DNA of 34,721 nt, taken from the NCBI GenBank assembly GCA_013791785.1, contig VMTD01000045.1, forward strand, positions 1-34,721. The letters are read 5' to 3'. This document shows positions 1 through 34,721 of the stretch, piece after piece. The DNA comes from Methanobacteriota archaeon (GTDB taxonomy: Archaea; Thermoplasmatota; Thermoplasmata; SG8-5). A program made the translations under genes and the position numbers. Numbering within the stretch: the stretch's first letter is position 1; each line of letters starts with the position of its first letter. The notes beneath the pieces were generated by a model. The model was given only the letters and a program-made list of their open reading frames with translations. It was not told where the DNA came from and did no database searches.

Positions 1-2691
1 GAATTGTACACATGGGGCGACTCTCGGACAATCCAAATAATGAATAACAGCGCTTTGGGCAATCATTATGGATTGTATATGGGGCATTCTTACTGGTCGG
101 ATGTCAGGAACAACGTTCTAGTTAACAACGATATTGGACTTTGTTTTTTCACATCAGAAAATAATAACGTCTTTGACAATCATGTCACAAACAACAGCAT
201 GGGAATTATTTTCGATTCTTCCTCGATTAATTATCTTGGCGGTAATTCAATCATTAATTCCACGGGAATGACAGGTTCATCTTCATATTCTATAATCGAA
301 AATGATCTGGATGTATATCAGAACGACCCGAATTGGTCCAATTACACCTGTTTCGAGGAACAGCTGGCAACCGGTGATGGGGGCAAAACCTTGTTCACAA
401 GGGCCGTGGACCTGGCCGATACAATCCTCTTCGAAGTTAGTATCACCGGTCATGCCAACGCGCCCGACCTTGACCTGGGCATATTCCTGGACGGGAAGGG
501 GGGCAATCCAATCGATGGAATTACCCAGACCGAAGAATTCGTTACATATTGCGCAGATGCCGACGCCGACGAGAGTGTCAGACTCCTGGCCCCAGAGGGC
601 GGGACATACCTGATACGGGTGTTCGGATATACGGTCACAGACAACCCAGGCCAATTCGACATAGAGATAAACATCGTCAACGCTTCCAGCACCGGGATTT
701 ACCTAATGAATTCATCCTACAACAAGATAGTAAACAATAATATCTCACTTAACAGCCAGGGGCTGAACCTGACCTCAGATTCCGATTTCAACCGGCTCCA
801 TTACAACAACATCGCAGATAACATTGTTCAGGCATTCGATGACGGGGCCAATCGCTGGAATGTTTCTTACGTCATAGGTGGCGGCAATTACTGGTCAGAT
901 TACGCTGGCACAGATGCGTTCTCCGGCTCCGAACAGAATGAGACCGGCCCAGACGGCATCGGGGACACGCCATATATCGACATACTGGGCGGAGGGAACG
1001 AGGATGCATATCCGCTGATGAATCACACGGACGGTGTGTATATTGACGATACATCGCCCATTTCATCGGCATATCTGGATGCGGACGAGCCTTTCTGGGG
1101 ATATTGCATGGTATCAACCCATCTGGATGATGATTATTCCGGAATCGACAATGTAGTATTGTGGTACAGATACAGCCCGGACAATCAGACCTGGGGAGAT
1201 TGGACCGAATTTACTTTCTACGACCCCGGTGAGCCATCCTGGCTCTTTGCCCCGATGATATATTATCTGGGAGATGAAGGATATTATGAATTTTATACCA
1301 TCGCCACAGACGGGGCAGGAAATGTGGAGACAAAATCTCAGGTTGCGGAGACTTATTGGTTACTTGATAATACAGCCCCTCAAAGCCATGTCCTTCAGCC
1401 CACGATCTACTGGAACATTCCCGACCTGAACATGGAAGTTAGTGTCACGGACAACACCAATTCAACAAACAATGTCGAGGTATTTTACAGATTCAGCCAA
1501 GACAATGCCACCTGGGGCGGTTGGACATTGTTCGAAAATCTCACAGCGGAACCTTGGAATTTCACCTTCAGCTTTCCAGATGAGCAGGGTTACTATCAGT
1601 TCTACAGCCGGGCAAATGACACATCGGGCAACCCGGAGAATGCCACAGCTACGACTCAGGCCAGGATTGGCTATGATATCACCGCACCGCAGATAACGGA
1701 CACCAGTCCGGTAGCGGGTACAACCGGGGATGCCTATACCTTCCAGGCGCAGGTCACGGACAATCTGGAACTCTCTGGGGTCCAGGTCATATACTGGTTC
1801 GGCACCGGAACCGAGACCAACGCCACCATGGTGCATGCCGATGCCGACAATTACGAACTTGAAATAACTGTCCCGATCGGCAGCCTGGACATGTTGCATT
1901 ACCGGATTGCCGCAACCGACGCCGCCGGAAACTGGAACTCCACTGGCATCAGGAATATCTTGATCGCGGACAATGACGACCCCACGGTGAATACTGGTGC
2001 TGACCAGACGGTTGAAGTTTATGACTCGGTTTATTTCAACGGTTCTGCCAGCGCTGACAATATCGGCGTTGTGAACTACACCTGGACCTTCAACGATGGC
2101 ATCGCGAATGTCACTATCTACGGGGTTTTCCCCAATCACACATTTACGATTCCGGGCAACTACACTGTTACTCTCATGGTGAGAGACGCCGCCGGGAATT
2201 CCGACGCGGACACTATGATGGTAACTGTCACAGGACAGCCAACGACCATCGATGACATTCCGCCATCAGCCAACGCTGGTTCCGACCGTAACATAACCGC
2301 GGGGACGCTCGTGACCTTCGACGGCTCAACCAGCACAGACAATGTGGGGATAGGGGACCACACCTGGACCTTTACCCACAATGGCACAGCCGTTATCCTG
2401 CACGGCGTTTCCCCGACATTCATGTTCTGGGAAGTGGGCAATCACACTGTCACGCTGAACGTCACCGACACCGCCGGGAACTGGGACACGGACAGCATGA
2501 TGGTGACCGTGAATGCGCCGCCAATCGTGGAGGAAGAGGAGGAGGCAGGCAGCTATCTCTGGCTCGTGATCGTGGCGGTCATCGTCTTGGCCGGTGTGGC
2601 TCTGGGATTCTGGATGATGAAGAAAGGTCGGAAACCGGAGATTTCCGAAACCGAACAGTCACCTGAAGAGACAAATCAAACGGGAAATTGA
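1..2691 (+). CDS. Membrane-anchored surface protein, NosD-type beta-helix plus Ig-like and PKD domains (5' end missing)
   Basis: The reading frame is already open at base 1, so the N terminus and any signal peptide lie outside the window. Counting from base 4, residues 1-110 and about 228-300 are Asn-rich beta-helix repeats of the NosD type (N-N-x-hydrophobic turns), closing with GGNYWSDY and DGIGDTPY. Between them, about 120-225, sits a block resembling a bacterial pre-peptidase C-terminal (PPC) domain with the pattern DLDLGIFL and GGTYLIRVFGY. Two Ig/fibronectin-like segments follow (350-650), then two PKD domains (about 657-745 and 752-838; each has GS-S-DN-G and a TWTF core). Residues about 849-872 form one membrane helix, followed by a basic, then acidic, cytoplasmic tail. 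This topology suggests a cell-surface binding or adhesion protein anchored at its C terminus. No catalytic motif is evident. The beta-helix ending resembles that in the giant protein at 18687-27509, so the two may share function or origin. Confidence 0.85.
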   Translation, partial: ELYTWGDSRTIQIMNNSALGNHYGLYMGHSYWSDVRNNVLVNNDIGLCFFTSENNNVFDNHVTNNSMGIIFDSSSINYLGGNSIINSTGMTGSSSYSIIENDLDVYQNDPNWSNYTCFEEQLATGDGGKTLFTRAVDLADTILFEVSITGHANAPDLDLGIFLDGKGGNPIDGITQTEEFVTYCADADADESVRLLAPEGGTYLIRVFGYTVTDNPGQFDIEINIVNASSTGIYLMNSSYNKIVNNNISLNSQGLNLTSDSDFNRLHYNNIADNIVQAFDDGANRWNVSYVIGGGNYWSDYAGTDAFSGSEQNETGPDGIGDTPYIDILGGGNEDAYPLMNHTDGVYIDDTSPISSAYLDADEPFWGYCMVSTHLDDDYSGIDNVVLWYRYSPDNQTWGDWTEFTFYDPGEPSWLFAPMIYYLGDEGYYEFYTIATDGAGNVETKSQVAETYWLLDNTAPQSHVLQPTIYWNIPDLNMEVSVTDNTNSTNNVEVFYRFSQDNATWGGWTLFENLTAEPWNFTFSFPDEQGYYQFYSRANDTSGNPENATATTQARIGYDITAPQITDTSPVAGTTGDAYTFQAQVTDNLELSGVQVIYWFGTGTETNATMVHADADNYELEITVPIGSLDMLHYRIAATDAAGNWNSTGIRNILIADNDDPTVNTGADQTVEVYDSVYFNGSASADNIGVVNYTWTFNDGIANVTIYGVFPNHTFTIPGNYTVTLMVRDAAGNSDADTMMVTVTGQPTTIDDIPPSANAGSDRNITAGTLVTFDGSTSTDNVGIGDHTWTFTHNGTAVILHGVSPTFMFWEVGNHTVTLNVTDTAGNWDTDSMMVTVNAPPIVEEEEEAGSYLWLVIVAVIVLAGVALGFWMMKKGRKPEISETEQSPEETNQTGN

Positions 2692-2798
2692 CCGCCGCAG
2701 ATTTCGGTATCCACTAATGAAATGTCCATGTCTTCAAGATAGAATTTCACGGCCACTCTGAGGTTCTGGACCGTCTCATAATCATAAATCGTTTTCAT
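2676..2798 (-). CDS. Possible 40-residue hypothetical protein
   Basis: A short ATG-initiated frame runs antisense to the last 16 bases of the surface-protein gene. The product begins MKTIYDYETVQNLRVAVKFY, ends GGQFPV, and has a plausible globular composition with alternating charged and hydrophobic residues. I recognise no family. It could be a real small gene or the remnant of a larger one. No clear Shine-Dalgarno sequence precedes it, although a pyrimidine-poor GGGGTAAT lies just upstream. Treat it as a low-confidence candidate. Confidence 0.25.
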   Translation of the reverse strand: MKTIYDYETVQNLRVAVKFYLEDMDISLVDTEICGGQFPV

Positions 2799-2907
2799 CG
2801 ATTACCCCCTTTACTGCATAAATGCCGAGAACGCTCAGTCCTTCAGGGCTGAAATGAATTGGCATAAGCAGTAAAATGCAATGCGAAAGATGAACGAATA
2901 GCAGCCA

Positions 2908-3057
2908 TGCAAGATTCGCGTAATGCGTTTCACCCGACACGGACTGGTCGGGCGAGTACCTGTCACCCCGGGGCAAGCCCCGAGGTTTAACAATATACAG
3001 AAGCTTTGTATCACCCAGTATGCTTGGATATCACGACCCCACCCTCACAGGTGGGGC
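2908..3057 (-). ncRNA. Structured repeat copy 1: three hairpins, candidate omega-RNA-like or unknown ncRNA
   Basis: Read on the minus strand this has three hairpins. Hairpin A is a 7-bp stem (3050-3056 with 3037-3043) around the loop TGTGAG. Hairpin B is a 9-bp stem near 2971-2990 (CCTCGGGGC with GCCCCGGGG). Then comes the linker TGACAGGTACTCG, hairpin C (TCGCCCGAC with GTCGGGTGA), and a conserved tail AAACGCATTACGCG. The same order, linker and tail recur on the plus strand at 18141-18314, where the stems have different sequences that still pair. Hairpins with a TGTNAG loop after GCCC resemble right-end hairpins of IS200/IS605-IS1341 elements, the source of TnpB guide RNAs, but no tnpB frame is nearby. 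It may be an orphan element end, a domesticated guide-like RNA, or an unrelated ncRNA. Confidence 0.5.
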
Positions 3058-3075
3058 ATGCTGCTATAACATGCT

Positions 3076-3126
3076 AATGCTCAAGGAACATATTTTTATG
3101 CAGATTGCCATTAAGCCTTGAGCATT
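3076..3126. repeat. 11-bp perfect inverted repeat
   Basis: AATGCTCAAGG at 3076-3086 is the exact reverse complement of 3116-3126, with a 29-base AT-rich loop between. It lies about 85 bases upstream of the first gene of the operon. It could be a transcript hairpin, a regulator-binding palindrome or part of the neighbouring repeat. No partner copy was seen in the window. Confidence 0.55.
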
Positions 3127-3179
3127 GTTCTTCGTTCCAGCTCGAAAAACCAGGAACCTCCCGGTATTGCCGGGCTTCG

Positions 3180-3194
3180 AAATATATATTAAAA
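3180..3194 (+). promoter_or_regulatory. TATA box for the isochorismatase/flavoprotein/radical SAM operon
   Basis: The string AAATATATATTAAAAT is a strong archaeal TATA element. A start about 25 bases downstream would fall at roughly 3211, which coincides with the ATG and implies a leaderless or nearly leaderless mRNA. Confidence 0.6.
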
Positions 3195-3210
3195 TTACAT
3201 ACTCTGTGTG

Positions 3211-3843
3211 ATGCCAATGTCAGAGAAATTACAACCTGAGTGGAAATACCAGTTGCAGGGACTGAGGGGCCTGAACCCGCCTCCCAAACTCAACAAGCCG
3301 GCATTGCTGGTCATAGACATGCAGAGATATTTCTGCGATCCGGATGCTCCAGCGTACGGCCGTGATTTCGATGCCACTGTGGAGCCGGTCCAGGCCCTGG
3401 TGGGCGCTTTCGGGAAACTGGGGTTGCCTGTCTTCGCCACCCGCTATTACTCCAAGGATGATAATGACCCCACGGCCAGATGGTGGAATGCCACCCTGGA
3501 GAAAGATAGTCCGTGGGTTGATGTCGACCCCCGAATCAAGCTTCCCCCAGGTTCCAAGGTACTGGACAAGCATCTCTACGGGACTTTCTCATCCACAGAC
3601 CTGGATGAACGGCTGAAGGCGCTGGGCTGCGATTCCGTCGTCATATGCGGCGTCATGACCGACCTGTGTTGCGAAACGACAGCAAGAGAAGCGTTCCAGC
3701 TCAGTTATACCGTTTATTTCGTGGGTGACGCCACCGCCACCAGCGATTACATGCTGCATTTCTCGGCACTGGCTACCCTGGCCCACGGTTTCGCTTTCAT
3801 TGTCACAGTTGACGACATAATAAAATTGCTGGAGGAAAAATAA
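3211..3843 (+). CDS. Isochorismatase-family cysteine hydrolase (nicotinamidase-like)
   Basis: This 210-residue protein has the full isochorismatase-type catalytic set: Asp36 in ALLVIDMQ, Lys120 in LDKHLYGTF, and Cys153 in GVMTDLCCETTAR, preceded by the segment (CGVMT) that normally holds the cis-peptide. Family members hydrolyse amide or ester bonds in nicotinamide, N-carbamoyl compounds or isochorismate; the sequence does not settle the substrate. The metal-binding D-x-H motif of true nicotinamidases is not evident, so a general amidohydrolase role is as likely. The start is chosen at ATG 3211 from the TATA position; GTG 3208 and ATG 3217 are alternatives. Its TAA overlaps the ATG of the flavoprotein gene by one base, so the two are probably co-translated. 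The hydrolase may act on the product of the radical SAM or flavoprotein partner, which is inference. Confidence 0.85.
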   Translation: MPMSEKLQPEWKYQLQGLRGLNPPPKLNKPALLVIDMQRYFCDPDAPAYGRDFDATVEPVQALVGAFGKLGLPVFATRYYSKDDNDPTARWWNATLEKDSPWVDVDPRIKLPPGSKVLDKHLYGTFSSTDLDERLKALGCDSVVICGVMTDLCCETTAREAFQLSYTVYFVGDATATSDYMLHFSALATLAHGFAFIVTVDDIIKLLEEK

Positions 3844-4688
3844 TGCCTAAAATAGCAGTGATCGGAGCCGGACCCGCGGGAATCGCCGCATCGATACAGT
3901 TATCAAGAGCTGGCCATGAAGTAACCGTTTTTGAGCACGGAATAATTGGCGGCAACCTCTGGAACGCCGGTTTCGTGGAAAATTATCCGGGATTTCCCGG
4001 CGGCATAACCGGGAAGCATCTGGCACAGCTCATGGAGGAGCAATTTCAGGAATATGATTTCGTACTCAGAAGAATCGAGGTTACGAAAGCGGCATTCACC
4101 GGCACGCATTTCACTGTAAATTCCGCAGGCAATGAGGAATATGACGGTATGATTCTGTGTACCGGCACTCGCCCGAAGAAAGCCGGTTTCCCCGGGGAGG
4201 ATGAGTTGCACGGAGTGGGGCTGCTGCATTACAACATAATGCGTCTGGAGGAATGGTATCCTGAGGGCAACGCACTGGTAGTGGGCGGCGGGGAATCCTC
4301 CATGGATATGGCGATGACGTTGGCCGAGCGCGGACTGAAAGTAACGCTTCTCCACAGATCCGAGCTGAGGGGCATAAAATATCTCCTGGACGCGGTGAAA
4401 ATCGACGACAGTATCACAGTAACCGAAGGCTCAGTTGAAAGTGTCAGGCTGCACGGGGGAAAGGCCGTTGCCAGAATCGGAACAGAGGAACTTCCGTTCG
4501 ACCTGATCCTTGTGGCGGTTGGCAGAGAAAGTCATCTGCCGGAACTTGAGGGCATCGACCCCGAGTACCCGCCGGCTGGCTTCCGCATCGTTGGAGATGC
4601 GAAGCATGGCGGTCTGGGTCAGGCAGCAATGGCTGTTGGCGACGGAATCAGAGCGGCCATGGGGATAGGCAGGGAGGCTCGGAAGTGA
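3843..4688 (+). CDS. Thioredoxin-reductase-like FAD/NAD(P) oxidoreductase lacking the redox CxxC
   Basis: A 281-residue class II pyridine nucleotide-disulfide oxidoreductase fold. It has an FAD-binding GAGPAG at 8-13, the ENYPGFPGGITG segment typical of thioredoxin reductases (46-57), CTGTRPKKAGFPG at 106-118, an NAD(P)-binding VVGGGESSMD at 146-155, and a C-terminal FAD-contact VGDAKHGGLGQAA. Where thioredoxin reductases have CATC just before the second GxGxxG, this protein has a Tyr/Asn/Met/Arg-rich stretch (about 130-139) and no cysteine pair. It therefore cannot reduce thioredoxin in the usual way. CxxC-free relatives include ferredoxin/flavodoxin-NADP reductases and oxidases. It overlaps the upstream stop by one base and the downstream start by four (GTGA), so it is tightly coupled in the operon. 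It is a plausible electron donor to the radical SAM enzyme encoded next, which is inference. Confidence 0.85.
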   Translation: MPKIAVIGAGPAGIAASIQLSRAGHEVTVFEHGIIGGNLWNAGFVENYPGFPGGITGKHLAQLMEEQFQEYDFVLRRIEVTKAAFTGTHFTVNSAGNEEYDGMILCTGTRPKKAGFPGEDELHGVGLLHYNIMRLEEWYPEGNALVVGGGESSMDMAMTLAERGLKVTLLHRSELRGIKYLLDAVKIDDSITVTEGSVESVRLHGGKAVARIGTEELPFDLILVAVGRESHLPELEGIDPEYPPAGFRIVGDAKHGGLGQAAMAVGDGIRAAMGIGREARK

Positions 4689-5572
4689 ACGTGCTCTCCA
4701 TCTCCGGAAACCCGGAACTGGCGACGGTTCATGTCGGCCAACTGGATGACGGTAACTCCGTTGAATTCGTCGAGTCAGTGCAACCGCCCCGCACGGTCCG
4801 TGAGAAATGGGTGAACATAATCTCCACAATGGTCGGCTGTCCCGTAGGCTGCAAGATGTGCGATGCAGGCGGCGGTTATCTGCGGTCGCTCACCGCCGGA
4901 GAGATGCAGGACCAGCTGGATATTCTGGCACACATTAAATTTCCCGACGGAAAAATCAACACGCAGATGTGGAAATTGCAACTGGCCAGGATGGGCGAGC
5001 CCACCCTCAATCCCCAGGTACTGGTGTTCTTGAGAAATCTGGCAACCCAAAACCATGAGAATCTGGTCATCAGCCTTTCCACTGTGGGACCTTCGCAATG
5101 CGCGCCTTTCATCCAGGAACTGAGAAAGATAAAGGATGCTGGATTCCGGGGACGCTTCCAGCTTCAATTTTCAATACATTCCACGGACGACGAGGCAAGG
5201 CGCCGTCTAATCCCGGTAAAGGGCCTGGCATTGCCGGAAATTGCAGTCCTGGGGCGGCAATTCAGAAGTCCGGGCGATAAAAAGATCACTCTCAATTTCA
5301 TAGTCATGAAGGACGTTCCCATCGAGACCCAGAGAATAGCCCGATTATTCGACCCTGAGAACTTTCTCATCAAGCTTACCCCGCTCAACCCGACCTACCG
5401 GGCGCAATACCACAAGATACTGCCCGGTTTCGATCCAGAAAATCCAGTAGCAGTGAACGAGCTGGTGAGGGAATTCGAAACGTTGGGCTTCGAGACCATT
5501 CTCAGCATCGGGGAACTGGAAGAGAATCAGATAGGCAGCAATTGCGGGCAGTACGTTGCGAGGCTGCAGTAA
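4685..5572 (+). CDS. Short RlmN/Cfr-like radical SAM protein
   Basis: This 295-residue protein has CxxxCxxC at Cys52, Cys56 and Cys59 in VGCPVGCKMCDAGG, matching the RlmN/Cfr cluster motif. Further RlmN-type blocks follow in order: MGEPTLNP, LSTVG, QFSIHSTDDEARRRLIPV, NFIVMKDVP and IKLTPLNP. Near the C terminus QIGSNCGQY aligns with the region holding the methyl-carrying cysteine in RlmN (DIDAACGQL), so Cys287 is the likely equivalent. RlmN and Cfr methylate adenosine in 23S rRNA (and tRNA for RlmN) by a two-SAM mechanism. The usual N-terminal accessory domain of about 90 residues is missing, leaving only some 50 residues before the cluster, so the substrate may differ. The GTG start overlaps the flavoprotein stop. 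Archaea normally lack RlmN, so this may be a transferred or repurposed enzyme. Family confident, substrate unknown. Confidence 0.8.
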   Translation: MNVLSISGNPELATVHVGQLDDGNSVEFVESVQPPRTVREKWVNIISTMVGCPVGCKMCDAGGGYLRSLTAGEMQDQLDILAHIKFPDGKINTQMWKLQLARMGEPTLNPQVLVFLRNLATQNHENLVISLSTVGPSQCAPFIQELRKIKDAGFRGRFQLQFSIHSTDDEARRRLIPVKGLALPEIAVLGRQFRSPGDKKITLNFIVMKDVPIETQRIARLFDPENFLIKLTPLNPTYRAQYHKILPGFDPENPVAVNELVREFETLGFETILSIGELEENQIGSNCGQYVARLQ

Positions 5573-5573
5573 T

Positions 5574-5703
5574 TGTGGATTTACGGATTGACGATTGTAG
5601 ATTTAGGGATTGTAGATTGTAGATTTACGACGGATTGACGGCGTGGCGTATTCTCAACAAAAATCTAAAATATAAGATCTAAAATCTAAAATTTACAATC
5701 ACC
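5574..5703. repeat. AT-rich repeat with GATTGTAGATTT units and inverted arms
   Basis: The stretch repeats GATTGTAGATTT-like units (5588-5630) and is followed by their approximate complement, AAAATCTAAAAT repeated (5660-5695), ending TTTACAATC. The result is a long imperfect hairpin after the radical SAM gene. The related string GTAAATCTACAAT recurs near 16580-16595 and 34596-34608, so this is a dispersed intergenic repeat family in this genome. No frame of interest runs through it. Confidence 0.6.
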
Positions 5704-5709
5704 ACCCTC

Positions 5710-5721
5710 AATATCTAAATA
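5710..5721 (+). promoter_or_regulatory. Probable TATA box of the nucleoside deaminase gene
   Basis: AATATCTAAATA lies about 28 bases before the ATG at 5744, a distance that fits a leaderless archaeal transcript. The match is weaker than other TATA boxes in the window. Confidence 0.4.
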
Positions 5722-5743
5722 CCATTCCCTCATTGGCCTTATC

Positions 5744-6214
5744 ATGTGCAATGAGGATTTCATGCATGCGGCCATCGACAAGGCCCGCGAGGGCATGGGC
5801 ACCGGCCAGACACCGTTCGGGGCATGCATCGTGCGTAATGGAGAAATTATAGCCTGTGAACATAACCGCGTCTGGGGGGAAACCGATATCACCGCTCATG
5901 CGGAGATAGTGGCTATTCGGGAGGCGTGCCGCAAGCTGGGCACCATAGACCTCTCGGGCTGCACGATTTATACCACGACGGAACCGTGCACCATGTGCTT
6001 CAGCGCCATACACTGGGCCCGCATCGGAAGAATAATCTTCGGCGCGTCCATCGGCGACGCGGCTGACGCAGGTTTCAACGAATTGACAATCTCCAACGAG
6101 AAGATGAAAGAGATGGGGGAAAGCCTTGTGGACATAACCGGCGGTTTCATGCGCCAGGAATGCGTTGAACTTTTTACGGAATTCGTGTCCAGACCAGAAA
6201 AAAAGACTTACTAG
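5744..6214 (+). CDS. Nucleoside/guanine deaminase of the cytidine deaminase-like superfamily
   Basis: A 156-residue zinc deaminase. HAE at 52-54 supplies the zinc ligand and catalytic glutamate, and PCTMC at 81-85 supplies Cys82 and Cys85. The segment after the zinc site, GDAADAGFNELTI, resembles the AEHTDAAEAGF region of Bacillus guanine deaminase rather than the TadA tRNA deaminase, so guanine or a related purine is the better guess. Length agrees with the family (about 155). It would convert guanine to xanthine in purine salvage, in the cytoplasm. It ends 7 bases before the dus start and probably shares its transcript. Substrate assignment is moderate, superfamily assignment is firm. Confidence 0.85.
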   Translation: MCNEDFMHAAIDKAREGMGTGQTPFGACIVRNGEIIACEHNRVWGETDITAHAEIVAIREACRKLGTIDLSGCTIYTTTEPCTMCFSAIHWARIGRIIFGASIGDAADAGFNELTISNEKMKEMGESLVDITGGFMRQECVELFTEFVSRPEKKTY

Positions 6215-6221
6215 GGATACC

Positions 6222-7175
6222 ATGAAGCTCGGAAACCTGCGCATCGACAACCCGTTCGTTCAGGCACCAATGGCCGGCGTTACAGATTATGCTTTCCGGG
6301 AGGTTGCCAGGCGTTTTCATTTCGGGTTGATTTTCACAGAGATGATTAGCGCCGAGGGGCTGTGCCGCGGCAACTGGAAGACCATGCATTACACACGGAC
6401 GACGCCGGAGCACCGTCCCGTTTCCCTCCAGCTGGTTGGAAGGGACCCCGAGCGCATGGCAGAAGCTGCGGTCCGCGCCGAGACCATGGAGATAGATTTC
6501 ATCGACATTAATGCAGGTTGCCCGCAGGTCCGGATTGCAGCCACAGGCTCGGGAGGCGCAATGCTGAAAGACCCGGAGAAGCTGGTCAAGATCGTTTCGG
6601 CCGTGAAAAATGCAGTTTCACTTCCTGTATCCGTGAAGATGCGTCTAGGTTATTCCAAGGACCAGTCCCTGGAACTGGCCACACTGGTTCGGGACGCGGG
6701 CGCGGATTTCATCACTGTTCATGGCAGAACCGTCGCCCAGAAATTCACCGGAAAGAGCGACTGGCAGGCCATTAAAAAAGTTGTGGATAACATGGACATC
6801 CCGGTCCTGGCCAATGGCGATGTCCGCTCCGAGGCGGATGCTGTCGCCCTGCTGGAGAGAACAGGTGCCGCCGGCGTGATGATGGGCCGCGCCACCCGCG
6901 GACGGCCGGACTTTCTGGGTACTGCGTATTCCTTGCTGGAATCCGGCAAGTTCGAAAGAATGTCCCCAGAATTGCTGGCCAGTACTATTCTTGACCATGC
7001 CCGCATTGAGCAGGAGCTGTTTGGAGAACTTTCCGGAATGAAGCGGATGCGCAAGCATGTGACATGGTACTTCAAGGCCGCCGGGATAAAGTTCGACAGC
7101 CAGTTGATATATTCCCTGGAGACGATTGCTGATTTGGAAAACGTTCTGAATAAATGCATACCTGCGAAACCTTAA
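6222..7175 (+). CDS. dus: tRNA-dihydrouridine synthase
   Basis: A 317-residue flavin-dependent TIM barrel that reduces uridines in the D-loop of tRNA. Visible features are the N-terminal FMN segment QAPMAGVTDYAFR (14-26), the catalytic Cys100 in NAGCPQVRI (usual form N-x-GCP), VKMRLGY, VHGRTVAQKFTG, and the phosphate-binding ANGDVRSEADA and GVMMGRATRGRP. The frame can be extended upstream to 6165, but that part overlaps the deaminase gene and is not Dus-like. ATG 6222 gives the normal N terminus and follows the deaminase stop by 7 bases. The C-terminal helical tRNA-binding domain is present from about residue 245. No sign of truncation. Confidence 0.93.
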   Translation: MKLGNLRIDNPFVQAPMAGVTDYAFREVARRFHFGLIFTEMISAEGLCRGNWKTMHYTRTTPEHRPVSLQLVGRDPERMAEAAVRAETMEIDFIDINAGCPQVRIAATGSGGAMLKDPEKLVKIVSAVKNAVSLPVSVKMRLGYSKDQSLELATLVRDAGADFITVHGRTVAQKFTGKSDWQAIKKVVDNMDIPVLANGDVRSEADAVALLERTGAAGVMMGRATRGRPDFLGTAYSLLESGKFERMSPELLASTILDHARIEQELFGELSGMKRMRKHVTWYFKAAGIKFDSQLIYSLETIADLENVLNKCIPAKP

Positions 7176-7208
7176 TGCTCGCAGGGACAATGTCCGTCCG
7201 AAGAGACC

Positions 7209-7376
7209 ATGAAAAAGAAAAAACTCGGAAAGGTGAAGGCGTATTCCTACACCCGCATCGCCGGTAATTATCTGAAAATATTCTCTGCACCGGCCAGATT
7301 ATTAATACTTATTATTATAATTATATTTTTATTAATGCTTGGCTTTATATTTGTCCAGGCGGTGTTCTTTTCGTGA
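7209..7376 (+). CDS. Small single-span membrane protein coupled to the ArsC-like gene
   Basis: A 55-residue product starts with a very basic segment (MKKKKLGKVK), continues through an amphipathic stretch, and has one strongly hydrophobic helix near residues 31-53 made mostly of Ile, Leu and Phe, ending VQAVFFS. Its TGA overlaps the GTG start of the phosphatase gene by four bases (GTGA), a common sign of translational coupling. It begins 33 bases after dus. Topology is predicted N-in. I recognise no family. It could anchor or partner the cytoplasmic phosphatase-like protein, but only the overlap supports that. Confidence 0.6.
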   Translation: MKKKKLGKVKAYSYTRIAGNYLKIFSAPARLLILIIIIIFLLMLGFIFVQAVFFS

Positions 7377-7771
7377 AAGTATTATTTCTCTGCGTGGGCA
7401 ACTCCTGCCGGAGCCAGATGGCCGAGGGATTCGCCCGAGAGCTGGGGAAGGGCATCCTGGAGGTTCGGAGCGCAGGCACGAAACCCGCCAGCGCCGTCGC
7501 CCATCTTGCCCTGGAAGCCATGCGGGAGAAGGGCATTGACATATCCGGCCAGCACCCGAAATTGCTCACAGCCGAGATGGTGGAGTGGGCTGACATTTTG
7601 ATTTCCATGGGCTGTGGGGTGGAAAAAAGTTGTCCCGCAATCTACCTGGACATGTTCGAGGACTGGGCCATCGAGGACCCCTACAGGCAACCGATTGGAG
7701 ATTATCGGGTAGCCAGGGACCTGATCGAGGCGAAGGTGCGGGAACTCTTGGAATGCATCACCAATGCCTAA
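7373..7771 (+). CDS. Low-molecular-weight phosphatase-fold protein, ArsC-like arsenate reductase
   Basis: The 132-residue protein carries the P-loop CVGNSCRS (Cys7 to Arg13, CX5R) of low-molecular-weight tyrosine phosphatases and thioredoxin-coupled arsenate reductases, and the general-acid Asp102 in IEDPYRQP. Two further cysteines, Cys81 and Cys87 (SMGCGVEKSCP), sit where ArsC has its redox pair, though spaced one residue closer than in Staphylococcus ArsC. That favours arsenate reductase over plain phosphatase. It would reduce arsenate to arsenite using thioredoxin. No arsenite pump or ArsR repressor is nearby. The GTG start overlaps the stop of the small membrane protein gene. Function as arsenate reductase is moderately supported, the fold is certain. 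Confidence 0.82.
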   Translation: MKVLFLCVGNSCRSQMAEGFARELGKGILEVRSAGTKPASAVAHLALEAMREKGIDISGQHPKLLTAEMVEWADILISMGCGVEKSCPAIYLDMFEDWAIEDPYRQPIGDYRVARDLIEAKVRELLECITNA

Positions 7772-7783
7772 TGTTTAAAACCC
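7771..7783 (+). promoter_or_regulatory. Possible TATA box of the enoyl-CoA hydratase gene
   Basis: ATGTTTAAAAC lies just after the ArsC-like stop. A start 25 bases downstream (about 7800) would lie beyond ATG 7787 and favour TTG 7808 as the initiation codon, so either the start codon or the box is uncertain. Confidence 0.3.
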
Positions 7784-7786
7784 GCG

Positions 7787-8587
7787 ATGCATTCCCGCTG
7801 TGATACCTTGTACAAATACCTGAACGTCGAAAAGCAGGACAACATCGCAATCGTCACCGTGAACAAGCCCCAGGTCCTCAACATCCTGGATACGCCGACG
7901 GTTTTGGAAATTGAGGAATGCTTCACTGCGCTGGGGAAGGACGACGGAGTCAGCGTCATAATCATTACAGGCGCCGGGGAGAAGGCCTTCATTGCAGGTG
8001 GAGACATCAAGGAGATGTCAGTTAAGAACAGCGTGGACGGACGCGAGTACGGCCGCAACGGCCAGCGCGCCCTTTTCACCATCGAGAACTGCTCGAAACC
8101 GGTTATTGCAGCGGTTAACGGTTACGCACTCGGCGGCGGGACCGAATTGGCCATGGCCTGCGACATTATTCTTGCCTCAGAAAAGGCCATTTTCGGCCAA
8201 CCGGAAGTGAAACTCGGCATAACCCCGGGATTTGCCGGGACCCAGAGGATGCCCCGCATCGTGGGAAGGGGAATGGGAAAGGAGATCGTTTTCAGCGGTC
8301 GTAACGTGCGTGCTGACGAGGCACTGAGGATAGGCCTGGCCAATCGCGTTTATCCCCCGGAAAAACTCATGGAAGAGGCCCTGAACCTGGCAAAGCAGAT
8401 TGCGGCCAACGGCCAGATCGCCGTACGTTCTTGCAAGGAACTAATCAACTTCGCAATGGATAATGGCCAGAATTCAGGCCTGGCCAAGGAGGCGGATGCG
8501 TTCGGCAACTGTTTTTCCACCGAGGACCAGAAGGAAGGGATGGCCGCTTTCACGGAGAAGCGGCAGGCCGGGTTCAAGGGGAAGTAG
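7787..8587 (+). CDS. Enoyl-CoA hydratase/isomerase (crotonase family)
   Basis: A 266-residue crotonase-fold enzyme. The oxyanion-hole segments are AFIAGGDIKEM and AAVNGYALGGGTELAMACD. Both catalytic glutamates of true hydratases appear present, one in GGGTELAM and one in GQPEVKLGITPG, so it probably hydrates short-chain enoyl-CoA such as crotonyl-CoA in beta-oxidation or butyrate-type metabolism. It is cytoplasmic and hexameric by family. The C-terminal EDQKEGMAAFTEKR motif is typical. The acyl-CoA dehydrogenase at 10700, which would make its substrate, was probably its direct neighbour before the AbiE cassette arrived, because a second copy of this gene's 3' end stands right before that dehydrogenase. 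The start is at ATG 7787 or in-frame TTG 7808. Confidence 0.9.
   Translation: MHSRCDTLYKYLNVEKQDNIAIVTVNKPQVLNILDTPTVLEIEECFTALGKDDGVSVIIITGAGEKAFIAGGDIKEMSVKNSVDGREYGRNGQRALFTIENCSKPVIAAVNGYALGGGTELAMACDIILASEKAIFGQPEVKLGITPGFAGTQRMPRIVGRGMGKEIVFSGRNVRADEALRIGLANRVYPPEKLMEEALNLAKQIAANGQIAVRSCKELINFAMDNGQNSGLAKEADAFGNCFSTEDQKEGMAAFTEKRQAGFKGK
8465..8563 (+). repeat. Direct repeat, left copy (3' end of enoyl-CoA hydratase)
   Basis: These 99 bases recur in the same orientation at 10498-10596. By eye 88 of 99 positions match, including an unbroken 39-base run (8525-8563 and 10558-10596). The offset is 2,033 bases and the segment between holds only the AbiE pair. See the finding on cassettes. 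Confidence 0.85.
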
Positions 8588-8676
8588 GGATATTGGCAAT
8601 TGGTCCCTCATCCTTCTACTAGTTTTTCTTCGTTAATCTATAAAATAAACGTCTTTTGGCGTTTTAAAGGTAGAAA

Positions 8677-8687
8677 ACTTTATATTC
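8677..8687 (+). promoter_or_regulatory. TATA box of the AbiE operon
   Basis: AAAACTTTATATT has a purine-rich BRE followed by a good TATA core. The expected start, about 8708-8712, falls just before ATG 8714, giving an essentially leaderless mRNA and supporting that start over the longer frame beginning at 8600. Confidence 0.55.
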
Positions 8688-8713
8688 TATTACTCGTATT
8701 GTGCTTTTCATCG

Positions 8714-9526
8714 ATGAAAATGACGGTCAACGAACAAATCAAGGTAGGAAACACATGCACTGCACGCGTGTATCGGGAGATGGTTCGACAGCGCGTCATG
8801 GACACTGCGGCGGTGTCTGAGATATGTGGGGGTAGCCGCCGTGCAAGGGACGTTATGTACGCCCTGACAAAGCGTGGCCTCGCCATCAGAGTACACAGGG
8901 GGCTCTATGCTGCCGTGCCGGTGGAGTATGAGGGGAAATACCACGAAATAGACAGATACGTGATTGCCAATCGCGCTGGAGGTACTGGTGCTCTTGCCTA
9001 TCACTCAGCGCTGGAAATGTACGGCGTTGCGCAGTCGCACTTCAACACAGTCTTCTACATGAGGGACCGCTCGCTGAAGGGCTTTGAGTTTCAGGGAACG
9101 TTGTACACATTCGTGACCACTGAGAAATTGTTCGGTATTGTCGATGTCTGGCGGGGAGGCGTCAAGTTGCCTGTCACGGACCGGGAGCGCACCTTTCTGG
9201 ACTGCCTCAGACGGATGGATTATTGCGGCGGCCCGGAGGAATTTCTGAAGAGCGTGCAGACATTCCACATGCTGGATTTCAACAATCTGGGTGACCATCT
9301 CAGAAAATTCGATGAGCGAAGTCTATACCAGAAGACTGGCTACATCCTTTCCCTTCTCAAGGCAGATTTCAAACCCCCAGAGGAGTTCATGGACCAACTC
9401 AAGAGGAAAGTAGGAAGGAAGACGTACTACCTGATGCAGCGTCATGTACCTGGCCTAGGCCGGTTCATCGGTGATTGGAATCTGATAGTTCCGAAAAATA
9501 TCGAGGAGTTGATGCGTTTTGTCTAA
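8714..9526 (+). CDS. AbiEi-type antitoxin/transcriptional regulator
   Basis: A 270-residue protein of the AbiEi family, the antitoxin of type IV toxin-antitoxin systems. The N-terminal winged helix (about 15-70) includes VSEICGGSRRARDVMYALTK and GLAIRVHRGLYA, the characteristic K-x-G-hydrophobic-R-hydrophobic-x-x-G-x-Y pattern. The C-terminal domain has ALAYHSALEMYGV and the conserved VTDRERTFLDCL. AbiEi usually represses its own operon and counteracts the toxin without needing direct contact. The frame extends upstream to 8600, but the TATA position and family N terminus favour ATG 8714 (or 8720). The stop overlaps the toxin start by eight bases, as expected for an AbiE pair. The pair is enclosed by duplicated hydratase 3' ends. 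Confidence 0.85.
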   Translation: MKMTVNEQIKVGNTCTARVYREMVRQRVMDTAAVSEICGGSRRARDVMYALTKRGLAIRVHRGLYAAVPVEYEGKYHEIDRYVIANRAGGTGALAYHSALEMYGVAQSHFNTVFYMRDRSLKGFEFQGTLYTFVTTEKLFGIVDVWRGGVKLPVTDRERTFLDCLRRMDYCGGPEEFLKSVQTFHMLDFNNLGDHLRKFDERSLYQKTGYILSLLKADFKPPEEFMDQLKRKVGRKTYYLMQRHVPGLGRFIGDWNLIVPKNIEELMRFV

Positions 9527-10478
9527 TTACCCTGACAGGAGATACTTCGACGGAGTGTCGCACGAAACAGACTACAACAGAGGGGTGCTGGAGAAGGCAT
9601 ATCGCTTGCTGGCGCTTGTGAAGGAGATGCACACAAATCCAAGACTTGTGGACTGCCTCGCGCTAAAGGGTGGTACTGCAATTCAATTCATATACCTGGG
9701 CATGAAGCGCCTGTCGGTGGACGTAGACCTGAATTATGTTGGAAGCATAGAAAAAGTGGTCATGGTGAAAGATCGCTTGGAGATTCGCCAAATACTTGAG
9801 AAATTAATCAAGAGCCAGGATTACAGGTTCGACAAGCCATACTCGATGTATCTGGAAGAACAATTCGAACTTGGATATACGACCGCATCCGGGAGCACGG
9901 ATAAATTGAAGGTTGAAATCAATTACGGTGAAAGGCTCCCTGTTCTGGAATTAAAAAAGCAGACCTTTGAACATCCCTTCACAATGCTGGGCGAAGTGCA
10001 GAGCATTTCATACGGATTCGAGGAGATAATGGCACAGAAGGTCAGGGCTCTTGTTTCCCGAGGCACCGCACGGGATTTGTACGATGCACAGTTATTTTCA
10101 ATGGCTGAGCGGCCGTACGATGCCGCACTGTTCAAAAAATTGTTCTTGTTTTATCTCATTCTCAATAAGGAAGATGCCAGAAAGGTCACAGACCTGAAAA
10201 TACGCCAGATCAGCAAGGATGACGTCAAGAGATGGCTCGTTCCCCTGCTGAGGCGCAGGGACTACAGGATCGACCTGGAGGAGATGAGGGCCCCAGTCCT
10301 CGAATTCGTGAAAGGATTGCTGGATTTCAGCGAGGACGAGCGCAGATTTCTGGACCGGTTTTACGACGAATGCGTATTCGACCAGGGGCTGCTCTTCGAC
10401 GACATCCCGGTGAAGAACGACTTGGCCAGGCATCCGATGGTACAATGGCGGTTGGGCGGCGGGGTGGAGGCCCAGTAG
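9519..10478 (+). CDS. AbiEii-type nucleotidyltransferase toxin
   Basis: A 319-residue AbiEii/AbiGii-family nucleotidyltransferase. The fold signature is LKGGTAIQFIYL (49-60) followed by RLSVDVDL (64-71), the GG-x(n)-S-x-D-x-D motif with catalytic Asp68 and Asp70. Further on, VRALVSRGTARDLYDAQ matches the R-x-x-x-RDLYD block of the family. Characterised relatives modify tRNA ends with nucleotides and arrest growth, giving phage abortive infection or plasmid stabilisation. The start is taken at TTG 9519, which overlaps the antitoxin by eight bases; no ATG exists near the N terminus and GTG near 9556 would delete conserved sequence. Transcription is presumably shared with and repressed by the antitoxin. 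Confidence 0.85.
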   Translation: MSNYPDRRYFDGVSHETDYNRGVLEKAYRLLALVKEMHTNPRLVDCLALKGGTAIQFIYLGMKRLSVDVDLNYVGSIEKVVMVKDRLEIRQILEKLIKSQDYRFDKPYSMYLEEQFELGYTTASGSTDKLKVEINYGERLPVLELKKQTFEHPFTMLGEVQSISYGFEEIMAQKVRALVSRGTARDLYDAQLFSMAERPYDAALFKKLFLFYLILNKEDARKVTDLKIRQISKDDVKRWLVPLLRRRDYRIDLEEMRAPVLEFVKGLLDFSEDERRFLDRFYDECVFDQGLLFDDIPVKNDLARHPMVQWRLGGGVEAQ

Positions 10479-10479
10479 C

Positions 10480-10620
10480 AATTTTGACGAGGAATACGGC
10501 CAGAACAGCGGCCTGGCCAAGGAAGCGGATGCGTTCGGCAACTGCTTCGACACGCAGGACCAGAAGGAAGGGATGGCCGCTTTCACGGAGAAGCGGCCAG
10601 CGCGATTTAAAAATGCATGA
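10480..10620 (+). pseudogene. Orphan 3' fragment of a second enoyl-CoA hydratase gene
   Basis: In one frame this stretch reads NFDEEYGQNSGLAKEADAFG, then a CFDTQDQKEGMAAF block and TEKRPARFKNA with a TGA. That is the last 46 residues of a crotonase, aligned with the C terminus of the hydratase at 7787-8587 but not identical (for example FDTQ for FSTE, PARFKNA for QAGFKGK). There is no start codon or upstream part: similarity begins two bases after the AbiEii stop. The unique ending and mix of silent and replacement changes show it is an older paralogue or the original gene end, not a recent duplication. It sits 80 bases before the acyl-CoA dehydrogenase start. Confidence 0.85.
10498..10596 (+). 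repeat. Direct repeat, right copy (hydratase 3' end)
   Basis: Right-hand copy of the 99-base repeat starting at 8465. The 39-base identical run is at 10558-10596. Together the copies bound the AbiE pair. Confidence 0.85.
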
Positions 10621-10654
10621 ACACCGGCCGACCATTCCCATTCCCAATCCCATC

Positions 10655-10670
10655 AAAACTTACAAATATC
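10655..10670 (+). promoter_or_regulatory. Probable TATA box of the acyl-CoA dehydrogenase gene
   Basis: AAAACTTACAAATATC has a purine-rich BRE-like part and a TATA-like part ending about 31 bases before ATG 10700, consistent with a very short leader. Confidence 0.4.
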
Positions 10671-10699
10671 CTCATCTATTAGTGGGTCTGGTAATTCAC

Positions 10700-11842
10700 A
10701 TGGACTTCACCCCCACCAAGGAACACCAGATGCTCAGGAACACCGTTCGCAGCTTCGCGGAGAAGGAGATCAAGCCAATCGCCGCCGACATAGACAAGAA
10801 CGGCGATGTGCCGAAGGAAATCCTGGACCGCATGGGCGAGATGAACCTCATGGGCATGACCGTTCCGAAGGAGTACGGGGGCGCGGGTTGCGACAAGATT
10901 TCTTACATGATTGCTCTGGAGGAGATTGCCAGGGTGTGCGGTTCCACAGGCATAGTCATGGAAGCTCATAACTCTCTTGGCCTGGGGCATATCTTCGAGC
11001 GCGGCAACGAGGAGCAGCGCAGGAAGTGGGTGCCTGACATTGCGGCGGGAAAGAAGCTCGCGGCATGGGCCTTGACCGAGGCCAACGCCGGTTCCGATTC
11101 CGGGGGAATGTCCACCAGGGCGGTTCTGGAGGGGGATGAATGGGTACTCAACGGAACCAAGATATTCATCACCAATGCCGCAATCGGAGATTATGTCACT
11201 GTCATGGCCGTTACCGACAAATCCAAGGGCACGAAAGGAATATCCGCATTCGTGGTCCCCACCGGAACGCCGGGATACAGCCTGGGCACCAGCGAGGACA
11301 AGATGGGCCTCAGGGGCTCGCACACTTCGGAACTCGTCTTCGAGAATTGCCACATTCCCAAGGGAAACATCCTGGGTGAACCAGGCACAGGTTTTACTGG
11401 CGCCATGAACATCCTGGACCGCGGCCGTGCCGCAGTCGGCGCATTGGCCGTGGGCATAGCCCAGGGCGCGCTGGACGAATCCGTCCGATACTCCAAGGAG
11501 AGGGAGCAGTTCGGCCGGCCAATCGCCAAGTTCCAGGCGATACAGTGGATGCTGGCGGACATGGCGACACGCATCGAAGCTTCACGATTACTTGTTTACC
11601 GTGCGGCATGGATGGAGGATAAAGGCATGAGATTCTCAAAAGAGGCCTCAATGGCCAAGCTCTATGCCTCGGAAATGGCCACCCAGACCTGCCTCAATGC
11701 CATACAGATACACGGCGGTTACGGTTACACCAAGGATTACCCTGTGGAACGGATGCTCCGCGACACCAAGCTCATGGAGATAGGCGAGGGCACCAGCCAG
11801 GTCCAGAGAATTGTTATTTCGAGGGCCATACTCGGACGCTGA
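10700..11842 (+). CDS. Acyl-CoA dehydrogenase (short/medium-chain type)
   Basis: A 380-residue FAD enzyme of normal family length. It has an alpha-helical N-terminal domain, AWALTEANAGSDSGG and GTKIFITNA (FAD/substrate-binding beta domain, about 125-160), KMGLRGSHTSELVF, REQFGRPIAKFQA, and a C-terminal IHGGYGYTKDYPVERMLRD. Glu363 in GEGTSQVQR corresponds to the catalytic base of medium- and short-chain enzymes. It oxidises acyl-CoA to trans-2-enoyl-CoA and would normally pass electrons to ETF, which is not in this window. The frame stays open upstream to 10232, but that part crosses the toxin gene and hydratase remnant in another frame and is not protein-like. It pairs functionally with the enoyl-CoA hydratase at 7787, and ends 3 bases from convergent mntP. 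Confidence 0.93.
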   Translation: MDFTPTKEHQMLRNTVRSFAEKEIKPIAADIDKNGDVPKEILDRMGEMNLMGMTVPKEYGGAGCDKISYMIALEEIARVCGSTGIVMEAHNSLGLGHIFERGNEEQRRKWVPDIAAGKKLAAWALTEANAGSDSGGMSTRAVLEGDEWVLNGTKIFITNAAIGDYVTVMAVTDKSKGTKGISAFVVPTGTPGYSLGTSEDKMGLRGSHTSELVFENCHIPKGNILGEPGTGFTGAMNILDRGRAAVGALAVGIAQGALDESVRYSKEREQFGRPIAKFQAIQWMLADMATRIEASRLLVYRAAWMEDKGMRFSKEASMAKLYASEMATQTCLNAIQIHGGYGYTKDYPVERMLRDTKLMEIGEGTSQVQRIVISRAILGR

Positions 11843-11845
11843 TGT

Positions 11846-12406
11846 TCAGAACCACATATGCTCGGCCAGAATTTTGATTCCCAGCCCGATCAGAATGAGC
11901 CCGCCCACAATCTCCATCCGTTTTCCGAATCTCTCCCCCAGCCTTGAGCCGAACGTGCCGCCTGCAAAAGCGAGTGCCAGGGACGCAATACCTATCATTA
12001 TCGCAGGGATGATTATTTGAATTTCAAGTATTGCATAGGAAATTCCGATTGCCAGGGCGTCGATGCTGGTGGCAATTGACAGCACAAACAGCACCTTCAG
12101 GTTCCGGATGTCCAGGTTGGCGCATTCCGCCTTGTTTTCCAGGCCTTCGTGAATCATCTTAAGCCCGATTACCAGCAGAAGCCCGAAGGCAATCCAGTGG
12201 TCCACGGATTCAATGTATCCGGCGAAAGTCGTACCGCCGACCCATCCCAGTGCGAACATCATTGCCTGGAATCCCCCGAAGAAGAGGCCCAGCCGGAGAG
12301 CGTCGCGTTTGTCGAAGTTCGGCATCACTATTCCACAGGATAGTGATACAGCCAGGCAGTCCATGGCCAGGCCGACGGCAGTCAGGGTAACCGTGAAATA
12401 ATCCAT
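11846..12406 (-). CDS. mntP: Manganese efflux pump MntP
   Basis: A 186-residue integral membrane protein with six predicted helices. The two internally repeated signature helices are visible: AMDCLAVSLSCG with Asp16 and ATSIDALAIGISY with Asp116, acidic positions conserved in MntP for Mn(II) export. Length equals that of bacterial homologues (about 188). It would protect against manganese overload. It converges on the acyl-CoA dehydrogenase gene with 3 bases between stops. A TATA element at 12429-12436 (minus strand) is about 27 bases from ATG 12406, so the mRNA is probably leaderless, and no manganese riboswitch fits in that space. Confidence 0.92.
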   Translation of the reverse strand: MDYFTVTLTAVGLAMDCLAVSLSCGIVMPNFDKRDALRLGLFFGGFQAMMFALGWVGGTTFAGYIESVDHWIAFGLLLVIGLKMIHEGLENKAECANLDIRNLKVLFVLSIATSIDALAIGISYAILEIQIIIPAIMIGIASLALAFAGGTFGSRLGERFGKRMEIVGGLILIGLGIKILAEHMWF

Positions 12407-12428
12407 CGGGCGTGAAAATGCGAATGCT

Positions 12429-12437
12429 GTATAAGTA
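12429..12437 (-). promoter_or_regulatory. TATA box of mntP
   Basis: On the minus strand ACTTATACA lies about 27 bases upstream of the mntP ATG at 12406, placing the transcription start at or next to the start codon. Confidence 0.5.
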
Positions 12438-12472
12438 CCCCGCAGACATTTTTACACAGGCCCGGCAAATCC

Positions 12473-12527
12473 ATTTTATATTGCAATTTCATGTCCCTGT
12501 CAAGGATTCAATCCCCACTTTGGAGGT
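12473..12527 (+). promoter_or_regulatory. TATA box and Shine-Dalgarno site of the isocitrate-dehydrogenase-family gene
   Basis: TTTTATATTG at 12474-12483 gives an expected start near 12505, and GGAGGT at 12522-12527 lies 9 bases before ATG 12537. Unlike most genes here this one should have a short leader with a strong ribosome-binding site. Confidence 0.6.
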
Positions 12528-12536
12528 TGTTGTAGC

Positions 12537-13658
12537 ATGGCAAAATACAAGATAGCCTGGTTACCAGGCGACGGAATAGGAAACGAGGTAATGGAAGCGG
12601 CCAAGATAGTGCTTGACAGGCTTGGTCTGGATGCGGAATACATTCACGGCGACATAGGCTGGGACTGCTGGTGCAAGGAAGGCGACGCCTTCCCACAGAG
12701 GACCATCGACCTGCTGAACAGCGTTGATGCGTCCATGTTCGGCGCCATCACATCAAAGCCGGTGAAGGAGGCCGAGAAGGAACTTGTCCCGGAACTCCAG
12801 AGCAAGGGCCACGTGTACCGCTCGCCCATTGTGAGGATGCGCCAGCTGTTCGACCTCTACATCTGCCTGAGGCCCTGCAAGGGGTATGACGGTAACTCGC
12901 TGAATTTCAAAGAGAATATCGACATTGTGGTATTCAGGGAAAACACCGAAGACCTTTACGTCGGCGTGGAATTCAACCCGGTCCCGGAAGCCCTCAGAAA
13001 CACGCTGGCCGAAGTTGCGCCCAAGACCTTCGCGCCGTTCAAGGACATCCCGCTGGACCAGTATGCGATTTCCACCAAGATAAACACGAAGAAAGGATCG
13101 GAAAGAATCATCCGCGCCGCATTCGAGTTCGCCAAGCTGCATGGAAGGAAGAAAGTTACCGTTGTTCACAAGGCCAATGTCGTGCGGGCAACTGACGGAC
13201 TCTTCCTGGAGATGGCCAAGACAGTCGCCAAGGACTTTCCAGATATCCAGATGGACCATGCCAACATAGACGCCATGTGCATGTGGCTGCTCAAGAACCC
13301 GCACAACTACGATGTACTGGTTGCGCCGAACCTTTACGGCGATATTGTGTCTGATTTATGCGCCCAGATGGTGGGCGGCCTGGGCTTCGGCTGCTCCGGC
13401 AATATCGGCACGAACCTGGCAGTGTTCGAACCGACCCACGGAAGCGCGCCGAAGCATTACGGCACATACAAAGCAAATCCAATCGCCACCATACTGGCGG
13501 CCAAGATGATGTTGGACTGGCTCGGCGAGAAAGAGATGGCCGAGAAGCTGGAAAAGGCCGTTGCCGAGACTATCAAGGAAGGAAAGGTCCGCACCTACGA
13601 CATGGGCGGAAGTTCAACCACCCTGGACATGGCAAACGAGATAGCCGGGAAACTCTGA
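12537..13658 (+). CDS. Isocitrate/isopropylmalate dehydrogenase family enzyme, probably isocitrate dehydrogenase
   Basis: A 373-residue beta-decarboxylating dehydrogenase. It has the nucleotide-binding start LPGDGIGNEVMEA (9-21), the substrate-binding SPIVRMRQLFDLYICLRP (96-113) with Ser96 and Arg100, Arg102 and Arg112, VFRENTEDLYVG, the catalytic KANVVRATDGLF region, the metal-binding NLYGDIVSDL, and EPTHGSAPKHYG near the cofactor site. The SPIVRMRQ-FDLYICLRP form is closer to isocitrate dehydrogenase than to LeuB, and Lys next to GSAP fits NADP enzymes, but homoisocitrate or tartrate dehydrogenase cannot be excluded. It would produce 2-oxoglutarate for glutamate synthesis. It is followed after one base by the YycJ-like gene and then by the DUF2148 gene. 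Confidence 0.85.
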   Translation: MAKYKIAWLPGDGIGNEVMEAAKIVLDRLGLDAEYIHGDIGWDCWCKEGDAFPQRTIDLLNSVDASMFGAITSKPVKEAEKELVPELQSKGHVYRSPIVRMRQLFDLYICLRPCKGYDGNSLNFKENIDIVVFRENTEDLYVGVEFNPVPEALRNTLAEVAPKTFAPFKDIPLDQYAISTKINTKKGSERIIRAAFEFAKLHGRKKVTVVHKANVVRATDGLFLEMAKTVAKDFPDIQMDHANIDAMCMWLLKNPHNYDVLVAPNLYGDIVSDLCAQMVGGLGFGCSGNIGTNLAVFEPTHGSAPKHYGTYKANPIATILAAKMMLDWLGEKEMAEKLEKAVAETIKEGKVRTYDMGGSSTTLDMANEIAGKL

Positions 13659-13659
13659 G

Positions 13660-14436
13660 ATGTTTCAGTTTTGCGTTCTCGGAAGCGGAAGCAGCGGCAA
13701 TTCGGTTGCATTCTGGGACAGCGAGAACCTCTTCCTGATTGACGCCGGTTTCTCTTGCAAGGAAACCGTGCGCCGATTGGGCCAGGCCGGTCTTGATGTT
13801 GAAAATCTGGATGCGATACTAATTTCCCACGAACATGTTGACCATGTCAGCGGCGTCAGGGTACTGCAAAAGCGTTTCGGCACCAGGGCGCTCTCCACGG
13901 AGCCGGTGCACAGATGGCTCGACGCGAAGTTCGGGATGTCGACCGAGCCTGAACTTGTTCCGAGCATTCCGGAGCATGTCGGCAATTTCACGGTAACGCC
14001 CTTCGAGGTGTGCCATGACGCCAGCCAGACCGTCGGTTTCACCGTCTGCAAAAAAGGCTCCAAGGTCTCGTTGGCCACCGACCTGGGGCACGTGACTCCC
14101 GGAGTGCGGGCCCGGTTCATGGACTCGGATGCTATAATAATAGAATCCAACCATGACGTCCAGATGCTGAAAGAAGGCCCGTACCCCGCATTCCTCAAGA
14201 AGAGGATACTGGGCAGGCAGGGCCACCTGTCCAACGCCCAGTCCGCGGAGATGCTGGTGAGCGTCGTGGGAGAAAAAACAATACATATCGCCCTGGCGCA
14301 TCTCAGCCAGGAGAACAACAAGCCGGAAATCGCGCAGGAAGAGTCCGAAATTATCATAAGGGCCAGCACCGGCAGGAAACCGAAAATAGTCCCGGCATCG
14401 CAATCATATATCGGAAATATTATAAAAATAAGGTGA
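13660..14436 (+). CDS. YycJ/WalJ-like metallo-beta-lactamase-fold hydrolase
   Basis: A 258-residue MBL-fold protein. The opening VLGSGSSGNS (6-15) and the zinc motif HEHVDH (57-62) are typical, with later metal positions in EVCHDAS, LATDLGHV and ESNHD, and the family-specific RILGRQGHLSN and ALAHLSQENN. YycJ proteins are proposed exonucleases or DNA-repair enzymes in bacteria; an archaeal role is not established. It starts one base after the upstream stop and ends 4 bases before the DUF2148 gene, so the three are one transcription unit. Confidence 0.9.
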   Translation: MFQFCVLGSGSSGNSVAFWDSENLFLIDAGFSCKETVRRLGQAGLDVENLDAILISHEHVDHVSGVRVLQKRFGTRALSTEPVHRWLDAKFGMSTEPELVPSIPEHVGNFTVTPFEVCHDASQTVGFTVCKKGSKVSLATDLGHVTPGVRARFMDSDAIIIESNHDVQMLKEGPYPAFLKKRILGRQGHLSNAQSAEMLVSVVGEKTIHIALAHLSQENNKPEIAQEESEIIIRASTGRKPKIVPASQSYIGNIIKIR

Positions 14437-14440
14437 TAAA

Positions 14441-14959
14441 ATGGAGAAAGGCGAAGATATCGTGGCGGAACTGATGCGCGTTGCGGCCGTAACCGCGCCA
14501 AAAGCGGCGGGCCAGGACTTCATCGAGGTGAAGATTTGCACCCACCTTGAGAACGAACTCATTGTGAAGGAGATGCTGAAGATGGGCGTGGAGAAGGGCG
14601 CCGCCAACTGGGACCGGGACGCCAAGGGCGTGGAGAACTCGGAAATACTGGTGCTCATCGGCGTAATGCCGCACAAGGGAATCGGCCTGAATTGCGGGGC
14701 CTGCGGCTTCGGGTCATGCGCGGAGTTCAACAAAGCCAGTGCGGAAGGAGACTTCCACGGCCCCAACTGCATGCTCCGGCTTCTGGACCTGGGGATTGCT
14801 CTGGGCTCGGCCGTAAAGACAGCACAGATTCATAACGTTGATAACAGAATAATGTACCGGGCGGGAGCAGCAGCCAAGAGGCTGGGGCTGATGAAGTCCA
14901 GTGTAATCATGGGAATACCTCTTAGTATATCCGGAAAAAATATCTATTTCGACCGGTAA
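14441..14959 (+). CDS. DUF2148 ferredoxin-domain protein
   Basis: A 172-residue protein of the DUF2148 family. Four cysteines, Cys85, Cys88, Cys93 and Cys110, occur as LNCGACGFGSC followed by GPNCMLRL, a pattern like the 4Fe-4S-binding domains of corrinoid proteins and the acetyl-CoA pathway. The rest is an alpha/beta domain with RVAAVTAPKAAGQDFIEV at the start. Members are common in anaerobic archaea and bacteria and have no assigned reaction; electron carrier or cluster-bound cofactor handling are guesses. AGGTGATAAA just before ATG 14441 provides a Shine-Dalgarno site. A 7-bp hairpin (GGTAATC near 14955, GATTACC near 14982) straddles the stop and may act in termination. Confidence 0.85.
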   Translation: MEKGEDIVAELMRVAAVTAPKAAGQDFIEVKICTHLENELIVKEMLKMGVEKGAANWDRDAKGVENSEILVLIGVMPHKGIGLNCGACGFGSCAEFNKASAEGDFHGPNCMLRLLDLGIALGSAVKTAQIHNVDNRIMYRAGAAAKRLGLMKSSVIMGIPLSISGKNIYFDR

Positions 14960-15026
14960 TCTCATCGTTTTCGGATTGCCGATTACCGGCAGACGGATGG
15001 GAATTATTGTTTGGAAATTGACTACC

Positions 15027-15078
15027 CATGGCGAACGCCTTTTCATCGTTGCTATTTAGATTCGGCGTTCACCGATTG
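15027..15078. repeat. Palindromic intergenic repeat, copy i
   Basis: The arms GGCGAACGCC (15030-15039) and GGCGTTCACC (15064-15073) pair at 9 of 10 positions, flanked by CAT and GATTG. The same framework occurs at 34436-34486 and in looser form at 34544-34589. The loop sequence is not conserved. Confidence 0.6.
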
Positions 15079-15123
15079 CTTTCATAAAGTATAAGTAATA
15101 AAATATATAATCTAACAGATAAA

Positions 15124-15513
15124 TTATATGTAATTGCTCTTCGCAGTTCCCAGATTGGTTCCGTCCAGTCGAAATAATTCCGCCGCTCGGATATCCGCAA
15201 GGTCATGCCGCAAAACGGTTCCGTTCTTCCTCAACCCCATCCTGTCTGCATTGGACATCACAAACTGTGATTTCCATTTCTCGAATTCCGTCTTCGTGAA
15301 CTGAAAGCAGAACTCTTCCGGGAACCTTTCATGATTTCTCTTGACTGCTTGGTTCAGTATTCTGGTTTCCACATCATACAGCTTTGCCAAATCCCTGTCC
15401 AGCATCACCTGCAGACCACGCACCGCATATATCTTTGTCTGGATATCTACCATGATTGCCGATTCCATTTCGGTCTTGCCTGGGTCGCCGCTCTTGCTCA
15501 AGCGTTCATCCAC
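15124..15513 (-). CDS. ORF6N-domain protein with a C-terminal tail captured from the neighbouring phosphoesterase gene
   Basis: The 129-residue frame contains an ORF6N domain at about 28-88 (IYAVRGLQVMLDRDLAKLYD, ILNQAVKRNHERFPEEFCFQ, WKSQFVMSN), a DNA-binding domain of phage antirepressors and related mobile genes. Family proteins normally continue with an FTEQGV-type segment. Here sequence from about residue 95 switches to GTVLRHDLADIRAAELFRLD, which matches the C terminus of the metallophosphoesterase encoded just upstream on the same strand. The gene is therefore a truncated domain joined to a duplicated host-gene end. Start uncertain: a TATA element at 15523-15531 favours the internal ATG at 15468 (114 residues). 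Whether it is active is unclear. Confidence 0.75.
   Translation of the reverse strand: MDERLSKSGDPGKTEMESAIMVDIQTKIYAVRGLQVMLDRDLAKLYDVETRILNQAVKRNHERFPEEFCFQFTKTEFEKWKSQFVMSNADRMGLRKNGTVLRHDLADIRAAELFRLDGTNLGTAKSNYI
15149..15232 (-). repeat. Direct repeat, distal copy (phosphoesterase 3' end)
   Basis: 84 bases that match 15628-15711 at about 71 positions by eye, with a 23-base identical run (15190-15212 and 15669-15691). The offset is 479 bases. It encodes the tail of the ORF6N protein here and the native tail of the phosphoesterase in the other copy. Confidence 0.8.
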
Positions 15514-15587
15514 CTATTCATGAAATATATCATCAAATAATCTAAACGCTGCCGGAGTATAAATACATGAAATAGGGGTCACTGAAA

Positions 15588-16352
15588 CTATCGACGTTCC
15601 GCACTGACCGGATTGTCCCCGACCTTCCCAAGGTTGGTCCCGTCCAGCAGGAATAATTCCGCCGTCCCGATATCCGCAAGGTCATGCCGCAGAACTGTTC
15701 CGATCTTCCTCTGCCCTATGTCATTGACACGGGAACCGCCGCACAGGTCGTTAAAGGCCGGCAGCATGATGAATCCCTCGCCCAGCGTACCGTATCTCTT
15801 CGAGGCCTTTGAAAAGTTCCATTTTCCCCGGACCCAGCATCTTTCCGAACTCCTGCTTCCGACGCCGTCCACGAACGCGGCCTGTGGGTGAACATGCCCC
15901 ATGAGAACGGTCCTGGAAGCCATGACCTCCTCCGAGGGCCAGCAATGGCCGTGCCATATCCCGTAATCCCCCAGGACGAAGCCCTTGTTGGAATGAAGAA
16001 TTACATCTCGGGGCAGGTAATTGGCAATGCCGCCGTCGTGATTTCCCGGTACCAGATGTATCTCATCCACAACATCGAAAAGCGCGTCAATCATCCGCGG
16101 TATCTCCCTCTCTTCATGGAAGCTGGACACTGGGATGTTGTGCTTCAGGTCGCCTGCGATGACCAGGGTCTTGGCCTTTGTTGATTTCAAGATATTCAGA
16201 AGCCTGGATTGCATCTCCCCGGTCTTGGGCGGTATCCTGGCCCCCGCCTGGAGGATTTCCTGCTCCAGGCCGATGTGGAGGTCCGCTATGAACAGTGTCG
16301 AAATGTCTGGGGCGAACAGCGCGGGTTCTCCGTGGATGGGCTCGGGGTCCAT
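15588..16352 (-). CDS. Archaeal metallophosphoesterase (ICC/SbcD-like)
   Basis: A 254-residue calcineurin-type phosphoesterase. All five metal-binding blocks are visible: ADLHIG (23-28), AGDLKH (66-71), PGNHDG (102-107), GIWHGH (131-136) and MGHVHP (151-156). Length and the LLDGTNLG ending agree with stand-alone archaeal phosphoesterases often encoded near DNA repair helicases; none is seen here. It presumably hydrolyses phosphodiesters in the cytoplasm, exact substrate unknown. The last 40 residues (about 215-254) are encoded by the repeat that is duplicated behind the ORF6N gene. ATG 16352 is the natural start; upstream is non-coding repeat. Confidence 0.9.
   Translation of the reverse strand: MDPEPIHGEPALFAPDISTLFIADLHIGLEQEILQAGARIPPKTGEMQSRLLNILKSTKAKTLVIAGDLKHNIPVSSFHEEREIPRMIDALFDVVDEIHLVPGNHDGGIANYLPRDVILHSNKGFVLGDYGIWHGHCWPSEEVMASRTVLMGHVHPQAAFVDGVGSRSSERCWVRGKWNFSKASKRYGTLGEGFIMLPAFNDLCGGSRVNDIGQRKIGTVLRHDLADIGTAELFLLDGTNLGKVGDNPVSAERR
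15628..15711 (-). repeat. Direct repeat, proximal copy (within the phosphoesterase gene)
   Basis: The in-gene copy of the 84-base repeat; partner at 15149-15232. The 23-base identical run is at 15669-15691. Confidence 0.8.
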
Positions 16353-16424
16353 AGGTGGGGAATGATGTCGGCTAAAAAAGCATTTCCGTAAGAGTTCAGT
16401 CTCCTGAAGTTTGCCCGTTAAATT

Positions 16425-16600
16425 GTAGTTTTTAGTGAACAGTGAATAGTGATAAGTGAAAAATGAAAAACGTAGTATTTTAGTCCTTGAGAGTCGATTC
16501 GTTCATCATTTACCTCCCAACGTCACTTTTCACTATTCACTTTACACTTTTCACTATTCGCTTCGGCCAGTCAATAAGTCCGTAAATCTACAATCGTTAT
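16425..16600. repeat. Low-complexity inverted repeat region between the phosphoesterase and purE genes
   Basis: The 316-base gap 16353-16668 has no believable gene. It carries AGTGAACAGTGAATAGTGAT-type units (about 16433-16470) and their approximate complement (CACTTTTCACTATTCAC near 16523-16557), so the region can fold on itself. It ends with CCGTAAATCTACAATCG (16579-16595), shared with the repeats at 5574-5703 and 34596-34608. A 66-codon frame through it is dominated by repeat translation (FHYSLYTFHYSL) and is not counted. Confidence 0.6.
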
Positions 16601-16636
16601 TGCTTCATTTCACTGAATACTTACGCATTTCCCAAA

Positions 16637-16650
16637 ACCTTATGAATTAT
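16637..16650 (+). promoter_or_regulatory. Possible TATA box of purE
   Basis: ACCTTATGAATTA lies about 25 bases upstream of ATG 16669, consistent with a leaderless purE-guaAb transcript. The core is weak. Confidence 0.35.
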
Positions 16651-16668
16651 CGCTGATATGGGGTTCCC

Positions 16669-17142
16669 ATGGCACCGCAAGTACTCATAATAATGGGAAG
16701 CAAGTCCGACCTGGGGGTCGGTCAGAAAGCACTTGATACACTCAGGAAACTGGGGATATCATGCGAGATAAAGGTCGCATCCGCCCACCGCACGCCCAAA
16801 CTGGTTGCGGACTTGGTGGAAAATTCCGATGCAAAGGTATTCATTGCCATTGCCGGCCTCGCAGCGGCATTGCCCGGTGCTATTGCAGCCCACACGATAC
16901 GGCCGGTCATCGGGGTCCCGGTGAGCGGCAAGGTGAATCTGGATTCGATTCTTTCCATAGTCCAGATGCCCCCCGGAATTCCTGTTGCAGCTGTGGGCCT
17001 TGACAGGGGAGAGAACGCCGGACTCCTGGCCGCCCAGATTATCGCGATTACCGATACCGAGATTGAGAAAAAGCTTTTGGAGCACCGGAAGGAACAGGAG
17101 AACAAAGTTCATACCGATTCCTCCAGCCTGGGAGCGATGTGA
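16669..17142 (+). CDS. purE: PurE, 5-(carboxyamino)imidazole ribonucleotide mutase/AIR carboxylase
   Basis: A 157-residue PurE of standard length for de novo purine synthesis. Signature motifs are IIMGSKSD (7-14), SAHRTP (38-43; His40 is the catalytic-type histidine), [15 protein letters not shown], and the substrate-loop [20 protein letters not shown]. The HRTP form points to class I, the mutase acting on N5-CAIR, while the AGL-A-ALPG stretch is closer to class II, which uses AIR and CO2 directly, so the class is open. No purK lies alongside. The TGA overlaps the ATG of guaAb by one base, coupling two purine genes. Confidence 0.9.
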
Positions 17143-18092
17143 TGTTCGACCCGGAAGCGTTCACGAAGGAAGCCATTGACATAATCAAGCAGCAGATAAC
17201 CGACGGGAAAGCCATAATCGCCTGTTCCGGAGGCGTTGACAGCGTTGTGGCAACAGTGCTGGTGAGCCGGGCAATCGGGGACCGGCTCGTGGCTGTTCAC
17301 GTGGATACCGGATTCATGCGAAAGAACGAATCTGCCGACGTGGTCAAGATGATGGAGCGCATGAACATCAATCATAAGTTTGTTGATGCGAGCAAGGAAT
17401 TTTACGATACCCTAAAAGGCGTCACCGAGCCCGAGGCCAAGAGAAAAATCATAGGCGAAAGATTCATTCGCGTTTTCGAGAGGGAGGCAAAGATAACAGG
17501 CGCGAAATTCCTGGTCCAGGGTACGATCGCCCCCGATTGGATAGAGAGCGGCGGAGACTTGCGGGACGTCATAAAGTCCCATCATAACGTGGGTGCACTG
17601 CCCGAGAAGATGGACATGAAACTTGTGGAGCCGCTGCGGGACCTGTACAAGGACGAGGTGCGGAAGCTGGGCAGGTATCTCGGCATAGAGTTGGCAGAGC
17701 GCCAGCCCTTCCCGGGACCGGGACTGGCCATCAGGATAATCGGCGAACCGACCGAAGAGGCCGCTCATATTGTGAGAGAAGCATGCGCCATAGTCGAGGA
17801 GGAATTCGAGAAGGCCGCAACAGCCGGGAAGATGGAATTGCCCTGGCAGTATTTTGCTGTACTCACCCCGATAAAAACGGTCGGGGTTCACGGCGACGTA
17901 AGGGCCTACGGGTACACGGTGGCAGTGCGTGCAGTTCAATCGCTGGACGGCATGAGCGCGGCCTATTCCAGGATACCCCACGAGGTGCTGGAGAAGATAT
18001 CTATTCGCATCACCAACTCCATGAAGGACAAGGTGAATAGAGTCGTATACGACATCACGAACAAACCGCCTGCTACAATTGAATGGGAGTAG
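17142..18092 (+). CDS. guaAb: GMP synthase subunit B (ATP pyrophosphatase subunit)
   Basis: A 316-residue subunit of the split archaeal GMP synthetase. It has the PP-loop SGGVDS (29-34), VDTGFMRKNE, GTIAPDWIESGG, KSHHNVGALPEKM, EPLRDLYKDEVRKLG, RQPFPGPGLAIRI, and a C-terminal dimerisation domain ending DITNKPPATIEWE, all characteristic of GuaA. The glutamine amidotransferase subunit found fused in bacteria is absent and must be encoded elsewhere. It adenylates XMP and converts it to GMP with ammonia delivered by the partner. ATG 17142 is preferred to GTG 17139; it overlaps the purE stop (TGATG). Confidence 0.95.
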   Translation: MFDPEAFTKEAIDIIKQQITDGKAIIACSGGVDSVVATVLVSRAIGDRLVAVHVDTGFMRKNESADVVKMMERMNINHKFVDASKEFYDTLKGVTEPEAKRKIIGERFIRVFEREAKITGAKFLVQGTIAPDWIESGGDLRDVIKSHHNVGALPEKMDMKLVEPLRDLYKDEVRKLGRYLGIELAERQPFPGPGLAIRIIGEPTEEAAHIVREACAIVEEEFEKAATAGKMELPWQYFAVLTPIKTVGVHGDVRAYGYTVAVRAVQSLDGMSAAYSRIPHEVLEKISIRITNSMKDKVNRVVYDITNKPPATIEWE

Positions 18093-18140
18093 ATGAGAGC
18101 AGTTTTATCGGTTTGTTCAAAAACGATTTCCAAACCGCAT

Positions 18141-18314
18141 GCCCTGGCTGTAAGGCCAGGGTTTCATTTCATTTCTCAACCGAGTGCGCTTTCACCCCTT
18201 CAGATATGGTCAGTATAATTATTGCAATCATGAAGCCCCGCCTGTCAGGGCGGGGTGGCAGGTACTCGCCCCACCAGTACGTGTGGGGCGAAACCCATTA
18301 CGCGGATCTTGCAC
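18141..18314 (+). ncRNA. Structured repeat copy 2: three hairpins, candidate omega-RNA-like or unknown ncRNA
   Basis: The plus-strand copy of the element at 2908-3057. Hairpin A is CCCTGGC/GCCAGGG with loop TGTAAG (18142-18161). After about 70 bases comes hairpin B, CCCCGCC/GGCGGGG with loop TGTCAG (near 18236-18255). Then come linker TGGCAGGTACTCG, hairpin C TCGCCCCAC/GTGGGGCGA, and tail AAACCCATTACGCGG. Linker and tail match copy 1 almost base for base, while all stems differ but remain paired, and GAAGCCCC before hairpin B resembles IS200/IS605-type right ends. It lies alone between guaAb and the small cysteine protein gene; the 285-base gap (18093-18377) holds nothing else recognised. Confidence 0.55.
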
Positions 18315-18377
18315 AGGAGCTTTTCTCTCTATCTTCGCGTCGCATATTCGAAACAAACTTATGATTCATTTTTGAAC

Positions 18378-18599
18378 CTATTTCTTCATAACCGGCGCCC
18401 GATTCCGCAGAAAAAAGAACACCAAAAATACAATGATGGCCGTCACCAGTATGTAGTAGAAATTGTTGGTCCGGCAATCGGTGCACTCCTCACAGTCCTC
18501 CTCGGTGCATTCGTCTTCCTGGGCGAGGGCCGGGCCGGCGGTTGCGAGGAGCAGAAGACCAACCAACAGGATTATCGGTAGCTTGTTCACGAGCGGCAT
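18378..18599 (-). CDS. Small secreted, membrane-anchored four-cysteine protein
   Basis: Starting at ATG 18599 the product is 73 residues: a signal peptide (hydrophobic core 8-20, cleavage likely after PALA at 26), an acidic segment with Cys31, Cys36, Cys39 and Cys42 (spacing C-x4-C-x2-C-x2-C), one membrane helix at about 47-64, and a short basic C terminus. The frame can be extended by 24 residues, but those are not signal-like. The exported cysteine cluster could bind a metal or form disulfides. It is divergent from the giant surface protein and shares a promoter region with it, so co-regulation is possible. No family recognised. Confidence 0.65.
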   Translation of the reverse strand: MPLVNKLPIILLVGLLLLATAGPALAQEDECTEEDCEECTDCRTNNFYYILVTAIIVFLVFFFLRNRAPVMKK

Positions 18600-18629
18600 C
18601 AAGGGGTGAATGGATAATTGGGTTTCGCC

Positions 18630-18650
18630 GTTTAAAAACAAATATATACC
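18630..18650. promoter_or_regulatory. Bidirectional TATA region between the four-cysteine gene and the giant surface protein gene
   Basis: AAATATATAC (18640-18649) works as a TATA box for the plus-strand gene (expected start near 18670, ATG 18687). On the minus strand GTATATATTTG and TTTTTAAAC in the same 20 bases can serve the small gene (expected starts about 18608-18620, ATG 18599). Confidence 0.5.
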
Positions 18651-18686
18651 CGCATGTGCATGCACGAGCATCGTAAATAATAGGGG

Positions 18687-21600
18687 ATGAAGTTTGTGAG
18701 AAAAAAAATATTCACAATATGGGTGTGCGCGGTTATGGTTGTTTCGGCATTCGTGATGGTGGGCGAGGTCGGAAATGATGTGGAAGGAAAGGAACTTGCA
18801 GACGAGGGTCTTGCTTATGTTCCGCCGCAGGTTCCTATAAAAATTGACTCGAATGCGGACCTCCCACTGATGGAGTCCTGGAGCGGAGAGCTACCATATA
18901 CAGAGACATTCAATGATGAATTGATTATCGCACTCCAGAGCGATATGAAGGACATGAATCCCTGGAATCCAGATACGAATGATGTTTGGAAATCAAATCA
19001 GCTTCAGTACAATTTCGAGGGCCTGATGGCCTACAACCCTGATTACGAATTGTACCCTGCTCTGGCGGCAGCGAACCCAACCGGACCGAACGGAGCCGAT
19101 GCCTGGGTGAGCGCTGATGGGTTGCAGTTTTCAATCAACCTCAGATCGAACGTCACATTCCACGACGGCCATGTCATGGACTCGCAGGATGTCGTATTCT
19201 CATTCCAAACCTTGGCCTGGGGGCTATTCCAGAACCAGGTGCTAAACTCGCTGTACTGGGGCGATGGTACCACATTCACAAGGTACGACGGCGGCATCAG
19301 TAAAATTGGTGTCGAGGCAAATGGTACCTATAGGGTGGACTTCCACCTGAATCAGCCATATTCAATGTTCTGGTACCAGACAATGAAATTGCCTATTATT
19401 CCGTTCCACATATGGAATAATCACACAGTACCAGCCCAGGGGTGGTATAACACCACAGACGAATTCCAGGTTGACTATTCATACGGCAGTTCTCCCACTG
19501 AAACCGACGCAACAATAGGCACTGGGCCGTTTTACCTCGAGTCCTGGTCCCCAGGAAACGGCTCCGTGATCAAAGCATACGAGAACTATTGGGACAAGAA
19601 CGGCACCACCTCATGGAAGGGCGTCGAATACCCGAACTACCCGAAATACGTGAAGGAAATGAGGTTCAAGATATACACTCAGCTCGACGTGGCAATACTT
19701 GCTCTCCAGAACGGAGAGGTCCACCATCTTCCCTGGAGCCTGACACCAGGTAATCAAAACTCGCTTAGTCTTAACCCATGTGTCGGCATCGAGACAAACA
19801 AGGACCAGGGCCTGTTCTACATGTCATTCAACTTCAGGAAAGCAGGTATCAGCGACAAGAACTTCAGAAGGGCCATAGCCTACTGCGTTGACAAACAATA
19901 CATCGTTGACAGGCTCATGGGCGGTTACGGTATCAAGGGAACCGTTCCCATGTCCGTCACCAACACCTTCTACGTGAACACAACGGTTCCGGCCTGGATA
20001 CAGGGCGGTAACCTTGACGCAGCCAAGGCACTTCTTGACGCGAACGGCTACACGGACAAGGACGGAGACGGCTGGAGGGACATGCCGGACGGTTCACCGA
20101 TTAAATTCAACATCCTGACACCACCGAAGGACTATGACCCGATAAGGGCTGACAGCGGTATCATGATTGAAAAGAACCTGAAATCAATCGGCCTGAACAT
20201 TGCATCTGTGCCAACAAGCTTTGACACACTCGTGAGCGCGGCTTACGTGTCTGTTGACTTCGACATGTACATCTTAGGATGGAGCGTCGGCTCGTTCCCG
20301 GAATCATACCTGAGGGATTTTTTCCACTCGGACATGGATGTCGCACTTAACCCGTGGGGTTCGAATGCCGCCGGTTACCACAACGCAACCGTGGATGCCA
20401 TGATCGAAGACATGGAAGTCGAGATGGACAATGACATCAGGGCTGGCCTGATCAAGGACATTTGTGGCGCAACCATGATGGATGTAGTTTATGACACGCT
20501 CTACTACAGGACCAACATCGAAGCATACCGTGGAGACATCTGGCAGGGCTGGGTTTCGGGTTTCGGTTCGATTTACAATAGATTCTCAATTAACAATCTG
20601 CTTCCACCCAGTTATATGAATCCGTCCTATGGCAATCTTGAGGTCGGATTGTATGTACCAGACACACTTCCCGCCGATGGCAATTCGACATGCTATGTTC
20701 TGGTGACGAACAATGATGTTCCGATGGACAATGCGTATGTCGAGGTCCAGACCAGTTTCGGCACCTACATCTCTGGAAATACAGATTCTGAAGGTAATTT
20801 CAATTTTGATCTGCTCGTGCCATTCATCGAGGGGCACGTATATATCTGGGCCAATGTGACAAAGGACGCCGAAGTGGGCGGTGCATTCCAGGTATCCAGC
20901 GTTATCACTTCCAAGCCCATTGCCCAGCTCAGCCTGTCAACTCTCGACGGGGTCATCTCCCCTTCGGGTTCGACGGTGGTCATGGCAAAGGTGACTGACC
21001 GGGATGGAGTCGGAATGGGCGGTGTAAGCGTTAACGTTGACACAAATCTCATGTTCGGCAGTGTGGACGCGCCTGTTAAAGTGACGGATCTGACTGGATT
21101 CGCGAATTTCACATACACAGCGCCACCAACCTCCATGTTGCCAAACACCAACAGGTACGAGCAGTTTAAAGCCACAATCTCTGTGCCAAATGCCATAATA
21201 CCCGAGGTTCAGGCAGCATCCCTCATCATCGGAGTTTTCAATAGCGTGAAGGACTGGTACTCTATCGATATTACCGGTGTCACCGATTACGTGATAACCG
21301 GCAACGCGTCTGGAACACTGCCGATGACAACAGATGTCACGGTAACAGTACTGGACCAGGACGGAGCACCGGTTGATGCCGCAGAACTCACCATAGAGGT
21401 CGACAACACAATAGCAACCCCGGACGCACTGACAAAGAACACAAACGTCGCCGGACAGGCCGTGTTCACACTTACTGCCGTGGACCTTGGCAACTCGACC
21501 GAGAGCACAATGGTGAGGGTCTACAACTACACCAAAGCATACGCCACCGAGGACACATTCCTGCTCTGTAATGCCAACGAATCCAGCACCATGACCGGAT

Positions 21601-24600
21601 ACGCAGCAGACATTGACTTCGATGATATGGTTGACCACCAGGGAACAGCCACCATAACAGCGACAGTCTGGAACCAGACCGGCGCTCTGGCAGTCGGTGT
21701 TCCGTGCCAGTTCTTCATACCGCCAACTGCAGAGGGAATACCCGGCTTATTCCAGGGAGGAGATTCCTGGGGATGGTATGAATATGGAATGGACTGGGAC
21801 TTCGGCTGGTGGGCCGGTTACCTCGGTAGCTGGTTCGGCGACAATGCGACCGTCACGGACGGCGCAGGTCAGCTGGTCGGAACCATAACCACACCGAGCT
21901 TCATCGCAGACAGCGTCATACCGGTGGAATTCGGTATTGGAGGTTACGGAATCACCGATGCGTTCAACTTCACCGCCAACCAGTGGTGGATGGAGGACTA
22001 CGGAGCAGATAACTGGGTTGCACCGTTCACTGACGGAGAGGACGGAAACTACTACCTGAGGCCGGCAGACTTCACCCTCAAGGACTCCGGAATACTCTTT
22101 AGGGGGCCCATCGCAACCATGACCAACGTAAACCTGGACACGCCATACTTTTCCTCCGAGGACTCGAACGGAACAATCACCATAACTTTCCAGAATGAGA
22201 GTGGCGCATTGGCGAATTCCAATGTGAAGATTTCCGAGGGAATAGCCAACCCGCCATTACTTGACGAGGGGCTGACAAACAGTTCTGGCATGAGGAGTTA
22301 TCTTTATGATTCCGGAGCAAGAGTGTTTGATACCGGCATAGGGTTCACAACAATGGTGACGGATGTTAATTATTCACACTTTCCGTTTAATTTCTACTTG
22401 CCATATGTCAATACTCCGGACAACTTGATTCTGACTGCGGAGCCTTCTGTGAAACTGATAGATGCAGATGAAGCTGTCCAATTCAATGTAACGGTCACGG
22501 ATTATCTGGGAACCCCTATTGTCGGAGCAGTGGTCTGGGTGGGCAATGTTTCAAACACGACAGATGCAATGGGTGAAACAACATTTTCTTTGCTGATGTC
22601 TGGCAGTGGAATTCAGAATACAACCTTTGCCACATCTTATAGCGGATGGAATGGAAGCATGACCGCAGGAGTGATTGTTTGGGCTTTTACTTCCCTCCCT
22701 TGGTTCGATGATATGGAGAGCGGCCAAGGCAACTGGACTGTGGTAACGAATAATACTGCATGGGAACTGGGCAACCCCCTGGGTTATGGGCCGGGAACCG
22801 CTTACTCTGGCAATAACTGTTGGGGAACGAATGTTAATACGAACTATCAAGATGGGGCATATGCAATTCTCACAACACCGTGTTTCAATTCTCCATCGTA
22901 CGATATTCTATCTTTCTACATGTGGTTCCGAACTGAGGGATGGTGTGATGCTGGTTGGGTAGAAGTTACGAGTAACGGTTTAAATTGGACCCGAATAGAA
23001 CCTGTTACTGGCCCAACATATCATGATACAACTTGGGGTCGGGGTTATTCCGGTGATTACACAGGTAATTCCACTGGTTGGCAGTATGCTGAATTTGACC
23101 TGTCATCCTTCCCAGGCGGAACTCTATCGATTCGTTTCGTATTCAGAAGTGACGGAAGTGTCACATATCCTGGCTGGTATATCGATGATGTATATGTCGG
23201 CACCCCCCCGGACTACCGTGTCCGTCTGACCCCGGAAACCCAAACTGGCAGCGGCACAATCGGCCAAACCTTTGATTATTCGTTGACCGTGGAGAACACC
23301 GGCTTACAAAACGACACATATAATCTATCTATCTTCGGCAATTCCTGGGACACCCGAATATACAATGCCAACGGCACAGTCGAAATCTCAAATATTTATG
23401 TTGCCAGTGGAATGTCGGAGAACATTCTCGTCAGGGTTTTGGTGACATTCAACGCGACCGGCGGTGATCAGGATATTTCGATTATAACCGCGACATCATG
23501 GAACGATTTCAATGCCCGCGACAATTCCACAATCACGACCCGCGTCGGCGCGGTTCACAATATTGAGCAGGACATCTGGTATTCGACAATTCAGGAGGCC
23601 GTGGACGATGCGAATTCCGGAGACCACCTCTGGGCGAGAAATGGTACTTACCATGAGACAGTGAACATCTACAAGTCCATAACCCTCACCGGCGAGAACA
23701 GGAATACCACCATAATCGACGGCGGTGGAAACTGGTATGTGGTGTATATTCAAACCAGTGGTGTGAGCATCAGCGGGTTCACTATACGGAATGGTGGAAA
23801 TTATGGCGTCTACCTTGATTCCTCTTACGGCTGCACAATTGCGGACAACATCATATCGAACAATGATTGTGGCATCCGCCTTTCCAAATCCAATGATAAT
23901 ATTATTACCGACAATATTTTTAACTCGAACAGTGGTTTTGGTATCTGGCTTGAATCTTCAAGCCGCAACACCATCGCCAATAACACTATTTCGAACAACT
24001 ATATTGGCATATCCCTTTATTCCTCCTCTCAGAACAACACCATCTCGAATAACCTAATCAATAACAACTATTTTGGAATCAGATTTGAGGTTGAACGATG
24101 CAACTCCAACACGATAACCCACTGTAACATTCTTAACAATGATGGATATGGAATATATGCTAACAGTTGGGGATCTTTCCATATCCTCAACCTGATAACC
24201 TACAACAACATTCTCTCGAATGGATATTGTGGCATTTATATAGAATGGAACACACAGTACAACTACATCCACCACAACAACATTGCAGCCAATGGTTGGC
24301 GAAATGCCTATGAGTCGAGTTTCAACATTACAAATGTCTGGGACGACGGCTACCCGTCCGGCGGGAACTACTGGGGTGATTACTCGGGCAATGATTTCTA
24401 TTCCGGCCCGTTGCAGAACATACCCGGCTTCGATGGAATCGGGGATACGCCATACAATGTCAATGGGGGAGGTAACAGCAGTTCGATACAGGACCAATAC
24501 CCATTCATAAAACCCACTGTTGCGGGTCCCCAGCCCATTACCGATTCCACGCCCCCGCAGCATTCGGACGAGTACCCTCTGCCAGGCTCCAGAATCAGCG

Positions 24601-27509
24601 ATGCGACACCTGAAATTTCAGTCAGCATATCAGATGACTCCTGGGTCAACGAGTCCACGATAAAGCTGTACGTCAATGGTTTTTCAGTAAAGACCAACAA
24701 AGCCCTCAGGTCGGACGGGACAAATGTCTATTTCGATGTCTCGTACTATCATGCTTCGGGATTCATCGACGGCCAGGTCGTGACCTGCAGGATAGTCGCC
24801 ATGGACATATTCAGTAACTCAATGGAATACATCTGGCAGTTCACAGTTGACCTGACAGCACCATTTGTGGTTTCAGTGTACCCACTGGACAGTGCAATTG
24901 ACGTGCCCAGAAACACAACAATCAGCGTCACATTCAGCGAACCCATGGACCATGCTTCGGTGGAAGCTGCATTCACCATCAATCCCTCTGTTTCAGGAAA
25001 CTTCACCTGGGTCGGAAATACAATGACATTCCACCCGAACACGGACCTGGCTCCGACCACAATCTATAATGTCTCTGTGAATATGAATGCAATGGACCTG
25101 GCAGGAAATCATCTGGCTGATTATTTCTGGTCCTTCACAACAGAACAGGGCTACCTCAGGATTTACCACACCCCGGCATCCACGGTGGAACTCGGAACTT
25201 CACTGGTCGTGAACTGCGACGTTGAAGCGTTCTGGGGCAGTTATATTGTAAATTGCACTCTTTATTACATTCCGGTCGGAGGCACAGAGTACATTGCGAT
25301 TTCCATGTGGCTGCAATCCGGTGACGAGTATTATGGCACCTGGATGTGCCTGATACCGGCGCAGAACTCGGTGGGTATTCTACGATACTACATCGAGGCC
25401 CAGAACGACTGGCTTGAGACCGCAACCTATCCGGAGACAGACCCGGTTGTAAGCCCTGTAATTGTCAATGTGATTGATACTGCCGCGCCCATGCATTCTG
25501 ACGAACAACCTGCAGATGGCACCAATGCATCAGATGGCTCCGTGCTTGTATCAGTAAACATTACAGACATCTCTGCTATTAACACTGGAACCATTCAACT
25601 GATAATCAACGGCTTCTCAGTGGATTATACTCTGACATTGATTCCGAACGGCTACCGTGTGTCTTACTTCCAGGAAGCCAGCTTCGGCTCCGAGACCGTG
25701 CAATGTAGGATAATAGCCGATGACGTTTGGGGAAATCAACTGGACTGGACCTGGTCTTTCACGGTGTCAAATCCGGTAATGGAGATAAGCAAGGAAGCGC
25801 CTGCGACAGCGAATCCCGGTCAAATGATAACTTACTGGGTTAACTTCACCAACTCTGGCACTGCCTGGGCATACAATGTGACTGTGACAGAAATATATCC
25901 CGCAGGGGTGACATTTGTAAGTAGTCTCCCATTCCCATCATTTGGCAACAATGTCTGGTTCATTGGAAATGTTGCGCCCGGTGCTTCTATGTCCATACAA
26001 ATCACGGTTCAGGTCAACATTGGAGCCAACGGCACACTCATTAATACAGTTATTCTGGACTATGAGAACAGCGTTGGTACGCCATTCCAGGAACAGGATT
26101 CGGCATTTACCTCAGTGATTGCCCCGTTGATGATGATTGACAAAACAGGCCCCGCAACAGCCAGCCCTGGCGAAACCATAACCTACACGATTACTTACAT
26201 GAACCTCGGAACAGACTGGGCCTACAATGTCTGGATTAACGAGACTTACCCTGCAGGAGTCACATTTATCAACGCGAGCCCGGCCCCGACCATAGGCAAC
26301 AATGCATGGTTCATCGGAAATGTTCCTCCGGGTGGGTCAGGGAGCATTTTCATCAATGTAACAGTTATAGCTAGCAGCGGAAACCTCACGAATTCCGTAT
26401 TCCTTGAATACACTGATTCGATGGGAACTCCCTACCCAATTGTATCGGATACTACTGAAACAATAGTTACTGATTCGTCACCCCAGCACTCTAATGAATC
26501 CCCGCCAATCGACGGCTACACATCTGACATGACTCCTGTTATCTCGGTACATGTGACCGACGGAAGCGGAGTAAATGCCAGCACAATCCGGTTGTACATA
26601 AACGGTTTCTCGATCGCCTATAACCTGGTGCCTATTTCGGACGGTTACAATGTGTCCTACTGGCATGAAGGCGGATTCACCGATGGAGAAGTGGTAACAT
26701 GCAGAATATATGCGAAGGATTTCAGCGGCAATACACTGGATTTCACCTGGACATTCACGGTGTCATCCGTACCGTCATTCGACATCGAAATTCATGCAGG
26801 CTGGAACCTCATCTCCCTCCCACTAGTCCAGACCAACACATCGATACTGAGCGTTCTTTCATCAATAGACGGCCAGTGGGACGTTGTCAAATATTATGAT
26901 GCCATCACTAAAACCTGGAAAACCTACCGCGTCGGAGCAACAACCAACACCCTCTTTGACTTGGACCACACTATGGGATTCTGGCTACACACCACCGAAA
27001 ATACTACCCTGACAGTTTACGGTACGCCGCCCACCAACACTGATATCTTGCTGAAAGCGGGCTGGAACCTGGTCGGTTACCCGTCCATGAACGGAACCAG
27101 GACCATCGCTGAAGCTCTTTTTGGAACTGGATATTTAAGAGTGGAGGGCTACGATTCAGCATCACCATACATCAAAGTCTTGAACGACACCTACATCATG
27201 AAAGCTGGCGAAGGATACTGGGTATATGTTCCGAGCGATACTTTGTGGATTGTATCGTTTTACTCTTCACCATCGGAAGATGAAATTAATGCTGAAGGTG
27301 GCTTTTCCGAGACCAAGGGCGCTGGAGGCGCATTCACTTCAACAATCGAGGAATATTACATACCTCTTCCGAGCGACTGTACTGTTGCGGCATCTCTCAA
27401 CGGAAATGGCGTATCCAGCACCCAGGCCTCTTCCGGCGGCTCATCCCTGTTCGGGCTGCTGCTGCTATTGGCGGTTGTCTGTCTGGCGGTACGAAAGCAC
27501 AGGAATTAA
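18687..27509 (+). CDS. Giant surface protein: peptide-binding ABC-type domain fused to Ig-like, beta-helix and repeat modules
   Basis: A 2,940-residue protein. After a signal/anchor helix (about 8-26), residues about 65-640 form a family 5 extracellular solute-binding domain (DppA/OppA type), seen in NQLQYNFEGLMAYN, FRRAIAYCVDKQYIVDRLM and the closing YNRFSINN. Next come Big/invasin-like Ig domains (640-1330) and a lectin-like MAM-type domain (about 1335-1508: FDDMESGQGNW to GWYIDDVYVG). A CARDB-like segment, a NosD beta-helix (1625-1938) and an SbsA-type Big_5 domain (2060-2153) follow. Three copies of a roughly 100-residue HSDE/HSNE module start near 1952, 2265 and 2595, two DUF11-like repeats lie at 2364-2595, then a GWNLISLP/GWNLVGYP tandem (2700-2855) and a C-terminal helix (about 2917-2936) before RKHRN. 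It probably captures peptides at the cell surface; no permease genes adjoin. Confidence 0.9.
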   Translation: MKFVRKKIFTIWVCAVMVVSAFVMVGEVGNDVEGKELADEGLAYVPPQVPIKIDSNADLPLMESWSGELPYTETFNDELIIALQSDMKDMNPWNPDTNDVWKSNQLQYNFEGLMAYNPDYELYPALAAANPTGPNGADAWVSADGLQFSINLRSNVTFHDGHVMDSQDVVFSFQTLAWGLFQNQVLNSLYWGDGTTFTRYDGGISKIGVEANGTYRVDFHLNQPYSMFWYQTMKLPIIPFHIWNNHTVPAQGWYNTTDEFQVDYSYGSSPTETDATIGTGPFYLESWSPGNGSVIKAYENYWDKNGTTSWKGVEYPNYPKYVKEMRFKIYTQLDVAILALQNGEVHHLPWSLTPGNQNSLSLNPCVGIETNKDQGLFYMSFNFRKAGISDKNFRRAIAYCVDKQYIVDRLMGGYGIKGTVPMSVTNTFYVNTTVPAWIQGGNLDAAKALLDANGYTDKDGDGWRDMPDGSPIKFNILTPPKDYDPIRADSGIMIEKNLKSIGLNIASVPTSFDTLVSAAYVSVDFDMYILGWSVGSFPESYLRDFFHSDMDVALNPWGSNAAGYHNATVDAMIEDMEVEMDNDIRAGLIKDICGATMMDVVYDTLYYRTNIEAYRGDIWQGWVSGFGSIYNRFSINNLLPPSYMNPSYGNLEVGLYVPDTLPADGNSTCYVLVTNNDVPMDNAYVEVQTSFGTYISGNTDSEGNFNFDLLVPFIEGHVYIWANVTKDAEVGGAFQVSSVITSKPIAQLSLSTLDGVISPSGSTVVMAKVTDRDGVGMGGVSVNVDTNLMFGSVDAPVKVTDLTGFANFTYTAPPTSMLPNTNRYEQFKATISVPNAIIPEVQAASLIIGVFNSVKDWYSIDITGVTDYVITGNASGTLPMTTDVTVTVLDQDGAPVDAAELTIEVDNTIATPDALTKNTNVAGQAVFTLTAVDLGNSTESTMVRVYNYTKAYATEDTFLLCNANESSTMTGYAADIDFDDMVDHQGTATITATVWNQTGALAVGVPCQFFIPPTAEGIPGLFQGGDSWGWYEYGMDWDFGWWAGYLGSWFGDNATVTDGAGQLVGTITTPSFIADSVIPVEFGIGGYGITDAFNFTANQWWMEDYGADNWVAPFTDGEDGNYYLRPADFTLKDSGILFRGPIATMTNVNLDTPYFSSEDSNGTITITFQNESGALANSNVKISEGIANPPLLDEGLTNSSGMRSYLYDSGARVFDTGIGFTTMVTDVNYSHFPFNFYLPYVNTPDNLILTAEPSVKLIDADEAVQFNVTVTDYLGTPIVGAVVWVGNVSNTTDAMGETTFSLLMSGSGIQNTTFATSYSGWNGSMTAGVIVWAFTSLPWFDDMESGQGNWTVVTNNTAWELGNPLGYGPGTAYSGNNCWGTNVNTNYQDGAYAILTTPCFNSPSYDILSFYMWFRTEGWCDAGWVEVTSNGLNWTRIEPVTGPTYHDTTWGRGYSGDYTGNSTGWQYAEFDLSSFPGGTLSIRFVFRSDGSVTYPGWYIDDVYVGTPPDYRVRLTPETQTGSGTIGQTFDYSLTVENTGLQNDTYNLSIFGNSWDTRIYNANGTVEISNIYVASGMSENILVRVLVTFNATGGDQDISIITATSWNDFNARDNSTITTRVGAVHNIEQDIWYSTIQEAVDDANSGDHLWARNGTYHETVNIYKSITLTGENRNTTIIDGGGNWYVVYIQTSGVSISGFTIRNGGNYGVYLDSSYGCTIADNIISNNDCGIRLSKSNDNIITDNIFNSNSGFGIWLESSSRNTIANNTISNNYIGISLYSSSQNNTISNNLINNNYFGIRFEVERCNSNTITHCNILNNDGYGIYANSWGSFHILNLITYNNILSNGYCGIYIEWNTQYNYIHHNNIAANGWRNAYESSFNITNVWDDGYPSGGNYWGDYSGNDFYSGPLQNIPGFDGIGDTPYNVNGGGNSSSIQDQYPFIKPTVAGPQPITDSTPPQHSDEYPLPGSRISDATPEISVSISDDSWVNESTIKLYVNGFSVKTNKALRSDGTNVYFDVSYYHASGFIDGQVVTCRIVAMDIFSNSMEYIWQFTVDLTAPFVVSVYPLDSAIDVPRNTTISVTFSEPMDHASVEAAFTINPSVSGNFTWVGNTMTFHPNTDLAPTTIYNVSVNMNAMDLAGNHLADYFWSFTTEQGYLRIYHTPASTVELGTSLVVNCDVEAFWGSYIVNCTLYYIPVGGTEYIAISMWLQSGDEYYGTWMCLIPAQNSVGILRYYIEAQNDWLETATYPETDPVVSPVIVNVIDTAAPMHSDEQPADGTNASDGSVLVSVNITDISAINTGTIQLIINGFSVDYTLTLIPNGYRVSYFQEASFGSETVQCRIIADDVWGNQLDWTWSFTVSNPVMEISKEAPATANPGQMITYWVNFTNSGTAWAYNVTVTEIYPAGVTFVSSLPFPSFGNNVWFIGNVAPGASMSIQITVQVNIGANGTLINTVILDYENSVGTPFQEQDSAFTSVIAPLMMIDKTGPATASPGETITYTITYMNLGTDWAYNVWINETYPAGVTFINASPAPTIGNNAWFIGNVPPGGSGSIFINVTVIASSGNLTNSVFLEYTDSMGTPYPIVSDTTETIVTDSSPQHSNESPPIDGYTSDMTPVISVHVTDGSGVNASTIRLYINGFSIAYNLVPISDGYNVSYWHEGGFTDGEVVTCRIYAKDFSGNTLDFTWTFTVSSVPSFDIEIHAGWNLISLPLVQTNTSILSVLSSIDGQWDVVKYYDAITKTWKTYRVGATTNTLFDLDHTMGFWLHTTENTTLTVYGTPPTNTDILLKAGWNLVGYPSMNGTRTIAEALFGTGYLRVEGYDSASPYIKVLNDTYIMKAGEGYWVYVPSDTLWIVSFYSSPSEDEINAEGGFSETKGAGGAFTSTIEEYYIPLPSDCTVAASLNGNGVSSTQASSGGSSLFGLLLLLAVVCLAVRKHRN

Positions 27510-27618
27510 TCATCCGAATAATCAACAATCAATGCAGTTATCTCAGCGAAAGCAGTTTTAACGTCATTATTCCATATTCTCAAGGTAGTTATAATTTCAC
27601 CTTCGGCACATATCCAAT

Positions 27619-27631
27619 TAAAAAGAAATTA
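27619..27631 (-). terminator. T-rich terminator after tRNA-Met
   Basis: On the minus strand TTTCTTTTTAATT begins a few bases past the tRNA 3' end, consistent with archaeal oligo-T termination. Confidence 0.45.
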
Positions 27632-27633
27632 AA

Positions 27634-27741
27634 TGCCGAAGACGGGATCTGAACCCGCGGCCTTCGGATATCTCAAGATATCCAGTGCGTCATAGATTAT
27701 CCCTATGAGTCCGACGCTCTACCAGGCTGAGCCACTTCGGC
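27634..27741 (-). tRNA. tRNA-Met(CAT), elongator type, with a 34-base intron
   Basis: The cloverleaf reads: acceptor GCCGAAG/CTTCGGC, discriminator A73; D stem GCTC/GAGC; anticodon stem TCGGA/TCCGA; loop CTCATA before the intron plus A38 after it, so the anticodon is CAT; variable AGGCC; T stem GCGGG/CCCGT with TTCAGAT loop. Removing 27670-27703 leaves a 74-nt tRNA with no encoded CCA. The intron lies after base 37, the canonical archaeal site. CAT tRNAs also include the initiator and the isoleucine tRNA modified to read ATA; the G1-C72 pair argues against the usual archaeal initiator (A1-U72), and the close overall likeness to archaeal elongator tRNA-Met (GCC..., CTCATAA loop) supports the call. 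Confidence 0.92.
27670..27703 (-). other. tRNA intron
   Basis: 34 bases inserted between positions 37 and 38. They contain CTATGA, which can pair with TCATAG spanning the anticodon, and GATATC followed by TTGA and GATATC, giving exon-intron helices of the kind needed for the bulge-helix-bulge cut by archaeal splicing endonuclease. The exact bulges were not resolved by eye. Confidence 0.75.
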
Positions 27742-27770
27742 TTTTTGTGATTTGCTGCGGTAAATAACTC

Positions 27771-27782
27771 AAGGTATAAGTG
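27771..27782 (-). promoter_or_regulatory. TATA box of tRNA-Met
   Basis: CACTTATACCTT on the minus strand lies about 30-40 bases upstream of the tRNA 5' end (27741), as usual for archaeal tRNA genes with a few bases of leader. Confidence 0.5.
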
Positions 27783-27891
27783 TTTTTGTCAGATAAAAAG
27801 GAAATTTGCCAGGGCCTCTCCTCCCTGGCTATCCCACTCGGGCAGGCGAAAAAAAGATAAAAAAGGGCAGCGGAGATGAATGAACCTGATG

Positions 27892-28089
27892 TTATGTCTG
27901 GAGTGTTTGCCTGACCACTATTTCGCGCTTCATTTTTATGGCGCAGAGCATTACTCCGCATACGGTCAAGGCGTTTCCGGCCACAACGCCGGAACTGGGT
28001 GCGAGGCTTAGGCTATCTATTCGAATCACTGCCGATTCCGAGTCGAAACTCGGTATGGTCATCTCGTATTCGTACCCTCTTTTTTTCAT
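27892..28089 (-). CDS. Small hypothetical protein behind a structured leader
   Basis: A 65-residue product beginning MKKRGYEYEMTIPSF. The middle (about 30-52: SSGVVAGNALTVCGVMLCAI) is moderately hydrophobic and could be a membrane helix; the tail is basic. A strong GGAGG lies 10 bases before the ATG, an unusual degree of Shine-Dalgarno match for this genome, which is the main reason for calling it. The roughly 155-base leader is packed with hairpins (see the entry for 28090-28246). No family is recognised and the amino acid composition is not decisive, so it might also be an incidental frame after a structured RNA. Confidence 0.5.
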   Translation of the reverse strand: MKKRGYEYEMTIPSFDSESAVIRIDSLSLAPSSGVVAGNALTVCGVMLCAIKMKREIVVRQTLQT

Positions 28090-28246
28090 GTCGTTATTGC
28101 CTCCTCAGGCTATCGGTCTTCGACCGGAAGCCTTCGTTCTGTCTGCCACGCGCCTGATTCCACGGAACCATCAGTTCCGTGTTCCTTTGTTATCATTTGC
28201 ACGGCGCGTGGCGGTATATTTCCGCCGGACTTCTGCCAAGTCCTGG
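28090..28246 (-). promoter_or_regulatory. Highly structured 5' leader or ncRNA with an SD-masking hairpin
   Basis: Minus-strand elements in transcript order: H1 GGACTT/AAGTCC (28243-28227); H2 GGCGG/CCGCC (28226-28210); H3, a perfect 10-bp stem GCCACGCGCC/GGCGCGTGGC (28212-28203 with 28154-28145), enclosing H3' CACGGAAC/GTTCCGTG (28181-28161); H4 GGCT/AGCC plus CGGTC/GACCG (28132-28108); and GCCT/AGGC (28110-28099) enclosing the GGAGG ribosome site. H4 and the last hairpin share three bases, and so do H2 and H3, so these are alternative pairings. A TATA element at 28267-28274 would start transcription at about 28245, right at H1. The layout resembles a translation-controlling riboswitch, but I match it to no known class. 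Confidence 0.5.
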
Positions 28247-28266
28247 TTATATATTGTTATAATAAG

Positions 28267-28274
28267 GATATATA
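28267..28274 (-). promoter_or_regulatory. TATA box for the structured leader
   Basis: TATATATC on the minus strand, 25-27 bases before the first hairpin. A second TATA-like string at 28248-28255 would start inside H1 and is less likely. Confidence 0.45.
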
Positions 28275-28324
28275 CCCGCGTTGGTGATAACCGGGTAGTA
28301 CACCAACCACCAGCCTTCGCCAAT

Positions 28325-28335
28325 TCTTTTATAGC
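28325..28335 (+). promoter_or_regulatory. TATA box of alaS
   Basis: TCTTTTATAGC ends about 22 bases before ATG 28356, placing the start at or beside the ATG and supporting that codon over TTG 28353. Confidence 0.5.
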
Positions 28336-28355
28336 CCTTTCCCATCTCATATTTG

Positions 28356-31019
28356 ATGTTATCCGAAAAAGAGATGAAGCTCCAGGTAAAGCAGGAAGCT
28401 TCCAGGCAGCCTGATAAATTCTTCCCCACCGGGACAATGAGAGCCCTGGGCCTGGAGAGGGGGCACTGTCCCAAGTGCGGCAATTATTTCTGGACTGCGG
28501 ACGCCGAGCGCACAGTTTGCGGCGAGCCAATGTGCGAGGGCGGATATTCATTCATCGGCAAGAAGGCCTGCACGCACAGGATGGACTTTATAGGTGTCTG
28601 GGAGCGATTTTCCGACCTCATGTCCAAGAGGGGGTACACCCCGATAAATCGCTATCCTTCCATTTCCAGATGGAATCCAACGTCGGAATTCACACTGGCC
28701 AGCATCACGGATTTTCAGCCCTATGTGGTGCGGGGAGAAGTTAAACCCCCGGCGAACCCGCTGGTCGTCCCGCAGACCTGCCTTCGATTCAATGATGTGG
28801 ACAATGTGGGAATTACCGGCCGGCACAATACCGGTTTCATCATGATAGGCCAGCATGCTTTCGAGCCCCAGGAAAAATACGACCAGGCCAAGTACTTCGA
28901 GGATATTCACGCCTGGCTGGTGGAGGGCATGGGCATTCCGCTGAAAGACATTGTATATCACGAGGATGCCTGGGCCGGCGGCGGGAACTTCGGCTGCTCT
29001 CTGGAGTTCTTTTCAGGCGGCCTGGAAATAGGCAATCAGGTTTACACCATGTACGAGCGCGTCGGCGACACGCTCAAGCCGCTGGACATCAAGGTGCTGG
29101 ACATGGGCATGGGCCAGGAAAGGCCCGCATGGTTTTCTCATGGTACTCCAACGGCCTACGAACCAAATTTCCCGACGGTCATGGAGAAATTATTCGGCAT
29201 TGCCGGAATAAGCCACAACGGCGAGGAGAAGGAGACCATGGCACGTTTTCTCCCATATTCCGGACTTCTGAACCTTGATGATTCTGATGACATTGACAAA
29301 GTCTGGCTTGACATCGCGCGAAAGATTGATGTGGACGAACTCAAGCTCAGGAACCAGGTAATGATGAGTGCTGGCCTTTACTCAGTGGCGGACCATTCCA
29401 GGGCCCTTCTTTTCGCGTTAACCGACGGCGGATTACCTTCTAATTCCGGTGGCGGCTACAATCTCAGGCTGATTTATCGGCGGGCTATGGACTTCATCCG
29501 GAAATACGGCTGGAATATCGAACTTGTCGATGTATGCCAGTGGCATGCTGAATACCTGAAGCCGCAGTTCCCCGAGATGCTGGACTCCATGAAGGAAGTG
29601 GCCGAGATACTGGCGAACGAGGAATCGAAATATGTCCAGACAAAGGAAAAGGCCCTTTCAACGGTTCGCAGGATGAAGGAGAAAAATCAGGTAGTTACCG
29701 TTCGTGACCTTCTGAAGCTCTACGATTCCCAGGGCATAACCCCGGACCTGCTGGTGGCCGAGGGCCTGGATGTGAAGGTTCCGGGCGATTTCTTCGCCCA
29801 GGTGGCTGCACTCCATGAGACTTCCGAGGCTGCCGCAAAGACCGAAAAGACAGAAAAAATTGACCTGGGGCCGCTGCCGGAGACAGGAATATTGTATTAC
29901 GATGATTATCTCAAGCTGGACTTCGAGAGCCAGGTCCTGGTGGTACTTGATAATAACATAGTTCTGAAGGAAACAGCGTTCTACCCCACATCCGGGGGCC
30001 AGCTGCATGACATCGGTAGCCTGGACGGACCGAGCCATCTCAAGGTGGTGGATACCTTCAGGCAGGATGGAATTATCGTTCATAAGGCGACGGGTGATAT
30101 CGCTGGCTGGAAACCCGGAATAACAGTCAAGGGTCACGTGGATGAAGCGCGCAGGCGCCAGCTTGCACAGCATCATACCGTAACGCACATGATAAACGGC
30201 GTTGCAAAGCAGGTTCTCGGGAACCATATCTGGCAGGCCGGCGCAGAGAAAACAGAGGAAAAAGGAAGGCTGGACATCACCCATTTCGATTCTCTGAGCC
30301 AGGAACAGCTCGAGGAGATGGAGAGGCGCGCGAACCATGTGATTGTTGATTCTATCCCCGTAGAATCAATGATACTGCCGAAGGACGAGGCAGAGAAACG
30401 GTTTGGTTTCAGGCTCTACCAGGGCGGCGCAATACCTGGCCATGAGCTGAGGGTCCTGAAAATAGGCGACCTGGACACGGAGGCCTGCGGCGGGACCCAT
30501 CTGAACAATACTTCCGAGGCGGTGCGAATAATTATACTGGGCACCAAGAAGATACAGGACGGCATAGTGCGTATCGAGTACGTGGCAGGAAACCGCGCAG
30601 AGGAAATATTCAAAAGCGATACCCATGACCTGGCCAGGGCACTGACGGTTCTCGGGAAAACGGATGCCAATGACCTTCTGCAGGCTTGCGATGATATATT
30701 CTCCATGTGGAAGAGCCTGAGAAAGGCCGCCGGAAAGCTCGAGGGATTGCCTCCCGAGTTACTGGCTGAGAAAAAGACCGAGTTGCTGGAATCAGTAAAA
30801 TCCGGCCCGGCATATCCCTATTTACAGAGATTCAGGGAAACGGGCAGACCCAAGGACATGGAGGACGTTCAGCCGCAACCCGGCATAGACATGAAAAGGC
30901 CCCACGAATGCCTCCAGGCATCCTCGGCGGCGTTCAAGGTCCAGAGGGAGCATTTCGGGCGGACGCTGCTCCGGTTCCTGGGCGAAATCGATGCCTGGCT
31001 CACCGATATTGAGGCTTAA
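28356..31019 (+). CDS. alaS: Alanyl-tRNA synthetase
   Basis: An 887-residue archaeal AlaRS. The N-terminal zinc segment CPKCGNYFWTADAERTVCGE with a further CEGGYSFIG is archaeal-specific. Class II catalytic motifs follow: SKRGYTPINRYP, WNPTSEFTLASITDF, QTCLRFNDVDNVG and the LDMGMGQERPAWF motif 3 region. The editing domain has the zinc-binding HHTVTHM (about 604-612) and CGGTHL (about 711). The C-terminal region after 740 is shorter than a full bacterial C-Ala domain, as expected in archaea. It charges tRNA-Ala and hydrolyses Ser/Gly mischarges. ATG 28356 is chosen from the TATA box. No disruption seen. Confidence 0.96.
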   Translation: MLSEKEMKLQVKQEASRQPDKFFPTGTMRALGLERGHCPKCGNYFWTADAERTVCGEPMCEGGYSFIGKKACTHRMDFIGVWERFSDLMSKRGYTPINRYPSISRWNPTSEFTLASITDFQPYVVRGEVKPPANPLVVPQTCLRFNDVDNVGITGRHNTGFIMIGQHAFEPQEKYDQAKYFEDIHAWLVEGMGIPLKDIVYHEDAWAGGGNFGCSLEFFSGGLEIGNQVYTMYERVGDTLKPLDIKVLDMGMGQERPAWFSHGTPTAYEPNFPTVMEKLFGIAGISHNGEEKETMARFLPYSGLLNLDDSDDIDKVWLDIARKIDVDELKLRNQVMMSAGLYSVADHSRALLFALTDGGLPSNSGGGYNLRLIYRRAMDFIRKYGWNIELVDVCQWHAEYLKPQFPEMLDSMKEVAEILANEESKYVQTKEKALSTVRRMKEKNQVVTVRDLLKLYDSQGITPDLLVAEGLDVKVPGDFFAQVAALHETSEAAAKTEKTEKIDLGPLPETGILYYDDYLKLDFESQVLVVLDNNIVLKETAFYPTSGGQLHDIGSLDGPSHLKVVDTFRQDGIIVHKATGDIAGWKPGITVKGHVDEARRRQLAQHHTVTHMINGVAKQVLGNHIWQAGAEKTEEKGRLDITHFDSLSQEQLEEMERRANHVIVDSIPVESMILPKDEAEKRFGFRLYQGGAIPGHELRVLKIGDLDTEACGGTHLNNTSEAVRIIILGTKKIQDGIVRIEYVAGNRAEEIFKSDTHDLARALTVLGKTDANDLLQACDDIFSMWKSLRKAAGKLEGLPPELLAEKKTELLESVKSGPAYPYLQRFRETGRPKDMEDVQPQPGIDMKRPHECLQASSAAFKVQREHFGRTLLRFLGEIDAWLTDIEA

Positions 31020-31038
31020 TCACAAATCAGGGCAAATC

Positions 31039-31048
31039 CTTTTAAGAT
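31039..31048 (+). promoter_or_regulatory. TATA box of the RAM-domain gene
   Basis: CTTTTAAGAT lies about 28 bases before ATG 31076, consistent with a leaderless transcript. Confidence 0.5.
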
Positions 31049-31075
31049 TGTGAGACTTTACTTGCAAGCGATAAC

Positions 31076-31306
31076 ATGCTCACATGCTTCATATTGATAA
31101 GGGTTGAGGCGAAGAAAGAGGACGAGGTCTACGACCATCTGGTCAAGGTGAAAGAGATTGAGGGCATCCGTGAAGTTTTCGGCGAGTATGACATGATATG
31201 CAGGATGGAAGCCCGCAATCTCAAGGAAATGCGCAGCCTGGTCATCCAGAAGGTCAGGAGCGTCCCGGGTGTTATTTCCACCACGACGCTGATTACGTCC
31301 GAATAA
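31076..31306 (+). CDS. Stand-alone RAM (Lrp/AsnC ligand-binding) domain protein
   Basis: A 76-residue protein consisting only of the regulator-of-amino-acid-metabolism domain: an alpha-beta fold beginning FILIRVEAKKEDEVYDHL, with the conserved EVFGEYDMICRMEA core and VRSVPGVISTTTLI end. The helix-turn-helix present in full Lrp-type regulators is missing. Such proteins form oligomers that bind amino acids or associate with full-length Lrp proteins. It lies between two tRNA synthetase genes, so sensing alanine or valine is tempting but unproven. Length is normal for archaeal RAM-only proteins. Confidence 0.9.
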   Translation: MLTCFILIRVEAKKEDEVYDHLVKVKEIEGIREVFGEYDMICRMEARNLKEMRSLVIQKVRSVPGVISTTTLITSE

Positions 31307-31427
31307 TCACCCTGTTGCATATTGGGTAAGTGGCTTCACGTCAGTGACTCTTACCACATTAGAAAACCTTAATACGAATAATTCTTTCTGGCCAGTGTAT
31401 ATCAGGCGAATCGATATTCGCTGGCAG

Positions 31428-31433
31428 GGTGAT
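31428..31433 (+). promoter_or_regulatory. Ribosome-binding site deciding the valS start
   Basis: GGTGAT lies three bases before ATG 31437. A TATA-like GTGTATATC at 31396-31404 would start transcription near 31425, leaving no room for the longer frame that opens at 31344. Confidence 0.45.
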
Positions 31434-31436
31434 TGG

Positions 31437-34067
31437 ATGGACGAATACGATGCCAAGGCAGTGGAATCAAAATGGCAGGAACTGTGGGACCAGTGGGAAC
31501 TCTATAATTTCGACAAGGAATCTGAAAAACCCGTTTACTCCATCGACAACCCGCCCAGGTATGCATCCGGTCCGCTGCACGTGGGCCATGCGACCCATTA
31601 CACTCACATCGACTTTGCAGCCAGGTTCAGGTGGCAGACCGGTCATAACGTTCTTTTTCCGCTCTGCGTGGACGTCAACGGGATGCCCATCGAAGTGAAC
31701 GTGGAAAAGAAGTACAATATCAGGATGCGCGATACCCCACGCCAGGAATTCATCGCCCTCTGCAAGGAATTCGCCGATGCCAATATCGACCGCATAAACC
31801 AGCAGTTCAAAATGCTGGGCTGCTGCATGGATTCGTCCCAGTTCTACCGGACGGACGCGGAGTATTATCGGCGTCTCACCCAGATTACTTTCATTCGGCT
31901 GTACAACGAGGAGCTGATATACAAGGGCCTTGCTCCGGTCAACTGGTGCCCCAGGTGCGGTACTGCCCTGGCCGATGCCGAGGTTGAGTATGAGAATAGA
32001 GAATCCACTCTCAATTACATCCGTTTCGGCGTCGCAGGCATGGACGAGGATGCACTTGTGGCAACCACCCGCCCGGAACTGATATGTACCTGCCAGATGG
32101 CCGCCGTGAGTCCGAAGGACGAGAAACTTGCTCACCTAATCGGGAAGAAGCTGGTCACGCCGATTTACGGCAAGGAGGTCGAGATAATCGCCGACGACAA
32201 AGTGGACCCGGAATTCGGCACAGGCCTGGTCATGATATGCAGCATCGGCGACAAGGTTGACCTGGAATGGATTTACAAGTACAAGCTCCCAATCGAGAAC
32301 GCCATGGACGGCCAGGGGATAATGTCCCATACCGCGGGAAAGTACAAGGGTCTGAGCATCGCTGAGGCCAGGGCTGCCATAATCGAGGACCTGAAGAATG
32401 ATGATTTACTGGTCAGGCAGGAAAAGGCCCCCCAGAGCGTCGGCAGCTGCTGGCGCTGTCACACACCGATAGAATTTCTCCAGATGCCCCAGTGGTTTCT
32501 CAAGACCCTGGATGCCAGGGAAGATGTCCTGGAAATAGCTGACCAGCTCAATTGGTACCCGGAGTTCATGAAGGTAAGGTTACAGAATTGGGTTAACTCA
32601 CTCAACAGGGACTGGGTCATATCCAGGCAGCGGTATTTTGCCACGCCGATACCCATCTGGGAATGCAATGCCTGTGGGGAAATAGTCTTAGCCAAGGAGG
32701 AAGATTGCTACGTTGACCCCACGGTGGACGAACCGCCCGTGCCGGAATGCCCGGAATGCGGCGAGCAGCTTACTGGCTGTGAGGATGTTTTCGATACCTG
32801 GATGGATTCCAGTATTTCCCCGCTCTATATAACGTTCTGGGAACGCGACAGTGCGCTCCATGAGACATTATGGCCAGCCAACCTACGGCCACAAGGTCAG
32901 GACATAATCCGCACCTGGGCGTTTTACACGATTCTCAGGAGCCATTACCTGGTGGGTACAAAACCCTGGGACGATATCATGGTGGACGGTTTCATCCTGG
33001 CACCGGACGGAAGGCCCATGCATGCTTCCGACGGCAATGTAATAGACCCGCTGGACCTGCTTGAAAAATACGGCACGGATGCCTGGCGCTATTACTCTTC
33101 CACAGTCACCATTGGTGAGGACGCTGCAATTCAAGAAAAGGACATACTCCACGGCCAGAGGTTCTGCGCCAAGGTCTGGAATATTCACAGGTTCCTTTCG
33201 AAGGCCATCAGGGCGCCGGAAGCGGTTCCGGCTTCCGAGCTGAGGCCCTCGGACCGTTGGCTTCTTACCCAGTATTCGAGGCTGGTGAGCGAAGTAACAG
33301 TCGATTACGAAGAGTTCCATTTCGACAGGGCGATGAGGGCGCTGGAGCAATTCATCTGGCATGTTTTCGCTGACCATTATGTCGAGATGGTGAAGTACAG
33401 AATGTCCGGAGAAGATAAGGCGCTGGCCTACACCCTTCACGAGGTTGGTCTCGGGACCCTGAAGATGCTGGCCCCAATCATGCCGCATATCTGCGATGAG
33501 ATTTACGAACAGATTTACAGGAAACATGACGGCGCCAAGAGTATTACGGTTTCCGACTGGCCCGAACCGGTCCATGATGATGCGGACGATTTTGACAGAG
33601 GCGAATTGCTGAAGGATGTTATTGCGGCCATCAGAAGCTGGAAATCGGAGAACGGCATGGCCCTGAGTGCGGAACTGAGCGTCGTGGAAATAATCGGCAG
33701 AAATGCGGAATTCCTCATGGGTTCGGAGCCGGACATAACCGGAACGCTGAAAGTGAAAGATGTCCTTCTCATGGCAGAATCGGACGTCACCGAGAAAGTG
33801 GTGGAGATAAAACCGGTTCACGCGATATTCGGGCCGAGGTTCAAGCAGGATGCCAAGGAAATCGCCGGGAAGCTTGCCGCTGTTGACCCTGAGGACGTTG
33901 CCCGGGCCCTGGAATCCGGCGAGCTGGACGTACAGCTCGGCAACGGCGAGATCGTGAAAATCGAACGCGACATGGTGAATATCATAAAGTCCCCCATGAT
34001 AGACGGAAAAGAAGTCAAATCCGTCAACGTGGGCGAACTGCTGATACTGATAGGAAAAGGTGAGTGA
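31437..34067 (+). CDS. valS: Valyl-tRNA synthetase with an atypical KMSKS region
   Basis: An 876-residue class I synthetase. HVGH at 48-51 is the HIGH signature. The editing domain holds WCPRCGTALADAEVEY and ATTRPE, two zinc-type Cys pairs follow (CNACG and CPECG), and the tRNA-binding C-terminal half begins after IQEKDILHGQRFCAKVWNIHRF, which is ValRS-like. Where KMSKS is expected the sequence is DGRPMHASDGNVIDP (about 524-538), so both lysines of KMSKS are replaced. It charges tRNA-Val and edits Thr. The start ATG 31437 is set by the ribosome site just before it; the first 31 residues of the longer frame are not synthetase-like. The stop is followed almost at once by the DUF59 gene. Confidence 0.92.
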   Translation: MDEYDAKAVESKWQELWDQWELYNFDKESEKPVYSIDNPPRYASGPLHVGHATHYTHIDFAARFRWQTGHNVLFPLCVDVNGMPIEVNVEKKYNIRMRDTPRQEFIALCKEFADANIDRINQQFKMLGCCMDSSQFYRTDAEYYRRLTQITFIRLYNEELIYKGLAPVNWCPRCGTALADAEVEYENRESTLNYIRFGVAGMDEDALVATTRPELICTCQMAAVSPKDEKLAHLIGKKLVTPIYGKEVEIIADDKVDPEFGTGLVMICSIGDKVDLEWIYKYKLPIENAMDGQGIMSHTAGKYKGLSIAEARAAIIEDLKNDDLLVRQEKAPQSVGSCWRCHTPIEFLQMPQWFLKTLDAREDVLEIADQLNWYPEFMKVRLQNWVNSLNRDWVISRQRYFATPIPIWECNACGEIVLAKEEDCYVDPTVDEPPVPECPECGEQLTGCEDVFDTWMDSSISPLYITFWERDSALHETLWPANLRPQGQDIIRTWAFYTILRSHYLVGTKPWDDIMVDGFILAPDGRPMHASDGNVIDPLDLLEKYGTDAWRYYSSTVTIGEDAAIQEKDILHGQRFCAKVWNIHRFLSKAIRAPEAVPASELRPSDRWLLTQYSRLVSEVTVDYEEFHFDRAMRALEQFIWHVFADHYVEMVKYRMSGEDKALAYTLHEVGLGTLKMLAPIMPHICDEIYEQIYRKHDGAKSITVSDWPEPVHDDADDFDRGELLKDVIAAIRSWKSENGMALSAELSVVEIIGRNAEFLMGSEPDITGTLKVKDVLLMAESDVTEKVVEIKPVHAIFGPRFKQDAKEIAGKLAAVDPEDVARALESGELDVQLGNGEIVKIERDMVNIIKSPMIDGKEVKSVNVGELLILIGKGE

Positions 34068-34068
34068 A

Positions 34069-34347
34069 ATGACTTTGCAGGACAACGCGATATCTGCTCT
34101 GAAGGGCGTGCTGGACCCCCACACGGGAATCAGCGTATGGGACATGGGACTGATTCATGACATGAAATTCGACGGTGGCGTGGTTACTCTCACGTTCATA
34201 CCCACAAGCCCGTTCTGCCCGTTGGGGATACAGCTGGCGGTGAGCATCAAGAAGGCGCTCACGGACGTCGAGAGCATCACCAAGGTCAATCTCAGGATAG
34301 ACGGGCATCTGAACGCTGTCGAGATTAATGAGATGCTGGCGAAATAG
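34069..34347 (+). CDS. DUF59/MIP18-family iron-sulfur assembly protein
   Basis: A 92-residue protein with the DUF59 core VLDPHTGISVWDMGLI (12-27), then VTLTFIPTSPFCPLG with the family cysteine, and a C-terminal alpha-beta end. Relatives (SufT, MIP18/CIAO2, PaaD) help insert or mature Fe-S clusters. It starts one base after the valS stop with GGTGAG as ribosome site, so it is co-transcribed with valS. A 12-bp stem at 34350-34391 follows its stop. Confidence 0.9.
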   Translation: MTLQDNAISALKGVLDPHTGISVWDMGLIHDMKFDGGVVTLTFIPTSPFCPLGIQLAVSIKKALTDVESITKVNLRIDGHLNAVEINEMLAK

Positions 34348-34349
34348 CC

Positions 34350-34391
34350 CCGCAAAATTATGCATTCTAAATGCCGATTATAATTTTGCGG
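34350..34391. terminator. 12-bp perfect inverted repeat after the DUF59 gene
   Basis: CCGCAAAATTAT at 34350-34361 is the exact complement of 34380-34391. It starts 3 bases after the stop and probably ends or stabilises the valS-DUF59 transcript. No long T run follows, so intrinsic termination is uncertain. Confidence 0.5.
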
Positions 34392-34435
34392 AAATTCCTC
34401 ACACGGTGAATCTGTTTGTTTGTAAAACGATGATT

Positions 34436-34486
34436 CATGGCGAACGCTCATTATTGTATAGATTTAGTTTCCGCATTCACCGATTG
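34436..34486. repeat. Palindromic intergenic repeat, copy ii
   Basis: Begins CATGGCGAACGC and ends GCATTCACCGATTG, the framework of copy i at 15027-15078. The arms pair less well here. Confidence 0.55.
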
Positions 34487-34543
34487 AATGCAAAATGAAT
34501 GAAATTTTATGATGCTGGATTTAGGTTGAAATTGTTCCCGCAT

Positions 34544-34589
34544 CATGGGCGAATGCGGCGTTTGGATATGATTGGAACTGCATTCACCG
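34544..34589. repeat. Palindromic intergenic repeat, copy iii (looser)
   Basis: CATGGGCGAATGCGG and CTGCATTCACCG show the same arms with a shifted sequence; CGAATGC and GCATTC pair. A half-site ACGGTGAAT near 34403 may be another decayed copy. Confidence 0.45.
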
Positions 34590-34608
34590 TGCGTCGTAAA
34601 TCTACAAT

Positions 34609-34663
34609 GTAAACTACCAGCCCCTAAAGTGGCTGGCGTTTGTTGCCAGGGCTGGAAGTTTAC
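34609..34663. repeat. 15-bp inverted repeat resembling an IS200/IS605-type terminal hairpin
   Basis: GTAAACTACCAGCCC (34609-34623) pairs with GGGCTGGAAGTTTAC (34649-34663) with one mismatch. Nested in it, CCAGCC and GGCTGG (34617-34635) form a smaller stem whose reverse strand reads CCAGCCACTTTAGGGGCTGG, much like the ACTTTAG-type right-end hairpins of IS605/IS1341 elements. A further hairpin AAAGC/GCTTT lies at 34689-34705. If this is an element end, the element body lies beyond the window. The 374-base tail 34348-34721 contains no gene. Confidence 0.45.
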
Positions 34664-34721
34664 CTAGGGGCCATGCACCTAATTTATCAAAGCCGATTAG
34701 CTTTGATTTCATGTGCAAATA

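Follow-up and report, generated by a model that had tools for sequence, protein, structure and literature searches.

The 34,721-nucleotide window, the whole stretch of DNA analysed here, corresponds to contig C88 of G000, a genome of 2.62 Mb, and contains two copies of a structured repeat whose family belongs to one archaeal order (Ca. Proteinoplasmatales/UBA147-type Thermoplasmata). We consider it somewhat probable, at roughly 55%, that this is a REP/BOX-like, modular and formerly mobile family which is kept, or at least tolerated, as folded 3′-UTR RNA. The full element is about 200 nt long and comprises hairpin A, a variable middle region (often hairpin M and GTGAC), hairpin B, GGTACTCG, hairpin C and, last, an unpaired tail that is conserved; forms missing some of these modules are shorter. 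In the window copies, hairpin A consists of CATG, a 7-bp stem, a TGTNAG loop and a T, the variable middle and hairpin B follow, the linker TGRCAGGTACTCG leads to hairpin C (9 bp with an 8-nt loop), and the unpaired tail reads AAACNCATTACGCGRATCTTGCA...TTCGC. The parts of both copies, in the A-to-tail direction, and the neighbouring genes are as follows.

3060-2876, minus strand: copy 1, whole element
3036..3060, minus strand: copy 1 hairpin A, CATG-CCCCACC-TGTGAG-GGTGGGG-T, of the order-wide hairpin A family
2991..3016, minus strand: copy 1 middle region, GGGTGATACAAAGCTTCTGTATATTG, with a small hairpin ATACA/TGTAT, common to at least five copies
2966..2985, minus strand: copy 1 hairpin B, CCTCGGGG-CTTG-CCCCGGGG, covarying stem
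2953..2965, minus strand: copy 1 conserved linker, TGACAGGTACTCG
2930..2955, minus strand: copy 1 hairpin C, TCGCCCGAC...GTCGGGTGA, covarying stem
2876..2929, minus strand: copy 1 conserved unpaired tail, AACGCATTACGCGAATCTTGCA...TTCGCATTGCAT
3217..3843, plus strand: gene adjoining copy 1, isochorismatase-family hydrolase
17142..18092, plus strand: gene preceding copy 2, GMP synthase ATP-PPase subunit (guaA-type, GMP_synt_C)
18138-18345, plus strand: copy 2, whole element
18138..18162, plus strand: copy 2 hairpin A, CATG-CCCTGGC-TGTAAG-GCCAGGG-T, 45 nt past the guaA stop codon
18181..18232, plus strand: copy 2 middle region of a different subtype, CGAGTGCGCTTTCACCCC..., common to the C24 and C110 copies
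18236..18255, plus strand: copy 2 hairpin B, CCCCGCC-TGTCAG-GGCGGGG, covarying stem
18256..18268, plus strand: copy 2 conserved linker, TGGCAGGTACTCG
18266..18291, plus strand: copy 2 hairpin C, TCGCCCCAC...GTGGGGCGA, covarying stem
18292..18345, plus strand: copy 2 conserved unpaired tail, AACCCATTACGCGGATCTTGCACAGGAGCTTTTC...TTCGCGTCGCAT

An earlier, sequence-only reading had placed both copies correctly, with true extents slightly longer than it gave, and had described a nearly exact linker and tail together with a compensated hairpin C, which is exactly what the two copies contain. Its description of stems that are unlike yet still paired also held for hairpin A (CCCCACC/GGTGGGG in copy 1 and CCCTGGC/GCCAGGG in copy 2) and for hairpin B (CCTCGGGG/CCCCGGGG and CCCCGCC/GGCGGGG respectively). 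The shared core pattern matched twice in the window and in none of 100 shuffles, and both copies folded better than all 200 dinucleotide shuffles (z of −3.8 and −3.4).

A gapped pattern search revealed nine copies in G000, from which the covariance model R1 was built. When G000 was searched with R1, a check that the sequence-only reading had proposed, 21 strong copies were obtained (E≤3e-16), i.e. about 19 besides the window pair, one of which (C123) is split by an insertion; further copies were detected in three other genomes of the genus. Hairpin A alone, detected by gapped pattern, was present 72 times in G000 and 46, 26 and 53 times in the three congeners, with lower counts in other families of the order, and the reversed-pattern control gave 0 matches in the four genus genomes and essentially none overall. 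It was found in ten of the 13 genomes of the order and in 0 of the 387 class genomes outside it (400 class genomes searched, the ten positive ones all in the order). The corresponding MAGs are labelled Candidatus Proteinoplasmatales, Methanomassiliicoccales or Thermoplasmata archaeon (UBA147, STF1_128, E21_metabat.bin.9, SG8-5 and CSMAG bins); one bacterial match probably arose by chance. A viral origin was dropped, as the viral contigs searched yielded 0 matches. As a side observation, contig k141_401158 (19,748 bases) occurs in two public MAGs (G006:C44/G010:C32, DAOVAY010000025/DAOVGM010000038), one bin probably including the other's contig.

Covariation among the copies was strong. In each of the nine pattern-found copies, every one of the 16 pairs in hairpins B and C was standard, and five of these pairs were changed on both sides, a count that is independent of the structure to which the larger alignment of 40 copies was fitted. 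In that structure-fitted alignment, 99.1% of the hairpin B/C cells were paired, nine pairs were double-changed, and there were 67 double-changed cells; the shuffles averaged 17.6, with 0/500 reaching 67, and slid controls gave no more than 14. The claim that the folding is under selection was thus borne out by the covariation among genome copies and by window copies that beat all shuffles; what would have spoken against it, two solitary copies without covariation, is not what G000 holds, with its 21 copies. Many copies of hairpin A occur in a second form, in which A is followed by hairpin M (8 bp, loop of about 7), GTGAC, a stretch ending CATCATCCTT and hairpin B. Most G000 copies have CATCGAAT/ATTCGATG as their M stem, and between species this stem is swapped for unrelated perfect stems (GACCAGAT/ATCTGGTC, GGCCAGAT/ATCTGGCC, CTCCCGAT/ATCGGGAG, CATCCAAT/ATTGGATG and others). 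For 32 core copies of this A+M form, 47 double-changed cells were counted against a shuffle mean of 13.4 (0/500; slid controls ≤12), and six pairs were double-changed, a number reached in 66 of 500 shuffles. The 40 full copies and 32 core copies are sufficient for a new Rfam-style family.

The imperfect stem pairs revealed which strand carries the fold. On the A-to-tail strand, G·T outnumbered A·C by 106:9 over all hairpins (22:2 for C, 25:2 for B and 59:5 for A), where the stems of B and C had been chosen on Watson–Crick pairs only, the count for A covers positions 5-6, which the search pattern leaves free, and the p-values, including that of the pooled sign test, are inflated because the copies are related by descent. 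As a G·T pair on this strand is an unpaired A·C on its complement, the selected structure forms on the A-to-tail strand, which is usually the mRNA sense strand, and it folds either as RNA or as single-stranded DNA. The 3′ tail, for which RNAalifold predicts no structure, is the most conserved part of the element. A coding reading was set aside because stems, indels and loop lengths vary freely among copies.

The placement of the copies relative to genes was analysed on individual sequence stretches around the loci, with gene calls and gene ends from a simple hexamer gene caller made for this analysis. None of the 67 distinct hairpin A copies in G000 lay within a called gene. Among 111 elements whose upstream gene was on the same strand, 50 began within 60 nt of its stop codon; among 54 whose upstream gene was on the opposite strand, 2 began within that distance. 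Convergent and divergent locations were found in a ratio of 26:6 in G000, compared with 42:47 for the intergenic regions at the same loci (Fisher p 0.0009), and of 55:29 over all sampled genomes; convergent gene pairs often had one element per gene, tail to tail. Between co-directional genes the ratio of sense to antisense was 44:21 over all sampled genomes, about a third of such copies being antisense. The upstream and neighbouring genes are diverse and functionally unrelated. Copy 1 is an exception: rather than being in a 3′ UTR, it is located 5′ of the isochorismatase gene and points away from it.

Comparison between species showed both turnover and persistence. The GMP synthase gene has the element at its 3′ end in G000, G001 and G003, and none was seen there in the same orientation in G002, G004, G005, G008 and G010; G002 has an element of the other architecture there, facing the gene, and the G007 contig stops too near the gene for a call. 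The G000 and G003 copies at this site have a nearly identical hairpin C, including the loop, with a different A and middle, and a further site (L077/L090) has closely similar tails with all hairpins different. Several sites have kept an element across species at similar stop-to-A distances (28/20, 21/21, 11/15 and 45/44 nt) with differing modules, and in seven relatives nothing corresponding to copy 1 was found upstream of the isochorismatase gene. Copies within a genome are usually more similar than orthologous copies; there are lineage-specific subfamilies as well as mosaic and nested forms, and in the copy at C12:68191 hairpins A and B look as if fused into a single hairpin. This pattern is that of elements which spread and swap modules within genomes, yet are long-lived at some sites with the fold intact. 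Two further observations concern the surroundings of the copies. At the GMP synthase 3′ end in G002 and G003 (L284, L089), an insert of roughly 190 bp comes with duplicated last codons (..PPATIEWE*) and GACAAAC..GTTTGTC hairpins, the same hairpin being present in tandem in G007 (L288), and this gene end looks like an integration site. Degenerate palindromic units of 25-30 nt (GGCCGGAACCAGCTTCTTGGCCGGGTTG and variants) form short runs beside many copies, e.g. at L069, L072 and L077, and appear to be a further repeat layer of the mosaic.

We propose that copies spread inside each genome, mostly in the past, through transposition or gene conversion. Their retention, or at least tolerance, at gene ends would be due to transcription as the 3′ part of the upstream mRNA; there the hairpins may form in the RNA and protect or delimit its 3′ end. 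The RNA step is suggested by position, strand and wobble pairs. A more far-reaching version, which we hold only tentatively and think rather unlikely, is a clade-wide 3′-UTR code in which a dedicated RNA-binding or 3′-end-processing protein reads the invariant linkers (CATG, GTGAC, GGTACTCG and CTTGCA...TTCATCCTTCG) of an element copied to many gene ends, and so sets the 3′ ends or stability of mRNAs from many unrelated genes. In bacteria, multi-hairpin interspersed repeats able to shape mRNA ends are known (REP, BOX and ERIC). If our reading is right, elements of this kind evolved in archaea as well, and archaeal 3′-end RNA structure would be testable in parallel over dozens of unrelated genes.

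The sequence-only reading had correctly stated that neither copy has tnpA or tnpB beside it, and had pointed to IS200/IS605 right ends that yield TnpB guide RNAs. This lead was not supported. GC-rich hairpins with short loops would suit right ends or degenerate guide RNAs of this kind, and G000 does have an intact IS200-type Y1 gene (at C15) and IS200-like insertions; however, TnpB (PF07282) was below the cut-off in 13 of 13 genomes of the order, the same search being positive in six control genomes, and the genuine IS200 ends in G000 have a different sequence (GCCAGTCCCTTTAGGGGCTGGTAGTTTAC), one such insertion even interrupting a copy of the element. Furthermore, a guide RNA would have a constant scaffold followed by a variable guide, an arrangement that the element, with its conserved 3′ tail, does not have, and its hairpins, loops and linkers are common to dozens of intergenic copies beside unrelated genes. 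An Rfam scan of the window (E up to 1) gave nothing at the element, its two matches being a tRNA and a hit at chance level, so a known Rfam RNA was rejected too. An IS200/IS605–TnpB origin is therefore largely refuted, and we regard it as very improbable. As observations on IS200-type sequences themselves, the second Y1 gene of G000 (L146, G000:C115:9784-10071) has seemingly lost its normal N-terminus, and a long imperfect hairpin directly after copy 1 (2810-2875, minus strand; TTTACTGCTTATGCC..GGCATTTATGCAGTAAA), a relative of which sits with an IS200-type right end within the tail of the copy on C123 (L086), appears to be a small element derived from IS200.

A pure DNA-level REP/MITE system, possible although in our view doubtful, deserves closer weighing. 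Here the hairpins would be single-strand DNA sites of a spreading Y1 (HUH) transposase, the stems would covary for that transposase, and location at gene ends would reflect mere tolerance with nil host function. Lineage-specific subfamilies are consistent with this, as is the distribution, since bacterial REPs have the same convergent and 3′-end preference (PMC3733652) and so does BOX (PMC3049150). Y1_Tnp genes are present in seven of the 13 genomes, in one to three copies each, and recognition of single-stranded DNA hairpins by an IS200-type Y1 protein would select one strand just as RNA folding does. That point counts against the RNA reading, as do copy 1 and the antisense share of co-directional copies. 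As regards past mobility, flank alignments showed no terminal inverted repeats or target-site duplication, and no clean empty site was found. However, the Y1 genes are not accompanied by the element: the R1 scan of Y1 loci gave nothing convincing (best E 0.016), scanning 11 Y1 loci with R1 and for relaxed hairpins showed no flanking repeats and single doubtful hairpins in G008 and G009 only, and no autonomous copy with tnpA beside hairpins was found at these loci. Nor do the two co-occur across genomes, as G007, G009 and G011 have Y1 without hairpin A, and hairpin A was found without Y1 in G004, G005, G006, G010 and G012 (these genomes being incomplete). No tetranucleotide head or fixed end was found. 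The long persistence of structure at the same gene end across species, and four hairpins with conserved linkers, more than a transposase end needs, also argue against a purely DNA-level system. Because Y1 neither carries nor tracks the element and TnpB is absent as judged by its Pfam domain, we prefer the RNA 3′-end reading over a DNA-level, Y1-mobilised repeat. Strong covariation and conserved unpaired parts (GTGAC, GGTACTCG and the tail) could likewise indicate dedicated non-coding RNA genes or metabolite sensors, i.e. a trans-acting RNA or riboswitch class that is multi-copy by chance. We consider this improbable, given hairpin A counts that reach 72 in one genome and the presence/absence and mosaic variation between close species; with placement 3′ rather than 5′ of genes and unrelated upstream genes, a riboswitch or gene-family regulator was rejected.

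Among known repeats, the family works most like BOX and REP. The BOX elements of Streptococcus (boxA/boxB/boxC) are modular, fold as RNA and are enriched between convergent genes (PMC3049150). Like them, the archaeal elements are modular, intergenic, present in dozens to over 100 copies, predicted to form stable RNA stem-loops, in excess between convergent genes, nested with other repeats and without a known transposase; this likeness is an analogy drawn from features (modular combination, predicted RNA structure and convergent excess), and the Rfam scan of the window matched no family of this kind. BOX is bacterial, whereas the archaeal family fills each hairpin position with unrelated stems, has measurable one-strand selection and joins A, M, B and C by fixed linkers. 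In bacteria, REPs are located near 3′ ends, between genes that are convergent or unidirectional (PMC3733652), and their palindromes are maintained by complementary changes (PMC2817692). REPs are believed to rely on RAYT proteins. In archaea, the IS200-type subclass was the only one found when Y1 proteins were surveyed in 2018 (PMC6006769). With REP/BIME systems (TnpA_REP/RAYT; PMC2817692, PMC3733652, PMC6006769) the family shares extragenic palindromes, compensatory stem changes, composite mosaics, the 3′-end and convergent preference, genome-specific subfamilies and few-copy Y1 genes in some genomes. REPs, however, are single palindromes of 20-40 bp with GTAG/CGTC heads, whereas the archaeal elements are multi-hairpin units of about 60-200 nt that do not flank Y1 genes. 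Of the REP/RAYT features, dispersed multi-copy extragenic palindromes were found (72 hairpin A, 0/67 in genes); a Y1 gene flanked by repeats (REPtron) was absent at the 11 Y1 loci, as was a head GT(A/G)G or CGTC beside the palindromes, which instead have an invariant CATG before A and TACTCG before C. By these features the family is not a REP/RAYT member. Archaeal MITEs are known, e.g. SM1-SM4 of Sulfolobus (reviewed in PMC10969869), and are likewise small, non-coding, multi-copy and non-autonomous; the present family differs in its strong structure selection and gene-end placement, and in that no terminal inverted repeats or target duplication were seen. No description of an archaeal REP-like or structured repeat family was found in the open-licence literature.

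The window also contained features apart from the repeat. Just upstream of the isochorismatase gene is a conserved leader (3120-3157, plus strand; GAGCATTGTT..TTCCAGCTC..AAACCAGGAA) that is present in seven relatives and has no Rfam match. It has a stem GAGC/GCTC and a likely pseudoknot TTTCC/GGAAA, which in the window is GTTCC/GGAAC, a compensatory change; the leader is a candidate riboswitch. Rfam identified an intron-bearing tRNA gene (27634-27741, minus strand), which ARAGORN missed at the bacterial setting. Finally, positions 18687-27509 (plus strand) hold an open reading frame of 2,940 amino acids with a family 5 solute-binding domain (SBP_bac_5) within its first 604 residues.

Follow-up and report, generated by a model that had tools for sequence, protein, structure and literature searches.

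A predicted AbiE toxin-antitoxin module in the genome of an uncultured Methanobacteriota archaeon of the SG8-5 lineage lies between two copies of the same gene end, the last 41 codons of an enoyl-CoA hydratase gene (8465-8587 and 10498-10620; all positions are those of the window, the whole 34,721 nucleotide stretch of DNA that was analysed). The two copies form a mosaic, in which an identical run of 42 bases, likely a recombination tract, is set between diverged parts, and AbiE, but not the neighbouring hydratase, has been exchanged with a sister species. The account tentatively preferred for this arrangement is that AbiE entered by homologous recombination between the resident hydratase and DNA from a related species, in which a hydratase end and AbiE were already joined.

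A duplicated hydratase gene end

The features of the region are as follows; G000 denotes the genome of the window, G003 a sister genome of the same genus, and other G numbers further genomes used for comparison.

7771/7787 in the window, with G000:C137:1-170 and G000:C121:1-191: putative inversion breakpoints, one between LMWPc and the tRNA-Ser(GCT) region, the other separating the NUDIX gene from the hydratase
7787..8587, plus strand: intact enoyl-CoA hydratase gene (Pfam ECH_1 1.2e-69; orthologues in G001, G002 and G003)
8465..8524, plus strand: left arm of the left copy, 49/60 identical to the right copy
8523..8564, plus strand: 42-base run of the left copy, with an inverted repeat, identical to 10556-10597
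8564..8587, plus strand: tail of the left copy with the stop codon, 9/24 identical to the right copy and 19/24 to G003
8588..8628, plus strand: diverged 3' flank of the hydratase, with G003-like spacing; edge of the AbiE exchange near 8606-8629
8629..8713, plus strand: upstream region of abiE, matching G003 at 100%, with the identical stretch continuing to 8782
8714..9526, plus strand: abiEi, predicted antitoxin/repressor (PADLOC 7.3e-55)
9519..10478, plus strand: abiEii, predicted nucleotidyltransferase-fold toxin (PADLOC 3.6e-76; PF08843 1.4e-20)
10480..10620, plus strand: right copy, the end of a second hydratase (47 codons including the stop), start missing
10556..10597, plus strand: 42-base run of the right copy, identical to 8523-8564
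10652..10699, plus strand: dehydrogenase upstream region, aligning with G001
10700..11842, plus strand: acyl-CoA dehydrogenase, start of the block syntenic with G001

The hydratase itself may start at the TTG at 7808, since its relatives begin at MYKFL or VYKFL. A repeat search found the duplicated segment as the sole long direct repeat within 7-13 kb (8458-8577 and 10491-10610, spacing 2033, 83% over 120 nt). Aligned over 41 codons, both stops included, the left and right copies agree at 97 of 123 bases, and the stop codons, TAG at 8587 and TGA at 10620, share one alignment column. The count of 88 of 99 bases given in a preliminary description of this DNA for 8465-8563 against 10498-10596 was exactly reproduced base by base; the long identical run noted there is also present, although it measures 42 bases rather than 39. 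Weak similarity at the protein level (NFDEEYGQN against NFAMDNGQN) extends the right copy leftward to 10480, two bases past the abiEii stop codon (10476-10478). When the genome itself was searched, 10498-10597 was matched at 89% (E=4e-31), and no further copy of the hydratase end was found in that genome other than a 69% paralogue on another contig.

As previously described, the two abiE reading frames are all that lies between the copies, and the right copy, which lacks a gene start, stands headless directly before the acyl-CoA dehydrogenase, the gap being 80 nt. All genome comparisons were made on draft assemblies, and the join at the repeat may represent a misassembly through the 42-base run.

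The AbiE module

Profile matches and toxin motifs identify the module as a predicted AbiE type IV toxin-antitoxin system (AbiEi/AbiEii), which bears out the original assignment. The genes are in bicistronic order with an 8-nt overlap and both match PADLOC models; in Pfam, AbiEii matches PF08843 (DUF1814), while the AbiEi match to AbiEi_4 (0.023) is under the cut-off of that family. AbiEii carries GG-x15-DVD, corresponding to the motif hGGx15DhD, and the conserved K..R..RDLYD, such that motifs I-IV are all present, and these are invariant or nearly so across six relatives. The same motifs have been reported as required for the toxicity of Streptococcus agalactiae AbiEii (PMC3985639). As its relatives end at approximately the same place, the toxin looks complete.

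The module thus resembles known AbiE systems in its two overlapping genes, in the profile matches to both and in the nucleotidyltransferase motifs hG[G/S]x15DhD, K/R and RDLYD, and differs in the AbiEi scores below Pfam cut-offs and in being archaeal. Archaeal AbiE systems have already been described, including in Thermoplasmatota (PMC12988326). By homology, the module presumably acts like other AbiE systems, in which an autoregulating AbiEi checks the toxin, in abortive infection. Where AbiEi operator repeats would be expected in the promoter, only weak inverted repeats were seen, at 8624-8677; in the relative G005 the AbiE promoter contains duplicated operator-like elements of 46 nt. The AbiE homologue of G005 (L163:57-2389, on G005:C150) lies directly downstream of two genes, one a phage integrase by Pfam, the other resembling a tyrosine recombinase by eye but lacking a Pfam match. 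No relatives of AbiEi or AbiEii were found on viral contigs, and no hydratase fragment was found near any of seven other AbiE loci of the class.

Exchange of AbiE between species

The order of genes in G003 is NUDIX-hydratase-abiEi-abiEii, with the contig ending inside abiEii. Between the two genomes, the hydratase and its 3' flank match at about 76%, up to a point near 8619, 31 bases past the hydratase stop codon, where identity jumps; beyond it, the sequences are completely identical over 150 of 150 bases, then about 92% identical through abiE. At third codon positions, correspondingly, identity to G003 is 0.48 for the hydratase, whereas the two abiE genes reach 0.80 and 0.87. Since AbiE is nearly identical while the hydratase is diverged, the exchange of AbiE postdates the separation of the species, and the position of the jump past the stop codon places the edge of the exchanged DNA downstream of the hydratase. 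The last 41 codons and 3' flank in G003 are diverged in the manner of another species' gene, unlike AbiE, and in this comparison the hydratase end therefore appears not to have travelled with the module. Both genomes have similar spacing between the stop codon and AbiE, and the diverged 3' flank is alike as well; either an old AbiE site has had its content replaced, or AbiE has arrived twice at one spot.

A mosaic of diverged and identical sequence

The two gene ends are not uniformly similar, although the signal rests on 123 bases, which are covered by two orthologues, those in G001 and G003. Within the left 60 bases, the copies agree at 49 positions, while each agrees with G001 or G003 at 47-48; hence the 11 differences between the copies are as many as are found between species. 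By contrast, the core, comprising the next 39 bases, is identical between the copies (39/39), where pairs of orthologues agree at 31-34 positions. In the 24-base tail, 15 positions differ between the copies, leaving only nine identical, while the left copy agrees with G003 at 19. When the 26 differences were drawn with site-specific rates, the probability of none falling in the core was about 4e-5 to 8e-5, and that of an identical run of at least 39 bases occurring anywhere was 3e-4.

The differences between the copies in the first 33 codons have the character of coding divergence, with eight being synonymous and three non-synonymous (P=4e-4 against no selection), and the reading frame of the right copy is unbroken to its TGA. 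This synonymous bias, together with the identical core between diverged parts, indicates that the right copy is not a newly made duplicate and not an old one in decay, the latter being ruled out by the intact frame and the bias. The right copy instead appears to be the end of a hydratase that probably worked until recently, approximately as different from the left copy as another species' gene would be, and to carry a short tract in common with the left copy. The 42-base run contains in the left copy an inverted repeat, GCCGCTT-N8-AAGCGGC, which in the right copy straddles the end of the run and has 9-base arms (TGGCCGCTT-N8-AAGCGGCCA); this inverted repeat is absent in G001 and G003.

The hydratase-dehydrogenase slot in relatives

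The space between hydratase and dehydrogenase is variable among relatives. In G001, it is occupied by a 282-aa gene on the opposite strand (L004:6499-7347, minus strand) encoding a Bro-N domain and matching the defence candidate PDC-S13 at 1e-116, after which about 1.9 copies of a 174-base repeat extend up to the dehydrogenase start; no second hydratase end was found in this slot. In L010, which by its coordinates corresponds to G004, and in G005, G006 and G008, the NUDIX gene is followed directly by the dehydrogenase with no hydratase there, and the contigs of G002 and G007 end inside the hydratase. No empty hydratase-dehydrogenase site was found among G001-G008, the contigs of G002, G003 and G007 ending short of it, and a broad search of the class returned no additional close hydratase orthologue. 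The best match to the dehydrogenase in another genome is labelled Methanomassiliicoccales UBA147. In G011, from another family of the order, a weak hydratase-like fragment, LANGLVAVRAEKRLINASGDMPLASE, followed by a stop codon, is found directly before the dehydrogenase (L218:275-382, on G011:C350; tblastn E=2e-4), which makes gene remnants at that place conceivable.

Such a slot is reminiscent of the defence hotspots between conserved genes that have been described previously (e.g. PMC10250203), as one position holds AbiE in G000 and G003 and the Bro-N / PDC-S13 candidate in G001. It differs from them in holding single modules, not islands, and the comparison draws on three informative genomes only.

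The gene before the hydratase also differs: in the window it is a phosphatase (LMWPc), not the NUDIX gene that adjoins the hydratase orthologues in G001, G002 and G003. In these three genomes, a tRNA-Ser(GCT) region (called by ARAGORN in G001 and G003, and identified by similarity in G002) and two genes come after the phosphatase. Phosphatase and hydratase are on one contig in G001, 48 kb apart and in opposite orientation. In G000, 150 bases remain between the end of the NUDIX gene and the end of its contig, and the start of the two-gene block is likewise close to the edge of a different contig, at 190 bases. We infer an inversion of about 48 kb, in G001 coordinates; both G000 contig ends sit where it predicts, meaning that the hydratase would have kept its link to the dehydrogenase. 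A larger rearrangement placing AbiE beside the right copy was ruled out, as the inversion explains the changed upstream neighbour and no 5' part of a hydratase is left in the 150 bases after the NUDIX gene.

Origin of the arrangement

In the recombination account tentatively preferred here, the donor would be another congeneric species, with AbiE already placed behind its hydratase as in G003. A crossover inside the 42-base run would have joined the left part of the resident gene to the donor tail and AbiE, and the same crossover would have joined the donor left arm, lying behind AbiE, to the resident tail and the dehydrogenase. The hydratase would thereby be left intact, with the right copy as a by-product, and the donor molecule would have been circular or otherwise end-joined, and about 2 kb in size. 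Such a crossover accounts at once for the mosaic, the intact hydratase and the headless end behind AbiE. The donor-type order of NUDIX, hydratase and AbiE in G003 supports it, as does the succession of a left arm diverged to the between-species level, an identical core and a dissimilar tail. It is further favoured by the jump in identity to G003 at the AbiE edge, by the mainly synonymous differences between the copies and by the hydratase having kept its link to the dehydrogenase. From these observations we infer the crossover, the donor and its closed form. However, the model works only if the donor was circular or rearranged, with its join falling exactly at the abiEii stop codon, and no donor sequence was found in the genomes compared. 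As the jump in identity to G003 is outside the proposed crossover, AbiE must also have moved alone among species, and a later short gene conversion between the copies would leave the same pattern.

The main rival, judged unlikely though clearly ahead of those that follow, holds that a second hydratase, whether duplicated in tandem long ago or acquired as a homologue, stood just before the dehydrogenase until AbiE arrived between the two hydratases and deleted the start and first ~218 codons of this second gene, whose end survives as the right copy, with the identical run being a short gene conversion. The divergence of the right copy as coding sequence is that of a second working gene, its distance from the dehydrogenase resembles the gap of roughly 65-80 nt left by the upstream gene in relatives (L010, L005), the fragment in G011 has a comparable position, and in the comparison with G003 no hydratase end accompanied AbiE. 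However, two full tandem hydratases, which the preliminary description had set as evidence against its own interpretation, were not seen in any relative, there being one in the G001 slot and one in G003 before the contig end, and the deletion would have to end exactly at the abiEii stop codon and be accompanied by a separate conversion.

Integration of e14 and phage 21 in E. coli icd replaces the 3' end of the gene, and the preliminary description proposed an entry of this type. The element would have brought its own hydratase 3' end, the right copy being the displaced original end, and its integrase would since have been lost or have acted in trans; this is improbable, and less likely than the truncation of a second hydratase. 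The parallel lies in a host metabolic gene whose 3' end still works, with another 3' end found beyond the insert, that is, a restored gene with its end duplicated; the inverted repeat in the identical run, with its 8-base spacer, and the phage-type integrase gene ahead of AbiE in G005 also count in favour of this reading. By contrast, the insert here is only about 2 kb, and no integrase is encoded between the copies or, as had been stated, detected by Pfam among the window ORFs scanned. The exchange edge in the G003 comparison follows the gene, an integrase has no need of the homology that the right copy shows on the 5' side of the identical run, and an identical core between diverged arms is unexplained by a crossover at the left end. 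Overall, the proposal is partly supported: the recent arrival of AbiE, the variable slot, the intact hydratase and a right copy recently belonging to a working gene all hold, whereas the supply of the hydratase end by the AbiE unit is not supported, the exchange in the G003 comparison starting ~31 nt after the stop codon, and the mosaic is left unaccounted for. The integration of e14 in icd is given in PMC5431349, citing Hill et al. 1989.

Homology-facilitated illegitimate recombination, a process described for several bacteria (PMC3240628), seems a similarly doubtful source. Linear donor DNA would have crossed over upstream in the hydratase and been end-joined behind abiEii to the resident gene, making the left end donor and the right copy resident; the right junction at the abiEii stop codon, which has no homology of its own, fits this combination of homology on one side and a precise non-homologous join on the other. 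However, it predicts no special identical run, the mosaic suggesting instead a crossover inside the duplicated segment; no breakpoint is evident inside the hydratase against G001, G002 or G003, where third positions are near saturation; and the process has been demonstrated in bacteria, not this lineage. There is also a slim chance that AbiE forms a cassette independent of any integrase: with partly identical gene ends on either side, it could leave as a 2,033-base circle by homologous recombination through the 42-base run, with the hydratase left intact, and enter the same gene of related species by the same route.

Other features of the window

Intergenic dispersed repeats are found at 2810-2876, 2893-3066 and 5572-5700, and match no Rfam family at the gathering threshold. 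A 67-base dispersed element has dozens of matches across the genus, and another of roughly 110 bases is present in about 40 or more copies in its own genome. A 2940-aa protein (18687-27509) combines SBP_bac_5 solute-binding, beta-helix/NosD and Ig-like domains. The tRNA identified by Rfam at 27634-27741 (minus strand) probably contains an intron, as it spans 108 bases against a 71-position model and was missed by ARAGORN.

Implications

A defence module has been exchanged between archaeal species while the neighbouring gene has not, and in another sister species the same slot is taken by a candidate defence gene of another kind. The mosaic gene ends represent a small, testable case in which modules without an integrase could enter via the ends of conserved genes, leaving those genes unbroken.
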